A stretch of 64,000 nucleotides of DNA. Origin: Mycolicibacterium sp. lyk4-40-TYG-92 (lineage in GTDB: Bacteria; Actinomycetota; Actinomycetes; Mycobacteriales; Mycobacteriaceae). Each line of letters begins with the position of its first letter. The first letter of the stretch is position 1. The stretch is from assembly GCF_030209435.1 (NCBI RefSeq), contig NZ_JARVRX010000001.1, positions 1 to 64,000 on the forward strand. The letters run 5' to 3'. Of this stretch, positions 1-64,000 are shown one piece after another. Below the pieces are notes generated by a model that ran no database searches, was not told where the DNA came from, and saw nothing but the letters and a program-made list of their open reading frames with translations. Position numbers and translations under genes: made by a program.

Positions 1-1
1 C

Positions 2-50
2 AACTGTCACCGATGTCCTGATGCAGAACTGTCACCGAAGTCCTGATACA
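2..50. repeat. Two-copy tandem direct repeat at left edge
   Basis: Two 24-nt copies (2-25 and 27-50) differ at two positions and are spaced 25 nt apart; the core reads CTGTCACCGATGTCCTGAT. Similar sequences occur at the ends of some mycobacterial IS481-like elements, from memory, so this may be an insertion-sequence end or its footprint. No transposase is visible and the window edge cuts the context, so that reading is only inference. Confidence 0.6.
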
Positions 51-80
51 TCACACATTCGTCACGGGCACTTGTCGGTG

Positions 81-100
81 AATCGAACTAGTGTTCGATT
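81..100 (+). promoter_or_regulatory. LexA/SOS box abutting the DUF222 start codon
   Basis: The sequence AATCGAAC-TAGT-GTTCGATT is a perfect 8-bp-arm dyad. Its core TCGAAC-N4-GTTCGA (83-98) is the mycobacterial LexA box. The last base touches the ATG at 101, so bound LexA would block transcription or a near-leaderless message. SOS control of 13E12-family genes is known in M. tuberculosis. Confidence 0.9.
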
Positions 101-1504
101 ATGGGATTCGCCGATCCGGCCGCTGTCGAGGAGGCCTACGCCGCCTGCGAGGCTGCGCAGGCTCGGCTCGCCTCCCTGGATTACAGCGGTCTGGACGTGC
201 CGACATTGTTGGCGTTGCAGTCGCGCCGCGAAACCCTGAAGTGCGCCGCCGAAGTGGTCGATCACCGGATTCTTTCCGCCGCGCAGTCTCAGGTCACGGC
301 CCGGGAGCTGGGGGCGAAGAACTGGGCCGAGGTGCTGCGTATCCGGTTACGCGTGGATACCACTGAAGCCAATCGTCGGGTCCGCGATGCCCTGAATTTG
401 GCGCCCCGCGCCGGGTTGACCGGGGAGCCGTTGCCGCCGCTGTGGGAGTTCGCCGCCGCGGCCCAGGCCGAGGGCGTGATCAACACCGAGCACGTGAAAG
501 TGATCGGCCAGTTCATCAACAAACTCCCCGGGTGGGTTGACCCCACCACCTGCGGGCAGTTCGAACGGTCCCTGGTTTCCGGGGCGCGGCACCAGACCCC
601 GGAAGAACTGCGGGCGGCGGCCGAGGCGCTGCTCTACCTGCTCGATCAGGACGGGCCGCTGCCCGATGATGCCGACCGTGCCCGCAAGCGCGGCCTCACC
701 GTGTCCAAACAACGACCCGACGGGATGTCGGATCTGCAGGGCACCTTGACCCCGGAAGCGCGGGCCTACCTCGATGCCCTGTTGGACAAATACGCCGCCC
801 CTGGCATGTGCAATCCCGCTGATCGGCCGCCCTGCTTCTCTGGCACCCCGTCAGCTGAGCAGATCGCCGGGGATACCCGCACCGCGGCCCAGCGTCGTCA
901 TGACGCGTGCACGGCGCTGCTGCGGATGCTGCTGGCCTCCGGGACGCTGGGGGAGCACAAGGGCGTGCCGATCGGTGTCGTGGCCACCTGTACCGTGACC
1001 GATCTGGAGCAGCGCACCGGGGTCGCGCTCACCCACACCGGCAGCAAGCTGCCCATCAAGGATCTGCTGCAGATGGCGGCCACCAACGGTGCCGACCACT
1101 ACCTCGCGGTGTTCGACCGGCACAGTGAACAGCTGCTGTATATGGGCCGAGCGCGGCGCACCGCCACCGTCGCCCAACGCTTCGCGCTGTTCGCCCGCGA
1201 CCACGGCTGCACCAAACCCAACTGCACAGCCCCGGCGTCGCGCTCGCAAGCCCACCATGTCGACACCGACTGGTGCGACGGCGGCCTGACCAACATCGGC
1301 AACCTCGCCCTGGCGTGTGACTGCGACAACGTTCTGGCCTACAACGGCGGCTGGAGCACCACCATGAAAAACGGCCGCGCCCACTGGACCCCACCACCGC
1401 TCCTGGACGTCGGCCAACCCAGGACCAATCGGTACCACCACCCGACGCTCTACCCACCCGAGAGCGGAGGCGATGACGGTGAAACAGACAGTCCCGCAAG
1501 CTGA
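101..1504 (+). CDS. DUF222 / HNH endonuclease domain protein (13E12 repeat family)
   Basis: This 467-aa protein has an N-terminal DUF222 region (about residues 15-310) and a C-terminal HNH nuclease-like domain. The HNH part shows CTKPNC followed by QAHHVDTDWCDGG and then NLALAC, the usual Cys-paired, His-His arrangement that binds a metal and cleaves DNA. The family is multi-copy in mycobacteria (the 13E12 repeats) and its biological role is unsettled. The start is the ATG directly after the SOS box; no good ribosome binding site fits, which suggests a leaderless or nearly leaderless message induced by DNA damage. The tail after the HNH domain is acidic and serine-rich. It stands alone, convergent with the next gene. 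Confidence 0.9.
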   Translation: MGFADPAAVEEAYAACEAAQARLASLDYSGLDVPTLLALQSRRETLKCAAEVVDHRILSAAQSQVTARELGAKNWAEVLRIRLRVDTTEANRRVRDALNLAPRAGLTGEPLPPLWEFAAAAQAEGVINTEHVKVIGQFINKLPGWVDPTTCGQFERSLVSGARHQTPEELRAAAEALLYLLDQDGPLPDDADRARKRGLTVSKQRPDGMSDLQGTLTPEARAYLDALLDKYAAPGMCNPADRPPCFSGTPSAEQIAGDTRTAAQRRHDACTALLRMLLASGTLGEHKGVPIGVVATCTVTDLEQRTGVALTHTGSKLPIKDLLQMAATNGADHYLAVFDRHSEQLLYMGRARRTATVAQRFALFARDHGCTKPNCTAPASRSQAHHVDTDWCDGGLTNIGNLALACDCDNVLAYNGGWSTTMKNGRAHWTPPPLLDVGQPRTNRYHHPTLYPPESGGDDGETDSPAS

Positions 1505-1601
1505 TCCGGCGCCAGCGACGCTGGAAGGCCACGCCGACCAGCTGCGGCGGCGGTACCGCATACGTTGCGCGGCGCGGGCCGCCGAGCGCCCGGAGTGGGC
1601 G

Positions 1602-3053
1602 TCAGCCGGCGATACGCCGGGTGAACGTGCCGTGGAACCCGATCGGCAGATGGTGTTCCAGATGCGCGGTGGCCAATGGGCCGTCTTCGATGGTGCGGGC
1701 ATCGAAGATCACCAGTTGCGAACGATGGCTTCGCAGATCGTGATTGAGCACCAGCAGCCAGCCGTCGTCCTCGGCGGCGGTGCGGGAGCGCGGCACGAAC
1801 AACGGCTCGCCTGTCTGTGCCAGGCCGAAATCGAACGTGGTCTGGACGCCCGTGCGGTGGTCGATGCGCGTCACCGCGTTGTAGTGGCCCACGTCCTCGG
1901 TGGCCTTGCAGGCGTAGGTGACGTTGTGCTCCAGCGTCGAGCGACGCCAGTCGTACTGCGGGAATTCCATTGGGGCCGTTGCTGATAAAACGGTCTCGGT
2001 GATCCGCCCGGACTTGCTGATCCGGAACCGCGACAGGTGCCCGCGGGGCCACTCGTCGATGGTCAGGTGCGCGCGGGGATCGGCCGGGTCCGACGGATCC
2101 TGCCAGGCCTTGCCGAGCTTGCCGAAGACATCCGAGTCCTCGAACCGGAAGAACTCCACCACGGTGTCGGAGCCGTCTTCGAACGCGTTGGTGACGTGGA
2201 TGTGCGTCAGCGCCTCGTGCTCGATGATGCGGGGCTTGGACCCGTCGCGCGGCACCAGGGCGAACCGGGTTGAACCGTTGCGGGTCTGGTGCTCCAGGGC
2301 TTTCGCCAGCGACCGGGTGCGCAACAGCGTCGGGATGTTGGGGCGCAACGGATCCAGGACGAAAACCATGTGGTTCTCGGTGAGCGCGAAGTCGTGATTC
2401 CACACCATGTCCCACAACTTGAGCGAGCTGATCTGGTGGCTGCGGCCGGCGCGGTCCACCTTGAAGCACCGCAGCCGCGGCGTGGGCAGCAGGTCGAGGC
2501 CGAAGTTGTAGACGTCGCCGGTGTGCGGATCCCACTTGGGATGGGCGGAGAAAGACCCGAGATAGCCGAGCCGGTCGCCGTCAAAGCGCTTGTAGCCCAA
2601 AGTATCCAGCGAGTCCGGATCGATCTTGTACGGCGGCCCGCCCTCCCACATGGCCAGGAGGTCGCCACAGATGGTCGCCATGTTGGTGTTGCCGGTATTG
2701 GCCGGTGGGTGCAGATTGCCGCGCAGGGTGGGGGCATTGGTGGTGATGCCGCGCTGGCTCATCACGTCGCCGCCAAGGTATTGCCTGGTGCGGACATAGC
2801 GGTTGGTGAAGCGGACGCCCCGGCCGTCGAGGACGAAGCGCGACACCATGCCGTCGGCGTCGAACATGGTCTTGAGTACGGTGTCGCCGACCTCGAACTT
2901 GCCGGGGCCGATACGGAACAACGTGCCGGTCAGCTCGGGCGGCAGGGCACCGTCGATGTGGGTGACCTGGTAGTCCATCTCGTCGTACAGGGACGCGAAG
3001 GCGCGGCCGTGCAGCTGCTTGAGCGTCGGTTCCGCGGGCACTGTGGCTGTCAT
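1602..3053 (-). CDS. Carotenoid cleavage dioxygenase-family oxygenase
   Basis: The 483-aa protein belongs to the carotenoid oxygenase (RPE65/lignostilbene dioxygenase) family, seven-bladed propellers with a four-histidine non-heme iron that split conjugated double bonds. The likely iron ligands are visible: His171 (SAHPKWD), His220 (WNHDFAL), His286 (THIHVTNAFEDG) and His474 (GFHGTF). The EDG and the C-terminal FHGTF are family signatures. There is no signal peptide, so it should be cytosolic. The substrate cannot be read from sequence; apocarotenoids or stilbene-like phenolics are possible. It lies 70 nt downstream of a membrane-protein gene on the same strand, and a perfect palindrome 12 nt before its ATG suggests separate control. 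Confidence 0.9.
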   Translation of the reverse strand: MTATVPAEPTLKQLHGRAFASLYDEMDYQVTHIDGALPPELTGTLFRIGPGKFEVGDTVLKTMFDADGMVSRFVLDGRGVRFTNRYVRTRQYLGGDVMSQRGITTNAPTLRGNLHPPANTGNTNMATICGDLLAMWEGGPPYKIDPDSLDTLGYKRFDGDRLGYLGSFSAHPKWDPHTGDVYNFGLDLLPTPRLRCFKVDRAGRSHQISSLKLWDMVWNHDFALTENHMVFVLDPLRPNIPTLLRTRSLAKALEHQTRNGSTRFALVPRDGSKPRIIEHEALTHIHVTNAFEDGSDTVVEFFRFEDSDVFGKLGKAWQDPSDPADPRAHLTIDEWPRGHLSRFRISKSGRITETVLSATAPMEFPQYDWRRSTLEHNVTYACKATEDVGHYNAVTRIDHRTGVQTTFDFGLAQTGEPLFVPRSRTAAEDDGWLLVLNHDLRSHRSQLVIFDARTIEDGPLATAHLEHHLPIGFHGTFTRRIAG

Positions 3054-3064
3054 GCAATCTCCAT

Positions 3065-3084
3065 CTGAGGACGTGTGTCCTCAG
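3065..3084 (-). promoter_or_regulatory. Perfect palindrome before the carotenoid oxygenase gene
   Basis: CTGAGGAC-GTGT-GTCCTCAG is a perfect dyad with 8-bp arms, ending 12 nt upstream of the oxygenase ATG at 3053. No T-tract follows on the coding strand, so an operator is likelier than a terminator. The size and symmetry suit a TetR-type repressor; which one is unknown. Confidence 0.6.
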
Positions 3085-3123
3085 TTTTGGCCTGGAGGTG
3101 GCGTGCTGTCAAGACTTCACGGG

Positions 3124-4419
3124 CTATCCGCCGAAGAGCAGGTACAGCCCCGTGAAGGTGTAGCCGACCATCACCAGCATCATCGCCAGCTGACCGGTGA
3201 GTTGATGTCGCTTGGGCAGGATGCGCAGCGCGCAGTCGTGTGCTGCGACGACGCCGGCGATGTGCCCGGCCACCACGAACAGCACCTTGGTCGTGGCCAG
3301 CACCGAAGGGTGCATCGACAGTACGTAGTACACGTGCGCGTCGTGCAGGCCCACCAGCTGGTAGACGGTCTGCTGGCCCTTCTCGACGAGGTAGGTCAGG
3401 TAATGCGCGAACACGTAGCCGATGACGATCGGGATGAGGGAATGCGCCATCAATCCGGGCAGCTGCCGGCGCCGCGCGCGGTCCACCCCGCCGGTGGCGC
3501 GGGCGGCGAGGCTGAACGACACGGCGACGGTCGTGACAAATACCGCCAGCCCAAGGGTTTTCAGCCCCGTGGCCTGCCAGGTGCCGTCGGTATGCGCTTG
3601 GACGAACCCGCGCCACGCCGGCGTCGCCGAGAAACTGTCGAAGGCCGTCGAGCCCAGCAGCACCGCGAGCACCGTCACAGTGGCGGGCCGGATCGGCAAC
3701 GTGGGTAGGTGGTTGAACGGATTCCCGACGGCGATCTGTCCATCGGCGTTGCGCCGCAACGGGGCGCACCGTGAGGCCACCACGCTGTACACCTCGAACG
3801 GGTCGGCGTGCGAGCACCAGCGGGTGCCGCACACCGCCGCTCCGGTCAGTGTCACCGCCAGATAGATCATCAGCCAGATGCGCACGGCGCCAACCGAACC
3901 CGGGTCGGGGCTGGCCAGCTCGAGCCAGACGAACGCGAACAAGCCGGCCGCCGCGGGCCAGTATCCGAGCCGCGCGGGATATGCGTTCCGGCTCAGTCGG
4001 AGTAGCCGGGCAATGGTCCGTACCGGCGACAGTACCCGCCACACCGGGCCGAAAAGCACTGACAGCGCGACGATTCCGACCCACAGCAGCACGTAGAACA
4101 CGCCTGGCAGCGGGTTGCCGGACCCGGGTGGTCCGACGACGGACGCCACGACAGCCCATGCGGCGAACGCCAGGGCCAGCAGCCCGACCGTCCACCGGGT
4201 GGCCGGCGCGTCGACGGCCGTCGTCACCCAGCGCGGCAATGCCCGTCCCGGTGCCTCCGGGTCGAACCGCGGCTTGCGCCAAGCCAGCGCCACCACTGCG
4301 AAGGTGAAGGTCAACGCCCACGCCGCGCCGATCAGGGCGTAGGTCACGGGGATGGGCAGATCGGTTGACCCGCCCAGCCCGTGGGCCAGGACTGTGGAGG
4401 TCACTGCGTCGGGACGCAC
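3124..4419 (-). CDS. Polytopic membrane protein with AHGLxGxxDLPIP N-terminus
   Basis: This 431-aa protein has roughly nine to ten hydrophobic helices. The N-terminus reads AHGLGGSTDLPIP just before the first helix. I recall that motif from actinobacterial membrane proteins sometimes labelled fenitrothion-hydrolase-like, a weak functional assignment. A central loop has CGTRWCSHADPFEVYS and a third nearby Cys. The C-terminal helices carry several histidines (AHYLTYL, DAHVYY, SMHP, GHIAG, AHDC), which could bind metal or heme. The GTG at 4419 follows the lipoprotein stop by 5 nt, so the two are co-transcribed. Its function is unknown; an integral partner of the lipoprotein and of the large membrane protein upstream is the best inference. 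Confidence 0.75.
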   Translation of the reverse strand: MRPDAVTSTVLAHGLGGSTDLPIPVTYALIGAAWALTFTFAVVALAWRKPRFDPEAPGRALPRWVTTAVDAPATRWTVGLLALAFAAWAVVASVVGPPGSGNPLPGVFYVLLWVGIVALSVLFGPVWRVLSPVRTIARLLRLSRNAYPARLGYWPAAAGLFAFVWLELASPDPGSVGAVRIWLMIYLAVTLTGAAVCGTRWCSHADPFEVYSVVASRCAPLRRNADGQIAVGNPFNHLPTLPIRPATVTVLAVLLGSTAFDSFSATPAWRGFVQAHTDGTWQATGLKTLGLAVFVTTVAVSFSLAARATGGVDRARRRQLPGLMAHSLIPIVIGYVFAHYLTYLVEKGQQTVYQLVGLHDAHVYYVLSMHPSVLATTKVLFVVAGHIAGVVAAHDCALRILPKRHQLTGQLAMMLVMVGYTFTGLYLLFGG

Positions 4420-4424
4420 AATGG

Positions 4425-4835
4425 CTACTGCACCGTGATGGTGGCGACCGTCTTGTCCAGGTGATGCAATTCGACGTCGACCTTGCCCGGCACGTCGACG
4501 GTGAACTGGAACTCCTGACCCTTCTCCGGTTTGACGTTGAAGGTGTGCTCGGGGTTCGAGTGCACGTGCAGTTGGTCGGCGGCGTCACTGGTGACGCGCA
4601 CGATGATCGGCTGGCCGAGCTTGGCCTGCACCTGCTGGTCGAGCGGCGTCGCGGTGCCGCCCGCGATGGTCACGTCGATGTAGACGCGCGCCGGCGGCGC
4701 CTGCGGGTTGCTCAGTTGCGTTGTGCCCGTTGCGGAGGCGCTCGACGAACTGCTGGGCGCCGACTCGTTCTTGCTGCAGCCGACGAGCGCCAGTGCGACA
4801 GCGCCGGCCACGGCGAAAGTCTTCACAAAGGTCAC
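4425..4835 (-). CDS. Small cupredoxin-like lipoprotein
   Basis: This is a predicted 136-aa lipoprotein with a short hydrophobic signal ending in the lipobox LVGC, then a Ser-rich linker. The rest is a beta-rich domain with phrases typical of cupredoxin-like folds, such as QPIIVRVTSDAADQLHVHS, FTVDVPGKVDVELH and a TIT-type final strand. The usual blue-copper Cys is not seen; His in LHVHS and ELHHL might bind metal. The GTG at 4835 overlaps the stop of the one-helix gene upstream (GTGA), which fixes the start. A longer open frame upstream is not coding. It is probably anchored outside the cytoplasmic membrane as a partner of the two membrane proteins of this operon. Confidence 0.75.
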   Translation of the reverse strand: MTFVKTFAVAGAVALALVGCSKNESAPSSSSSASATGTTQLSNPQAPPARVYIDVTIAGGTATPLDQQVQAKLGQPIIVRVTSDAADQLHVHSNPEHTFNVKPEKGQEFQFTVDVPGKVDVELHHLDKTVATITVQ

Positions 4836-5017
4836 GCGGAACCATCCTCTTCGGTCGAACCTGTTGTCTCCGACTCGGTTTCGACACCATCGGAGCTGGA
4901 ACTGTCGTGTGCCCGCCGGTCTTTCATGGCCACCCAGGCCACGACCCCGGCCACGACGAACGCAGGGGCGAACGCGGGCAGTGCCAACAATAGCGAGTGA
5001 TCGGCCAGATAGGTCAC
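4832..5017 (-). CDS. One-helix small membrane protein with acidic tail
   Basis: The 61-aa product has one transmembrane helix (about residues 8-32, rich in Ala, Val and Phe), then basic residues (KDRR) and a Ser/Thr/Glu-rich acidic tail. Charge distribution puts the tail in the cytoplasm. It starts with GTG overlapping the previous stop and its TGA overlaps the GTG of the lipoprotein, so it is translationally coupled on both sides. That is strong evidence that this small frame is real. It resembles small accessory subunits of membrane complexes (CcmD or CcoQ-like in size), but no homology is claimed. Confidence 0.75.
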   Translation of the reverse strand: MTYLADHSLLLALPAFAPAFVVAGVVAWVAMKDRRAHDSSSSDGVETESETTGSTEEDGSA

Positions 5018-6861
5018 GGCTGTCCGACGGGTTCCCTGGCCTCGGTGGCGCTGAACTGCTCACGCGAATTGATCCGTCCCGCACCCCAACTGAGCAGTGC
5101 GATCAGGATCAGCGAGCACACCAGCACGATCAGGGACGCCGCGGGATACAGCCACGTGGGCACATCGAGATTGCGTTCGCGCTGCAGGACCTTGATCTCT
5201 TCGGTGAAGTCACGGGTCGTCGAGATCGCCGGCGTCTCTTCGGCACCGATACCGGGGTCGGCCGGCAGGTACACCGGCACCGCCGCCATGGTGCGGCCGT
5301 CCTGCACGCGCAGCACCGTCTTCCACGTACCCCAGACCGGGATCGGCCGGGTGGACCGGTAGTGGCCCGGGCCGACCTGCTTCAGGTGGTCGACCACCAG
5401 ACCGCGCTCGTGCTCGAGCTTGCCCTGCCACGCCATCAGCGTCACCCATTCCGGGTCATCGCTGATGAGGTTGGCCGGCGTGATCTGGATGTCTGCGTTC
5501 ACAAGCCGCTGCCCCTGCGGGCTCGGCGCGTCAGTGAGGGTGATCTGTGCGCGCGCATGCTCGGGCACTGTGATGTGCAGGCCGTTGGCGACCCCGCCGG
5601 CAATCACCAGGACCGTGGCAACCACGATGCCGATACCGACCGGGCGGGCGGGCAGGCGCTGACCGGTGAGCACGAGGGCCAGCAACGCACCACACATGCC
5701 CATGACGATCGCGACGGGCGTCGACATCGTCAGCGCCTCACCCCACATGCTGCTGGGCCACGGCGTGCGGAACATGGCGTCGACCCAGAACGATTCCAGC
5801 CACATGCCGATGGTGCCGACGCCCAGGCCGGCCACGGCGCCGAAGAGGATGGGCCGCTTGGCAAGCGGCGTCAGCCCGACCAGTTCCACCACGATCGCCG
5901 AGCCCAGATAGAGCGCACACCAACTGTAGGGAGAGCCGAGGATGGGCCCGACCATCAGAGCGACCAGACCGCGGATGAACAACGCGAACGCGATCGCGCC
6001 GAACGTGGAGTAGCGGCCCAGCGTGAGTCGCGTGGCCACCAGCGACATGGCCGCTGCGGCGGCGATCAGCATGGGGTGCAGCACCAGCCGGAACTGTTCG
6101 ACGCCGAAGTCGTATTCGACCGGGAACACCGACAGGCCGATCACCAGACCGCCGAAGGCCAGGTAGGGCAGCACCTTGTTGCGAGCGGCCGGGGCGTCGG
6201 CGCCCATCGCGATGTCACCCTCGCGCTCCAGGAGCAGCGTGGCGACCAGGGAGAGCCCGGCGCCGCCGATGAGCATCAAATGTGTTGGGCCCCAGAGCGT
6301 CACATCCTGGCCGAAGATGCGGTGCCAGATGTCGTCGAGCGGGAAACCGATCAGCGCGTACAGGCCGCAACCGGCCATCAGCACGCCGCCGACGGGCGCG
6401 TACCAGGTTTTGGTGATCTTGATGGCTGCCGGGCCCGGCTTGTCGTACGGCAGGATGATCGACAGCGATCCGGCGATGAACAGCAGGAACAGGCCGACCA
6501 GGATGAAGTAGTGCGCGGGGTTTGCGAGCGGGCCGGCGTCGCGGCCCTTGCCGATGTGCAGGCTGACGTCCCAGATGAAGCCGAACATCGCGCAGATGAT
6601 GGTCGAGATGAACAGCAGCGAGGGCAGCGCAACCCAGCTGGGCCGGTTCATCTTGCGGCCGGCCTTGTCTGCCAGGTCCTTCAGCCAGGTGATGCGGCGT
6701 TGCCGGTGCAGGTAGCCGATCCACAACAGGCCTGCGGTGATGATGCCCGTTGCCACCGACATCCCGATGACCTGATCGAGGGCAGCGCCTCCGCCTTCGG
6801 TTCCGGCCGCGGCCACCACGGTGACCTGCTCGGCGAGCTGTGCTGCCATGTTCCACCCCAC
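5014..6861 (-). CDS. Large polytopic membrane protein with duplicated Asp/His motif
   Basis: The 615-aa protein has about ten to twelve helices, then an extracytoplasmic domain (about residues 425-565) and a last helix near 570-595. Two stretches share one pattern: WDVSLHIGKGRD followed by NPAHY, and DDIWHRIFGQD followed by GPTHLML. Each has Asp, His, Gly-x-Asp and Pro-x-His, suggesting an internal duplication with possible metal ligands. The extracytoplasmic domain has VGPGHYRSTRPIPVWGTWKT, like YtkA/FixH-type domains linked to copper handling. The GTG at 6861 is used; an ATG at 6849 with a nearby GGGGTGG is an equal alternative. It heads the operon and is divergent from a TetR gene. Function unknown. 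Confidence 0.75.
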   Translation of the reverse strand: MGWNMAAQLAEQVTVVAAAGTEGGGAALDQVIGMSVATGIITAGLLWIGYLHRQRRITWLKDLADKAGRKMNRPSWVALPSLLFISTIICAMFGFIWDVSLHIGKGRDAGPLANPAHYFILVGLFLLFIAGSLSIILPYDKPGPAAIKITKTWYAPVGGVLMAGCGLYALIGFPLDDIWHRIFGQDVTLWGPTHLMLIGGAGLSLVATLLLEREGDIAMGADAPAARNKVLPYLAFGGLVIGLSVFPVEYDFGVEQFRLVLHPMLIAAAAAMSLVATRLTLGRYSTFGAIAFALFIRGLVALMVGPILGSPYSWCALYLGSAIVVELVGLTPLAKRPILFGAVAGLGVGTIGMWLESFWVDAMFRTPWPSSMWGEALTMSTPVAIVMGMCGALLALVLTGQRLPARPVGIGIVVATVLVIAGGVANGLHITVPEHARAQITLTDAPSPQGQRLVNADIQITPANLISDDPEWVTLMAWQGKLEHERGLVVDHLKQVGPGHYRSTRPIPVWGTWKTVLRVQDGRTMAAVPVYLPADPGIGAEETPAISTTRDFTEEIKVLQRERNLDVPTWLYPAASLIVLVCSLILIALLSWGAGRINSREQFSATEAREPVGQP

Positions 6862-6882
6862 TGTGTAGATGAACCCTGAACC

Positions 6883-6896
6883 TTACTCGTCGGTAA
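6883..6896. promoter_or_regulatory. Short dyad between the divergent membrane operon and tetR
   Basis: TTAC-N6-GTAA (6883-6886, 6893-6896) lies 21 nt upstream of the membrane-protein start in the divergent region shared with the TetR gene. It is short, so it is only a candidate operator for that TetR protein. Confidence 0.3.
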
Positions 6897-6987
6897 TATT
6901 GCCAGAAGACCGCGTTTCAAACGGGAGTCCGTCTTCCTTCTCCGGATTTTGACATCATGTGGCAGTCGGAGGGAGGGGTTGCGCCAG

Positions 6988-7653
6988 ATGGCTGATGACG
7001 GATCGGGCACGGGTTCGGGCACCGCACCGCAGCGCAGGTATTCCGGCAGGTCGGCGGAGGAGCGACGGGCCGATCGGCGACGGCTGCTGCTGGACGCGGC
7101 CGAGGCGTTGTGGCGCGAAGGCGGGCTGTCGGCGCTGAGCGTGCGCGCGGTTTCGGCCCGTGCCAAACTCACCGATCGCTACTTCTATGAGCAGTTTGCC
7201 GGCCTCGGTGCGCTGATCGGCGCCGTGATCGACGATGTGTTGGAGGGGCCCTTCGCCGCGATGCTGGCCGGAGGGAGTGCGCCCGAGTCGGCGACGGTCC
7301 AGACCCGGCTGACGCTGGGGCTGGCCGGGTTCATCGAGCATGCCGAGAGCGACCCACTGGCCGTTCGGATCTTCCTGACCGACGCCCGGCACATCGACTC
7401 GGTCTCCGAGCACATCCGGATCGCGCAACATCGGGTGGCTGCCGCGATCCTGGCGTTGCTGCAGCCCGACCGCGACGCCGATCAGGAGAGCTTCGACGCG
7501 GCACTGTTCTGTGTCGGCGGTGTGGCCACCCTGATCAACGAACGGCTTCTTGACGACACGAAAACGGTTACGGCGCAAGACTTTGCGGAACAGGTGGTCG
7601 GCTGGTGCGCGCGGGTCCTCCGGGTACCGGAGGACCCGCGCGCACCGAGCTGA
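6988..7653 (+). CDS. TetR-family transcriptional regulator
   Basis: The 221-aa protein has a disordered, Gly/Arg-rich N-terminus, then a TetR helix-turn-helix (about residues 35-70: LLLDAAEALWREGG, then LSVRAVSARAKLTDRYFYEQF) and a helical ligand domain. The ATG at 6988 is chosen because GGAGGGAGGGG lies about nine bases before it; an upstream in-frame ATG at 6949 lacks one. It is divergently transcribed from the five-gene membrane-protein set, the usual layout for a local repressor, so it probably controls that operon in response to an unknown small molecule. Confidence 0.85.
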   Translation: MADDGSGTGSGTAPQRRYSGRSAEERRADRRRLLLDAAEALWREGGLSALSVRAVSARAKLTDRYFYEQFAGLGALIGAVIDDVLEGPFAAMLAGGSAPESATVQTRLTLGLAGFIEHAESDPLAVRIFLTDARHIDSVSEHIRIAQHRVAAAILALLQPDRDADQESFDAALFCVGGVATLINERLLDDTKTVTAQDFAEQVVGWCARVLRVPEDPRAPS

Positions 7654-7663
7654 CGGTCTTCGG

Positions 7664-9563
<1,900 letters not shown>

Positions 9564-9579
<16 letters not shown>

Positions 9580-9611
9580 CGTCCGAGGAGGAGCACCCGC
9601 GCGCTATACAT
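9564..9611 (-). CDS. leuL: leuA leader peptide with three consecutive Leu codons
   Basis: A 15-codon frame encodes MYSARVLLLGRRDGV and stops with TGA at 9564-9566. The three adjacent CTC codons (9593-9585) lie just upstream of stem A. A GGAG lies upstream of the ATG at a rather long distance, and a GTG immediately precedes the ATG. Position, length and the Leu run match a leucine-sensing leader peptide. If a ribosome stalls on the Leu codons it covers the 5' arm of stem A; if it finishes, it covers the loop hexamer at 9560-9555. The two outcomes release or trap the leuA ribosome binding site. Confidence 0.8.
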
Positions 9612-9727
9612 CACCGGCCAGTTTACTCCGGTCCAGTAGTTCCCCAAAACCCGGTCATGTTGTCCCGAGCCAAGCTCCTGGCCAGGGGCAATGGGCGGCG
9701 CACTCACTGTGCCGATACAGTTCGACC

Positions 9728-10228
9728 GTGTTGACGAGATGGTTGTTGAGCCTGGACCGCAGCTGGAAGATCGGCATCGCGGTCGCGCTCGCCGTCGTCA
9801 TCGGCCTGGTGGTTTGGCAGACCGAGTTCCGCGGGCCGACGCCGGAGTGCAAACCGGTGCGCGACATGCTCGACTACAACAAGGCGCAGGCCGTGCAGAT
9901 CGAGTCGAAGATCGACAAGAACTCCGGTGGCGTCCCGACCATCGCCGAGGAGACGGCCTACCGGGCGTGGGCCGACGGCATGGCCGACCGGGCGCAGAAG
10001 GTGACCGGTGACAAGGTCGCCGCCAACGCCGTGCAGCTGGCGGCCCTGGCCTCGCAGTTCACCTCGGCGCTGGACGCCTACCGGATCGCCGCCCAGGGCC
10101 GCGCGCCCGGCGCCCCCGCACCGACCGAGGCCTACCAGCTGTCGGCGATCAACGCGCAGATCACCGAACAGATGAAGGCGCTGACCGACGCCTGCCCGGC
10201 ACAGCGGAAGCTCACCGACATCTTCTGA
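9728..10228 (+). CDS. Single-pass membrane-anchored hypothetical protein
   Basis: The predicted 166-aa product has a short basic N-terminus ([12 protein letters not shown]), one hydrophobic helix ([16 protein letters not shown], about residues 15-30) and an outer, mostly helical domain with two Cys (PECKPV, DACPAQ) that may form a disulfide. The GTG at 9728 is taken because the in-frame region upstream is the leuA leader on the other strand; ribosome binding is weak. It is a conserved-looking mycobacterial protein of unknown function, divergent from leuA and followed by ask. Confidence 0.75.
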
Positions 10229-10233
10229 CCCGG

Positions 10234-10255
10234 GCGAGAGTGACGAACGTCTCGC
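10234..10255 (+). terminator. Small hairpin between hypothetical gene and ask
   Basis: GCGAGA (10234-10239) pairs with TCTCGC (10250-10255) six bases after a stop codon. There is no T-tract, so it is only a weak terminator candidate. Confidence 0.3.
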
Positions 10256-10368
10256 GCGTTGCAGGTCGGCAGGTGACCGGGCAACAAAAACGGCTTCGTC
10301 CCTCCCTTATCCTTGTGGGCAGCATTGATGCGAATGCTTGCTGCCAATTCAGAGAAGGAACGCGAACA

Positions 10369-12705
<2,337 letters not shown>

Positions 12706-12707
12706 TC

Positions 12708-13826
12708 TTGCGGGCCGCCATCGCGTCGGTGTCGGCGCTGATGCTCGCGCTCGGCCTGGAACTGCCGACGGCGCAGGCAGATCCGCCTGCGCCGGTGCCG
12801 ACTCCGGTGCTCAAACCGCTGGTTGCCGGCCAGGTGACACGCATCGGTCCAGTGGCCGGAACCGGTACGCCGACAGCCGATTACGGCATCGGTGCGACCG
12901 ACCTCTGCGAGTTCATGGAATTCCCGAGCGGCATCCTGCAGATCTGCGGCGACAGCTTCGCGGGGCAGGGTGTCGGTTTCGGTGGCTGGTATGCGCCCGT
13001 CGCGCTGCACGTCGAGACCGACTCCATCAACTCGCCGGACGGCCTGCGGTACCGCGGCGTCATGGGTGTCGACAAGCCGTTGCTGGCTGATGCCAAAGTG
13101 CCTGGCACGTCCCAGCTTCCGGCCGGCGTGGTGAGCATCAACCGGGAGAACTACCTGCTGATCACCACCACGCGCGACCTGAAGCCGGCGAGCTCGCGAC
13201 TGGTCAGGGCCGACCCGGCGCGCGCGGCGTGGCCCACCGTGCCGGGGTCTGTGCGGCCGGCCGGCTATGCCAGGGGAGCGCAGAGTCAGATCACGGGCTA
13301 CTACGACCCGGTGCCCACCGCGGATTCGCCACGCGGCTGGGTTTACCTGGTCGCCAACAACTTTGACCGCAGCAGCCCGGCCTACCTCTACCGGGCCACG
13401 CCGCAGTCGTTCACCGACCGGGCCGGCTGGCAGGGCTGGTCTGCCACTGCGGGCTGGGGTAAACCGCCGATTCCGCTGTGGGGCGACCTGATCGGCGAGA
13501 TGAGCATGAAGCAGGTCGACGGCAAGACGGTGCTGTCCTACTTCAACAGCAGCACCGGCAACATGGAGGTCCGCGTCGCGAATACGCCGACGGAACTCGG
13601 CACCGCGCCGGTGACGACCGTCGTCGTGGCCGGCGGCTGGCCGGAGCAGGCAGACGAACTGCCTGAGCCGCAAGACAATCAGCTGGCGCAGCCGTACGGC
13701 GGCTACATCTCGCCGGGCTCGACGCTCGACGAACTGCGCATCCTCGTCAGCCAGTGGAACACCACGCCACGCGACACCGCGCCGTACCGCGTCATCCAGT
13801 TCGCGGTGAATCCGGTGAAGCCGTAG
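12708..13826 (+). CDS. Secreted DUF4185-type beta-propeller protein
   Basis: The 372-aa product begins with a signal peptide (hydrophobic residues 3-18, cleavage probably after TAQA near residue 24) and a Pro-rich segment. The rest looks like a DUF4185 five-bladed propeller, with repeated strands and the QPYGGYISPGS and LVSQWNT segments typical of that family. Such proteins are exported; the substrate is unknown. The TTG at 12708 is used because it gives a full signal peptide; a GTG twenty bases later is possible. It follows asd by two bases, as its counterpart does in M. tuberculosis (Rv3707c region, from memory). Confidence 0.75.
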   Translation: MRAAIASVSALMLALGLELPTAQADPPAPVPTPVLKPLVAGQVTRIGPVAGTGTPTADYGIGATDLCEFMEFPSGILQICGDSFAGQGVGFGGWYAPVALHVETDSINSPDGLRYRGVMGVDKPLLADAKVPGTSQLPAGVVSINRENYLLITTTRDLKPASSRLVRADPARAAWPTVPGSVRPAGYARGAQSQITGYYDPVPTADSPRGWVYLVANNFDRSSPAYLYRATPQSFTDRAGWQGWSATAGWGKPPIPLWGDLIGEMSMKQVDGKTVLSYFNSSTGNMEVRVANTPTELGTAPVTTVVVAGGWPEQADELPEPQDNQLAQPYGGYISPGSTLDELRILVSQWNTTPRDTAPYRVIQFAVNPVKP

Positions 13827-13832
13827 GCGCTG

Positions 13833-14108
13833 TCAGCGCAGCACCAAATCCACTCCGGCGCTGTCGAAAACGTCGAGCAGCCCGGTCCACGTGCGGGAGT
13901 CCAAGGCTTTCTCGGCTTTTGCGCTGTCGGTCAGCACAAAGCGGAACGGCTCGTCTTCGGGCGTGCCGAAGCCGCCGCCGAGGCAGTCGGCGAGCGCGTC
14001 GAGATTGCTGCCGAAGTAGCCGCCGGAACCGTTGACGGCGTGGCCGATCTCGGTGAAAAGGTCTGCGCGGGAATGGATGCGCGCACCCCGCACGGTGAAC
14101 GTCTTCAC
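13833..14108 (-). CDS. Barstar-family ribonuclease inhibitor
   Basis: The 91-aa protein is a compact barstar-like domain: FTVRGARIHSRADLFTEIG, then YFGSNLDALADCLGG, the barstar signature with helix 2, then a C-terminal beta strand. Barstar binds and blocks the active site of barnase-type RNases. The GTG at 14108 overlaps the stop of the upstream RNase gene (GTGA), so inhibitor and enzyme are translationally coupled. No signal peptide is present; it acts in the cytoplasm and should protect the producer before export of the RNase. Confidence 0.88.
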   Translation of the reverse strand: MKTFTVRGARIHSRADLFTEIGHAVNGSGGYFGSNLDALADCLGGGFGTPEDEPFRFVLTDSAKAEKALDSRTWTGLLDVFDSAGVDLVLR

Positions 14109-14566
14109 GCTCCTCCGATCTGGCAGAACGTCTCGTAGTGGTCGCCGGTGTAGTAGAACTCGGGCGGGTTGGTCGGTGGCTCGCCGCCGGTGATGACCCG
14201 TCGCGTGCCGCGGGTCTTCGCGCCGGGAGTGGGCACCGTGTACTCGTGGTAGTAGCCGCGCTGCTGGTTCGGCAGCCGGCGCTCGAAGTTCCCGAACACG
14301 ATGCCGTCCCGCGAAGAGGGGAACGGCCCGCCGTGGTGGATGAGGTTGACGGTGGTGGCCGTCTCGGCCGGCAGCGACGACAACTGGCAGACGGGCAACC
14401 CGGACTTGCTCTGGGTCGGTGACGGTCCTGGCGACGGTACGTGGGAGGCGGCTGTCGGAGGCGGCCCGGTGAGCGTGACGGAATTCTTCGCACACGCCGG
14501 GACGAGGGTCAGCAACAACGCGGTGCCGCAGGCGAGGGCCGCGGCGCGCCGGGTGGTTCTGGACAT
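14105..14566 (-). CDS. Exported guanyl-specific ribonuclease (barnase/RNase Sa type), probable lipoprotein
   Basis: The 153-aa protein has a signal peptide with a Cys at the end of a lipobox-like LVPAC, a Pro/Ser-rich linker and a microbial RNase domain. The domain shows LIHHGGPFPSSRDGIVFGN, then YYHEYTVPTPG, RGTRRVITGG and TGDHYETF. By analogy with barnase and RNase Sa, the catalytic Glu, Arg and His are those in HEY, TRR and DHY. It cleaves RNA after guanosine. With the overlapping barstar gene it forms an enzyme/immunity pair. Whether it stays attached to the envelope or is released is unknown. It may be a competitor toxin, a nutrient scavenger or an envelope function. Confidence 0.85.
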   Translation of the reverse strand: MSRTTRRAAALACGTALLLTLVPACAKNSVTLTGPPPTAASHVPSPGPSPTQSKSGLPVCQLSSLPAETATTVNLIHHGGPFPSSRDGIVFGNFERRLPNQQRGYYHEYTVPTPGAKTRGTRRVITGGEPPTNPPEFYYTGDHYETFCQIGGA

Positions 14567-14727
14567 CGCACCTTTTCTGCCGCGTTCTGATATCGGAGCG
14601 TCGGCCGGCCCCCAAAGCCCGGCCGAAGCTCCGCTACACAGGCCACGCTACCGCGCTGCGCGCCTCATAGCTGATTCTTACGCGCAACCTAGCCACAGCA
14701 GTGGTTGACGGACGGATCATCGATGAC

Positions 14728-15213
14728 ATGAGTGAGGAAACCCCTAACCAAACACCAGAGACGCCGGACACCCCGACGGACTCGTTCCCGCCCGTAGCAA
14801 CGGCCACCGCGGTGGCCGCGCCGCCCGCCGAGCACAAGCCCAGCAAGCTGAACAAGGTGCTGGCCTGGGTCGGCATCGTCGCGGGCATCGTGTTCATCGT
14901 CGCGACCATCTTCTTCTCCGGCTTCATCCTCGGCGCGCATTCCGGCGGCGGCCATCACGGCTGGCACAAGCACCACCACGGCCAGGACGCCTCTGAATAC
15001 CGCGAGGGTCACCACGGCCAGCGTGGTGGCGGCGGTGGCGGTATGTGGCACCCGATGTTCCCCGGCGGTCCGGGCTGGCAGGGCCCCAACGGCCCCGGTT
15101 GGCAGGGCCCCGGTTGGCAGGGCCCCGGCGGACAGGGCCCGGGTGGACAGGGGCCGGGTGGCCCCGGGCCGCAAGCACCTGGTCAGCCCGGCCCGGCTCA
15201 GCCCGGCCGCTGA
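14728..15213 (+). CDS. Pro/Gly/His-rich single-pass membrane protein
   Basis: The predicted 161-aa protein has an acidic Thr/Pro-rich N-terminus, one transmembrane helix (about residues 50-75, VLAWVGIVAGIVFIVATIFF), a His/Gly-rich stretch (HHGWHKHHHG) and a low-complexity C-terminus built from repeats of GPGWQGP and GPGGQ. The His-rich part might bind metal. The ATG at 14728 is preferred over an earlier in-frame GTG. It corresponds in position to the proline-rich Rv3705A of M. tuberculosis, from memory. Function unknown. Confidence 0.7.
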   Translation: MSEETPNQTPETPDTPTDSFPPVATATAVAAPPAEHKPSKLNKVLAWVGIVAGIVFIVATIFFSGFILGAHSGGGHHGWHKHHHGQDASEYREGHHGQRGGGGGGMWHPMFPGGPGWQGPNGPGWQGPGWQGPGGQGPGGQGPGGPGPQAPGQPGPAQPGR

Positions 15214-15234
15214 CCCATCCAGTCCCGCATCAAG

Positions 15235-15269
15235 CGACAGGCCGTGCCCGACCAGGGTGCGGCCTGTCG
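15235..15269. terminator. Bidirectional hairpin between convergent genes
   Basis: CGACAGGCC (15235-15243) pairs perfectly with GGCCTGTCG (15261-15269) between the convergent Pro-rich protein gene and a tetR gene. It suits a shared terminator although the T-tract is poor. Confidence 0.65.
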
Positions 15270-15275
15270 TCTGCT

Positions 15276-15893
15276 CTAGGCCTGCCCGTCGGCCGCCAGG
15301 CGGTTCGCGGACGCGGCCCGGTACCCGGTGGTGAGAAGTTCGACGATCCGCTCTTCAAGTTCGGCAGAGTCGTCGTCGGACGCGATGGTGCTCACGTACA
15401 TGGCGGCACCCGCGGCCATGATCAGCACGGCGCGCGCGTCCAGTTCCGCACTGCGCCGCTCCTCGGCGGTCTGTGCTTCGACGTCGTCGGCGAACAGTGC
15501 CACCGCCGGCCCCGTGAAGCGATTCCACAGCGATCGCCCCAGATTTATGTCTTCGAGGAGTGCCTGGGTCAGGTCGGGCGCGACCGCTTTCATGTCCGGG
15601 CGATTGAACAGTGCGCGGCTGCCCCGGACGACGAAATCGATCCAGCCGTAGACGTCGGTGCCATCAAACGGCGTCAGGTCGGGCGTCACGCCCATTACCG
15701 CGTCGATGACCAACGCGGCCTTCGACGACCAGCGCCGGGCCAGGCTGGCGCGGGTGACTCCGGAGCGTTGCGCGACCAGTCGCATGCTCAGTTGCTGAAA
15801 TCCGACCTCCGACAGAAGCTCTCGGGTCGCGGTGAGTACGCGGTCGTCGATACTCGCGTCCCGGGGCCGGCCGGGGCCTGACTGACTGCTCAC
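15276..15893 (-). CDS. TetR-family transcriptional regulator
   Basis: The 205-aa protein has the TetR DNA-binding domain (about residues 10-60: GRPRDASIDDRVLTATRELL, then GVTRASLARRW) and a helical effector domain. GTG at 15893 is chosen; a longer start at 15941 is possible. It is divergent from an Old Yellow Enzyme-family reductase, so it may repress that gene in response to the enzyme's substrate. No clear dyad was found between them. Confidence 0.8.
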   Translation of the reverse strand: MSSQSGPGRPRDASIDDRVLTATRELLSEVGFQQLSMRLVAQRSGVTRASLARRWSSKAALVIDAVMGVTPDLTPFDGTDVYGWIDFVVRGSRALFNRPDMKAVAPDLTQALLEDINLGRSLWNRFTGPAVALFADDVEAQTAEERRSAELDARAVLIMAAGAAMYVSTIASDDDSAELEERIVELLTTGYRAASANRLAADGQA

Positions 15894-16060
15894 GGGTCCA
15901 TCATCACAGCACGCGAGCGGCGGCGGTGTGATTGACCTCATGCGAGAATTAGTGTACCACTGGAACCGTAATTATCGCTGCTGCCGCTGACGGCTGTGCC
16001 GTGCCGCGGGAGCCGAAAGATGCTGTCGCATCGAGATTTACCGAGAGGATCACCGCCGCT

Positions 16061-17230
16061 ATGCCCGATCCCTTCCAGCCGGCCAAGCTCGGTCCGATCA
16101 CGTTGCGCAACCGCGTCATCAAGGCGGCGACATTCGAGGCGGCGACCCCCGATGCGCTGGTCACCGACGACCTGATCCGCTACCACCAGCTGCCCGCCGC
16201 GGGCGGGGTCGGCATGACCACGGTCGCGTACTGCGCAGTGTCTCCGGGTGGGCGCACTGACGGGTGGCAGTTGTGGATGCGCCCGGAAGCAATCCCCGGG
16301 CTGCGCAAGCTCACCGACACCATCCACGGTGAAGGCGCTGCGATCAGCGCCCAGATCGGGCACGCCGGCCCGGTCGCCAATCCGCGCACCAACAAGGCCC
16401 CAGCGCTGGCGCCGGTGCGGTTCTTCAACCCGCTGTCGATGCGGTTCGCCAAGAAAGCCACCCGCGCCGACATCGACGCGGTGATGGCCGCCCACGCGAA
16501 CGCCGCGAGGTTGGCGATCGAGGCCGGGTTCGATGCCGTCGAGGTCCATTTGGGGCACAACTACTTCGCGTCGTCGTTCCTGTCGCCGTTGATCAACAAG
16601 CGCCGCGACGAATTCGGTGGCTCCCTGGCCAATCGGGCGAAGGTGGCGCGCGGCACGGTGCAGGCGGTACGAGAGGCCGTCGGGGATCAGATCGCCGTCA
16701 TCGCCAAACTCAACATGAGCGACGGGGTCCGCGGCGGCATCCCGATGGAGGAGTCGCTGCAGACCGCCCAGTGGCTCGAAGAGGACGGCGCCCTGGACGC
16801 GTTGGAGCTGACGGCGGGTAGCTCGTTGGTCAATCCGATGTACCTGTTCCGCGGCGGCGCTCCGGTCAAAGAATTCGCCGCGAACTTCAAACCGCCGTTG
16901 AGCTGGGGTATCCGGATGAGTGGGCACAAGTTCTTCCGTGAATACCCCTACGAGGAGGCCTATCTGCTCAAGGCCGCCCGCCAATTCCGCGCCGAACTCG
17001 ACATGCCGCTGATCCTGTTGGGTGGCATCACCAACCGCGAGACCATCGATCTGGCCATGGCCGAAGGGTTCGAGTTCGTGGCGATGGGCCGGGCCCTGCT
17101 GGCCGAACCCGACCTCCTGAGCCGCATCCAGGCGGACAGCACCACCAAATCGGGCTGTACACACTGCAATCTGTGCATGCCCACCATCTACAGCCGAACC
17201 CACTGCGTGGTCACCGGCAAACCGAACTGA
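16061..17230 (+). CDS. NADH:flavin oxidoreductase, Old Yellow Enzyme family
   Basis: The 389-aa protein is an FMN-containing TIM-barrel reductase of enones or related compounds. Visible features are the N-terminal FQPAKLGPITLRNRV, the active-site region EVHLGHNYFASSF and the FMN-phosphate region LLGGITNRET with FVAMGRALLAEP. A late Cys cluster, GCTHCNLC, resembles the start of the 4Fe-4S motif of 2,4-dienoyl-CoA reductases, but the C-terminal FAD/NAD domains of those enzymes are absent. The start has GAGAGGA ten bases upstream. It is divergent from tetR and followed by a broken SDR gene. The substrate is unknown. Confidence 0.9.
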   Translation: MPDPFQPAKLGPITLRNRVIKAATFEAATPDALVTDDLIRYHQLPAAGGVGMTTVAYCAVSPGGRTDGWQLWMRPEAIPGLRKLTDTIHGEGAAISAQIGHAGPVANPRTNKAPALAPVRFFNPLSMRFAKKATRADIDAVMAAHANAARLAIEAGFDAVEVHLGHNYFASSFLSPLINKRRDEFGGSLANRAKVARGTVQAVREAVGDQIAVIAKLNMSDGVRGGIPMEESLQTAQWLEEDGALDALELTAGSSLVNPMYLFRGGAPVKEFAANFKPPLSWGIRMSGHKFFREYPYEEAYLLKAARQFRAELDMPLILLGGITNRETIDLAMAEGFEFVAMGRALLAEPDLLSRIQADSTTKSGCTHCNLCMPTIYSRTHCVVTGKPN

Positions 17231-17243
17231 GATAGAGACATCT

Positions 17244-17714
17244 ATGGGCGACTTTGCTGGCCTCGTTGCGCTGATCGCCGGCGGGGCACGGGGTATGGGC
17301 CGATCGCACGCGGTGGCTCTGGCCGAGGCAACCGGAAGGCGTTGTCTCACAGCAAAACTGTCGACGGCCGACCGCGGCGCGCTGGAGCAGTTCGGCGTCA
17401 TCGGACTGACCAAGGTCGCCGCGCACGACCTGACCGGCCACGGCATCACCGTCAATGCCGTGGCGCCCGGCAACGTCGAGACCCCGATGACCGTCAACGG
17501 TGCGCTGTTCGGCGCTATGCGACCCGACCTGGAGCAGCCCACGCTCGCCGACGTGGAATCGGTGTTCGCGTCGCTGCACCTGCAGCCGGTGCCCTTCCTG
17601 AAGCCCGCTGAAATCACGCGCGCGGTCATGTTTTTGGCGCACCCGGACAGCACCCACATCACCGGGACGGTCCTGCCGGTCGATGCGGGGGCCACCGCCC
17701 GCTTCACCGGCTGA
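17244..17714 (+). pseudogene. Short-chain dehydrogenase/reductase with internal deletion
   Basis: The 156-codon frame begins like an SDR (LVALIAGGARGMGRSHAVALAEA, the nucleotide motif) and resumes near the C-terminal half (VIGLTKVAAHDLTGHGITVNAVAPGNV and later HITGTVLPVDAG). About 100-110 residues are missing, including the substrate-site Ser and the catalytic Tyr-x3-Lys. The remnant between the two parts, TGRRCLTAKLSTADRG, matches nothing usual. The reading frame is kept, so a protein could be made, but it cannot be an active SDR. It follows the OYE gene by 13 nt and was probably its operon partner. Confidence 0.8.
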
Positions 17715-17745
17715 CAACAGGGCCGCAGCTGGCATCATCGAAGCC

Positions 17746-18390
17746 ATGACTGCGCGCCTGATCTGGTCCACAGCCTGCGTCACCGCTGCCCTCGCCCTGG
17801 CGCCGGCCGCGGTCGCCAAGCCGTCGGACCCGGGTGTGGTGTCGTACGCGGTCCTCGGCAAGGGCTCGGTGGGCAATGTGGTCGGCGCACCGATGGGCTG
17901 GGAGTCGACCTTCACCGCGCCGTTCCAGGGCTTCTTCGTCGACCTCCCGGCGTGCAACAACTGGGGTGACATCGGTCTGCCCGAGGTGTACGGCGACCCC
18001 GACCTCGCGTCGTTCAACGGCGCCGTGGCGCAGACGACGGCCACGGACGACAGCCACGCCGCCAAGCAGGTCGTGGGCGTCTTCGCCACCGCCGAAGCCG
18101 CGTCGCGTGCGTTCCACCGCGTCGTCGACCGCACCACCGGATGCTCGGGGCAGACCACCGCGCTGCACCTCGAGGACGGCCGGACCGAGGTCTGGAGCTT
18201 CGCGGGCGCGCAGGCCGGCCCGACGGACGAGGCGTGGGTCAAACAGGAAGCGGGTACCGATCGCCGCTGTTTCGTACAGACCAGGCTGCGGGAGAACGTT
18301 CTGCTGCAGGCGAAAGTCTGCCAGTCCGGCAACGCCGGTCTCGCGGTCAACGTGCTGGCCGGAGCCATGCAGAACGCCTTGGGGCAATGA
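17746..18390 (+). CDS. Exported PknH-sensor-like domain protein
   Basis: The 214-aa protein has a signal peptide ending around AAVAKP (residue 25) and an outer domain with Cys in DLPACNNWGD, TTGCSGQT, DRRCFVQ and KVCQSGN, the pattern of the PknH_C-type extracellular sensor fold, which uses two disulfides. ATG at 17746 is used; the in-frame region upstream is not coding. It precedes the ergothioneine operon as Rv3705c does in M. tuberculosis, from memory. It lacks a kinase or membrane domain, so it is a free exported protein of unknown ligand. Confidence 0.78.
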   Translation: MTARLIWSTACVTAALALAPAAVAKPSDPGVVSYAVLGKGSVGNVVGAPMGWESTFTAPFQGFFVDLPACNNWGDIGLPEVYGDPDLASFNGAVAQTTATDDSHAAKQVVGVFATAEAASRAFHRVVDRTTGCSGQTTALHLEDGRTEVWSFAGAQAGPTDEAWVKQEAGTDRRCFVQTRLRENVLLQAKVCQSGNAGLAVNVLAGAMQNALGQ

Positions 18391-18564
18391 CGATGCCCGA
18401 ATTGAGTCAGGTATCGCACATATATTGCGCAGATTTTTGTCGGTGCCTCATGGCATCGTCGGACGAACAGGTATCGCTCGGGACGAGTCTCAACTAGGCC
18501 TGGTCCGGGAACACCAACCAACGGATGCGGGCATCGGCCCCGAGTCTCGGAAGGGGATGTTCAG

Positions 18565-19851
18565 ATGGGCACCGCTACCGCCGTGCGTCGGCCGCACGCC
18601 GAATACCCTGAGTTGTCGAGTGCGTACGGCGCCGCGCTGCTGGCCGGCGGCGGGTGTCTGCGGGACGGGCCGGTGGGCCGCGTCGGCCTCGAACTCGAGG
18701 CGCACTGTTTCGACCTGTCCGACCTGACGCGGCGCCCCGGCTGGGATGAACTGACCGAAGCCGTCGAGTCCGTTCCGCAGCTGCCCGGTGGCAGCGCGAT
18801 CACGATCGAACCCGGTGGCGCCATCGAACTGTCGGGCCCGCCGCTGGATGGTGCCGGGGCCGCCATCGTCGCGATGCAGGCCGATCAAGCCGTCCTGCGG
18901 GAAGCGTTGCGGCGCCGCGGACTGGGCCTGCTGCAGGTCGGCGCGGATCCGCTCCGGCCCCAGGCCCGGGTGAACCCCGGCGGTCGGTATCGGGCCATGG
19001 AGGCGTTCTTCACGGCAGGCGGAACCGGAGCCGCCGGGGCCGCGATGATGACGTCGACCGCCTCGCTGCAGATCAACGTCGATGCCGGCCCGCGTGACGG
19101 CTGGGCCGACCGCGTCCGGCTGGCCCACGCGCTCGGCCCCACCATGATCGCGGTGTCGGCGAGCTCGCCGATGCTGGGCGGCGAATTCACCGGATGGCAG
19201 AGCACGCGCCAGCGCATCTGGGGTCAGCTGGACACCGCCCGCTGCGGGCCCGTTCTCGGTGCCAGCGGTGACGACCCGGCCAGCGACTGGGCGCGCTATG
19301 CCCTCAAGGCGCCGGTGATGCTGGTGCACACGCCGGAGGCGGAGCCGGTCACCGAGTGGGTGCCGTTCGCCGACTGGGCGGACGGGCGGACGCTGCTCGG
19401 CGGCCGCCGGCCCACCGAGGCCGACCTGGACTACCACCTGACGACGCTGTTCCCGCCGGTCCGGCCGCGGCGGTGGCTGGAGATCCGCTACCTCGACGCC
19501 GTGCCCGACGATCTGTGGCCGGCTGTGGTGTTCACGCTGGTGACGCTGCTGGACGACGCGCGTCTTGCGCAGATCGCCTGGGAGGCAACGGAATTGGTCG
19601 CCACCGCCTGGGATCAGGCGGCGCGGGTCGGGTTGGCCGATCCGCGGCTGCGGGCGTCCGCGGTGCAGTGTGTGCAAGCGGCCGCCGAGGTCGCGCCGGA
19701 CGATGTGGCGGACTCGATGGACCGGTTGCTGCGGCAGGTGACGCAGGGGCGCAGTGCGGCCGACGATTTCGCGGACCGGGTGGTCGCGCACGGAATCGAT
19801 TCGGCCATCACCGGGTTGGCACTTGATGACCGGCTGAAAGGTGGGGTGTGA
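18565..19851 (+). CDS. egtA: Ergothioneine biosynthesis glutamate-cysteine ligase EgtA
   Basis: EgtA joins glutamate and cysteine to gamma-glutamylcysteine, the sulfur donor for ergothioneine in mycobacteria. The 428-aa protein has the GCS2 family signatures [13 protein letters not shown] near the N-terminus, [15 protein letters not shown], and [12 protein letters not shown] (ATP/Mg and substrate site). The start ATG follows AAGGGG at a suitable distance. It is the first gene of a five-gene operon; its TGA overlaps the GTG of egtB. The 174 bp upstream hold an AT-rich segment near 18418-18437 that may be the promoter. Confidence 0.95.
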
Positions 19852-21155
19852 GTACGCGTGAGTTGTTGGCCCGGGGGCTGACCAGGGCCCGGGACCGGAC
19901 CCTGGCCCTTGTCGAGTTCGACGATGCCGAACTGCTGCGCCAGTACGACCCGCTGATGAGCCCGCTGGTGTGGGACCTCGCGCACATCGGCCAGCAGGAA
20001 GAGCTGTGGCTGCTGCGCGGCGGCGATCTCAACCGCCCCGGTCTGCTGCCGCCCGACGTCGACGGCCTGTACGACGCGTTCGTGCATTCGCGCGCCAGCA
20101 GGGTGTCCCTGCCGCTGTTGCCGCCGACCGATGCGCGCGCCTTCTGCCGCACCATCCGGTCCAAAGCTCTTGACGCCCTTGATCGGGCGCCCGACGAGCC
20201 TGATGCCCAGTTCCCGTTCGCCTTGGTGATCAGCCACGAGAACCAGCACGACGAGACCATGCTGCAGGCCCTGAATCTGCGCAGCGGCCCGCCGCTGCTG
20301 GGACCGGGCGCCGCGTTGCCGCGCGGGCGTGACGGGGTCGCCGGTACCTCGGTGCTGGTGCCCGGCGGTCCATTCGTGCTCGGCGTCGACGCGGCCGACG
20401 AGCCTTTCGCGCTCGACAATGAGGGTCCGGCACATGTCGTCGACGTGCCGTCGTTCCGGATCGGCCGGGTGCCCGTCACCAATGCCGAATGGCGGGAGTT
20501 CATTGCCGACGGTGGCTATCGGGAGCCCCGGTGGTGGTCTGCCGCGGGCTGGGAGCATCGGCTGCAGGCGGGCCTGGTGGCGCCGCAGTTCTGGAGTGCC
20601 GACGGCACCACTCGGGTCCGGTTCGGGCATGTCGAGGAACTGCCGCCCGATGAACCGGTGCAACATGTCAGCTTCTACGAAGCCGAGGCGTACGCCGCCT
20701 GGGCCGGTGCGCGGTTGCCCACTGAAGTCGAGTGGGAGAAGGCTTGCGTCTGGGATCCCGCGGTCGGAGCACGGCGCCGATTCCCTTGGGGCGCAGCCGA
20801 ACCCGATGCGCGTCGGGCCAACCTCGATGGGGGCGCGCTGCGGCCGGCGCCGGTGGGGGCATACCCGGGGAGCGCGTCGGCCTACGGCGTCGAGCAGCTT
20901 CTCGGCGATGTGTGGGAGTGGACCACCTCCCCGCTGCGGCCGTGGCCGGGATTCACACCGATGATCTACGACCGCTATTCGCAGCCGTTCTTCGAGGGCA
21001 GCGGTAGCGGCGACTACCGGGTGCTGCGCGGTGGTTCCTGGGCGGTGGCAGGTGACATCCTGCGGCCCAGCTTCCGCAATTGGGACCACCCCATCCGCCG
21101 CCAGATCTTCTCCGGGGTGCGGCTGGCCTGGTCCTGTGCCGAGGAGCGCGGCTGA
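19848..21155 (+). CDS. egtB: Ergothioneine sulfoxide synthase EgtB
   Basis: EgtB is the non-heme iron enzyme that couples hercynine with gamma-glutamylcysteine using O2 to form the sulfoxide. The 435-aa protein has an N-terminal DinB-like helical bundle with the iron ligands His46 ([10 protein letters not shown]), His130 and His134 ([12 protein letters not shown]), and a C-terminal FGE-sulfatase/C-type lectin domain (about 170-435) with [28 protein letters not shown] and RVLRGGSW. The GTG start overlaps egtA. It ends one base into the ATG of egtC. Confidence 0.97.
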
Positions 21156-21838
21156 TGTGTCGCCACCTGGGCTGGCTCGGCGATCCGGTCTCGGTGTCGT
21201 CGCTGATCCTGGAACCCGCGAACGGGCTTCTGGTGCAGTCGTATTCACCCCGACGGCAGAAGCACGGTCTGCTCAACGCCGACGGCTGGGGTGTCGGCTT
21301 CTTCGACGGCGCGACACCGCGCCGCTGGCGCAGCGCCGCACCCCTGTGGGGTGACGCGTCGCTGGCGTCGGTGGCGCCGGCGTTGCGCAGCGGGTGCGTG
21401 GTGGCCGCCGTCCGGTCCGCGACCGTCGGGATGCCGATCGAGCCGTCGGCGTCGGCGCCGTTCACCGACGGTGAGTGGCTGTTGTCGCACAACGGCGTCG
21501 TCGACCGGGCGGTGCTGCCGGTGTCCCGGGCCGCGGAATCGACGGTCGACAGTGCGGTCCTGGCCGCCCACATCTTCGCCGAGGGCCTGGACAACCTGGG
21601 GGACACCGTGTGCAGGGTCGGGGAGTCCGACCCGTCGGCACGGCTGAATATCCTGGCTGCCAACGGTTCCCGGATGCTGGCCACCGTGTGGGGCGACACC
21701 TTGTCGATACTGCGCCGGCCCGACGGCGTGGTGCTGGCCAGCGAGCCCTACGACGATCACCCGGACTGGCAGGACATCCCGGACCGTCACCTCGTCGAGG
21801 TGACGGCCACCGGCGTCGCACTGACGCCACTGACTTGA
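21155..21838 (+). CDS. egtC: Gamma-glutamyl hercynylcysteine sulfoxide hydrolase EgtC
   Basis: EgtC is a class II glutamine-amidotransferase-like Ntn hydrolase that removes glutamate from the EgtB product. The 227-aa protein starts MCRHLGW, so Cys2 becomes the N-terminal nucleophile after Met removal. [10 protein letters not shown], the Asn/Gly oxyanion region LSHNGVV and RSATVG are family motifs. The ATG overlaps the egtB stop by one base; a longer frame upstream lies within egtB. Confidence 0.95.
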
Positions 21839-21851
21839 CGAAGGGACCACG

Positions 21852-22847
21852 ATGACACCGAGCAAGACGGCACCGCTGCTGACCAACCATCTCGCCGCCG
21901 ACTGGGCGCCCCGTGCGCTGCGGCGCGACGTCCGGGACGGCTTGTCGCAGTCGCCGAAATCGTTGCCGCCCAAGTGGTTCTACGATGCCGTCGGCAGTGA
22001 CCTGTTCGATCAGATCACCCGCCTGCCCGAGTATTACCCGACGCGCACCGAGGCGCACATCCTGCAGGAAGCCGCCGGCGCGATCGTGGCGGCTTCCGGC
22101 GCGGACACGCTCGTCGAGCTCGGCAGTGGCACCTCGGAGAAGACGCGCATCCTGCTCGACGCGTTCCGGGACGCCGCGGCCCTGCGCCGGTTCGTGGCGT
22201 TCGACGTCGACGAGAACGTGCTCAGCGCCGCGCTCACCCAGTTGTCCGACGAGTACGACGGCGTCGAGATCAGCGGGGTGCGAGGTGATTTCGAGCAGCA
22301 CCTGGGCGAGCTGCCCGTCGTGGGCCGTCGGCTGATCGTGTTCCTCGGATCGACGATCGGCAACCTGACGGCCGGCCCGCGGGCGGAGTTCCTCGCGAGC
22401 CTGGCCGCGGCGATGCGGCCGGGCGACACACTGCTGCTGGGCACCGACCTGGTGAAGGACACCACCCGGTTGGTGGCCGCCTACGACGACAGCGCCGGGG
22501 TCACCGCGCAGTTCAACCGCAATGTCCTGGCGGTGGTGAACCGGGAGCTGGATGCCGATTTCGATCTCGACCGCTTCGAACATGTGGCACGATGGAACCC
22601 CGAACACGAACGTATCGAGATGTGGCTGAGGTCTGTTGCCGCGCAACGGATTCAGATACGCGAGTTGGAACTGTCGGTGGAGTTCGAGGCGGGTGAGGAG
22701 ATGTTGACCGAGGTGTCGTGCAAGTTCCGCCCCGAGGGCGTCTCGGCTGAATTGGCGGCCGCCGGACTGCGGCAGACCGACTGGTGGACCGACCCCGCGG
22801 GGGACTTCGGGCTTTCACTGGCGGTCAAGCCGGACCTGCGGACGTGA
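21852..22847 (+). CDS. egtD: L-histidine N-alpha-methyltransferase EgtD
   Basis: EgtD trimethylates histidine to hercynine using S-adenosylmethionine. The 331-aa protein has the [20 protein letters not shown] start of the family, the SAM motif [16 protein letters not shown], and FLGSTIGNL. The ATG follows AAGGGA by eight bases, thirteen bases after egtC. Its TGA overlaps the GTG of egtE. Confidence 0.97.
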
Positions 22848-23977
22848 CCGGAGCCGATTCCGCCGTCGCGCACCTTTGGCGCGCTGCCCGGCCCAAACCG
22901 CTGGGCCTGCATTTCGACAACGCCGCCTGCTCGCGGCAGAGCTTCGCGGTCATCGACGCCGCCGCTCAGCACGCCCGGCAGGAAGCTCAGGTCGGCGGCT
23001 ATGTCGCCGCCGAATCCGCGGAACCCGTGTTGGAGGGCGGCCGGGCGGCGGTGGCCGAGCTGACGGGGATGGCCGCCGGCGACGTGGTGTTCACCACGGG
23101 CTCCAACAACGCGCTCAACCTACTGCTCAGCAGTTGGGACGGCGAGAAGACCATTGCCTGCCTGCCAGGCGAGTACGGACCCAATCTGGTGGTGATGGCG
23201 GCCAACGGATTCACGGTCCGCGAGCTGCCCGTCGACGGTCAGGGGCGGCTCGATGTCGAAGTGGCGGTCGCGCTGATGCAGGGCGACCCGCCGGCGCTGG
23301 CTCATTTGACGGCGCTCGGCAGTCACCGCGGGGTGGCCCAGCCGTTGTCGGAGTTCGTTGCGGCCTGCCACGCGATCGGGGTGCCGGTGGCGGTGGACGC
23401 CGCACAGGCGCTGGGCCATCTGGACTGCGCGGTGGCTCCCGACGTGATCTATGCGTCGTCGCGTAAGTGGCTGGCGGGGCCGCGCGGGGTCGGCGTGCTG
23501 GCGATCAGTTCGTCTGTGTCGCATCGGCTTCGGCCGCGCATCCCGCTGCCGGATTGGGGGACGCCGTTGCCGGTGCTGAAACGGCTTGACCTCGGAGAGG
23601 CCAATGTGGCTGCCCGCGTGGCCTTTTCGAAGGCCCTAGAGGAGCACCTGGCGGCCGGTCCGGAACTGGTGCGGGCGCGGCTGGCCGAGGTGGGGCGCCT
23701 GACGCGCACCGCGCTGGCCGGGCTGCCCGGATGGCGAGTGGTCGAGGACGTCGATGAACCGACGGCCATCACCACGCTGGAGCCGACGCGCGGCGACGAC
23801 CCGAACTCCGTGCGCACCAAGCTGATTACCGAACACCACGTCGTCACGACCGTGGCCGGCATCGAGCGGGCCCCGTTCGAGATGAAGGTTCCGGTGCTGC
23901 GGGTGTCACCGCACGTCGACGTCACCGACGAAGAACTGGAGTCCTTCGCCGGTGCGCTGACTGCCGCGTCGACCTGA
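22844..23977 (+). CDS. egtE: Ergothioneine C-S lyase EgtE
   Basis: EgtE is a PLP enzyme that splits hercynylcysteine sulfoxide to ergothioneine. The 377-aa fold-type I aminotransferase-like protein has [12 protein letters not shown] (cofactor phosphate region), [13 protein letters not shown] (Asp for the PLP ring) and the Schiff-base Lys208 in [13 protein letters not shown]. The GTG overlaps egtD; the longer frame at 22784 is inside egtD. It ends the operon, convergent with a methyltransferase gene only three bases away. Confidence 0.95.
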
Positions 23978-23980
23978 CCG

Positions 23981-24676
23981 TCAGGCCTTGTGTGCCGTGA
24001 GCAGGAAGGCCGGCATCTTCAGCCGGCCCTTCTCGTCGAGGGCGTGCGGCGGCATCTCGAGCGGGGGCTGTCCTGGCATCGAAGGTGGCGCGACCATGCC
24101 GGCGTGGATGAACGCCGGCCGGACCTCGTCGATGGCCCAGTACTTGCCGACGGCCTCGCGCAGCTCGTCCTCGGTGACCTCGTTCGGCTTCATCTCGGCC
24201 TCGGCAGGGAACGCGCCCTTGGCGAACACCAGGATGAAGTACTTGGCGCCCGGCGCGGCCGCGCGGAACACGGCCTGCTGGTAGGCGTCGCGTGCCTCGA
24301 CCGGAATCGAGTGGAACAGCGTCGAATCCATGATGGTGTCGAACCGTCCGTCGAATCCGGTGAACGAGGTGATGTCGTCTTCGACAAATGTCGCGTTGGT
24401 CAGATTCCGTTCGGTGGCAGCCTGTTTCGCGGCAGCCACCGCGGTGGGGGAGAGTTCGATGCCCACCACGTTGTGGCCCGCCGCGGCCAGCGCGAGGGCC
24501 AGTTCCGCGTGGCCGCAGCCCGCGTCGAGCACCTCGCCGGTGACCTGACCGGCGTCGATCAGTGCAGCCAGTTCGGGCTGCGGCTCACCGATGTTCCACG
24601 GCGGCGGACCGTCGAACCCGCCCTCCTGCCGGTAGACGCTGTCCCAATCCATCACTTCATTCGACGAGTCGGTCAT
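23981..24676 (-). CDS. Class I SAM-dependent methyltransferase
   Basis: The 231-aa protein has the SAM motif EVLDAGCGHAELALALAAAGHNVVGIELSP and the post-motifs TFVEDDITSF and FDTIMDSTLFHSIP. The overall form resembles thiopurine or TehB-like small-molecule methyltransferases, and it corresponds to Rv3699 in gene order, from memory. The substrate is unknown. The gene is ten bases downstream of another methyltransferase on the same strand, so the two may share a transcript. Confidence 0.85.
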   Translation of the reverse strand: MTDSSNEVMDWDSVYRQEGGFDGPPPWNIGEPQPELAALIDAGQVTGEVLDAGCGHAELALALAAAGHNVVGIELSPTAVAAAKQAATERNLTNATFVEDDITSFTGFDGRFDTIMDSTLFHSIPVEARDAYQQAVFRAAAPGAKYFILVFAKGAFPAEAEMKPNEVTEDELREAVGKYWAIDEVRPAFIHAGMVAPPSMPGQPPLEMPPHALDEKGRLKMPAFLLTAHKA

Positions 24677-24685
24677 GCGTCCAAC

Positions 24686-25432
24686 CTACGCGGGCGGTCG
24701 CCGGGTGGCGATGGCGATCTGCGGCGAGTACAGGCCGCTGCGCAACTCGATGTCGACGCCGGCGGCGTCGGCCAATGCCCGCAGCGCGGACGGACTGTAG
24801 GCCCGCAGTGAGCTGATGACGCCGTCATGCACGAACGGCACGAACGGGGCCAGCGGCAGCATCGTGGCCAGCCGCATCAGGTGTAGCGGTGACGGTGGCC
24901 GAGGCAGGTCGATGATGAGCAACTTGTCCGCCACCCGGGTGCCCTCGACGAGCACCCGGACTGCGGCGGACGGGGGCAGATGGTGGAACGACAACGCGAA
25001 AACGGCCAGGGCATAAGCGCTATCGGCCGCATCGATGGCCGTCGCGTCCATGTGGCGCACCGTCACGCGCGGATCGGAACCCAGATCGCCGGCCGTGATG
25101 GCCGCGACCGAGTCGGGCTCCAGATCGGTGACGGTGAGTGTCGCGGTGGGGTGCATCTCCAGCACCTTTTTCGACAGGCCCCCGTGGCCGGCCCCGAGCT
25201 CGAGGATGCGTGGATCGGGAACGTCGGCGACTTCGTCCATGACGATGGAAGCGAAGCGCTCGTGGAGGCCGAACCAGTTGCCGGTGAGTTCCAGCGCGCG
25301 CACGACGCTGCGCTTGACGGCGGGGTCGACGTCGTCGCGGTCGAGGTATTCGGGCTGGTCGGTCTGCAGCGCGCGATCGAGGCATGACGCCCGTGGACCG
25401 CCGCGCGGCATGCGATCGATGTCGGTGCTCAT
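24686..25432 (-). CDS. SAM-dependent methyltransferase
   Basis: The 248-aa protein has the SAM-binding motif ILELGAGHGGLSKKVLE followed by TVTDLEPDS and a DATAIDAADSAYALAVFALSFHH block. A hydrophobic stretch near residues 190-210 (LMRLATMLPLAPFVPFV) suggests a lid for a hydrophobic substrate. The ATG at 25432 overlaps the stop of the aldo/keto reductase gene (ATGA), so a much longer frame upstream is excluded. Substrate unknown. Confidence 0.82.
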   Translation of the reverse strand: MSTDIDRMPRGGPRASCLDRALQTDQPEYLDRDDVDPAVKRSVVRALELTGNWFGLHERFASIVMDEVADVPDPRILELGAGHGGLSKKVLEMHPTATLTVTDLEPDSVAAITAGDLGSDPRVTVRHMDATAIDAADSAYALAVFALSFHHLPPSAAVRVLVEGTRVADKLLIIDLPRPPSPLHLMRLATMLPLAPFVPFVHDGVISSLRAYSPSALRALADAAGVDIELRSGLYSPQIAIATRRPPA

Positions 25433-26298
25433 CCGAGCGCCGCGGTCAGGGTGGCGGGTACCTCGATGTCGGCAACCGCGAGGTTCTCCTCGAGATGCTC
25501 GACGGACGACGTGCCGGGGATCAGCAGCATGTTGGGTGCCGCGGCCAGGGTCCAGGCCAACGCGACCTGCGCGGGCGTGCGGCCGAGTTCGCTTGCCGCC
25601 TTTCGGATTTCGGGGTGGCCGAGCACCGGGTTGTCCGGTACGAACGCCGAGCCCAGCGGGAAGAATGGGACGAACGCGATGCCGCGTGCGGCGCATGTGT
25701 CCAGCACCGGCTGCGAGGACCGGTCGAGGAGGTTGTACGCGTTCTGGACACACACGATGTCGGTGCGCTGCAGCGCGATCGCGAGATGCTCGAGGGAGAT
25801 GCTGCTCAGCCCGATGCCGTCGATCAGCCCCTCGTCGCGCGCGGCAATCATGGCGCTGAGCTGGCGGTCGAACAGTTCCCGGTCGACCTTGCCCGGCGCA
25901 CTGGGATCACCGTCGGGACCCATGATGCGCAGGTTCACCGCTGCGAGCCGGTCGGTGCCGAGGGTTTCGAGGTTCTGCTCGATGGCGGCCCGCAGCTCGT
26001 CGGGCTGCTGCGCGGGCAGCCAGCCGCCGGTCTGGTCCCGGCGCGCACCGACCTTGCTGACCAGCGCGAGGCCCTGCGGATAAGGGTGCAGGGCCTCGCG
26101 GATCAGCTGGTTGGCCACGTCAGGGCCATAGAACTGCGCGGTGTCGATGTGGTTGACGCCGAGTTCCACCGCGCGTCGCAACACGGCGAGCGCCTGGTCG
26201 TGGTCCCGCGGTGGGCCGAAAACGCCCGGGCCGGGGATCTGCATGGCCCCGAATCCGACCCGGTGGACCTGGTACTGACCGAGCGCGTACGTCGTCAT
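25429..26298 (-). CDS. Aldo/keto reductase-family oxidoreductase
   Basis: The 289-aa TIM-barrel protein reduces or oxidises a carbonyl with NADPH. Asp and Tyr of the catalytic tetrad are in HIDTAQFYG, Lys in LVSKVG. The His normally found in a LIHWP-like motif appears as Arg (AVNLRIMGP), seen in some distant AKR branches, so substrate range may differ. The nucleotide region is LIPGTSSVEHLEENL. It is coupled by a 4-nt overlap to the methyltransferase downstream. Confidence 0.85.
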   Translation of the reverse strand: MTTYALGQYQVHRVGFGAMQIPGPGVFGPPRDHDQALAVLRRAVELGVNHIDTAQFYGPDVANQLIREALHPYPQGLALVSKVGARRDQTGGWLPAQQPDELRAAIEQNLETLGTDRLAAVNLRIMGPDGDPSAPGKVDRELFDRQLSAMIAARDEGLIDGIGLSSISLEHLAIALQRTDIVCVQNAYNLLDRSSQPVLDTCAARGIAFVPFFPLGSAFVPDNPVLGHPEIRKAASELGRTPAQVALAWTLAAAPNMLLIPGTSSVEHLEENLAVADIEVPATLTAALG

Positions 26299-26313
26299 GT
26301 AGCCAGGCTAACG

Positions 26314-27102
26314 CTAGTCGGACTCGCCGAGAATCTGGTAGATCTCGCGGCGGGCGTTGTTCACGATGTCCAGGATGCGTTGCTGCTGTTCGGCATTCGC
26401 GGAGTGCACCGACTGTGCGACGGCGCCGAACATTTGGCCGAGCGCGTTGCGCAGATTCAGGGCGGCTGGGTCAGCGCCTTCGGTGATCTCTTCCCAGGGG
26501 GCGGTCTCGATCGCGTCGGCGGCGGTGCGGCCGTCCTCGGTCAGCTCGAAAGTCTTTTTGCTGCCTTGGCTTTCGGCGGGGGTGATCAGACCTTCGTCCT
26601 CCAGCAGCTGCAGGGTGGGGTAGATCGAGCCTGGGCTGGGCTTCCACAGGCCGTCGCTACGCGCGGCGATCTCCTGCGTCATCTCGTAGCCGTGCATCGG
26701 CCGCTCGGTGAGCAGCTTGAGGATGGCGGCGCGGACATCGCCGCGCCGGCTGCGGCCACTGGCGCGTCCGCGGCCACCGTGACGCCGTCCGCGGGGACCG
26801 CCGGGTCCGAACGGGCCGGCGCCGAAGCCAGGTCCGAAGCCCTGGCCGAAGCCGGGACCGAAACCGAATCCCGGTCCGAATCCAAAGCCGCCCTCGCCGC
26901 GGTGGTCCCGCACGTGGTCGCGGAACTGTTCGCGCATGTCCCTCCGGGCCGCCCGGCGTTCGTCATGTCGAGCGCGGCGGTCGGCAGGGCCGACGAACGG
27001 TGAACGGTCGCCAGGTGCGAAACCGAAGCCACCTCCGTGGGAGGGGCGATCGAAGGGGCCGCCGTCGAACGGGCGGCCGGGTGGGGTGAATGGGGTTTCC
27101 AT
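26314..27102 (-). CDS. PadR-family regulator with long Gly/Phe/Arg-rich N-terminus
   Basis: The 262-aa protein has a C-terminal PadR winged helix (about residues 125-200: ILKLLTERPMHGYEM, SPGSIYPTLQLLEDEGLI, KKTFELTEDG) and a dimerisation helix after it. The first 125 residues are low-complexity with repeats of GFGPGF and an RGRRHGGRGR basic patch, probably disordered. The ATG at 27102 has AAGAGAG upstream. A CGATATATCG palindrome lies about 55 bp before the start, likely its own operator. The target gene is unknown; the divergent antiporter gene is a candidate. Confidence 0.85.
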   Translation of the reverse strand: METPFTPPGRPFDGGPFDRPSHGGGFGFAPGDRSPFVGPADRRARHDERRAARRDMREQFRDHVRDHRGEGGFGFGPGFGFGPGFGQGFGPGFGAGPFGPGGPRGRRHGGRGRASGRSRRGDVRAAILKLLTERPMHGYEMTQEIAARSDGLWKPSPGSIYPTLQLLEDEGLITPAESQGSKKTFELTEDGRTAADAIETAPWEEITEGADPAALNLRNALGQMFGAVAQSVHSANAEQQQRILDIVNNARREIYQILGESD

Positions 27103-27155
27103 AGATGTGTGCTCTCTTTCGGCGGGAGGCGCCTGGTGCGCCTCCGATGCATTAA

Positions 27156-27165
27156 CGATATATCG
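27156..27165. promoter_or_regulatory. Palindrome upstream of padR-like gene
   Basis: CGATATATCG is a perfect 10-bp palindrome in an AT-rich segment between padR and the antiporter gene. ACTATCGGGAT just downstream looks like a degenerate half. It suits autoregulation by the PadR protein; binding is inferred. Confidence 0.5.
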
Positions 27166-27297
27166 GAAACTATCGGGATGCAACAGTCCGCTGAGAGTTG
27201 GCTGCGGTGCGGCCCGCATCTGAACGTCCGCGTCTAGGGTGTGGCGATGATGGTGACGTGGCTGGGTGATCCGGCCCAGGTGGTGTCCGGCTGACCG

Positions 27298-28443
27298 ATG
27301 GGCGACTTCGGATTTCATGCCCTGGCGCTGGTGGCCGTCATCGGCCTGGTCGGGCCGCTGCTGGCGGCAGTGCCCAAGCTGCGGGTGCCCTTGATCGTCG
27401 GCGAACTCGCTGCCGGAATCGTTGTGGGGCGCACCGGGTTCGGCATCGTCGACGCGGACAACCCGACGTTCGTGCTCCTGGCGGACATCGGCTTTGCACT
27501 CGTGATGTTCATCGTCGGGACCCATGTTCCGGTGCGCGACAAGTCATTGCGGGGTGAGCTGCCCAGATCGCTGTTGCGAGCGGTTGTGGTGGGCGCGTTC
27601 GCCGCGGTGTTCGGTGTGGTCATCGCGCATCTGTTCGGCACGGGTCACGCCCCGTTGTACGCCGTCCTCATGGCTTCGTCCTCGGCGGCGCTGGCGCTGC
27701 CCGTCATCCAGTCGCTTGGATTGACGGGGCCGCCGGTGCTGTCGGTCACCGCCCAGATCGCGATAGCCGACGCGGCGTCGATCGTGCTGTTGCCGTTGGT
27801 CATCAATCCAGCGGGTGCCCCACGCGCCGTGGTGGGGGTGCTGGCGATCGCCGCCTGTGCCGTCCTCCTGTACTTCTTTCTGCGATATGAAGCCAAGCGC
27901 GGGTGGCTCAAGCGGATGCACAGGTATTCGCACCGCCGGCATCTGGCGCTCGAACTGAGGATCAGCCTGATCGTGCTGTTCGGCCTGGCGGCGTTGGCGA
28001 AGTCGACGCACGTGTCGATCATGCTGGCGGGTTTTGCGCTGGGTCTGTGCCTGTCCGCGATTGGTGAACCGCGTCGGCTGGCGCGCCAGCTGTTCGGCAT
28101 CACCGAGGGATTCTTCGCGCCGTTGTTCTTCGTCTGGCTCGGCGCGTCATTACAGGTGCGGGAGCTCGGCGAGCATCCGGGTCTGATCGGGCTGGGTGTG
28201 GCCCTGGGCGTGGGAGCGGTGCTCGCACATCTCACTGGCAGGTTGTTCGGGCAACCGCTGGCGCTGGGGGTGCTGGCGGCAGCGCAATTGGGCGTTCCGG
28301 TGGCCGCTGCCACATTGGGGACCCAGCAGCATCTGCTGAGTCCGGGCGAGCCGTCGGCACTGATTCTCGGTGCGCTGCTGACCGTCGTGGCGACGTCTTC
28401 GGCCGGCGGGATCGCCCAGCGCCGGCAAACTGCGACGGCCTGA
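27298..28443 (+). CDS. Cation/proton antiporter (CPA2, KefB-like)
   Basis: The 381-aa protein is entirely membrane-embedded, with eleven to thirteen helices, and matches Na+/H+ or K+/H+ exchanger domains: VPLIVGELAAGIVVGRTGFG near the N-terminus, a core with DAASIVLLPLV, and the GITEGFFAPLFFVWLGASL motif. No RCK or TrkA-N regulatory domain follows, so it is the minimal antiporter. ATG at 27298 is used. A 15-codon open frame ending just before it (27247-27294) was noted but not accepted as a gene. Confidence 0.85.
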   Translation: MGDFGFHALALVAVIGLVGPLLAAVPKLRVPLIVGELAAGIVVGRTGFGIVDADNPTFVLLADIGFALVMFIVGTHVPVRDKSLRGELPRSLLRAVVVGAFAAVFGVVIAHLFGTGHAPLYAVLMASSSAALALPVIQSLGLTGPPVLSVTAQIAIADAASIVLLPLVINPAGAPRAVVGVLAIAACAVLLYFFLRYEAKRGWLKRMHRYSHRRHLALELRISLIVLFGLAALAKSTHVSIMLAGFALGLCLSAIGEPRRLARQLFGITEGFFAPLFFVWLGASLQVRELGEHPGLIGLGVALGVGAVLAHLTGRLFGQPLALGVLAAAQLGVPVAAATLGTQQHLLSPGEPSALILGALLTVVATSSAGGIAQRRQTATA

Positions 28444-28888
28444 GTTCCGCCGCCCGGTCCCGCTCGACCCACTGTCTCACCATGTGGACACTCCAGTGGT
28501 AAGACGCACTCCCGCCAAGCATTCCGCGGCTACGACTGACGCGCGCGCAAGTTATGCGTAGCGTAATTTGCTGAAACTGCAAATTTCCGCGACATCGTCT
28601 TTGGGGCGTGCCGGCTAATCGGGCCAATCCGAGGTGTGACGTGCGTCTCGTCACGCTGTGAACTACCTGTGAGACAAATGATGCTGATTTGGGCGGTCCT
28701 TCTAGCCAAATTTGCTGATTCGGTAGCGCAACTAACTTGCCCGTCAGGGCAGCAATCTAACGCGATTGACAATTTACTGACAGTCCGATTTTGGTTAGCT
28801 GGGAAATGTGTGGGTTGGTAAAAAATGCCTATTTACAAGGGGTAAATTTCTCGACCACACGAGTGTCGCGATAACTGGGAGGACTCAA
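28444..28888. other. AT-rich 445-bp regulatory region before the GjpA-like gene
   Basis: No gene was accepted here. The base composition drops well below that of the neighbours. A perfect 7-bp-arm inverted repeat, AATTTGC-N7-GCAAATT, lies at 28565-28585, and AATTTGCTGA recurs at 28709-28718. TTGACA at 28766-28771 may be a -35 element, but no convincing -10 follows at 17 bp. The message leader is probably long. The ribosome binding site GGGAGGA is at 28877. Confidence 0.6.
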
Positions 28889-30217
28889 ATGCAGCTCACA
28901 ATGAAGCCGTATATCACTGCGGGCGTTGCCCTCGCGGGAGCGAGTGTGATTGCTGTGGCGCCGGTGGTGCCGCAGACGCAACCCCACTTGCCTGCGGTTT
29001 CGCACGTGCAGGTCTCCGATGTGCATCTGACGGCACTGGTCAACCCGATCGTGGCACTGGGCAACATCTACAACGCCCTGGCAGAGACGGTCGGGCAAAC
29101 CAGCTACATGGTGGAGACCAGCGTCAATCCGCTGGTGCGCCAGGTGGTGCTCGATGCGAACTACGGCGTGCAGCAGGGCATGCAGTTGATCGGCAACATC
29201 ACCGGCGCGACGTTCACCCTCGGTGGTGCGCTGCCGGGCACTCTCGCAAACGTGCTGGGGAACCTCGGCACGCTCAATGTCAACGGCGCCATCGACTCGC
29301 TGGTTGGCGGTCTGCTCCCGGGCGGTCTGCAGCTGATCACCGGCATCAACGGACCGGTGCAGAACATCCTGCAGCAACCGTTGGCAGTGGCGGAGGCGAT
29401 GGTGCCCGCAGTGCTGGATTCGGTGACCGCTCTGGTCGCCGGCCTGGCGATCTCGACCGTCGGAATCGGCTGCGGCTCGTGCCTCGGCACCACGCCCGTC
29501 GTTCAGCAGGTGGTCAAGAGCGTGACGGGAATTCTGCAGTCGGTGCTCACCCTCAATCCCGGCACCATTTACAACGGTGTGCTCAACAACGTGGTGAGCC
29601 TCGTGCAGAACATTCAGAAGAATGTCACGGATTTTGAAACCGGCACCGTTCCGTACATCGTCAATCGGATCATCACCGCGCTGAATGTGAACCCGAATGC
29701 ACCGGGCGGCGTCACCGTTCCCGCCGCTGCGACGACGGTTGCCGCGCTGGCGCCGGCGGCCGAGAAGACGGCCACGGACTCGTCTGCCGCGGGATCGACC
29801 GACACCGCGACGACGACGAAGAAGACGGCGACCGCCACCGCGGCGACGTCGACCGATGCGGCGAAGGACACGTCCGCCAAGGATGCCGACGCCAAGGCCG
29901 CCGACGCCAAGGCCGCCGACACCAAGGCTTCGGATACGAAGGCTGCCACTGACACCAAGGCTGCTGACACCAAGGACGCCGACACCAAGGGTGCCACCAA
30001 GGACGCCGACACCAAGGCGACCGACACCAAGGACACGACCAAGGACGCCGATACCAAGGGTACTGACACCAAGGGCACTGACACGGCGACGACGCCCAAG
30101 GACACCGCGCCCAAGACCAAGAAGGCGCAGAACCCCGGTGCCAAGGTGGCAAAGGCCATCTCTGGTGCCATCAAGAACGCCACGAAGGGTGGCAAGGGCA
30201 AGACCGGCAGCAAGTAG
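28889..30217 (+). CDS. GjpA-like envelope protein with Lys/Asp/Thr-rich repeat tail
   Basis: The 442-aa product starts MQLTMKPYITAGVALAGASVIAV, a signal sequence seen in a mycobacterial family annotated as GjpA-like outer membrane porins. The middle (about 45-290) is a mildly hydrophobic, Asn/Gly/Val-rich domain with repeated NVLGNLGTLNVNG-like segments. From about residue 320 the tail is low-complexity, built from short repeats of the type ADTK, DADTKG and ATDTKD, and ends in a basic KGGKGKTGSK. The tail may reach through or bind the cell wall. Start and RBS are clear. Porin activity is not proven for this family in mycobacteria. Confidence 0.7.
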   Translation: MQLTMKPYITAGVALAGASVIAVAPVVPQTQPHLPAVSHVQVSDVHLTALVNPIVALGNIYNALAETVGQTSYMVETSVNPLVRQVVLDANYGVQQGMQLIGNITGATFTLGGALPGTLANVLGNLGTLNVNGAIDSLVGGLLPGGLQLITGINGPVQNILQQPLAVAEAMVPAVLDSVTALVAGLAISTVGIGCGSCLGTTPVVQQVVKSVTGILQSVLTLNPGTIYNGVLNNVVSLVQNIQKNVTDFETGTVPYIVNRIITALNVNPNAPGGVTVPAAATTVAALAPAAEKTATDSSAAGSTDTATTTKKTATATAATSTDAAKDTSAKDADAKAADAKAADTKASDTKAATDTKAADTKDADTKGATKDADTKATDTKDTTKDADTKGTDTKGTDTATTPKDTAPKTKKAQNPGAKVAKAISGAIKNATKGGKGKTGSK

Positions 30218-30229
30218 TCGCTCGGCGAC

Positions 30230-30265
30230 CTGTGGCCCCACCGCCGAAAGGCGATGGGGCCACAG
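30230..30265. terminator. Bidirectional terminator hairpin
   Basis: CTGTGGCCCCA (30230-30240) pairs perfectly with TGGGGCCACAG (30255-30265) between the convergent GjpA-like and efflux-pump genes. The loop contains CGAAAG. Confidence 0.8.
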
Positions 30266-30277
30266 TGCATTCAGGGA

Positions 30278-31798
30278 CTATTGCCGGCGGCGGAAGGCGG
30301 CGGCCACGATCGCCGCGGCGATCAGAACCAGCGCCGCGGCGGTCGCCGCAGTGGCGCCGATCCCCGAATCGAAGGCGACGCGTGCCGACTTCATCAAATG
30401 ATTGCCGAGCTCGGTCGGCAGGGTTCGGGCCACCGAGATGGCGCCGCCGATGCTCTCGCCGGCGTCAGCCGACTGTGCGGGTGAAAGAGCGCCCGGCAGT
30501 TCGACATTCGCGCGGTAGAACGCGGTGAACATCGTGCCCAATCCGGCGGTGCCGATCACCGCGCCCAGCTCGTAGGCGGTCTCCGACACCGCGGACGCCG
30601 CGCCGGCCTTCTCCGGCGGTACCGACGCCACGATGGTGTCGTTCGAGATCGTCTGCGACACACCGACACCCAGCTCGAGCACGGTGAACGACGCGATGAC
30701 GCCGACCATGGTCAGGTCATGACGGAACAGCAGGATCAGTACGAAGCCTGCGGCCACCAGGAGCAGCCCGGTGACGATCAGCGTCTGCGGCGCGAACCGC
30801 TTGGTCAGCCGTACCACGGCGATGCCCGCGATCATCGATGCCGCCGCGCCCGGCAGCATGACCAGCGCGGCGGTCAGCGGGTCCAGTCCGAGCACCAGTT
30901 GCAGGTGCTGCGAGACGAAGAACAGGAACCCGATGAGGCCCACCATCGACAGGAAGTTGGCCAGGATCGACGCCGTGAAGGGTCCGTGACCGAACAGCCG
31001 CATATCGAGAATCGGTGTGGCACTGCGGTTCTGCCGACGCACAAACCAGACTCCCGCGCCGACACCCAAGGCGACGGCCGCCAGCGTCAGCGTCGAGATG
31101 CCGTCATGCGCGGCGGTCTTGATGGCCCACACCACCGGCAGCATGGCCACCAGCGACAGGAGCACGCTCAGCGCGTCGATTGGGCCCGGGTTCGGGTCCC
31201 GCGATTCCGGCACGAGTTTGGGCGCCAGTACCAGCAGCGGCAGCAGGATCGGCACCGCGATCATGAAGACCGCGCCCCAGTGGAAGTGCTGCAGCAAGAG
31301 ACCACCGACGATCGGCCCCAGCGCCGAACCGGCCGCGAAGCACGAGGCCCAGATGGCGATGGCCAGCCGGCGTGCCGTGGCCTCGGTGAAGATGTTCCGG
31401 ATCAGCGACAACGTCGACGGCATCAGCATGGCGCCGAACACGGCGAGCGCGGCACGTGCGGCAACCAGGTACCCGGCGCTCGGCGCGAACGCCGCCGCGG
31501 CCGAGATGGCGGCGAATCCGACGGCGCCGATGAGCAACAGCCGGCGCCGGCCGAACCGGTCGCCGAGGCTGCCCATCGTCACCAAAAGCGTTGCCAGCAC
31601 CAGCGAATAGATGTCGACGAGCCACAACTGGGTGGCGGCTGACGGGCGGAAGTCCTCGGCGATGCGGGGCAGCGCGAAGGCCAGCACGGTGTTGTCGATG
31701 GAGACGAGCAGCACGGGCAGCATCAGCACTGCCAGCGCCCACCAATGGCGTTGCGGGGTCCGGTTCGTCACCTCGTTGGTGACGAGACTGGTGGACAT
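30278..31798 (-). CDS. lfrA: LfrA-like MFS multidrug efflux pump (DHA2 family)
   Basis: The 506-aa, fourteen-helix transporter exports drugs in exchange for protons. SIDNTVLAFALPRIAEDF at helix 1 is the DHA2 motif D1; GDRFGRRRLLLIG is motif A. Its closest match in memory is LfrA of M. smegmatis, which lowers susceptibility to fluoroquinolones and dyes. The preceding gene is an LfrR-like repressor, 43 nt away on the same strand, the same arrangement as lfrR-lfrA. Drug range here is not known. Confidence 0.88.
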   Translation of the reverse strand: MSTSLVTNEVTNRTPQRHWWALAVLMLPVLLVSIDNTVLAFALPRIAEDFRPSAATQLWLVDIYSLVLATLLVTMGSLGDRFGRRRLLLIGAVGFAAISAAAAFAPSAGYLVAARAALAVFGAMLMPSTLSLIRNIFTEATARRLAIAIWASCFAAGSALGPIVGGLLLQHFHWGAVFMIAVPILLPLLVLAPKLVPESRDPNPGPIDALSVLLSLVAMLPVVWAIKTAAHDGISTLTLAAVALGVGAGVWFVRRQNRSATPILDMRLFGHGPFTASILANFLSMVGLIGFLFFVSQHLQLVLGLDPLTAALVMLPGAAASMIAGIAVVRLTKRFAPQTLIVTGLLLVAAGFVLILLFRHDLTMVGVIASFTVLELGVGVSQTISNDTIVASVPPEKAGAASAVSETAYELGAVIGTAGLGTMFTAFYRANVELPGALSPAQSADAGESIGGAISVARTLPTELGNHLMKSARVAFDSGIGATAATAAALVLIAAAIVAAAFRRRQ

Positions 31799-31841
31799 GG
31801 GAATTACCTAACTTGTTGAGATGAAAGCAAATTCGTGGGGA

Positions 31842-32417
31842 TCAGGATTGATCCGGCGTGATGGTGCCGGCCGTCAGGCTGGCCATGATGGCGTCGACGA
31901 TCTCGACCCGCGGCGCGATGTTCCGGCGCAGTGCCTCGTACCCGGCGTCGAGCAGGGCCCAGAAAACCAGGCGCGGCCACTCCGGTGGGCTGGTCTGCGG
32001 TCGTGCCGAAACCCGCGCCAGCACTTCGGCTATCGCCTCGTCGCCGGTATCGAGGATCGCGGACAACTCCGGATCGGCCACGATGGTCGGCTCGTTGTAG
32101 ACGAAGGGCACGATGGGTCCGAGGTCCAGCTGGGATTCGACCACCCGGCGCAGCGCAGCGAGTGGGGGCCCGCACGCGGGCTCGGCTTTGTCGATGGCGG
32201 CGTTGCACATCTCATGCACGTACAGGGCGACGGCACGGATCAGCTCGGAACGCTCGGAGAAATACCGGTGCAGGGTGCTGCGGCCAACGCCCGCGGCAGT
32301 GGCGATGTCGCTCAACGACGCCGCGGGATTGGTCGCCAGGGCGGCGGTGGCGGCATCGAGAATCGCCTTACGGGTGCGCGAACGCACACCGGTGTCGAAC
32401 GATTTCAACTCAGCCAT
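31842..32417 (-). CDS. lfrR: LfrR-like TetR repressor
   Basis: The 191-aa protein has the TetR helix-turn-helix (residues about 15-60: AILDAATAALATNP, then GVGRSTLHRYFSER). The effector domain includes LRRVVESQLDLGPIV and FWALLDAGYEA, phrases I recall from M. smegmatis LfrR. LfrR represses lfrA and itself and is released by drugs. A GGGACA-N4-TGTCTC dyad 32-47 bp upstream of the start is a likely operator. Confidence 0.88.
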   Translation of the reverse strand: MAELKSFDTGVRSRTRKAILDAATAALATNPAASLSDIATAAGVGRSTLHRYFSERSELIRAVALYVHEMCNAAIDKAEPACGPPLAALRRVVESQLDLGPIVPFVYNEPTIVADPELSAILDTGDEAIAEVLARVSARPQTSPPEWPRLVFWALLDAGYEALRRNIAPRVEIVDAIMASLTAGTITPDQS

Positions 32418-32448
32418 GCATCAAAGATAGCGTACCGCGACCTAAAAT

Positions 32449-32464
32449 GGGACAGATGTGTCTC
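32449..32464. promoter_or_regulatory. Candidate LfrR operator
   Basis: GGGACA-GATG-TGTCTC is a dyad with one mismatch in six-base arms, placed upstream of lfrR where an autoregulatory operator is expected. Binding is inferred. Confidence 0.6.
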
Positions 32465-32635
32465 AAAACACCGGATGATGCAGGTCGAACAAGCTTTTCG
32501 CGTGGTGATGGGCCTGCGAAATTGGGTTCAACCCGGTTGTCCCGGGGTACTCGGCCGATGTCATCTGCAGCGTCAGAAAACTACACTTGACGGTATCTAT
32601 TACTGATTTTGTTGGGTTGTTTCCGGAGGCGGGCC

Positions 32636-32902
32636 ATGGCCACGTACAGGAAGATTGCATCGACAACAGCACTCGCGGCAGGCCTTGTGGCCGCGGTTCT
32701 GGGTATCGGTTCGGGAAGTGCGAGCGCCGCGCCGGCGCACGATCCGGGCATGATCCCGATGGACCACGGTTGGGGCGGCGGCGACTGGGACGACCACCAC
32801 GGCTGGGGCTGGGGCCATCGTGGTTGGGGCGAGGACCGTGGCTGGGGCCCCGGGTGGCCGCCGCCATGTGTGACCGTGCCGTTCGTCAGCATCTGCGCAT
32901 AA
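32636..32902 (+). CDS. Small secreted Trp/Gly/His-rich protein
   Basis: The 88-aa product has a Sec signal peptide (MATYRKIASTTALAAGLVAA, cleavage near SASAAP, residue 33) and a short mature chain rich in Trp, Gly, Asp and His with repeats of the GWGxG kind. Two Cys near the end (PPCVTVPFVSICA) may form a disulfide. GGAGG six bases upstream supports the ATG at 32636. Function unknown; the Trp/Asp/His make-up may suggest a wall- or metal-binding peptide. Confidence 0.7.
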   Translation: MATYRKIASTTALAAGLVAAVLGIGSGSASAAPAHDPGMIPMDHGWGGGDWDDHHGWGWGHRGWGEDRGWGPGWPPPCVTVPFVSICA

Positions 32903-32980
32903 GACATCTGCGCGCGAGTATCCCGGGCCGGATCGGCGACGCGGGTCGTGCGCGCGATCTGCCGCGGTGTCTGAAACAAG

Positions 32981-33013
32981 AAGGCCCCGACCAGATTTCC
33001 CTGGTCAGGGCCT
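32981..33013. terminator. Bidirectional terminator downstream of tRNA-Pro
   Basis: AAGGCCC-(C)-GACCAG pairs with CTGGTC-(A)-GGGCCTT around a 6-nt loop (ATTTCC). On the minus strand it follows the tRNA gene and is followed by TCTTGTTT, so it is probably the tRNA terminator; it also suits the small secreted-protein gene on the plus strand. Confidence 0.85.
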
Positions 33014-33023
33014 TGCTCACTTG

Positions 33024-33097
<74 letters not shown>

Positions 33098-33290
33098 CGT
33101 GAAGCCACGACAGCGTATCGCACCGGGGCCCTCAGAAGCCAAACGGCCCTCGCGAGGTGAGGTAGCCGCAGGTAGACGGGTTTGGCGGCGAAGATCACGT
33201 CCGCTGACGGGATGGATTTTTGCTCATCGTGCGTTGAAGCGGGTAACTGTAATCAACGACAGCTCGACAGCGAGAAAGCGAGGACCGAAC

Positions 33291-33491
33291 ATGACCGGAT
33301 TGGGAGCTCTGCTCTACTGCGGATTCTTCGGGCTGGCTGCGCTATGGCTGTTCGCGACCTCTGACTACCGGGCGGCCTGGCTGGGCCGCCAGGGTCAGCC
33401 CCAGCGCCCGGAACGCTCGAACTCCGCCAGTGCCGCCACGGCGTCGGCGGACTCCAGCCCGCGGCTGCTGACCCACGCTTCGTCGAAGTAG
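33291..33491 (+). CDS. Small one-helix membrane protein (tentative)
   Basis: The 66-aa frame begins [32 protein letters not shown], a convincing transmembrane helix with a following basic/aromatic edge. GCGAGGA lies about seven bases before the ATG. The last third overlaps the convergent cysteine-synthase-like gene by 97 bases and has biased composition, so the true functional part may be the first 35 residues. Function unknown. Confidence 0.45.
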
Positions 33492-34495
33492 GTATCGGCA
33501 TAGCGGTCACCGCTGTCGGCCAGAAGCGTCACCACCGACCCACTGCGGCCCTGCGCCACCATCTCGGCCAGGAGCCCGAACGCACCCCAGATATTCGTGC
33601 CCGTGGACGGGCCCACGCGTCGGCCCAGCACCTTGCTCACGTGCCGAGCGGCGGCCACCGAGGCCGCGTCCGGGACGCAGACCATGGCGTCGACCACACC
33701 GGGCAGAAACGACGGCTCCACCCGCGGGCGGCCGATGCCCTCGATGCGCGACGACGCCCCGGTGAACACGTCGCGGTCGCCCGTGGCCCACGACGGATAG
33801 AACGCCGAGTTCTCCGGGTCCACGACACAGAGCCGCGTGGCGTGGCGCCGGTAGCGCAGAAACCGTCCGATCGTGGCGCTGGTGCCGCCGGTGCCCGCGC
33901 CGACCACGATCCACTCGGGAATCGGATGGGCCTCGTCGCGCAGCTGCGAGAAGATCGACTCGGCGATGTTGTTGTTGCCGCGCCAGTCGGTGGCCCGTTC
34001 GGCATTGGTGAACTGATCCAGGTAGTGGCCGCCAGTCTCGCGCGCCAGGCGTTCCGCCTCGTCGTACACCTCTGACGACTGCTCCACGAAATGGCAACGG
34101 CCGCCTTGTGATTCGATCAGCGCGATCTTCGACGGGCTCGTCGACGCCGTCATCACCGCGATGAACTCGAGCCCCAGCAGCGCCGCGAAATACGCTTCGG
34201 ACACCGCGGTCGACCCGGACGACGCCTCGATGACCGTCGTCTGCGGTCCGATCCAGCCGTTGCACAACCCGTACAGGAACAGCGACCGAGCGAGCCGGTG
34301 CTTGAGGCTGCCGGTGATGTGCGTGCTCTCGTCCTTGAGATACAGCTGGACGTCGACGCTCGCACCCCACGCGGCAGGCAACGGATAGCGCAGGAGGTGG
34401 GTGTCGGCGCTGCGCCGGGCGTCGGCCTCGATCAACCGGACCGCGCCCGCCACCCAGCCGCGGTCGACGCCGCGCGCCGCCACCGGCGGGGTCAC
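33395..34495 (-). CDS. PLP-dependent cysteine synthase-family protein
   Basis: The 366-aa fold-type II PLP enzyme has the Schiff-base Lys in [10 protein letters not shown] (about residue 65) and [18 protein letters not shown] for the cofactor phosphate. [13 protein letters not shown] is the phosphate-binding glycine loop. It differs from CysK, and the substrate may be an O-activated serine or a related amino acid. GTG at 34495 overlaps the stop of the phosphoesterase gene (GTGA); longer frames are antisense artefacts. The order ponA2, phosphoesterase, this gene matches Rv3682-Rv3684, from memory. Confidence 0.88.
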
Positions 34496-35442
34496 CGTGC
34501 CGAAACGGCCGGCTGCGTCATGTCGGCGCTGATACCGGCGTGCCCGCCGCCGGTCGGAGCGGCCACCAGCGTCAGCAGCGTCACCTCGGGCCGGCAGCAG
34601 AAACGCACCGGCGTGTACGGCGAGGTACCCAGACCGGCGGACACGTGCAGCTGCGTGTGTGCGCCCCAGCGGGACGGCCCCTTCACCCGGGAGGTGTCGA
34701 TGTCGCAGTTGGTCACCAGCGCGCCGTAGAACGGCACGCACAGCTGCCCGCCGTGCGTGTGGCCGGCCAGCACCAGCTGGTAACCGTCGTCGGCGAACCG
34801 GTCCAGCACGCGGGTGTACGGCGCATGGGTGATGCCCAGCGACAGGTTGGCCGCCGGGTTGGGCCGCCCGGCGACGGTGTCGTAGCGGTCGCGGGCCAGG
34901 TGCGGATCGTCGACCCCGGCCACGGCGACGAGCTGCCCGTTGATCTCGATCTCGCGCCGGGTGTGGGTCATGTCCAGCCAGCCGCGCTCGGTGAACGCCG
35001 CGCGCAGGTCCTGCCACGGCAGCGGCCGTCCGGTGATCCGCTTGTGCTTGCTGAACAGATAGTTGGCGGGGTTCTTGGGCTTCGGCGCGAAGTAGTCGTT
35101 GCTGCCGAACACGAACACACCGGGGACCGCGAGCAGGTCGCCCATCGCCTGCACCACGGCCGGCACCGACTTCGGGTGCGAGAGGTTGTCGCCGGTGTTG
35201 ACCACCAGATCCGGCTCCCAGCGGGCCAGCTCGCGCAGCCACGCCTGCTTGCGACGCTGCGCCGGCATCATGTGCAGATCGCTCAGATGCAGCACCCGCA
35301 GCGGCGACGATCCGGGCGTCAGCACCGGCATGGTGACCTCGCGGACCACGAACGCGTTGCGCTCGATGAGCGACGCGTAGGCGAGGCCCGCAGCCAGTGT
35401 TCCGGCGACGGTGACGGCAGCGTTGCGGACGATGGCAGACAT
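34492..35442 (-). CDS. Membrane-anchored metallophosphoesterase
   Basis: The 316-aa protein has an N-terminal hydrophobic helix ([18 protein letters not shown]) and a calcineurin-like phosphoesterase domain: [28 protein letters not shown], and [12 protein letters not shown], giving two metal sites. Such proteins hydrolyse phosphodiesters or lipid-linked phosphates, for example UDP-diacylglucosamine, at the membrane. It lies between ponA2 and the PLP gene, all on one strand, which suggests envelope work. The substrate is unknown. Confidence 0.88.
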
Positions 35443-35545
35443 GCAGGCAGCCTACTTGCTCAGCGCAGCAATTGGCCCGTTGTCGCTGGTCATCGTTAGA
35501 AAGCCCACAGGGTTGACTTAGGTCGTTCTGAGGTTTCGGCCGGGC

Positions 35546-37981
35546 CTATGGTGGCGGGGGACCGAGAACCGGCACGGTGATGGGCGGCAGGCCAGGAATC
35601 TCGACGACCGTCGACCCGATCTGCACCGGCGGCAGGCCGTCGATGCCCGGAATGCCCACCGGCGGTGGCGGCGGAGGCGGCGGCGCGATGCCATTGCTGA
35701 CCTGGATCGTGATGATCGATCCGGGGATGGTCTGGCCCGACGGCGACGTTCCGACCACCTGGCCCGACGGCGCGGTGCTGTTGACCCACGACGGCTGCGC
35801 GGACAGCTGGAAGCCGGCCTCCTTGATGCGGTTCTGTGCCAGGTCGAGGTCCATGCCCGCGACACTCGGCACCTTCGAGCCCGGCCCGCCGTCGACGTAG
35901 CGCGGGTCGGTCGGCGGCATCACCACATTGGGCGGGGTGTACTGCTTCATCGCCGTGAACCAGGTTCGGGCCGGTTCGTGGCCGCCGTAGAGATCACCGC
36001 GGCCGCACTGCCGCAGCGGGAACGAACACAGGTCCGACGGTGTGGGCGAGTCGTCGTAGATGTAGTTGGCGGCGGCGTAGGCGCTGGTGAAGCCCAAGAA
36101 CGCCGACGACCGGTGGGCCTCGGTGGTGCCGGTCTTGCCCGATACCGGGAGGTTCCAGCCCACCGACTGTGCGGCCGCGGCACCGGTGCCACTGATGGCG
36201 TCCTTGTTCATCGCGTTGGCGAGAGTGTTCGCCAGACCCTCGGGGACCGCCTGCTCGCAGGTCTGAGTGGTCACCGAGACCTCATTGCCGTGCCGGTCGA
36301 ACACCTTGTCGACCGGGTTGGGCGGGCACCACGTGCCGCCCGACGCCAGCGTGGCCGCGACGTTCGACAGTTCGAGGGCGTTGACCTCGAACGGTCCGAG
36401 GGTGAACGAGCCGATGTTCTGCCGCTTGATGAAGTCGGCCAGGCTCTCGTTGCTGTTCGGGTCGTACGGGCGGGCGGTGCCCGGCGCGGCGTAGGACCGC
36501 AACCCCAGCTTGACCGCCATGTCGACGGTGCGCGGGACACCGATCTGCGAGATGAGCTTGGCGAAGCCGGTGTTCGGCGACGACGCCAGCGCTTCGGTGA
36601 CGTTCATGCTGCCCTTGTAGCGGCCGTCGTTCTCGACGCACCACTTGTCCTTCGGGCAGCCCTTGGCGCCACCGCTGCCGAGGCCCTTGGCCTCGAACCG
36701 TCCGGGCACGTCCAGCTGCGCGTTGATGCCCATGCCCATGTCGAGAGCAGCGGCTGTGGTGAAGAGCTTGAAGATGGAGCCCGCGCCGTCACCGACCAAC
36801 GAAAAGGGCTGCGGCTGCATGGTTTCCCCGGCCGCGGTGTTCAGGCCGTACGTCCGGTTGCTGGCCATCGCCACCACCTGGTGGTTGTCCTTGCCGGGAC
36901 GGATGACGCTCATGACACTGGCGATGCCGTCGATGGAGGGGGAGGCGATGCCGTCGATCGACGACTTGACCGCGTTCTGGATGTCCGGGTCGATCGTGGT
37001 GCGGATCAGATAGCCACCCTTGGCCACCTGGTCCTTGCTGATGCCGGCCTTCGACAGATAGTCGAGTACGTAGTCGCAGAAGAAGGCGCGGTCACCCGCG
37101 GCGATGCAGCCGCGGGGCAACTGGTTGGGCTGCGGCAGGATGCCGAGCGGCTCGGCCTTGGCGGCCCGCAGCGCCTCGGCTTCCTGGGGGACGTTCTGGA
37201 TCATGGTGTCCAGCACCAGGTTTCGGCGTGCCAGGGCGCCGTCGGGGTTGACGTAGGGGTCCAGCCCGCTGGTCGACTGCACCATGCCGGCGAGCAGCGC
37301 GGCCTGTTGCCAGTTCAGCTGGTTGGCGTTGACGCCGAAGTACGTCTGGGCGGCGTCCTGGATGCCGAACGCGCCGTTACCGAAAGACACCAGGTTCAGA
37401 TAGCGCGTCAGGATCTCCGACTTGGTGAACGTCTTGTCCAGGGTCAGCGCCATGCGGATTTCGCGCAGCTTGCGCGCCGGGGTGGTCTCGATGGCGGCCC
37501 GCCGTTCGGCATCGCTCTGCGCGACGACGAGCAGTTGGTAGTTCTTGACGTACTGCTGCTCGAGGGTCGATCCACCGCGCGTATCCGCCGATCCCGACAT
37601 GTAGCCGGACAGGCCCGTCAGGGTGCCCTTCCAGTCAACCCCGTTGTGCTCGGCAAACCGTTTGTCCTCGATCGAGACGATGGCCAGCTTCATGGTGTTG
37701 GCGATCTGATCGCTCGGGACCTCGAAACGGCGCTGCGAATACAGCCACGCGATGGGGTTGCCCTTGGCGTCCACCATGGTCGATACGGCGGGTGCGTCAC
37801 CTTCGACCAGCTGGGCCGAACCGTTGGCCACGACGTCGGATGCCCGGTTCGACATCAGGCCGACACCCCCGATGAGCGGGAACATCATCGCGGCGAGGAT
37901 CACGCTGGCGAGCAGAACGCACCACGTCAACTTGATGACGGTGACCGCGGTCGGCGGACGATTCTGCGGTCGCTCGGACAT
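35546..37981 (-). CDS. ponA2: Bifunctional penicillin-binding protein PonA2
   Basis: PonA2 polymerises glycan strands and crosslinks peptides of peptidoglycan. The 811-aa protein has an N-terminal helix, a GT51 transglycosylase domain (EDKRFAEHNG, RGGSTLEQQYVKN, near residues 105-160), a transpeptidase with SIFK (near 400), SPN (near 470) and SGKTGTTEAH (near 615), and a C-terminal PASTA domain (about 700-780) followed by a Pro-rich end. All catalytic motifs are intact. The start ATG is at 37981. It is divergent from whiB4. Confidence 0.96.
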   Translation of the reverse strand: MSERPQNRPPTAVTVIKLTWCVLLASVILAAMMFPLIGGVGLMSNRASDVVANGSAQLVEGDAPAVSTMVDAKGNPIAWLYSQRRFEVPSDQIANTMKLAIVSIEDKRFAEHNGVDWKGTLTGLSGYMSGSADTRGGSTLEQQYVKNYQLLVVAQSDAERRAAIETTPARKLREIRMALTLDKTFTKSEILTRYLNLVSFGNGAFGIQDAAQTYFGVNANQLNWQQAALLAGMVQSTSGLDPYVNPDGALARRNLVLDTMIQNVPQEAEALRAAKAEPLGILPQPNQLPRGCIAAGDRAFFCDYVLDYLSKAGISKDQVAKGGYLIRTTIDPDIQNAVKSSIDGIASPSIDGIASVMSVIRPGKDNHQVVAMASNRTYGLNTAAGETMQPQPFSLVGDGAGSIFKLFTTAAALDMGMGINAQLDVPGRFEAKGLGSGGAKGCPKDKWCVENDGRYKGSMNVTEALASSPNTGFAKLISQIGVPRTVDMAVKLGLRSYAAPGTARPYDPNSNESLADFIKRQNIGSFTLGPFEVNALELSNVAATLASGGTWCPPNPVDKVFDRHGNEVSVTTQTCEQAVPEGLANTLANAMNKDAISGTGAAAAQSVGWNLPVSGKTGTTEAHRSSAFLGFTSAYAAANYIYDDSPTPSDLCSFPLRQCGRGDLYGGHEPARTWFTAMKQYTPPNVVMPPTDPRYVDGGPGSKVPSVAGMDLDLAQNRIKEAGFQLSAQPSWVNSTAPSGQVVGTSPSGQTIPGSIITIQVSNGIAPPPPPPPPVGIPGIDGLPPVQIGSTVVEIPGLPPITVPVLGPPPP

Positions 37982-38157
37982 GGGGTACAGCCTAGCGACC
38001 GTGGTGGCCGGCAGCTGAGTGCTGGTCGATTACCACGTCCTTAGGGCATCTAGGGGGCTGCGACACGGGCAAAAATTAACGTTTGGACACACGTCCCAAA
38101 AAAGCGGCCCCGGACCCATTGCGCAATAGGCCCCTGACCACCTAACTTGAACACACA

Positions 38158-38204
38158 ATGCGATCTAGGTAACACTACTAGCCGCAATGTGGCGTAGATC
38201 GCAT
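38158..38204. promoter_or_regulatory. Perfect 10-bp inverted repeat in the whiB4 promoter
   Basis: ATGCGATCTA (38158-38167) and TAGATCGCAT (38195-38204) are perfect inverted repeats separated by 27 bp, ending about 40 bp before the whiB4 start. The spacing (about 37 bp centre to centre) fits two dimer half-sites or a looped site. The regulator is unknown. Confidence 0.65.
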
Positions 38205-38244
38205 CAGCGATTTACTCGGGAGGACTCGGCCGTCGGGAGACGGT

Positions 38245-38628
38245 GTGACGAAGGGATCGCTGGTGGCCGGTACACAGCCAGTAGTTCGCGCGACAATCGC
38301 TCCCCAGGCCGGAAACGGCGCGATGCAGGGTGTGGTCCAACCTGAAGCCGAAGCCAGAATCGCCTGGGTCTCCCAGGCCCGATGCCGGCAGGCTGACCCC
38401 GATGAGCTGTTCGTCCGCGGCGCCGCGCAACGCAAGGCCGCGGTCATCTGCCGACATTGCCCGGTGATCGTCGAGTGCGGTGCCGACGCCCTCGACAACC
38501 GCGTCGAGTTCGGCGTGTGGGGCGGCATGACCGAGCGTCAGCGCCGCGCCCTCCTCAAGCAGCACCCCGAGGTGGTGTCCTGGGCCGAGTTCTTCGCGAC
38601 CCAGCGCAAGCACCGCAACGCGGTCTGA
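38245..38628 (+). CDS. whiB4: Redox-sensing iron-sulfur regulator WhiB4
   Basis: The 127-aa protein has the four WhiB cysteines Cys47 (ARCRQADPDELF), Cys69, Cys72 (CRHCPVI) and Cys78, which hold a 4Fe-4S cluster. The GVWGGMTERQRRAL turn and the basic C-terminus contact sigma factor and DNA. WhiB4 of M. tuberculosis loses its cluster with oxygen and then binds DNA and represses oxidative-stress genes. The position next to ponA2 and the ArsA-like genes identifies it as whiB4. The GTG start follows GGGAGACGG; later starts are possible. Confidence 0.94.
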   Translation: MTKGSLVAGTQPVVRATIAPQAGNGAMQGVVQPEAEARIAWVSQARCRQADPDELFVRGAAQRKAAVICRHCPVIVECGADALDNRVEFGVWGGMTERQRRALLKQHPEVVSWAEFFATQRKHRNAV

Positions 38629-38640
38629 ATTCCTTCTCGC

Positions 38641-38677
38641 GCAACGCAGTCCGCGGTTTTCTGCGGACTGCCGTTGC
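38641..38677. terminator. Terminator hairpin between whiB4 and the Get3-like gene
   Basis: GCAACG-CAGTCCGC pairs with GCGGACTG-(C)-CGTTGC around GGTTTTCT, giving a 14-bp stem with one bulge between convergent genes. Confidence 0.8.
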
Positions 38678-38694
38678 AGCGAATGACGCCGGGC

Positions 38695-39843
38695 TCACGC
38701 CTTGACGACGTCACCCGTGATCTGATCGGCGATGGCCCGCAGTGCCTCGAGGTCGGACACCTCGAACGGCAGTGACGGCACACCCACCAGCGCCACGTGC
38801 GGGTTGGCCCCGGTGAACCGCGACAGCAGCCGCACCTCACGCTTGGCGATGACGGTGCGGTTCGCGTGGATCCGCAGCGTCGCCGCGGCCAGCGCATCGG
38901 TGTCCTGACCGGACTGCTCCAGCTTGCCCGCGGCCTCGTCGGCCGCATCGGCGGTCAGGTCGCACAGCATCGGGTGGGTGCGGTTGAGGATCAGGCCGGC
39001 CAGCGGCATCTGCTCCTGCGACAACCGGTCGACGAAGAACGACGCCTCGCGCAGCGCGTCGGGCTCGGCGGCCGAGACCACCACGAACCGCGTGCCGGGG
39101 CGCTTGAGCAGTTCGTAGGTGCGGTCGGCCTTCTCCCGGAACCCGCCGAACGTCGCGTCCAGGGACTGCACGAAGCCGGCCGCGTCGGAGAGCATCTGCG
39201 AACCCAGCACGGTGGACAGCGCCTTCATCGCCAGGCCCATGGCCCCGGTGACGAGGCGGCCGATGCCGCGGCCCGGTCCGAGCAGCAGCCGCCACAGGCG
39301 GCTGTCCATGAAGTTGCCCAGCCGCTTCGGCGCGTCCAGGAAGTCCAGCGCGTTGCGCGACGGCGGGGTGTCGACGACGACCAGATCCCATTTGTCCTCG
39401 GCCAGCAGCTGGCCGAGCTTCTCCATCGCCATGTACTCCTGCGTGCCCGAGAGCGACGTCGCGACGGTTTGGTAGAACTGGTTCTCCAAAATCGCGTCGG
39501 CGCGGTCTTCGCCGGAGTACTGCAGCACCATCTCGTCGAAGGTGCGGCGCATGTCGAGCATCATCGCGAACAGCTGGCCGGGCACCTCGGGCGCCAGCGG
39601 CACCCGCTGCGGGGTGTTGCCCAGATCCTTGATGCCGAGGGCCTGCGCCAGCCGCTTGGCCGGGTCGATGGTCAGCACGACGACGGTGCGGCCGTACTCG
39701 GCGGCCCGCAGCGCCATCGCGGCGGCGGTGGTGGTCTTGCCGACGCCGCCGGCGCCGCAGCACACCACGACGCGGTTCGCCTTGTCCGACAGGATGGCGT
39801 GCATGTCCAGCTTCAAGGGTTGATGGCCCGGCTTGCCGCTCAT
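38695..39843 (-). CDS. ArsA/Get3-like ATPase, second subunit
   Basis: The 382-aa protein is a deviant-Walker P-loop ATPase: [20 protein letters not shown] (about residues 25-45), switch region [13 protein letters not shown]. Family members are ArsA (arsenite export) and Get3 (tail-anchored protein targeting). No arsB or arsR is near, so arsenite export is unlikely. The mycobacterial pair Rv3679/Rv3680 has been described as Get3-like and linked to stress tolerance, from memory. Its start overlaps the upstream partner (ATGA). Confidence 0.9.
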
Positions 39844-40880
39844 TTGGTGCCAACCCCTTGCAGTTCGAGTGCTTCGGCGAGTTCGTACAGGCTGCCCAGG
39901 TCGACCCCGTCGGGGAGCGCGGGCAGTTCGAGGCGGGGCACTTCGAGGGCGTCGAGCGCCTCGGCGCTCTCGGCGCGCGCCATCATGCGCGTCGCGTGCT
40001 GGATGGTCTCGGTGAGCAGTCCGGCGAAGTCGGTGTCGGACAACGTGATTCCGGCGTCGGCCAGCCCGGCACGCACCGCGTCGGCGTCGACGACGCCCTC
40101 GGCGGCCTTCGCCAGATCGTCCTGCGACAGGTACGCCGGGATGTTGCGGTTGACGATGACACTGCCGATCGGCAGGTCCAGTTCCCGCAGTTCCTCGATG
40201 GCCTCCAGGGTCTCCTGCACGGGCAGCGCCTCCAGCAGGGTGACCAGGTGGATGGCGGTGAGCTCGGAGTGCAGCAGCTTCACGACGCCGTCGGCCTGGG
40301 AGTGCACCGGCCCGCCCTTGGCGAGGTCCGAGACGGCCTTGGTGACGTCGAGGAAGCGGGAGATGCGGCCCGTCGGCGGGGCGTCGACCACGACGGCGTC
40401 GTAGGGACGCTGCCCCTTGAGCTCCTTGGCGGTCTTGCCGTTGCGGACCACGACCTCTTTGATCTTGCCGGTGAGCAGGACGTCACGCAGGCCGGGGGCG
40501 ATCGTGGTGGCGAACTCGACCGCGCCGATGCGCTTCATGGCGCGGCCGGCGATGCCGAGGTTGTAGAACATGTCCAGGTACTCCAGGAACGCGGCCTCGG
40601 TGTCGATGGCCAGCGCGTTGACCTGCCCGCCGCCCTCGGCGGTGGCGATCTTCTGCTCCCCGTACGGCAGTGGTGGCACGTCGAAAAGCTGGGCGATGCC
40701 CTGACGCCCCTCGACCTCGACCAGCAGGACGCTGCGGCCGCCGGCGGCCAGCGCCAGCGCCAGCGCGGCAGCGACGGTGGTTTTGCCGGTACCGCCCTTG
40801 CCGGTGACGAAATGGAGGCGCGCCTGGTCCAGGCGCGCGGGCCAACCGATGTGGGTTTGGCCCGTCGATGCGGAGGTCAC
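39840..40880 (-). CDS. ArsA/Get3-like ATPase, first subunit
   Basis: The 346-aa partner has [19 protein letters not shown] at residues 24-42 and [14 protein letters not shown] as switch II. Like the second gene it lacks arsenite-binding cysteines in the usual places. Separate genes replacing the two halves of an ArsA suggest a heterodimer. It is divergent from the DUF4177 gene. Confidence 0.9.
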
Positions 40881-40928
40881 CCCAGCATGTTAACCATGCG
40901 GTACCCCTCGGCCGATAAGCTCGGCGGC

Positions 40929-41090
40929 ATGAGCGAACCGACCCGGTGGGAGTACGCCACCGTCCCGTTGCTGATCCACGCCACCAAGCAGATCCTGGAC
41001 CAGTGGGGCCAGGACGGGTGGGAGCTGGTGTCGGTATTGGCCAACCCGAGCGGTGAGCAGCACGTCGCGTACCTGAAGCGGCCGAAGTGA
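40929..41090 (+). CDS. Small DUF4177-like protein
   Basis: The 53-aa product reads WEYATVPLLIHATKQILDQW and then GQDGWELVSVLANP, with the WELVSV core of DUF4177. It is the first gene of a three-gene operon with RidA and an MBL-fold hydrolase; its TGA overlaps the GTG of ridA. M. tuberculosis has a matching small gene, Rv3678A, from memory. Function unknown. Confidence 0.8.
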   Translation: MSEPTRWEYATVPLLIHATKQILDQWGQDGWELVSVLANPSGEQHVAYLKRPK

Positions 41091-41542
41091 GCGTCTCCGA
41101 CCGGCTGGCCGAGCTGGGCATCGAGCTGCCGGAAGTCGTTGCGCCCCTTGCCGCTTACGTCCCCGCGGTCCGGACCGGGAACCTCGTCTACACCTCGGGC
41201 CAGCTGCCCATGCAGGGCGGCCAGTTGCCGGCCGAGGGCAAGGTCGGCGGCGAGGTCAGTGTCGAGGACGGCAAGGCGCTGGCCCGGATCTGCGGCCTCA
41301 ACGCGCTGGCTGCCGTGCACGCGCTGGTCGGCATCGACGCGGTGGTGCGGGTCGTCAAGGTCGTCGGTTTCGTCGCCTCGGCGCCGGGCTTCAACGGTCA
41401 GCCCGCGGTGATCAACGGCGCGTCCGAACTGTTCGGCGAGGTGTTCGGCCCGGCCGGCGCGCACGCCCGCTCGGCGGTCGGCGTCTCGGAGTTGCCGCTG
41501 AACGCGCCGGTCGAGGTGGAGCTGATAGTCGAAGTCGCATGA
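41087..41542 (+). CDS. RidA-family (YjgF/UK114) enamine deaminase
   Basis: The 151-aa protein is like the RidA group that hydrolyses reactive imines such as 2-aminoacrylate. It has YVPAVRTGNLVYTSGQLP, a central GKVGGEVSVEDGKALARICGLNALAAVHALVG and PAGAHARSAVGVSELPLNAPVEVELIVE; the Arg in HARSAVG is the usual catalytic one. The GTG overlaps the DUF4177 stop and its stop overlaps the next ATG, so the three genes are coupled. Confidence 0.92.
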   Translation: MSVSDRLAELGIELPEVVAPLAAYVPAVRTGNLVYTSGQLPMQGGQLPAEGKVGGEVSVEDGKALARICGLNALAAVHALVGIDAVVRVVKVVGFVASAPGFNGQPAVINGASELFGEVFGPAGAHARSAVGVSELPLNAPVEVELIVEVA

Positions 41543-42312
41543 CCCATCCGGCGTATGGCGTGCTGCGGCCGGTGACCCCATCGGCCTCGGTCCTGCTGTG
41601 CGACAACCCGGGGATCATGACGCTCGACGGCACCAACACGTGGGTGCTGCGCGGGCGCGGTAGTGACGAGATGGTCGTCGTCGACCCGGGACCCGACGAC
41701 GATGCGCACCTCGAGCGCATCGCGGCGCTGGGCAGGATCCCGCTGGTACTGATCAGTCACAAGCACGACGACCACACCGGCGGCATCGACAAGCTGGTCG
41801 GCATGACGGGTGCGGTGGTGCGTTCGGTCGGCAGCGGATTCCTGCGGGGTCTCGGCGGGCCGCTCACCGACGGCGAGGTTATCGACGCCGCGGGCCTGCG
41901 GATCACGGTCATGGCGACGCCGGGGCACACCGCGGATTCGTTGTCGTTCGTCGTCGACGATGCCGTGCTGACCGCCGACACGGTCCTGGGCCGCGGCACC
42001 ACCGTCATCGACACCGAGGACGGCAGCCTGCGTGACTACCTGGAATCACTGCGGCGGCTGCAGGGCCTCGGGCAGCGGACGGTCCTGCCCGGCCATGGCC
42101 CCGATCTGGCCGACCTGTCTGCGGTGACGGCCATGTACCTCGCGCACCGCGAGGAACGGCTGGACCAGGTGCGCGGCGCGTTGCAGGTGCTCGGCGAGGA
42201 GGCGTCGGCGCGGCAGGTGGTCGAGCACGTCTATACCGACGTCGACCAGAAGCTGTGGGACGCCGCCGAGAAATCGGTGCAGGCCCAGTTGGATTACCTG
42301 CGGACTGCGTAG
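41539..42312 (+). CDS. MBL-fold metallo-hydrolase (LACTB2/glyoxalase II-like)
   Basis: The 257-aa protein has the zinc motif ISHKHDDHTGG (HxHxDH) near residue 73, MATPGHTADSL for a further His and VLPGHGPDL near residue 188 for the last. The C-terminal winged helix region (REERLDQVRGAL) is typical of LACTB2-like RNases/hydrolases. ATG at 41539 overlaps ridA. The substrate may be a thioester or RNA. In M. tuberculosis this is Rv3677c, from memory. Confidence 0.9.
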   Translation: MTHPAYGVLRPVTPSASVLLCDNPGIMTLDGTNTWVLRGRGSDEMVVVDPGPDDDAHLERIAALGRIPLVLISHKHDDHTGGIDKLVGMTGAVVRSVGSGFLRGLGGPLTDGEVIDAAGLRITVMATPGHTADSLSFVVDDAVLTADTVLGRGTTVIDTEDGSLRDYLESLRRLQGLGQRTVLPGHGPDLADLSAVTAMYLAHREERLDQVRGALQVLGEEASARQVVEHVYTDVDQKLWDAAEKSVQAQLDYLRTA

Positions 42313-42324
42313 TCCGCCCGAATA

Positions 42325-42362
42325 CAGATGCCCCCGACACGCGCTGCGTGCGGGGGCATCTG
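42325..42362. terminator. Long terminator hairpin before crp
   Basis: CAGATGCCCCCG (42325-42336) pairs perfectly with CGGGGGCATCTG (42351-42362), and the loop itself adds CACGC/GCGTG. It separates the convergent MBL operon and crp. Confidence 0.88.
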
Positions 42363-42370
42363 CGGCAGAA

Positions 42371-43045
42371 CTACCTCGCTCGGCGGGCCAGCCGCTCCGA
42401 GTCGGAGATCAGCACGCTCTTGCCTTCCAGGCGGATCCAGCCGCGGTGCGCGAAGTCGGCGAGCGCCTTGTTCACGGTTTCGCGGGAGGCGCCGACCAGC
42501 TGGGCAATCTCTTCCTGCGTCAGGTCGTGGGTGACGCGCAGGGCGCCGCCTTCCTGCGTGCCGAAGCGCTGCGCCAGCTGCAGCAGCTGCTTGGCCACGC
42601 GACCGGGGACGTCGGTGAAGATGAGGTCGGCCAGGTTGTTGTTGGTGCGGCGCAACCGGCGGGCGAGCACGCGCAGCAGCTGCTCGGCGATCTCCGGGCG
42701 GTCCGCGATCCACGCCCGCAGTGCTTCACGGTCCATCGAGACCGCGCGCACCTCGGTGATGGTGATGGCGCTCGACGTCCGGGGGCCCGGGTCGAAGATC
42801 GACAGCTCGCCGAACATGTCCGACGGACCCATGATCGTCAGCAGGTTCTCGCGGCCGTCCGGTGACCGGCGGCCGATCTTCACCTTGCCGGAAATGATGA
42901 TGTAGAGGCGGTCGCCGGGCTCACCCTCGGCGAACACGGTGTGTCCGCGGGGGAAGTCGACAGGTTGCAGCTGTTTGGTCAGTGCGGATACCGCGGTGGG
43001 CTCGACACCCTGGAAGATTCCGGCCCTCGCCAGGATCTCGTCCAC
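42371..43045 (-). CDS. crp: cAMP receptor protein Crp
   Basis: The 224-aa regulator has a cyclic nucleotide-binding domain (about residues 10-120, including [18 protein letters not shown] where cAMP binds) and a winged helix domain (about 150-220: [24 protein letters not shown], the recognition helix). It has the length of M. tuberculosis Crp (Rv3676), which activates whiB1 and others. The ATG at 43045 has AGGGAG upstream. A CRP-like box lies about 50-64 bp upstream, suggesting autoregulation. Confidence 0.96.
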
Positions 43046-43093
43046 GTTGCTCCCTAAGGCTGGTGAGTGATAAAAAACGCGCGCAAGCTAGCC

Positions 43094-43109
43094 AGTGAAC
43101 TGGTTAACA
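43094..43109. promoter_or_regulatory. CRP-like box upstream of crp
   Basis: AGTGA-ACTGGT-TAACA matches the CRP consensus TGTGA-N6-TCACA at eight of ten positions and overlaps a CCAGT-GA-ACTGG palindrome (43092-43103). Autoregulation by Crp is the inference. Confidence 0.5.
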
Positions 43110-43148
43110 AAGTCAGTCTAGTGGTAAGCCGTTTCGCAACCAGCCACG

Positions 43149-43538
43149 CTACACACGATTCGCCTGGCGAGTCTCGCGAAATTGCGGATTGCTCGCATAG
43201 TGGGCATACGGACGGCTGGGTAATTCGGGTTCACCGAAGGCTCCGAGCGGGTTGTCGCGTGTCGGCGACGGGGCCGCCAGCGCGCGGGGTTCCTCGAATC
43301 GGGGCGCCGATCGGTGCGGCAGGGTGCCGGCGGCTGCGGACTGCTCCGACCAGGCGTTTTTGACCTTGTCGACGAACGCTTTGACGTCGGCCGCGGTGTA
43401 TGTCTCCTTGGACGTATCGAGCATGGCTTCGAGGCGGCTCAACCCGAAGGTTGCGAGCATCAGCAACCCGGGAATGCACACTACGAGCAACCACGACACA
43501 CGCAGAAGTAAACACGCCGAATGTCTCAGGGTGATCAC
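43149..43538 (-). CDS. Small membrane protein upstream of crp
   Basis: The 129-aa protein has one strong helix ([24 protein letters not shown], about residues 10-33) followed by a short helical segment and a disordered Pro/Ser-rich tail. It corresponds to Rv3675 in gene order. GTG at 43538 is used; others nearby are possible. It is on the same strand as crp, about 100 bp upstream. Function unknown. Confidence 0.7.
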
Positions 43539-43592
43539 GAAACGACGCCGGTCAAAGTATCCTTACCGACTTCTCTCAGTACGCTTACCGGC

Positions 43593-44351
43593 GTGCCTGC
43601 GCGACGATCCACCGCAAAATACGACCGCGAAACCCACCTGGGTCTGGTGCGTCGCGCTCGGAGAATGAATCGTGAACTGGCGCAAGCATTCCCGCACGTC
43701 TATTGCGAGCTGGATTTCACCAATCCGCTGGAACTCGCGGTGGCCACCATCCTGTCGGCGCAGTGCACGGATAAGAGGGTCAACCTCACGACACCGGCAC
43801 TGTTCGCCAAATACCCGACGGCGCTGGACTATGCGCAGGCCAACCGGACCGAACTCGAGGAGCTCATCAGGCCCACCGGCTTCTACCGCAACAAGGCCAC
43901 GTCGATCATCGGGCTGGGCCAGGAACTGGTCACCCGGTTCGACGGCGAGGTGCCGGACACCCTGGATGAGCTCGTCACGCTGCCCGGTGTCGGACGCAAG
44001 ACCGCCAACGTCATCCTCGGCAACGCCTTCGACATCCCGGGCATCACCGTGGACACCCACTTCGGCCGGCTGGTGCGGCGCTGGCGCTGGACCGCCGAAG
44101 AGGACCCGGTCAAGGTGGAACATGCCGTCGGGGAACTGATCCCGCGCAAGGAGTGGACCCTCCTTTCGCACCGCGTGATCTTCCACGGCCGCCGGGTCTG
44201 CCACTCCCGGACGCCGGCGTGCGGCGTCTGTGTACTCGCGAAAGACTGCCCGTCCTACGGCCTCGGGCCGACGGATCTGGCGACTGCCGCGGCGCTGGTC
44301 AAGGGACCCGAAACCGAACACCTGCTGGCCCTGGCCGGGATCACCGAGTGA
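43593..44351 (+). CDS. nth: Endonuclease III (Nth) DNA glycosylase/AP lyase
   Basis: Nth removes oxidised pyrimidines and cuts at the abasic site. The 252-aa protein has the HhH motif [18 protein letters not shown] with the following catalytic Asp ([11 protein letters not shown]), the catalytic Lys in [10 protein letters not shown] and the 4Fe-4S cysteines [20 protein letters not shown] at 43593 is chosen from homology length; a frame from 43521 would add a tail. Its TGA overlaps the GTG of a thioredoxin-like gene, starting a four-gene operon. Confidence 0.95.
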
Positions 44352-45004
44352 GTCGGTCTGCCCGCTGGACCGTGGTGGTGCTGGCCGTGTTCGTCGTTCT
44401 CGGCGTGGCGCTGTGGCGGCAACTCGGTGAGCAGCCGTCGGGGCCGTCGAGCCAGCAGTCCGGCCAGCTGAACGGGGCCCGGGCGCATCGAGACGCCGAC
44501 ACCCCGGCGGCGCTGGCCGGACCCCGTGCCAAGGCGGCCCTGCCGCCCTGTCCGGCGCCCCAGGGCGGGCCCGGACCGGGTGCCCTGCAGGGCATCACGG
44601 TCGACTGCGCCGCCGACGGCACCCTCGTCGACGTCGCCAAGGCCGTCGCCGGCCGGGCCGTGGTGCTGAACCTGTGGGCCTACTGGTGTGGTCCGTGTGC
44701 CGACGAGCTGCCCGCGCTGGCCGAGTACCAGCGCCGCATGGGCGCCCGGGTGACCGTGCTGACGGTGCACCAGGACGAGAACGAGACCGCCGGGCTGTTG
44801 CGGCTGGCCGACCTGGGCGTCAAGCTGCCCATGCTGCAGGACGGCCGGCGGCTGGTTGCGGCCGCGCTGCGCGTGCCCAACGTCATGCCTGCGACGGTGC
44901 TGCTGCGCCCGGACGGTAGCGTTGCGCAGGTCCTGCCCCGGCCGTTCACCAGTGCCGATGAGATCGCCAGTGCAGTGAACCCACAGTTAGGAGTGTCGGG
45001 GTGA
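44348..45004 (+). CDS. Membrane-anchored thioredoxin-like protein
   Basis: The 218-aa protein has an N-terminal helix ([17 protein letters not shown]), a linker and a TlpA/ResA-type thioredoxin domain with [18 protein letters not shown] (CGPC active site). The catalytic side faces out of the cytoplasm, so it may reduce or form disulfides in exported proteins or cytochromes. It is coupled to nth and to the NUDIX gene by GTGA overlaps. It corresponds to Rv3673c. Confidence 0.9.
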
Positions 45005-45765
45005 ATGTGCTGGACCCGCAGGCCGCCCCGGCCTGGCTGCGGCCCCTCGTCGACAACGCGGCAGACCTGCCCCAGGCCTACCGGCGCCGGGTGCCGAAGA
45101 GCGTGCTGGCGGCCATCACCGCGGCCGGCGCCACCGCGACATTGACCGGTACCAAACGCGACGCCGCCGTCCTGGTGCTGTTCTCGGGTGCGCCCGACGC
45201 CCCGGCCGGCGCTCTGCCCCCCGACGCCGACCTGCTGGTCACCGTGCGCGCGTCGACGCTGCGGCACCACGCCGGGCAGGCGGCGTTCCCCGGCGGCGCA
45301 TCCGATCCCGGGGACGACGGTCCCATCGGCACCGCGCTGCGCGAGGCGACCGAGGAGACGGGTCTCGACGCCTCGCGGCTGCACGTGCTGACCACGCTGG
45401 ACCGAATGTTCATCCCGCCCTCGGGTTTTCACGTGGTTCCGGTGCTCGCGTACTCGCCTGACCCGGGCCCCGTGCTCGCCGTGGACCCGGGGGAGACGGC
45501 GATCGTCGCCCGGGTTCCGGTGCGCGCCTTCGTCAATCCCGAGAACCGGTTGATGGTGTACCGCAAGGAGAACACCAGCCGGTTCGCCGGCCCGGCATTT
45601 CTGCTCAACCAGATGTTGGTGTGGGGCTTCACCGCTCAGGTGATCTCCGCGATGCTCGACGTCGCAGGCTGGGCCGAGCCGTGGAACACCGACGTCGTCG
45701 AGGAACTGGACGCGGCAATGGCGCTGCTGGGCGAGTCCAGCGGCTACCGTGTGGATCAACCATGA
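45001..45765 (+). CDS. NUDIX hydrolase, CoA pyrophosphatase-like
   Basis: The 254-aa protein has a NUDIX box at GGASDPGDDGPIGTALREAT and EETGL (about residues 99-122). The REATEETGL half is canonical; the first Glu is Asp, common in the CoA-pyrophosphatase branch. LRHHAGQAAFPGG is the signature before it. The likely reaction is splitting of CoA or a similar nucleotide to 4'-phosphopantetheine. It is the third gene of the nth-marP operon. Confidence 0.88.
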   Translation: MNVLDPQAAPAWLRPLVDNAADLPQAYRRRVPKSVLAAITAAGATATLTGTKRDAAVLVLFSGAPDAPAGALPPDADLLVTVRASTLRHHAGQAAFPGGASDPGDDGPIGTALREATEETGLDASRLHVLTTLDRMFIPPSGFHVVPVLAYSPDPGPVLAVDPGETAIVARVPVRAFVNPENRLMVYRKENTSRFAGPAFLLNQMLVWGFTAQVISAMLDVAGWAEPWNTDVVEELDAAMALLGESSGYRVDQP

Positions 45766-46955
45766 CACCTTCACAATGGCTGGATCTGGCCGTTCTGTCC
45801 GTCGCCTTCGTCGCCGCCGTCTCGGGCTGGCGGTCGGGGGCGCTGGGCTCCCTGCTGTCTTTTCTCGGTGTGGTGCTCGGCGCGGTGGCCGGTGTGCTGC
45901 TGGCGCCGCACGTGGTGGCGCACGTCGACGGCGCCCGCAGCAAGCTCTTCATCGCCCTGTTCCTGATCCTCGGCCTGGTCGTGGTCGGCGAGATCGCCGG
46001 TGTCGTGCTCGGCCGCGCCGTCCGTGGCGCCATGCGCAATGAAGTGGTGCGCGGTTTCGACTCGGTCGTCGGCATGGCCCTGCAACTGGTCGCGGTCCTG
46101 GTCGCGGCCTGGCTGCTGGCCACCCCACTGACGTCGTCCGACCAGCCGAACCTCGCTGCCGCGGTGAACGGCTCCCGGGTGTTGTCCGAGGTCAACGATC
46201 TCGCGCCGGCCTGGCTCAAGCGCGTGCCCACGCGGCTGTCGGCGCTGCTGAACACGTCGGGCCTGCCGTCGGTGCTGCAGCCGTTCGGCCGCACCCCGAT
46301 CGTCAGCGTCTCGGCGCCCGATCCCGCGCTCGTCGGCGACCCGGCGGTCGCCGCGGCCAAGGGCAGCGTCGTGAAGATCCGCGGCGTCGCGCAGAGCTGC
46401 CAGAAGGTACTCGAGGGCACCGGCTTCGTGGTGGCCCCGGGCCGGGTGATGTCCAACGCCCACGTGGTGGCCGGGTCCAACAGCGTCACCGTCCAGGTCG
46501 ACGACAAGAGCTACGACGCCAAGGTCGTGTCGTACGACCCCGAGGCCGACATCTCGATTCTCGACGCGCCCGACCTGCCCGCGGCGCCGCTGAAGTTCGA
46601 CATGCAGGAGGCTGCGACCGGGACCGGCGCGGTGGTGATGGGCTACCCCGGTGGCGGTGAGTTCGCCGCGACCCCGGCGCGCATCCGCGAGGTCATCAAG
46701 CTCAACGGTCCGGACATCTACCACTCCACGACCGTCACGCGTGAGGTCTACACCATCAGAGGCAATGTCCGCCAAGGTAATTCGGGCGGGCCGCTGATCG
46801 ACGGCAGCGGCAAGGTACTCGGTGTCGTGTTCGGCGCCGCGGTCGACGACGCCGACACGGGCTTCGTCCTCACCGCCGACGAGGTGGCAAAGCAGATGGC
46901 CAAGGTCGACAACCAGGACGCGGTGCCGACCGGAAAGTGCATCTCAGCCGGGTAG
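45762..46955 (+). CDS. marP: Membrane-bound serine protease MarP
   Basis: MarP protects mycobacteria from acid and oxidative stress by cleaving envelope targets such as RipA. The 397-aa protein has four N-terminal helices (CvpA-like, about 1-130) and a chymotrypsin-like domain outside the membrane with His234 (SNAHVV), Asp263 (EADISIL) and Ser341 (GNSGGP). Length equals M. tuberculosis MarP (Rv3671c). ATG at 45762 overlaps the NUDIX stop. Its last 12 bases overlap the convergent hydrolase gene. Confidence 0.96.
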   Translation: MTPSQWLDLAVLSVAFVAAVSGWRSGALGSLLSFLGVVLGAVAGVLLAPHVVAHVDGARSKLFIALFLILGLVVVGEIAGVVLGRAVRGAMRNEVVRGFDSVVGMALQLVAVLVAAWLLATPLTSSDQPNLAAAVNGSRVLSEVNDLAPAWLKRVPTRLSALLNTSGLPSVLQPFGRTPIVSVSAPDPALVGDPAVAAAKGSVVKIRGVAQSCQKVLEGTGFVVAPGRVMSNAHVVAGSNSVTVQVDDKSYDAKVVSYDPEADISILDAPDLPAAPLKFDMQEAATGTGAVVMGYPGGGEFAATPARIREVIKLNGPDIYHSTTVTREVYTIRGNVRQGNSGGPLIDGSGKVLGVVFGAAVDDADTGFVLTADEVAKQMAKVDNQDAVPTGKCISAG

Positions 46956-47909
46956 CTGGTGCAGGAACGTCGACAGCTCCGAGGTGACGGTCGACGGCTG
47001 CTCCTCGTGCGCGTAGTGGCCTGCGCCGGGGACGGATACGAAGCGGGTCTGCGGGGCGTAACGCTGGGTCCGGCGGACCGGGTCGTCGAGCACGTACGGA
47101 TCGGCGGTGCCGTGCAGATGCAGGACCGGCACCGCGGTGCGCTGTTTCATCGCGCGCATGAAGCGCCGGCCTTCGCCGCGAACCTGACTGCGCGCCGCCC
47201 ACCGCTGGTACTCCAGCGCCGAGTGCGCGGCCGACGGGATCTGGATCGCGGTGCGCAGATGCGCGACGGTCCGCGCGAAATCCTCCGACGCCGGCCAGGC
47301 GGCGCCCGCGCGGCTGCGGACCAGCTGCTCGACGGCAGCGCCACTGCGGCGGGTCAGGACATGCTCGGGCCACCACGGCACCTGGTTGCGCAGCATCGCC
47401 GGCAGCAGGGCCGCGCGCTGGCCCTTGTCGGTCAGCGTCGAAGATCGCAGCGCCACGGGATGCGGTGAACTGACCAGCGCGATACCCCGGACCGCCCGCG
47501 GATGCAGCATCGCCGTCGCCCAGCAGACCAGGCCGCCGTCGGCGTGTCCCACCAGTACCGCCGAGTGATGTCCCAGCGCGCGCACCAGGCCGGCGGTGTC
47601 CCCGGCCAGCGTCCAGCCGTCGTAGCCGGTCGGTGGTTTGTCGCTGCCGCCATAGCCGCGCAGGTCGACCGCGACCACGCGCGCGCCGCGCAGGTCGCGC
47701 AGCTGATGCCGCCACGAGTACCAGAACGAGGCAAAGCCGTGCAGCAGGATCACCAGGGGACGCTCGGCGTTGGAGGAGCCGTCCGCGTTGCGGTCGGCAG
47801 GCTCCGAGCCCTCGGCCTCCACCACGTGGAAGCGGATGCCGTTCGCGTGCACCTGGAGGTGTCGCCACGGACCGTCGATCCGGACGACCGACGGATCAGG
47901 TGGCGGCAC
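46944..47909 (-). CDS. ephE: Alpha/beta hydrolase, epoxide hydrolase-like
   Basis: The 321-aa protein has the alpha/beta hydrolase oxyanion region ILLHGFASFWYSW and the nucleophile elbow VGHADGGLV with Asp instead of Ser, which points to epoxide hydrolases rather than esterases. The catalytic His is in GAGHYAHEEQP. In M. tuberculosis EphE (Rv3670) sits here. GTG at 47909 overlaps the preceding TAG by one base. The epoxide substrate is unknown. Confidence 0.85.
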   Translation of the reverse strand: MPPPDPSVVRIDGPWRHLQVHANGIRFHVVEAEGSEPADRNADGSSNAERPLVILLHGFASFWYSWRHQLRDLRGARVVAVDLRGYGGSDKPPTGYDGWTLAGDTAGLVRALGHHSAVLVGHADGGLVCWATAMLHPRAVRGIALVSSPHPVALRSSTLTDKGQRAALLPAMLRNQVPWWPEHVLTRRSGAAVEQLVRSRAGAAWPASEDFARTVAHLRTAIQIPSAAHSALEYQRWAARSQVRGEGRRFMRAMKQRTAVPVLHLHGTADPYVLDDPVRRTQRYAPQTRFVSVPGAGHYAHEEQPSTVTSELSTFLHQLPG

Positions 47910-48418
47910 TACCAGCCTGAGGTGTCGCTAGAAGCCGTGCGAATGGAGGCTTGGCCCGATGACCTGTCACCGCCCGGCGTCAGCGCCACCTTGGCCTCCT
48001 TGACCGTGGCGATGGTGTCCCGCGGGCCGCGGATCTTGCGGACCTTGAGGAAGCCCAGGAAGGCGAGGGCACCGGTCGTCAGCACCATCAGCGCGAACAC
48101 GATGAGGTACGACGCCCAGCTCGGCAGCCACAGTTCCAGCAGCGAGCCGAGGAAGAAGAAGAAAAAGAACGTCGAGTAGAAGAGCACGACGAGGGCGGCG
48201 ATGAACAGGACGCTGCCGGTCAGGCCCTTCTTCACGTCGGCGGTGATCTCGGCGCGGGCCAGCTCGACCTCGGCACGCACCAGCGTCGACATCTGCGCGG
48301 TGGCTTCCTTGACCAGGTCGCCGATCGACGGATCAGCCTTGGGCGCATGCGGATCCACCAGCGGGATCGAGGTCACCGTGGCTGGAACGGGGCCATTCTT
48401 GCGGTCGCCATTGCTCAC
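47909..48418 (-). CDS. Phage-holin-superfamily / DUF1469-type membrane protein
   Basis: The 169-aa protein has a helical N-terminus, GDLVKEATAQMSTLVRAEVELARAE, typical of the holin_3_6 superfamily, and two helices (SVLFIAALVVLFYSTFFFFFF and YLIVFALMVLTTGALAF). Despite the family name there is no phage nearby; such proteins are common single genes in actinobacteria and may assist envelope remodelling. GTG at 48418 gives the usual N-terminus; the longer frame is rejected. It corresponds to Rv3669. Confidence 0.8.
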   Translation of the reverse strand: MSNGDRKNGPVPATVTSIPLVDPHAPKADPSIGDLVKEATAQMSTLVRAEVELARAEITADVKKGLTGSVLFIAALVVLFYSTFFFFFFLGSLLELWLPSWASYLIVFALMVLTTGALAFLGFLKVRKIRGPRDTIATVKEAKVALTPGGDRSSGQASIRTASSDTSGW

Positions 48419-48508
48419 GAACACGTCCTCCCGGCGTCGGTGTAGTCCTGGCATATGTTGCCACGTGGGGCGCCGCTTAACGATCCGGCCCAGCGATACA
48501 CTGCCCCG

Positions 48509-49201
48509 ATGCGTTCGGCACCCGTGATTGCTGCGATCTCTGGGATCGCCATTGCTCTGCTCGGCACATCGGTCGGGATACCGGCCCACGCCGACGCACC
48601 GGTGCCACTGGGCGGCGGTTCGGGCATCGTCGTCGACGGTGACACCTTCTGCACCCTGACGACGATCGGGCACGACAACCGCGGCAAGCTGGTCGGCTTC
48701 ACCTCGGCGCACTGCGGCGGGCCCGGCCACGAAGTGTCGGCCGAGGGCGCCGAGAACCGCGGCCCGCTGGGCGTCATGGTGGCCGGCAGCCAGCCCCTGG
48801 ACTACGCCGTCATCGAGTTCGACCCGGCCAAGGTGCAGCCCCTGGCTAACGTCAACGGCTTCCAGATCGACGGCATCGGTCCGGACCCGGCGTTCGGTCA
48901 GGTGGCGTGCAAGCTGGGCCGCACCACCGGCTACACCTGCGGTGTCACCTGGGGCCCCGGCCAGGACCCGGGCACGATCGTGGACCAGGTGTGTGGCCAG
49001 CCGGGTGACTCAGGTGCGCCCGTCACCGTCAACAACAAGCTCGTCGGCATGATTCACGGCGCGTTCAGCGACGACCTGCCGACCTGCGTCGTCAAGTACG
49101 TGCCGCTGCACACCCCGGCCGTGACGGTGTCGATCAACGCGGTGATCGCCGATCTCGATGCCAAGAGCCGGCCCGGCGCGGGTTACGTGCCGACCGCCTG
49201 A
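48509..49201 (+). CDS. Secreted chymotrypsin-like serine protease
   Basis: The 230-aa preprotein has a signal peptide (cleavage near AHADAP, residue 31) and a trypsin-fold domain with His in TSAHCGGPG, Asp in PLDYAVIEF and Ser in CGQPGDSGAPV. Four Cys can make two disulfides. It resembles streptogrisin-type S1 proteases. M. tuberculosis Rv3668c is its counterpart in order. ATG at 48509 is used; the earlier in-frame ATG adds a non-signal extension. Confidence 0.9.
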   Translation: MRSAPVIAAISGIAIALLGTSVGIPAHADAPVPLGGGSGIVVDGDTFCTLTTIGHDNRGKLVGFTSAHCGGPGHEVSAEGAENRGPLGVMVAGSQPLDYAVIEFDPAKVQPLANVNGFQIDGIGPDPAFGQVACKLGRTTGYTCGVTWGPGQDPGTIVDQVCGQPGDSGAPVTVNNKLVGMIHGAFSDDLPTCVVKYVPLHTPAVTVSINAVIADLDAKSRPGAGYVPTA

Positions 49202-49211
49202 CCACATACGA

Positions 49212-49242
49212 AAAGGCCCCCGACATGTCGTTGGGGGCCTTT
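49212..49242. terminator. Bidirectional terminator between protease and acs
   Basis: AAAGGCCCCC (49212-49221) pairs with GGGGGCCTTT (49233-49242), with T-tracts on both strands, between two convergent genes. Confidence 0.9.
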
Positions 49243-49254
49243 CGCGTATTGCGC

Positions 49255-51204
<1,950 letters not shown>

Positions 51205-51235
51205 GGCTGTGAGCGTAGTCACTGGCACGTTGCAA

Positions 51236-51277
51236 TGACGTTGGTGGTGGCCCGCCACCGTGACGTTGGAGGTGGCC
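51236..51277. repeat. Imperfect direct repeat in the acs upstream region
   Basis: Two 17-nt copies (TGACGTTGG-n-GGTGGCC, 51236-51252 and 51261-51277) with one difference lie 25 bp apart in the short region between acs and its divergent neighbour. They may be a regulator's tandem sites. Confidence 0.5.
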
Positions 51278-51303
51278 ACCCGGTGGCACTACATTGTGCG
51301 GAC

Positions 51304-52074
51304 GTGGCTGCACCTGACCCGCTGGCTCCCTTGGCCGAACTGCCCGGCGTGGCCGAGGCCGGAGACGAGGCGCGCGAAGCGCTCGGAAGGGCCCATCGGC
51401 ACAAGGTGAACCTGCGTGGCTGGCCGGCCACCGCGGCCGAGGCTTCGATGCGGGCCGCCCGCGCGTCATCGGTGCTCGACGGCGGATCCCTGAGTTTCAG
51501 TAAAGACGGCGAGGCGCCGGCCAAAGGTGAGCGTGCCGACGCGGTGCTGGCCGGCGCGCTGCGGGTGGCCGAGGCTCTCGAAGGTGGCGCGACAGCGCTC
51601 GTCGGCGTCTGGCAGCGGGCGCCGCTGCAGGCGATCGCCCGGCTGCACGCGCTGGCGGCCGCGGATCTGGCGGACCCGGACCAGCTCGGCCGGCCCCGCA
51701 CCGATGACCCAGACGTGGGCCGGCGGCTGGAGCTGCTCGGCGAGATCGTGGGCGGTGGGAGCCGAGTGCCGGCGACGGTGCTCGCGGCCGTCGCTCATGG
51801 CGAACTCCTGAGCCTGGCTCCATTCGGGGTGGCTGACGGTGTGGTGGCGCGTGCGGTGTCCCGGCTGATCACCATGTCCAGTGGACTCGATCCGCACGGT
51901 CTCGGCGTTCCCGAGATGTACTGGATGCGTCAGGTCGGCGAATACCGTGCCGCGGCACGGGGCTTCGCGTCGGGCACCGCCGACGGGCTGACGGCGTGGT
52001 TGATCTGCAGCAGCCGTGCGCTGCATTCGGGGGCGCGTGAGGCGCTGTCGATTGCGCAGGCGTCCGCCAAGTAG
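51304..52074 (+). CDS. Degenerate Fic-domain protein (Rv3662c-like)
   Basis: The 256-aa protein has the overall plan of a Fic domain: an N-terminal helical part with a WQRAPLQAIARLHALAA segment, then AHGELLSLAPFGVADGVVAR where active Fic proteins have the HPFxxGNGRxxR loop, and EYRAAARGFASGTADGLTAW near the end, as in Fic C-termini. The catalytic His is Ala and the GNGR is broken, so AMP transfer is unlikely. Length equals the M. tuberculosis counterpart. GTG at 51304 is chosen for that reason. It is probably a pseudo-enzyme with a binding role. Confidence 0.7.
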   Translation: MAAPDPLAPLAELPGVAEAGDEAREALGRAHRHKVNLRGWPATAAEASMRAARASSVLDGGSLSFSKDGEAPAKGERADAVLAGALRVAEALEGGATALVGVWQRAPLQAIARLHALAAADLADPDQLGRPRTDDPDVGRRLELLGEIVGGGSRVPATVLAAVAHGELLSLAPFGVADGVVARAVSRLITMSSGLDPHGLGVPEMYWMRQVGEYRAAARGFASGTADGLTAWLICSSRALHSGAREALSIAQASAK

Positions 52075-52111
52075 CGGTCCGTCCAGAACCGTCGCCAGCA
52101 AACGTGAACAC

Positions 52112-52428
52112 ATAAAAGCGGGCGGCGCTCCGTCGTCAGAGTGCATCTGACTCGGCTCGCCGCCCGCTAGCACGGAACCCCGGTTACCAAGCGTGCTTTT
52201 CGGGTTGTGTGGGTGGCCTCGGCGTCCCTGCGATGCGCTGCGACTACAACCCCACCCAAGGGGTCCTCTTAGTCGTTCGCTCTTCGCAACTACGCAGGCC
52301 CACAACGCTTTTACCATTGTCGCGGTATGTGCTCCGCGTGGGTGCCGGTATTCCGTGCTGGGATGCCCTCTTCGGGAGGTCGAACCTTCTCTTCCGGTTC
52401 GGTCTTGGCCTCGGGGGCTTCCGTGCTT
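52112..52428 (-). ncRNA. Ms1/MTS2823-type RNA polymerase-binding small RNA
   Basis: A 448-bp gap between convergent genes holds no protein gene. In M. tuberculosis and M. smegmatis the abundant RNA MTS2823/Ms1, which binds core RNA polymerase, lies between the counterparts of these two genes on the same strand as the HAD gene. Here a TAGTAC -10-like box on the minus strand (52439-52434) and a strong intrinsic terminator (52168-52117, then TTTTAT) would bound a message of about 315 nt, close to the 300 nt of Ms1. Ends are approximate. Confidence 0.85.
52117..52168 (-). terminator. Intrinsic terminator of the Ms1-type RNA
   Basis: On the minus strand AGCGGGCGGCG pairs with CGCCGCCCGCT (11 bp) and the second arm is followed by TTTAT. 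The loop contains a second hairpin, TCAGA/TCTGA. Confidence 0.88.
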
Positions 52429-52439
52429 CCTTTGTACTA

Positions 52440-52455
52440 CGTGACCGCAGTCACA
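52440..52455 (-). promoter_or_regulatory. CRP-like box next to the Ms1 -10 element
   Basis: TGTGA-CTGCGG-TCACG on the minus strand matches the CRP consensus TGTGA-N6-TCACA at nine of ten positions. It ends directly before the -10-like TAGTAC, so a bound regulator would compete with RNA polymerase. Binding is inferred. Confidence 0.55.
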
Positions 52456-52522
52456 TCAAGGGTCAATCACCGGCGATTTGTGATTGTTACTGAGGTGGCC
52501 TCAGCAACTCGTCGGTAGCTTT

Positions 52523-53392
52523 TCAGAAGCTCAGCCGACGCAGCAGCGAGTACGTCACGGCGCCCGCCGCGAGGGCGCTGGCTCCGACGGCCAGGGTGGT
52601 GGCCACCGCGGCGCCCGACGGCGCCGGCAGCCGGTCCCGCAGTGAGACCGGGCGGGTGAAGGTCAGTACCGGCCAACCGCGGGCGACGGCCTCCTTGCGC
52701 AGGGCGCGATCCGGGTTGACCACCGCGGGGTGGCCGACGGCCTCGAGCATCGGCAGATCGGTGATGGAGTCCGAGTAGGCGTAGCAGTGCTCGAGCACGT
52801 AGCCCTCGCGGGCCGCGAGCTCCTCGATCGCCTGGACCTTGCCTTCGGCGAAGCAGTAGAAATCGACGTCGCCGGTGTACTTGCCATCCGCGACGACCAT
52901 GCGCGTGGCCATCGAATGGTTGGCGCCGAGTTCGCGGGCGATGGGCGCCACGATCTCCTCGCCGGACGCCGAGACCACGACGACGTCGCGGCCGCACAGC
53001 TTGTGGTCGGCGATCAGGTTGGCGGCCTCGGCGAAGACCAGTGGGTCGACGATGTCATGGAGCGTCTCGGCGACGATCGACTTGACCTGTTCGACGTCCC
53101 AGCCGGTGCACATGTTGGTCAGATACGACCGCATGCGGTCCATCTGATCGTGATCGGCGCCGGACATCAGGAACAGAAACTGTGCGTACGTGGACTTGAG
53201 GACAGCTTGCCGGTTCAGCAGCCCCTGGTTGAAAAAAGGTTTGCTAAAAGCGAGGGTGCTGGACTTGGCGATCACCGTTTTATCGAGATCGAAGAAGGCT
53301 GCGGTGCGCACCGGAGCGCTCGACTCGGCCTCCTGACGCGGCGCGGCCGCGGCCTGGGCGGCCGGATCGGATGCGGTCACGGCTCCCAGCAT
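52523..53392 (-). CDS. HAD-IB family phosphatase (SerB-like)
   Basis: The 289-aa protein has the HAD motifs AAFFDLDKTVIAKSS (nucleophile Asp), VVVSASGEEIV and CYAYSDSITDLPML for metal binding. The C-terminus adds a hydrophobic helix (AAVATTLAVGASALAAGAVTYSLL), so it may sit at the membrane. SerB-like enzymes remove phosphate from phosphoserine or from lipid or sugar phosphates; the exact substrate is unknown. ATG at 53392 is used; GTG at 53380 also fits. It corresponds to Rv3661 and is divergent from the 6C RNA and ssd. Confidence 0.88.
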   Translation of the reverse strand: MLGAVTASDPAAQAAAAPRQEAESSAPVRTAAFFDLDKTVIAKSSTLAFSKPFFNQGLLNRQAVLKSTYAQFLFLMSGADHDQMDRMRSYLTNMCTGWDVEQVKSIVAETLHDIVDPLVFAEAANLIADHKLCGRDVVVVSASGEEIVAPIARELGANHSMATRMVVADGKYTGDVDFYCFAEGKVQAIEELAAREGYVLEHCYAYSDSITDLPMLEAVGHPAVVNPDRALRKEAVARGWPVLTFTRPVSLRDRLPAPSGAAVATTLAVGASALAAGAVTYSLLRRLSF

Positions 53393-53544
53393 ATGCTCCG
53401 GAACGCCGGTGCCGGGTGGGTGGCGGTGTGGCCGTGTCGGTCGCCGGTGGGGCGGCCGTCGTGGCGATTGACGTGCTGACACGCCCCTTTCACAGACAAT
53501 CAACAGTTGCGCACAGCCCTGTTGACGTGTGTATAGTGGGCATT

Positions 53545-53640
53545 ACCCGGCCAGCGCCGGGTGTGCATCAGCCCGACCCCCCGGGGCTGATCCACGACGA
53601 CCTCCGCCTCCTCCCCCCCTGGCGGGGGTCGTCCCTTTTT
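53545..53640 (+). ncRNA. 6C RNA (B11-type small RNA)
   Basis: The roughly 96-nt RNA has the two hairpins that define the actinobacterial 6C motif. The first (53567-53591) pairs ATCAGCCC with GGGCTGAT and holds a run of six C (53577-53582). The second (53596-53633) pairs GACGACC and CCGCC with GGCGG and GGTCGTC around seven C (53613-53619), followed by T5, so it is also the terminator. A TATAGT -10 box lies at 53532-53537. In M. tuberculosis B11 lies between the same two genes on the same strand as ssd. Confidence 0.93.
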
Positions 53641-53808
53641 CGGGGTCGGTCAAATTCCTCGAGGCATGGCTTCTTCGGCGCGGTTTTCGCCGGCGCCGGA
53701 TTCCTCGTCTCCTTGTGCGGCAGAGCTGTGACGGTCCCGCTCGGTCGACTGTCACGCGCAGCCCGCGAAAAGTTGCGGAACGACATTCTCACCAGGCCGT
53801 CAATAAAG

Positions 53809-53835
53809 TTGTCCACAGTTTGCGATTCATCCACA
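53809..53835 (+). promoter_or_regulatory. DnaA-box-like sequences before ssd
   Basis: TTGTCCACA (53809-53817) is a preferred mycobacterial DnaA box, and TCATCCACA (53827-53835) differs from the Escherichia consensus by one base. Both are in the same orientation with starts 18 bp apart. They lie about 50-80 bp before the ssd start and could tie it to replication initiation; this is inference. Confidence 0.5.
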
Positions 53836-53887
53836 TTCTGGGTGCGGGCTCTGGCGGCGCGGCCTGCCGCGCCTCACGGTGGATCCC

Positions 53888-54961
53888 ATGACGACGAACG
53901 GGGCCCTGGCGTTGATCGACGACGCCGGACTGCGCGACGAGATCGAGCGCGTCGCCGCGGCGGCGGGCATCAGGGTGGTGTACGCCGCAGAGCCATCGGG
54001 CCGGAAGGTGTGGCTCGGTGCCGCGGCGGTGCTGCTCGACGTCGCGGCTGCGCGGCGCTGTCGCGAGCTCGGGATGCCGCGACGGTCCGCCGTCCTGTTG
54101 ATCGCCACCGATGCGCCGGGCACCCGCGAGTTCGAGGCCGCGATGGTGATCGGCGCGCAGGAGGTCATCACGCTGCCCGGCCAGGAGTCGGGGCTGGTCG
54201 CCGTCCTGTCCGATGCCGCCGCCGGTGAATCCGAAGGCCGCCGCGGCGCCGTGGTCGCGGTGATCGGCGGACGTGGCGGCGGCGGCGCGTCGGTGTTCGC
54301 GATCGCGTTGGCACAGGCCGCGGGTGAACCGGACCGCGAGTGCCTGCTCGTCGATGTCGACTCCTGGAGCGGCGGCATCGATCTCGCCCTCGGTGCGGAG
54401 TGCGATGCCGGCCTGCGCTGGCCGGACCTGGCGGCAGCCGGGGGACGGCTCAGCTATCCGGCCCTGCGCGATGCGCTGCCGCGCCGGCGCGGCATGGCGG
54501 TGCTGTCGACCGGACGCACCGGCGCCGAGCTGACGCCGACGGCGCTCGCCGCGGTCATCGACGCCGGGAGCCGCGCCGGCGTGACCGTCATCTGTGACGT
54601 GCCGCGGCAGACGTCGGCTGCGGCGGAGACCGTCCTGGCCGCGGCCGATCTGGTGGTCGTGGTGGCGCCGGCCGAGGTGCGGGCCTGTGCGGCGACCCGG
54701 GTCGTGGCCGACTGGGTGACGGCGGTCAACCCGAACGTCGGCCTGGTGGTCAGGGGTCCCGCACCCGGTGGGCTCCGTGCGGCCGAGATGGCGACGATCC
54801 TCGGGCTGCCGCTGCTGGCGGCCATGCGGGCCGAGAGCAACCTCGACGGTGCGCTCGAGCGGGGCGGCCTCGGCGGGAGCCTGCGCAACCGGTCACCGCT
54901 GGCCGTGGCCGCCCGCCGCGTACTCGCGGTGCTACGCCAGCAGCCGGGGGAGGCGGCGTGA
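53888..54961 (+). CDS. ssd: Septum site-determining protein Ssd (MinD/TadZ-like)
   Basis: The 357-aa protein has an N-terminal receiver-like part and a MinD-fold ATPase-like domain. The P-loop reads GGRGGGGASVFAIALAQ, lacking the Lys of an active Walker A; later parts (LLVDVDSWSGGIDLALG and ICDVPRQTS) follow the MinD pattern. Ssd of M. tuberculosis (Rv3660c) alters septum formation and the dormancy response. It heads the tad cluster, so a TadZ-like localisation role for the pilus ATPase is also likely. ATG at 53888 is used; GTG at 53879 is close. Confidence 0.88.
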   Translation: MTTNGALALIDDAGLRDEIERVAAAAGIRVVYAAEPSGRKVWLGAAAVLLDVAAARRCRELGMPRRSAVLLIATDAPGTREFEAAMVIGAQEVITLPGQESGLVAVLSDAAAGESEGRRGAVVAVIGGRGGGGASVFAIALAQAAGEPDRECLLVDVDSWSGGIDLALGAECDAGLRWPDLAAAGGRLSYPALRDALPRRRGMAVLSTGRTGAELTPTALAAVIDAGSRAGVTVICDVPRQTSAAAETVLAAADLVVVVAPAEVRACAATRVVADWVTAVNPNVGLVVRGPAPGGLRAAEMATILGLPLLAAMRAESNLDGALERGGLGGSLRNRSPLAVAARRVLAVLRQQPGEAA

Positions 54962-54992
54962 CGCCCAGCGAGAAGCCGGAGGCGGACCGCGC

Positions 54993-56159
54993 ATGACATC
55001 GTCATTGGTAGACCGTGTCCGGGAGCGACTGGCTGCGCAGACCAACGGTGCCCTGCATCCGAACGCGGTGGCGGCGGCCATCCGCGCCGAGTCGGGCGGG
55101 GTCCTCGCCGACAGCGACGTGCTGGCCGGCATGCGGCTGCTGCAGACCGAACTGACCGGTGCCGGAATTCTGGAACCGCTGCTGCGGGCGCCCGGTACCA
55201 CCGACGTGCTGGTCAGCGCGCCCGACGAGGTATGGGTCGACGACGGAAACGGGCTGCGCCGCAGCACGATCCGGTTCCCGGACGAGAACGCCGTGCAGCG
55301 CCTGGCACAACGGCTCGCGCTGGCGGCCGGACGCCGGCTCGACGATTCGCAACCCTGGGTCGACGGCCACCTCGCTGGCATCGGTGGTGGCTTGACCGTG
55401 CGGTTGCATGCCGTGCTGCCCCCGATCGCGGCTGCCGGCACCTGCCTCTCGCTGCGGGTCCTGCGTCCGGCGACGCAGGACCTGGCCGGCCTCGTCGGAT
55501 CCGGGGCCATCGCGCCACCCGCCGCGGCGCTCATCGCCGACATCGTCGCCGCGCGGCTGGCGTTCCTGGTCTCCGGCGGCACCGGCGCCGGCAAGACCAC
55601 CATGCTGTCCGCGCTCCTCGGGGCGGTCGACCCCGCCGAGCGGATCGTCTGCGTCGAGGACGCCGCCGAGCTGGCTCCGCACCATCCGCACCTGGTCCGG
55701 CTGGTTGCGCGCGGCGCCAACGTCGAGGGCGTCGGCGAGGTGACGGTGCGTGACCTGGTGCGACAGGCACTGCGGATGCGCCCGGACCGCATCGTGGTCG
55801 GTGAGGTCCGCGGTGCGGAAGTCGTGGACCTGCTCGCCGCGCTCAACACGGGCCACGAGGGCGGGGCCGGGACGGTGCACGCGAACAGCCCCGCCGAGGT
55901 GCCGGCCCGCATGGAGGCGTTGGCGGCGGTCGGCGGGCTGGACCGGGCGGCGCTGCATTCGCAACTGGCGGCCGCGTGCCAGGTGGTGCTGCACACCGCG
56001 CGGGCCCGCGACGGGCGTCGGCACCTGAGCGAGATCGCGGTGCTGCGCCGCGCCCCGGACGGGACCGTGACGGTCGTGACCGCGTGGCACGTCGGCCGGG
56101 GAGCCGGTGCGGGCATGCCCGCGCTGCGCGAGCTGCTGGCTGCGCGGGGCCGGTCGTGA
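54993..56159 (+). CDS. tadA: Tad/Flp secretion ATPase TadA (CpaF-like)
   Basis: TadA powers assembly of Flp-type pili or export by a type II/IV-secretion-like machine. The 388-aa protein has the family N-terminal helices, VSGGTGAGKTTMLSALLG with Lys201, the Asp box DAAELAPHHP, and MRPDRIVVGEVRGAEVVDLL with the following GHEGGAGTVHANS (Walker B and His box). ATG at 54993 has GGAGGCGG upstream. Its TGA overlaps the GTG of tadB. Confidence 0.93.
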   Translation: MTSSLVDRVRERLAAQTNGALHPNAVAAAIRAESGGVLADSDVLAGMRLLQTELTGAGILEPLLRAPGTTDVLVSAPDEVWVDDGNGLRRSTIRFPDENAVQRLAQRLALAAGRRLDDSQPWVDGHLAGIGGGLTVRLHAVLPPIAAAGTCLSLRVLRPATQDLAGLVGSGAIAPPAAALIADIVAARLAFLVSGGTGAGKTTMLSALLGAVDPAERIVCVEDAAELAPHHPHLVRLVARGANVEGVGEVTVRDLVRQALRMRPDRIVVGEVRGAEVVDLLAALNTGHEGGAGTVHANSPAEVPARMEALAAVGGLDRAALHSQLAAACQVVLHTARARDGRRHLSEIAVLRRAPDGTVTVVTAWHVGRGAGAGMPALRELLAARGRS

Positions 56160-56932
56160 GTTCCGCGCTGCTGCTGGCACTGGCCGTGCTGGTCGCGCCC
56201 CCGGCGGGTGGCGCCGGGCGCCTCGTGCATCGAAAACGGCCGGTGGGATTCCGGCCGCGGCTGCTCTGGCCGGCAGCGGCAGCGGCCGCTGTGGCAGCGC
56301 TCGTCGTGCTGCCGATGCCGGTGCTGCTGGCCGGCTCGGCGGTGGTCGGCACTGCCGGGCTTCGGTGGCGGCGCTCACGGCAAGCGGCACAGCGCGCCCG
56401 TGAAGCGCAGACCTTGCAGGGCGCGCTGGGCATCCTGGTCGGGGAACTGCGGGCCGGGGCGCATCCGGTGGCGGCTTTCGATGCCGCGGCCCAGGAAGTC
56501 GACGGGCCGGTCGCTGCGGCGTTGGGGGAGGTCGCGGCGCGGGCCCGCCTGGGTGCCGATGTCTCGGCCGGCCTACGCGCCGTCGCGGGATCGTCGGCGC
56601 TGCCCGCCCACTGGCAGCGCCTCGCCGTGTACTGGCAACTGGCGCTCGACCACGGTCTGGCGATAGCCCCGCTGATGCGCGCTGCCGAGCGTGATGTCGT
56701 CGCGCGCGAACGCTTTTCATCGCGGATCAGGGCGGGCATGGCCGGCGCCCGAACGACGGCAGCGGTGCTGTCGGGGCTGCCCGCGCTCGGAATTGTCCTG
56801 GGCCAGTTGATCGGTGCGCATCCCGTGCGCTTCCTGCTGGGTGAGGGCGCGGCGGTACTGGCGGTCGGCGTGGTGCTGTGTTGCCTCGGCCTGCTGTGGT
56901 CGGACCGCATCATCGCGCGGGCACAACGATGA
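56156..56932 (+). CDS. tadB: Tad pilus assembly membrane protein TadB
   Basis: The 258-aa protein is a type II secretion F-domain protein with helices at both ends and the central ALGILVGELRAGAHPVAAFDAAAQE, LGADVSAGLRAVA block. It forms the inner-membrane platform that TadA pushes against. GTG overlaps tadA and the TGA overlaps the ATG of tadC. Confidence 0.88.
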   Translation: MSSALLLALAVLVAPPAGGAGRLVHRKRPVGFRPRLLWPAAAAAAVAALVVLPMPVLLAGSAVVGTAGLRWRRSRQAAQRAREAQTLQGALGILVGELRAGAHPVAAFDAAAQEVDGPVAAALGEVAARARLGADVSAGLRAVAGSSALPAHWQRLAVYWQLALDHGLAIAPLMRAAERDVVARERFSSRIRAGMAGARTTAAVLSGLPALGIVLGQLIGAHPVRFLLGEGAAVLAVGVVLCCLGLLWSDRIIARAQR

Positions 56933-57498
56933 GCGCGGTGCCGATTCTCCTGCTCGCGGTGGCGGTCCTGCTGATCCCCGGCGCGGCGACGCACCGAATC
57001 CGGCCCCGTCTGCCGGACCGCTCCGCGCCGGCCGCGCACCCGGACGACCCGCTGGCGGTGCCGTCGAGCCTGGACGTGCTGGCCGCCTGCCTCTCGGCGG
57101 GCATGGCGACCGGTGCGGCCGCGGGGGCGGCGGTGCCGTCGGCACCGGCCGGTCTGGCAGGCGTGCTGCGTCGCGCGGCCGAACTCCTGGCTCTGGGTGC
57201 GGGCCCGGCGACGGCCTGGGCAGAGCCGGGTCGCGGTAGCGATCCGCACGTGATCGCACTGCTCCGGCTGGCGCGGCGGTCGGCGTCGTCGGGCGCCGCG
57301 CTGGCCCGGGGCGTCGCCGAACTGGCAGAGCAGGCCCGGGCCGACGCCGGTGACGCGGCGGACGCGGCCGCCGAGCGGGCCAATGTGCTGATCGCCGGTC
57401 CGCTGGGGCTCTGCTATCTGCCGGCCTTCGTCTGTCTCGGCATCGTGCCGGTGGTCGCCGGCCTCGCCGGTGACGTGTTCCGGTCGGGGGTGTTCTGA
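56929..57498 (+). CDS. tadC: Tad pilus assembly membrane protein TadC
   Basis: The 189-aa protein, Ala-rich and helical, repeats the F-domain pattern (LDVLAACLSAGMATGAAAGA, SSGAALARGVAELAEQARADA) and ends with a helix GLCYLPAFVCLGIVPVVAGL. It is shorter than many TadC proteins, as in other mycobacteria. ATG overlaps tadB. Confidence 0.85.
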   Translation: MSAVPILLLAVAVLLIPGAATHRIRPRLPDRSAPAAHPDDPLAVPSSLDVLAACLSAGMATGAAAGAAVPSAPAGLAGVLRRAAELLALGAGPATAWAEPGRGSDPHVIALLRLARRSASSGAALARGVAELAEQARADAGDAADAAAERANVLIAGPLGLCYLPAFVCLGIVPVVAGLAGDVFRSGVF

Positions 57499-57520
57499 TC
57501 ACAACAAGGGGAGGAAAACC

Positions 57521-57724
57521 ATGAAAATGACCAGCTTTCGCGCGCTCGAGGCGCGTGCGACCTTGCTGCTCACCGATGAGAGCGGAATGTCGACGGTGGA
57601 GTACGCCATCGGCACCGTGGCCGCCGCGGCGTTCGGCGCGATCCTCTACACGGTGGTCACGGGGGACTCGATCGTCAGTGCGCTGACCAACATCATCTCG
57701 CGTGCTCTCACCACCAACCGATGA
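57521..57724 (+). CDS. Flp-pilin-like small protein (DUF4244)
   Basis: The 67-aa product has a short leader, then ESGMSTVEYAIGTVAAAAFGAILYTVVTG. The Gly-Met-Ser-Thr-Val-Glu-Tyr pattern is that of Flp prepilins, cleaved after Gly with Glu5 kept. It is the likely main subunit of the structure built by TadABC. GGGGAGG before the ATG gives strong translation. M. tuberculosis Rv3656c is the counterpart. Confidence 0.85.
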   Translation: MKMTSFRALEARATLLLTDESGMSTVEYAIGTVAAAAFGAILYTVVTGDSIVSALTNIISRALTTNR

Positions 57725-58046
57725 CCGCGGCGGCGTCACGGTCGAGGCGGCGTTCGCCGTCGCGGCGCTCGTCGCCGTCGCCGTCCTCGGTGTCGGCGGG
57801 CTGGGTGCGGTCGCGGCGCAGGTGCGCTGCATCGACGCGGCCAGGGAAGCGGCGCGACTCGCGGCCCGCGGCGACGACGGTGCCGCCGTCGAAACGGCCC
57901 GCCATCGCACCGGACCCGACGGAGCCTCGGTCGAGGTGCGGCGCGATGGCGGGCGGATCGTCGCGCGGGTCCGGGTTCGGGCGCCGCTGCTGCCCGGCGT
58001 CACGGTGGGGGCCGAGGCCGTCGCGGCACCCGAACCTGGGGCCTGA
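57702..58046 (+). CDS. TadE-like pseudopilin
   Basis: The 114-aa protein has DRGGVTVEAAFAVAALVAVAVLGVGGLGAVAAQVRC, a TadE-type leader with the conserved Thr-Val-Glu-Ala, and an extracytoplasmic beta region (SVEVRRDGGRIVARVRV). It starts with GTG inside the end of the Flp-pilin gene, 23 bases of overlap. It is a minor component of the Tad system, as Rv3655c. Confidence 0.8.
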   Translation: MLSPPTDDRGGVTVEAAFAVAALVAVAVLGVGGLGAVAAQVRCIDAAREAARLAARGDDGAAVETARHRTGPDGASVEVRRDGGRIVARVRVRAPLLPGVTVGAEAVAAPEPGA

Positions 58047-58380
58047 CGAGCGGGGCTCGGCGACGGTGTTCGCGGTCGCGCTGATTGTGGTGTTGATCGG
58101 GATCCTGACCGGCGTGGCCGCAGTCGGCGCCGCGGTGATCGGTCGGCATCGGGCGCAGTCAGCGGCCGACTTGGCCGCACTCGCCGCCGCGGGCGCATTG
58201 GCTGCCGGACCCGGCCGATCCTGTAGCCGGGCGGCCGCCATCGCCGAAGCCATGGACAGCCGGGTCGAGCACTGCTCGGTGGAGCGGCTGGATGTGGTGG
58301 TCGACGTGGAGGTGCCGGTGCGATTCGGTCGCTGGCACCTGGGCGACGCGCACGGCCGGGCCCGTGCCGGGCCAGGCTGA
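57946..58380 (+). CDS. TadE/TadG-like protein (Rv3654c-like), start uncertain
   Basis: The reading frame contains DERGSATVFAVALIVVLIGILTGVAAVGAAVIGRHRAQSAADLAALAAAGALAAG, split by the usual TadG-like helix and followed by a Cys-containing, beta-rich end. The conserved start would be near 58030, where no ATG or GTG is in frame. The nearest is the ATG at 57946, inside tadE by 101 bases; a CTG at about 58036 is a further option. It ends the tad cluster. Export or pilus assembly function is inferred from neighbours. Confidence 0.65.
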   Translation: MAGGSSRGSGFGRRCCPASRWGPRPSRHPNLGPDERGSATVFAVALIVVLIGILTGVAAVGAAVIGRHRAQSAADLAALAAAGALAAGPGRSCSRAAAIAEAMDSRVEHCSVERLDVVVDVEVPVRFGRWHLGDAHGRARAGPG

Positions 58381-58481
58381 CGGTAATACGGTGGTGACAA
58401 CGATGAGGAGGCCGCAGAAGAACAGATCACCCCACCCGGGGCGATCGGTCGTTGTGTCCCTTGCCATGTCGCTACCGTAGA

Positions 58482-58501
58482 ATCTCAACGATGGTTGAGA
58501 T
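58482..58501. promoter_or_regulatory. SoxR-type operator spanning the soxR start codon
   Basis: ATCTCAAC-GATG-GTTGAGAT is a perfect palindrome with 8-bp arms covering the ATG at 58491. A TAGAAT -10 box lies at 58478-58483, partly inside it. The TSS would fall at or next to the ATG, so the message is probably leaderless and a bound SoxR would block both RNA polymerase and the start. Confidence 0.8.
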
Positions 58502-58979
58502 CAAGCGCATGGGGCCGACCGACCTCCTGACCATCGGGGAGATCGTGAAGCGGACGGGAGTCTCCGCGTCCGCATTGCACTTCTATGAGCGAAAAGGGCT
58601 GATCCACCCCGAGCGCACGTCGGGCGGGACGCGGCTGTACCCGCGTCACCTGGAGCGTCGCATCGCCGTCATCCAGGTGGCGAAGCGGCTCGGGATTCCG
58701 CTCAGCGAGGTGGCCGAGCACTTTCGGACGCTGCCCGACGACCGGATGCCGTCACTGCGGGACTGGACCAGGCTCAACAAGCGGTGGCGGGCGCAACTGC
58801 GCGAACGGCAGCTCGAGTTGGAGCGGCTTCAGTCGGAGATGGACCAGTGCATCGGGTGCGGGTGCATCTCGCTGAACCATTGTCTGGTCATCAACCCCGG
58901 CGACACACTCGCCGCCGAAGGGCCCGGAGCTCGGCGACTGCTACCGTTCGACGGAGCGAATCCGGCTGGTGCCGAATAG
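58491..58979 (+). CDS. soxR: Redox-sensing transcriptional regulator SoxR
   Basis: The 162-aa MerR-family protein has the winged helix (LTIGEIVKRTGVSASALHFYERKGL), a dimerisation helix and the 2Fe-2S motif C120-x2-C123-x-C125-x5-C131 (CIGCGCISLNHC). Such proteins sense redox-active compounds through cluster oxidation and activate a small regulon in actinobacteria. ATG at 58491 is probably leaderless. A palindrome over the start suggests autorepression. It is not adjacent to an obvious target; a weak divergent frame is discussed in the findings. Confidence 0.93.
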   Translation: MVEIKRMGPTDLLTIGEIVKRTGVSASALHFYERKGLIHPERTSGGTRLYPRHLERRIAVIQVAKRLGIPLSEVAEHFRTLPDDRMPSLRDWTRLNKRWRAQLRERQLELERLQSEMDQCIGCGCISLNHCLVINPGDTLAAEGPGARRLLPFDGANPAGAE

Positions 58980-58988
58980 GATTCGCCG

Positions 58989-60029
58989 TCAGGATTCCGG
59001 CAGGTCGTCGTTCAGCCGGTCGCCGGCGGCCACCAGCTCGCCGTAGGTCGGCAGCCGCAGCGACAGCAGGCCGGCGAAGGTGTCGTCGGCGACCTGGAGC
59101 CGGTGTGCGGTGACGTGAATCGGCACCCACCCGCCGTCGTTGGCGCGCAACCGGAGCACTCGCGACGTCGGTCCGCTGCCGAATTCGACCGTCATGACGG
59201 CCATCTCGGCGATCTCGTTCGGGTGCACCACCGTTTCGGACGTCGCGTCGGCGCTCCAGTCGAAGAGCGGACAGGGCCCGTCGATCCACTTGATCAACTT
59301 CCAGGTGTTGAGGTCCACCAGGGCGCGGTACACGCCGGGCACCCCCGGGCCGCCCGCGATCTGCTGCGCGCGGTCGAGCGGGGTGGCCGTCGGATTGTCG
59401 CGGACACCGCGCCAGTTCATGGCCCGGCAGATGAGCCGATCCCGGTCGTCCTCGTCGGGCTCGTTCAGTACCCGCGCGGCGAACCCGACGCTGATGGGCC
59501 GGCCCCGGAAATCGGTCATTTCCCAAGTGCTTGTGAAGGTTTGGCCGGGTTCGGGTTTGAGCACCGCGGAGATGACCCGCGCCTCGTTCGGGTTGAGCTT
59601 GCGGGTCTGCAGGTCGTCGGCGAACGCACGGCCGTGCGTGGCCTCGGCTGCCGGGTTGAGACCGCTGTTGGCCAGCGACTCCATGGTGTCGGTCGCGATG
59701 CCGCCCGTCAGGTCCCACTTCAGCGGGCCCGGGATCATCCGGTCGGGCGGATCGGCATCCGGTGCGCCGACCCAGACGTGGACGCCATGGATGCGGCCGT
59801 CGGTCATCTGTACCACTTCGGTCCGGATCACCCGGTCGCTCTTGGGTGTGATGCTCGTCAGCGGCAGGCCGGCGCGCACGGTTTCCCCGATGGCCGACTG
59901 GATGGCCATCAGGCTCGCGTTGCGCCGCAGGAAAGTGCTGATGGGAACCATGTCCTGGGTTTGCTGCCCCAATGCGACGACGGCAGGTTCGGCGCCGAGG
60001 GTCTCGACGAGGAGCCAGTCGTCCGTCAT
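58989..60029 (-). CDS. PAS-like / DUF5593 domain protein (Rv3651-like)
   Basis: The 346-aa protein has a domain of PAS/GAF type in the N-terminal half, with strands such as IHGVHVWVGAPD, then a second in the C-terminal half (GGPGVPGVYRALVDLNTWKLIKWIDGPCPLFDW, then VVHPNEIAEMAV), followed by a beta-rich end (GWVPIHVTAHRL). It resembles a DUF5593/DUF5628 protein whose M. tuberculosis member, Rv3651, was described with PAS folds. It has no catalytic or output domain, so it probably binds a ligand. It lies 57 nt downstream of the helicase on the same strand. Confidence 0.75.
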   Translation of the reverse strand: MTDDWLLVETLGAEPAVVALGQQTQDMVPISTFLRRNASLMAIQSAIGETVRAGLPLTSITPKSDRVIRTEVVQMTDGRIHGVHVWVGAPDADPPDRMIPGPLKWDLTGGIATDTMESLANSGLNPAAEATHGRAFADDLQTRKLNPNEARVISAVLKPEPGQTFTSTWEMTDFRGRPISVGFAARVLNEPDEDDRDRLICRAMNWRGVRDNPTATPLDRAQQIAGGPGVPGVYRALVDLNTWKLIKWIDGPCPLFDWSADATSETVVHPNEIAEMAVMTVEFGSGPTSRVLRLRANDGGWVPIHVTAHRLQVADDTFAGLLSLRLPTYGELVAAGDRLNDDLPES

Positions 60030-60086
60030 GGCCGTAAGTTTATCCGTTTTGCCGCACTTTGCTCTGCCCGGTGTCGGCCGGCGGGC

Positions 60087-62429
60087 CTACTTCCCGTGGG
60101 CCGCCAAAGTGTCGACTACCAGGCGAAGTACCTGGACAGCACCGGCTTTGTCCAGAGGATCGTTCGCGTTGCCGCACTTGGGCGATTGCACACAGGAGGG
60201 GCAACCGTGACGGCACTCACATGCCTCGATCGCCGCGGCCGTGGCGGACCACCAGGTGGACAGCTGCCGGAACCCGCGGTCGGCGAAACCGGCACCGCCC
60301 GGATAGCCGTCATACACGAAAATCGTTGGCAGACCGGATAAATCGCCGGGAGCGGGGCCGGATGCGGTGGACACCCCGCCGATGTCGCCCCGGTCGCAAC
60401 TGGCCACCAGCGGCAGCAGACCTATCGCGGCATGCTCGGCGGCGTGCAGTGACCCGGGTACGCGCAGCTGGTCAATTCCCTTGTCCAGCAATATCTCCGG
60501 GGTCATGGTGCACATGACCGCCATGGTGTCCAGGGTGCGGGTCGGCATGTCCAGGTCGACGAAGTCGAGCACGGTGCCGTCCATGGCCCGGCGCAGGAAA
60601 CCCACCACGGTGTTGGACACCGATACCGGCACGAGGCCCATCGCGACGGAGCCGAACCGGTGGATCTCGCCGGTACCCCGCACACTGATGTCCGTGACCT
60701 CGCGGGCCGACGTGGTGTACCCGGGATTCTCGGCGTGCACGAAGGCGACCCCGGCCTCGAAGTCGAGTGCGTCCACCAGGAACGTCTCGCCCTGGTGCAG
60801 GTGGACCGCCCCCGGGTGCACCGAGGCCGGCGCCTGCCCGGCGCCGGTACTGCCCAGCATGCGGCCGGTGCCGGACTCCAGGATGGCGATCTGCCCGCCG
60901 GAGGAGCCCCGGATGTCCACGGCGGGATGCGGATCCACGCCGGGCGCCGGGAAATAGCCGGCGGGACGCTTGCGCAGCAGGCCGTCGTCGACGAGGGACT
61001 CGGCCACCGCTTCGGCGTCCCACATCCGCACCTCGGCCGGGGTCAGTGGGAGTTCGGTTGCCGCGCACAACAATTGCGGCGACAGCACGTAGGGATTGCC
61101 GGGATCGATGACGATCCGCTCGATGGGCTTGTCGAGCAGCGCGGCGGGGTGGTGGACCAGGTAGGTGTCGAGTGGGTCGTCCCGGGCGATCAGCACGATC
61201 AACGCGCTCTGACCGCGCCGTCCGGCCCGGCCGGCCTGCTGCCAGAACGAGGCCACCGTGCCGGGGAACCCGGCCAGCACCACCGCGTCGAGCCCGGCGA
61301 TGTCGACGCCCAGTTCCAGGGCGTTGGTGGTCGCCAGGCCGCGCAATTCGCCTTCTGTCAGAGCATGTTCCAGCGCCCGGCGGTCCTCGGCGAGATACCC
61401 GGCACGGTACGACGCCACCAGCGGGGCCAACTCGGGTGCGACGTTCTCCAGCCGCGCCCGCGCGCCGAGCGCGGTCAACTCGGCACCGATGCGCGAGCGG
61501 ACGAAGGTCAGGGTGCGGGCGCCTTCCGCGATCAGGTCGGCCATCACGCGGGAGGCCTCGGTGCCCGCGGCGCGGCGGACCGGGGCACCGTTCTCGCCGA
61601 TGAGATCGGTGAGCAGCGCGGGCTCCCACAGCGCCACCGTGCGGCCGCCGTGCGGCGACCCGTCCTCGGTGACGGCCGTGACGGTGTGGCCGAGCAGCTC
61701 GGATGCCGTCTGCGCCGGGGCGGCCGTGGTCGCGCTGGCGAACACCACTGTGGGTGAGGACCCGTAACGGTCGCACAGGCGCAGCAGCCGGCGCAGCACC
61801 ATCGCCACGTTCGAGCCGAAAATGCCTCGGTAATAGTGACATTCGTCGATCACCACGAACTTCAGCTGACGCAGGAACACCGCCCACCGGGAATGGCTGC
61901 GCAGCAGCGAAAGGTGCACCATGTCAGGGTTCGAGAAGATCCACCGCGACCGCTCCCGCGCGAATTGCCTTGCCTCGGTAGAGCTGTCGCCGTCATAGGC
62001 GGACGGTGTCGTGTTGGTGAGGCCGGGGATCGTGGCGCACAGCGACTGCGCGGCCCGCAGCTGGTCGTGGCCCAGCGCCTTGGTGGGGGACAGGTAGAGG
62101 GCGCGGGCGTGTATGTCGGTTCGCAGCGCGTGCAGGATCGGCAGTTGGTAGGCCAGGGACTTACCGGATGCGGTGCCTGTCGCGATCACCACATGCCGTC
62201 CGGCGTGCGCCAATTCGGCCGCGGACACCTGATGCGACCACGGCTGCGCCACACCACGATCGGTGAAGGCCCGCACGACGTCGGCGTCAACCCAAGCGGG
62301 CCAGGGCATTCGGCGCGCCGGGCGCGGCGCCAGGTCGGCGACGTGCCGCAGCGGCTGCTCGTCGGCCGGGGTGCCGTCCAGCGCCGCCGACAACAGCTCG
62401 CGCCCGAAGTTCGACTCTCCCTGCGTCAC
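60087..62429 (-). CDS. DEAD/DEAH-box helicase with C-terminal DUF1998 zinc region
   Basis: The 780-aa SF2 helicase has VIATGTASGKSLAYQLP (Walker A, Lys near residue 89), VVIDECHYYRG (motif II, DECH), SATT (motif III), ATNALELGVDIAGLDAVVLAG (motif V) and QQAGRAGRRGQ (motif VI). The C-terminus has CECRHGCPSCVQSPKCGN, the four-Cys DUF1998 zinc site. This is the Lhr/MrfA-like DNA helicase group, some of which act in DNA repair. The counterpart is Rv3649. It is divergent from cspA; 181 bp lie between. Confidence 0.92.
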   Translation of the reverse strand: MTQGESNFGRELLSAALDGTPADEQPLRHVADLAPRPARRMPWPAWVDADVVRAFTDRGVAQPWSHQVSAAELAHAGRHVVIATGTASGKSLAYQLPILHALRTDIHARALYLSPTKALGHDQLRAAQSLCATIPGLTNTTPSAYDGDSSTEARQFARERSRWIFSNPDMVHLSLLRSHSRWAVFLRQLKFVVIDECHYYRGIFGSNVAMVLRRLLRLCDRYGSSPTVVFASATTAAPAQTASELLGHTVTAVTEDGSPHGGRTVALWEPALLTDLIGENGAPVRRAAGTEASRVMADLIAEGARTLTFVRSRIGAELTALGARARLENVAPELAPLVASYRAGYLAEDRRALEHALTEGELRGLATTNALELGVDIAGLDAVVLAGFPGTVASFWQQAGRAGRRGQSALIVLIARDDPLDTYLVHHPAALLDKPIERIVIDPGNPYVLSPQLLCAATELPLTPAEVRMWDAEAVAESLVDDGLLRKRPAGYFPAPGVDPHPAVDIRGSSGGQIAILESGTGRMLGSTGAGQAPASVHPGAVHLHQGETFLVDALDFEAGVAFVHAENPGYTTSAREVTDISVRGTGEIHRFGSVAMGLVPVSVSNTVVGFLRRAMDGTVLDFVDLDMPTRTLDTMAVMCTMTPEILLDKGIDQLRVPGSLHAAEHAAIGLLPLVASCDRGDIGGVSTASGPAPGDLSGLPTIFVYDGYPGGAGFADRGFRQLSTWWSATAAAIEACECRHGCPSCVQSPKCGNANDPLDKAGAVQVLRLVVDTLAAHGK

Positions 62430-62610
62430 AAGATGAATTGTTAACCACAGATCGCTGTGCGACTGTCGCGACGGCGTGGAACATGGTTGACTGATCTTGG
62501 TCGCAGCTTCTGTGTTCGTGTGTCAACACCCGGGAACGTCGCCTGCGTTCCCGGTACACCGGAAGACTCGGTGGATCGCACCCGCAGTAACAGAAGGAAA
62601 TGAAGGACAA

Positions 62611-62814
62611 ATGCCACAGGGGACTGTGAAGTGGTTCAACCCGGAGAAGGGTTACGGCTTCATTGAGCAGGAAGGTGGCGGAGGCGACGTCTTCGTCCAC
62701 TACAAGCAGATTCAGTCCAACGGGTTCCGCACCCTGGAAGAGAATCAGAAGGTCGACTTCGAGGTCGAGCAGGGCGCCAAGGGCCCGCAGGCTCTCAACG
62801 TCCGCCCCATCTGA
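62611..62814 (+). CDS. cspA: Cold shock protein CspA
   Basis: The 67-aa OB-fold protein has both RNA-binding motifs, KGYGFIEQ (RNP1) and VFVHYKQI (RNP2). It binds single-stranded nucleic acid as an RNA chaperone. The start is clear with GAAGGA upstream. The 180-bp leader region to the helicase probably includes the long 5' UTR usual for cold-shock genes; no obvious hairpin was identified. A strong terminator follows. Confidence 0.97.
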
Positions 62815-62831
62815 GGCTCAGAGACTGACAC

Positions 62832-62868
62832 AACGCCCCCGCATCGTCTGCGACGAAGTGGGGGCGTT
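62832..62868 (+). terminator. Terminator downstream of cspA
   Basis: AACGCCCCC (62832-62840) pairs with GGGGGCGTT (62860-62868), followed by TCGTATC; it separates cspA from the next gene. Confidence 0.82.
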
Positions 62869-62935
62869 TCGTATCAGCGGGTAGTCGCGCCCGGCCTCCC
62901 TGCCTTTTGGTCTGGGCTGGCCTACTGTCGGCAGA

Positions 62936-63529
62936 GTGAGTCAGCTGTCCTTCTTCTCGGCCGAGTCGGTGCCGCCTGCGGTCGCCGACCTGACTGGGTT
63001 GCTCGCCGCGCCGGGACAGGTCGTCCGGGCCGGCGATGGCGCGGACGGCCGAAAAGTCCGCCTGTCCGTCGTCGTCGACGCGTTGTGGCGGGCCGAGGCG
63101 CTGGCCGAGATGATCGCCGAGGCCGGACTGAAGCCCGAGATCACCCACACCGACGAGAAGACCCCGCTGGTGCGCACCGAGGCCGACGCGAGGCTGGCCC
63201 GGATGGCCGGGGACTGGACCCGCGGTGCGGTCAAAACCGTGCCCGACGGGTGGTTGCCGGGCCCCCGCGAGCTGCGCGCCTGGGTGCTCGCCGCAGGTGT
63301 CGCGGAACCGAATGGGTACCTTTTGGGTTTGGATCCGCACGCACCGGATACCCATTCGACGTTGGCGTCGGCACTTATGCGAGTCGGGATCGCGCCAACC
63401 TTGATCGGCACCAGGGGTCATCATCCGGCCCTGCGGATCAGCGGCCGTCGGAGGCTGTTGCGCCTGGTAGAGAACGTGGGCGAGCCGCCCGGGTTCACGG
63501 AGGCGTTTCTCCAATGGCCCCGGATTTAG
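62936..63529 (+). CDS. Conserved hypothetical protein (Rv3647c-like)
   Basis: The 197-aa protein, starting with GTG, has no recognised motif beyond a compact alpha/beta pattern; AEALAEMIAEAGLKPEI and LRAWVLAAGVAEPNGYLLGLDPHAPD are helical segments near the middle. RGHHPALRISGRRRLLRLVENVG near the end suggests a basic, possibly nucleic-acid-binding surface. M. tuberculosis has a gene of like length (Rv3647c) between cspA and topA. Function unknown. Confidence 0.75.
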   Translation: MSQLSFFSAESVPPAVADLTGLLAAPGQVVRAGDGADGRKVRLSVVVDALWRAEALAEMIAEAGLKPEITHTDEKTPLVRTEADARLARMAGDWTRGAVKTVPDGWLPGPRELRAWVLAAGVAEPNGYLLGLDPHAPDTHSTLASALMRVGIAPTLIGTRGHHPALRISGRRRLLRLVENVGEPPGFTEAFLQWPRI

Positions 63530-63530
63530 G

Positions 63531-63560
63531 GGATGCAGCCCGTATATTTTGGCCGCATCC
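63531..63560 (+). terminator. Hairpin between the Rv3647c-like gene and topA
   Basis: GGATGC-(A)-GCC pairs with GGC-(C)-GCATCC around CGTATATTTT directly after the stop. It could end the upstream transcript or sit in the topA leader. Confidence 0.5.
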
Positions 63561-63674
63561 GGTTTGCGTAGGCTCGCGCGGAGTGTCAAATTGTGACTTG
63601 CCTTGGAACCGGATGACCGTTAGGCATTCATTCGGTGTCCTAGTGCCGACCAAGAAGTGGAGCGTATAGATACG

Positions 63675-64000
63675 GTGGCTGACCTCGATGGTGCCGGTAG
63701 CGGCAGCCGGGTCCGGCGACTCGTCATAGTCGAGTCGCCTACCAAGGCGCGCAAGATTGCCGGTTACCTCGGCTCCAACTATGTCGTCGAATCGTCGCGC
63801 GGACACATTCGCGACCTGCCGCGGAACGCCGCGGACGTGCCGGCCAAATATAAAGGTGAGGCCTGGGCGCGCCTCGGCGTGAACGTCGACGACAACTTCG
63901 AGCCGCTGTACATCGTCAGCCCGGATAAGAAGGCCACGGTCACCGAGCTCAAGGACCTGCTCAAGGGTGTCGACGAGCTCTACCTCGCGACGGACGGTGA
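63675..64000 (+). CDS. topA: DNA topoisomerase I, N-terminal part (cut by window edge)
   Basis: The first 108 codons of TopA are present: GTG start, RRLVIVESPTKARKIAGYLG (the TOPRIM motif with the catalytic Glu), then SRGHIRDLPRNAADVPAKYK and YIVSPDKKATVTELKDLL. TopA relaxes negative supercoils and is essential in mycobacteria. An ATG or other GTG close to 63675 was not found in frame upstream. The gene continues beyond the right edge. Confidence 0.95.
   Translation, partial: MADLDGAGSGSRVRRLVIVESPTKARKIAGYLGSNYVVESSRGHIRDLPRNAADVPAKYKGEAWARLGVNVDDNFEPLYIVSPDKKATVTELKDLLKGVDELYLATDG

Follow-up and report, generated by a model that had tools for sequence, protein, structure and literature searches.

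Within the window, the whole analysed stretch of 64,000 nucleotides from Mycolicibacterium sp. lyk4-40-TYG-92, five genes follow one another on the minus strand beside a divergent TetR regulator gene. This locus raises the question of which of these genes belong together and what their membrane proteins do. The sequence-only reading had taken all five for one undescribed membrane system that includes a carotenoid-type oxygenase. The open reading frames and their packed spacing, with GTGA overlaps and gaps of 5 nt and 70 nt, were confirmed at all positions:

5014-6861, minus strand: gene A, 615 aa, polytopic; predicted single-chain relative of the copper membrane monooxygenases (CuMMOs)
4832-5017, minus strand: gene B, 61 aa, GTGA overlap with A, one likely TM helix
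about 4425-4835, minus strand: gene C, about 136 aa, GTGA overlap with B, His-rich lipoprotein
3124-4419, minus strand: gene D, 431 aa, starting 5 nt after C, polytopic
1602-3053, minus strand: carotenoid-cleavage-type oxygenase gene, 70 nt past D, Pfam RPE65
6988-7653, plus strand: TetR regulator gene, divergent and upstream of A, TetR_N with E 4.1e-7, leuA next

Pfam cut-offs were reached only by the oxygenase (RPE65, PF03055: E 4.9e-110, 369.2 bits, curated cut-off 27) and by TetR_N, and NCBIfam cut-offs by none of the genes in the locus. The products of A, B, C and D reached no Pfam or NCBIfam family at its curated cut-off, which agrees with the earlier description of the membrane parts as undescribed. 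A lipid anchor is predicted for protein C, the lipobox of which was read by eye as LVGC.

A conserved four-gene cassette

Of 428 relatives, the best 80 loci, all from named genomes, were used to count how well the locus is conserved. Gene D is located downstream of A in 77/80 loci; two of the three others stop at a contig edge, and L069 is without D. Gene C was detected in 72/80 loci, and gene B lies between A and C in 48/80 and upstream of A in 17/80. Other flanking genes vary, the commonest further gene cluster being found in only 32/80 loci, based on ORFs called by a crude script that also served the surveys of 20 A loci across the phylum, of the D loci and of the C and sister family neighbourhoods, and which overlooked the reading frame of A in L240 and that of D in L282. 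Among the candidates of a sequence search, at least 6459 homologues of A and at least 5851 of D were obtained. Given these homologue numbers and the cassette kept in 77/80 loci, the gene set is more than a chance arrangement. What is conserved is the cassette of the four genes A-B-C-D; the five genes do not make up one unit.

The oxygenase gene and the TetR gene were each present in 4/80 A loci, namely those of M. llatzerense and three strains, whose A proteins are 90-95% identical. In three of these four loci leuA is adjacent, and in L004 it lies about 6 kb away. A further 65 A loci had space for the oxygenase gene, yet none was found there. The two genes are neighbours in close relatives only and stand outside the conserved unit. 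A complex of five genes that feeds or serves the carotenoid oxygenase under TetR control would fit the tight spacing in the window and the identical order in the four close relatives, but is hardly credible, as 76/80 A loci yielded neither the oxygenase nor the TetR gene, and the five-gene system was rejected. With it, the idea of an apolar substrate cleaved by the oxygenase loses its basis. Co-occurrence across genomes, which the earlier reading had named as a check, was thus found for A-B-C-D and not for the oxygenase.

In a sample of the genus, 86/118 genomes showed a match and 85 carry A proper, as G428 has only a 485-aa relative; full-length A is absent from 33/118. In the phylum sample of 396 genomes, A was matched in 51, including fragments and one match of 73 residues (G247), D was found in 98, and 35 have the two together (Fisher p 9e-13, uncorrected for kinship; 16/32 outside the class of the present strain). 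Near 20 A loci across the phylum, D was called in four, all from the class of the present strain, and no shared substrate pathway was evident. Outside that class, A stands without C-D in the loci examined. In the viral libraries, no relative of A was found in viral contigs, and no viral fold matched.

Probable relationship of protein A to PmoC

Protein A can be divided into three parts, the first of which carries two sets of metal-type residues:

6187-6792, minus strand: residues 24-225, PmoC-like domain, by hhalign to PmoC
6511-6570, minus strand: site 1 (CuC-like), D98, H102, R107, D108, H117, invariant in 61/61 and 18/18
6280-6336, minus strand: site 2 (CuD-like), D176, H180, D186, H194, invariant in 61/61 and 18/18
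5650-6186, minus strand: residues 226-404, predicted AmoA/PmoA-like helical domain
5017-5649, minus strand: residues 405-615, predicted outer beta domain between two TM helices, located where PmoB would be, no conserved His

Most of the 61 aligned relatives were collected by a scan with peptide patterns that contain H117, so that this residue was partly preselected. The 18-member set was found across the phylum by similarity alone, with 13/17 relatives at 30-44% identity. According to an excerpt of PMC12576850, CuC of PmoC is held by Asp156, His160 and His173 and CuD by Asn227, His231 and His245, and Arg165 belongs to the second sphere. The motifs D98-x3-H102-x14-H117 and D176-x3-H180-x13-H194 of A share with PmoC/AmoC (PF04896) two Asp(Asn)-x3-His-x12-14-His sets, which are 73 residues apart in PmoC and 78 in A. 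In the model of A each set extends from the end of one helix through a loop into the following helix, and R107 takes the position expected for Arg165, before the second Asp of site 1. The CuC ligands Asp-x3-His-x12-His recur in A, though with a spacing of x14 in this locus, and in the CuD-like site the spacing Asn-x3-His-x13-His is kept, but Asp replaces Asn in 61/61 and 18/18 sequences. In the distant member L105 the first motif reads WDVAWHIDLGRD..LFTPSH compared with DASWHQIVTRDTAFTPSH in PmoC.

The double D/H/H pattern, composed after both families had been seen, occurs in 98/98 A members chosen by HMM score, in 0/1626 other ORFs and in 3/200,000 domain shuffles. The A HMM and the PmoC HMM were built on a 110-row A set and a 58-row PmoC set, both selected by motif patterns, and therefore the counts of 109-110/110 and 58/58 in these sets are partly circular and carry no evidential weight.

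Compared directly by hhalign, A and PmoC gave a weak match at P 0.023, with reversed controls at 0.14 and 0.22. The local match spans site 1 only, where D98, H102 and H117 align to D115, H119 and H132 of the PmoC of M. chubuense NBB4; at full length (-mact 0) all six ligand positions pair. A PDB sequence search with A profiles returned nothing credible, Foldseek with the A model had no PmoC or PmoA chain in its top 50, and in VIA-align, which re-examines Foldseek's best 1000, PmoC was absent among the matches listed, the best 50.

A 485-aa sister family, first seen as a second match in three genomes of the genus, connects the two. It aligns with A over 467 columns (E 1.8e-25) and with PmoC at P 0.00084 (reversed controls 0.46 and 0.59), all six ligands being paired, and its site 1 has the exact PmoC spacing of x12. 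Among 120 members gathered by similarity alone, the PmoC HMM matched 83 at E<=10 and 34 at E<1e-3, but 0/1724 other ORFs, the 98 A members included, and 0/240 reversed or shuffled sister members. With A and the sister family joined in one profile, the comparison with PmoC gave P 0.0015 and a score of 28.2, above 100/100 column shuffles (best 20.9). In Pfam, AmoC is the commonest match of the sister family (23/58 at E<=1, best 0.0011), with scores among the matches listed of 11.2-15.4 bits against a cut-off of 26.7, followed by FixH (7/58, best E 0.003). At E<=1, A and 15 relatives had no AmoC match, and the FixH likeness proposed earlier is weak for A itself, where it appears in 2/16 members at E<=1 (best 0.18), and better in the sister family; the duplicated Asp/His motifs and the predicted outer beta domain from the same description were retained. 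Judged by these comparisons, A is linked to the sister family, and the sister family in turn to PmoC, the latter link being the weaker one.

A PmoA-like fold is predicted for the middle domain, which has 11-12% identity to AmoA/PmoA, and the signature GDW.FW.DWKDR of four aligned PmoA rows is absent from A as read by eye. Like PmoB/AmoB, the C-terminal part comes last in the order and combines TM helices with an outer beta domain, which in A is predicted; no His is conserved at >=90% across the 18 members in residues 405-615, where the PmoB CuB ligands were looked for. CuMMOs are encoded by three genes, as stated in an excerpt of PMC6215863, whereas A is one reading frame in place of the xmoCAB layout. 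In contrast to PmoC, A is fused to further domains and falls under any curated cut-off, and in its own genome no AmoC match was found at E<=10. Because the PmoA signature and CuB are missing, one gene stands against three, and the scores lie below the cut-offs, A is here called a relative of the CuMMOs and not a formal member.

Genes C and D and their copper neighbourhood

Protein C contains H-x-H in 76/76 aligned rows and further histidines in 73/76 and 75/76. The model of D is good (pLDDT 85.2) but has no match in the PDB. An assignment of D to CopD, a transporter or a known enzyme was rejected, as no Pfam, NCBIfam or PDB match was obtained, and so was 'fenitrothion hydrolase', a mere UniRef label on one D homologue. 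Relatives of D are also found in haloarchaea, rhizobia and roseobacters.

Four of ten plasmid records with PmoC are actinobacterial, and in 4/4 of these the distance between D and the CuMMO genes is about 1-10 kb. Directly upstream of D, two of the four plasmids have a C-like lipoprotein gene and the other two a gene for a 75-aa hypothetical protein; the remaining six PmoC records were absent among the 60 D records listed. One case is hmoCAB on the plasmid of M. chubuense NBB4, which is accompanied at 5 kb by a C-like gene and a D gene of its own; it has three separate canonical subunits, and within the 19 kb examined gene A is not annotated. Elsewhere D adjoins genes for a heavy-metal P-type ATPase, PCuAC or CopC, and two plasmids with CopC and D also carry oxidase-assembly, DUF305 and CopY-type genes. 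Gene A of M. vanbaalenii JOB5 adjoins CopC and lies 8 kb from C-D. At 19 further loci where D was called, C was recognised beside it in eight, and no PmoC or PmoA match was shown within four ORFs of D. Thus C-D is likely a general pair serving copper, which would serve A and the CuMMOs and probably other copper proteins too. The metal or redox role with a copper link suggested by the earlier reading appears likely, as the motifs of A fit the copper-site pattern of PmoC and D, often with C, occurs among copper and CuMMO genes.

The same neighbourhoods allow other functions to be considered. The cassette could serve cytochrome oxidase as a module for its assembly or redox chemistry, with a FixH-like outer domain and a cupredoxin-like lipoprotein. 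Consistent with this are the FixH matches of the sister family, a cytochrome-oxidase-I-like ORF seen by eye near D in one locus, and genes for heme-copper oxidase subunit III and assembly near C-D on two plasmids. Such a module is nevertheless quite improbable, as it leaves both the PmoC-type double site and the AmoA-like domain unexplained, and inspection by eye of the clusters flanking the 80 loci, of which the commonest covers 32 loci, revealed no cox gene in common.

As the main rival, A may be a copper protein without catalytic function that shares the scaffold and, together with C-D, senses, stores or moves envelope copper, the CuMMOs being its enzymatic cousins. A, C and D occur among genes for CopC, CopY/BlaI-M56, DUF305, cytochrome oxidase assembly or P-type ATPases, the sister family adjoins CopY-like genes as read by eye, CuB is missing from A, and the 20 A loci across the phylum have no evident substrate pathway in common. 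We nevertheless consider it less likely than an enzyme, as the CuC- and CuD-like ligands and the second-sphere Arg are found in 18/18 members collected by similarity, as expected for a reaction centre. According to an excerpt of PMC6189053, extended pmo/amo operons also hold copC, copD and sometimes PCuAC, which are implicated in copper homeostasis, so that copper neighbours suit an enzyme equally and the neighbourhood fits both readings. Like C-D, the CopC/CopD/PCuAC/PmoD sets described in that excerpt combine a small periplasmic copper-type protein with a polytopic partner beside enzyme genes; C and D differ from them in matching none in Pfam or NCBIfam.

Proposed role and significance

The reading we prefer, with a chance we put at about even, is that A is a single-chain CuMMO relative, that C-D supply it with copper, and that the cassette oxidises a small substrate with O2 at the membrane. 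Two copper ions would be held in the N-terminal PmoC-like domain of A beside the PmoA-like domain, and this pair of sites would be the reaction centre. Lipoprotein C and membrane protein D would load the copper, electrons might come from the quinone pool or through C, and B may have a structural role. Copper as the metal, the use of O2 and the copper transfer by C-D are inferred. Only tentatively can A be regarded as a complete O2-activating copper membrane monooxygenase in one polypeptide, with C-, A- and B-type parts and with CuC and CuD sites, perhaps an extant sister of the ancestor of methane and ammonia oxidation.

CuMMOs are the enzymes behind methane and ammonia oxidation, and it is still debated whether their catalytic copper site is CuB in PmoB or CuC/CuD in PmoC. 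Apart from the known hydrocarbon monooxygenase, a single-chain or mycobacterial CuMMO relative appeared in no title among the literature listed, which covered few subscription journals. If the enzyme reading is true, common mycobacteria would possess a new, single-chain branch of the CuMMO superfamily. About seven in ten of the sampled mycobacterial genomes (85/118) carry A, usually beside three smaller partner genes, and it is also scattered over the phylum. The finding would give D, an unnamed family without a PDB match that reaches the haloarchaea, a testable role in copper supply, and would reveal a predicted copper oxidase or oxygenase where the gene is now annotated as hypothetical. As A seems to keep the PmoC ligands without CuB, the question of the catalytic site could be addressed through a single gene of a mycobacterium that is easy to grow.

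Gene order and border of the cluster

The small gene B (61 aa) lies 5′ of A, the large polytopic protein gene, and not between A and the lipoprotein gene C in 17 of the 80 loci (from named genomes, the best 80 of 428 relatives found), all of them within L040-L080, and likewise upstream of A in a further locus (L095). The position of B therefore shifts, whereas those of A, C and the second polytopic protein gene D are constant. A homologue of D (P0129) carries the UniRef name 'Fenitrothion hydrolase', which is a label only. On the oxygenase side, the cluster is bordered by an ORF which we take to resemble the 13E12 repeat family:

window:101-1504, + strand, 467-aa ORF with an HNH-like C-terminus

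Plasmid locus and 485-aa sister family

In M. vanbaalenii JOB5, A, CopC and C-D share a single plasmid stretch with copper and oxidase genes:

L089:10131-30288, A, CopC, C-D and copper/oxidase genes

This stretch further holds genes for a heme-copper oxidase subunit III, cytochrome c oxidase assembly, a DUF305 protein and a CopY-type protein.

A sister family of A, 485 aa in length, was identified at three mycobacterial loci:

L299:3719-5173, - strand, sister family member
L300:4114-5568, + strand, sister family member
L301:3811-5268, - strand, sister family member

It lacks a named family of its own and has sub-threshold Pfam matches to AmoC and FixH. Read by eye, CopY/BlaI-like genes accompany these members, and CcdA-like and plastocyanin-like genes are also found near that of L300. 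In L301 a C gene is located 3.8 kb from the sister gene.

Distant members of the A family

A glutamine synthetase gene adjoins A in two distant members (L236, L237). In three others (L238, L239, L248) C-D is absent beside A, which is adjoined by a MerR regulator. Pfam MerR_1 identifies the regulator in L239 and L248, and that of L238 was assigned by eye; the next gene in L239 encodes a nitroreductase domain. These A and MerR loci perhaps represent another version of the system.
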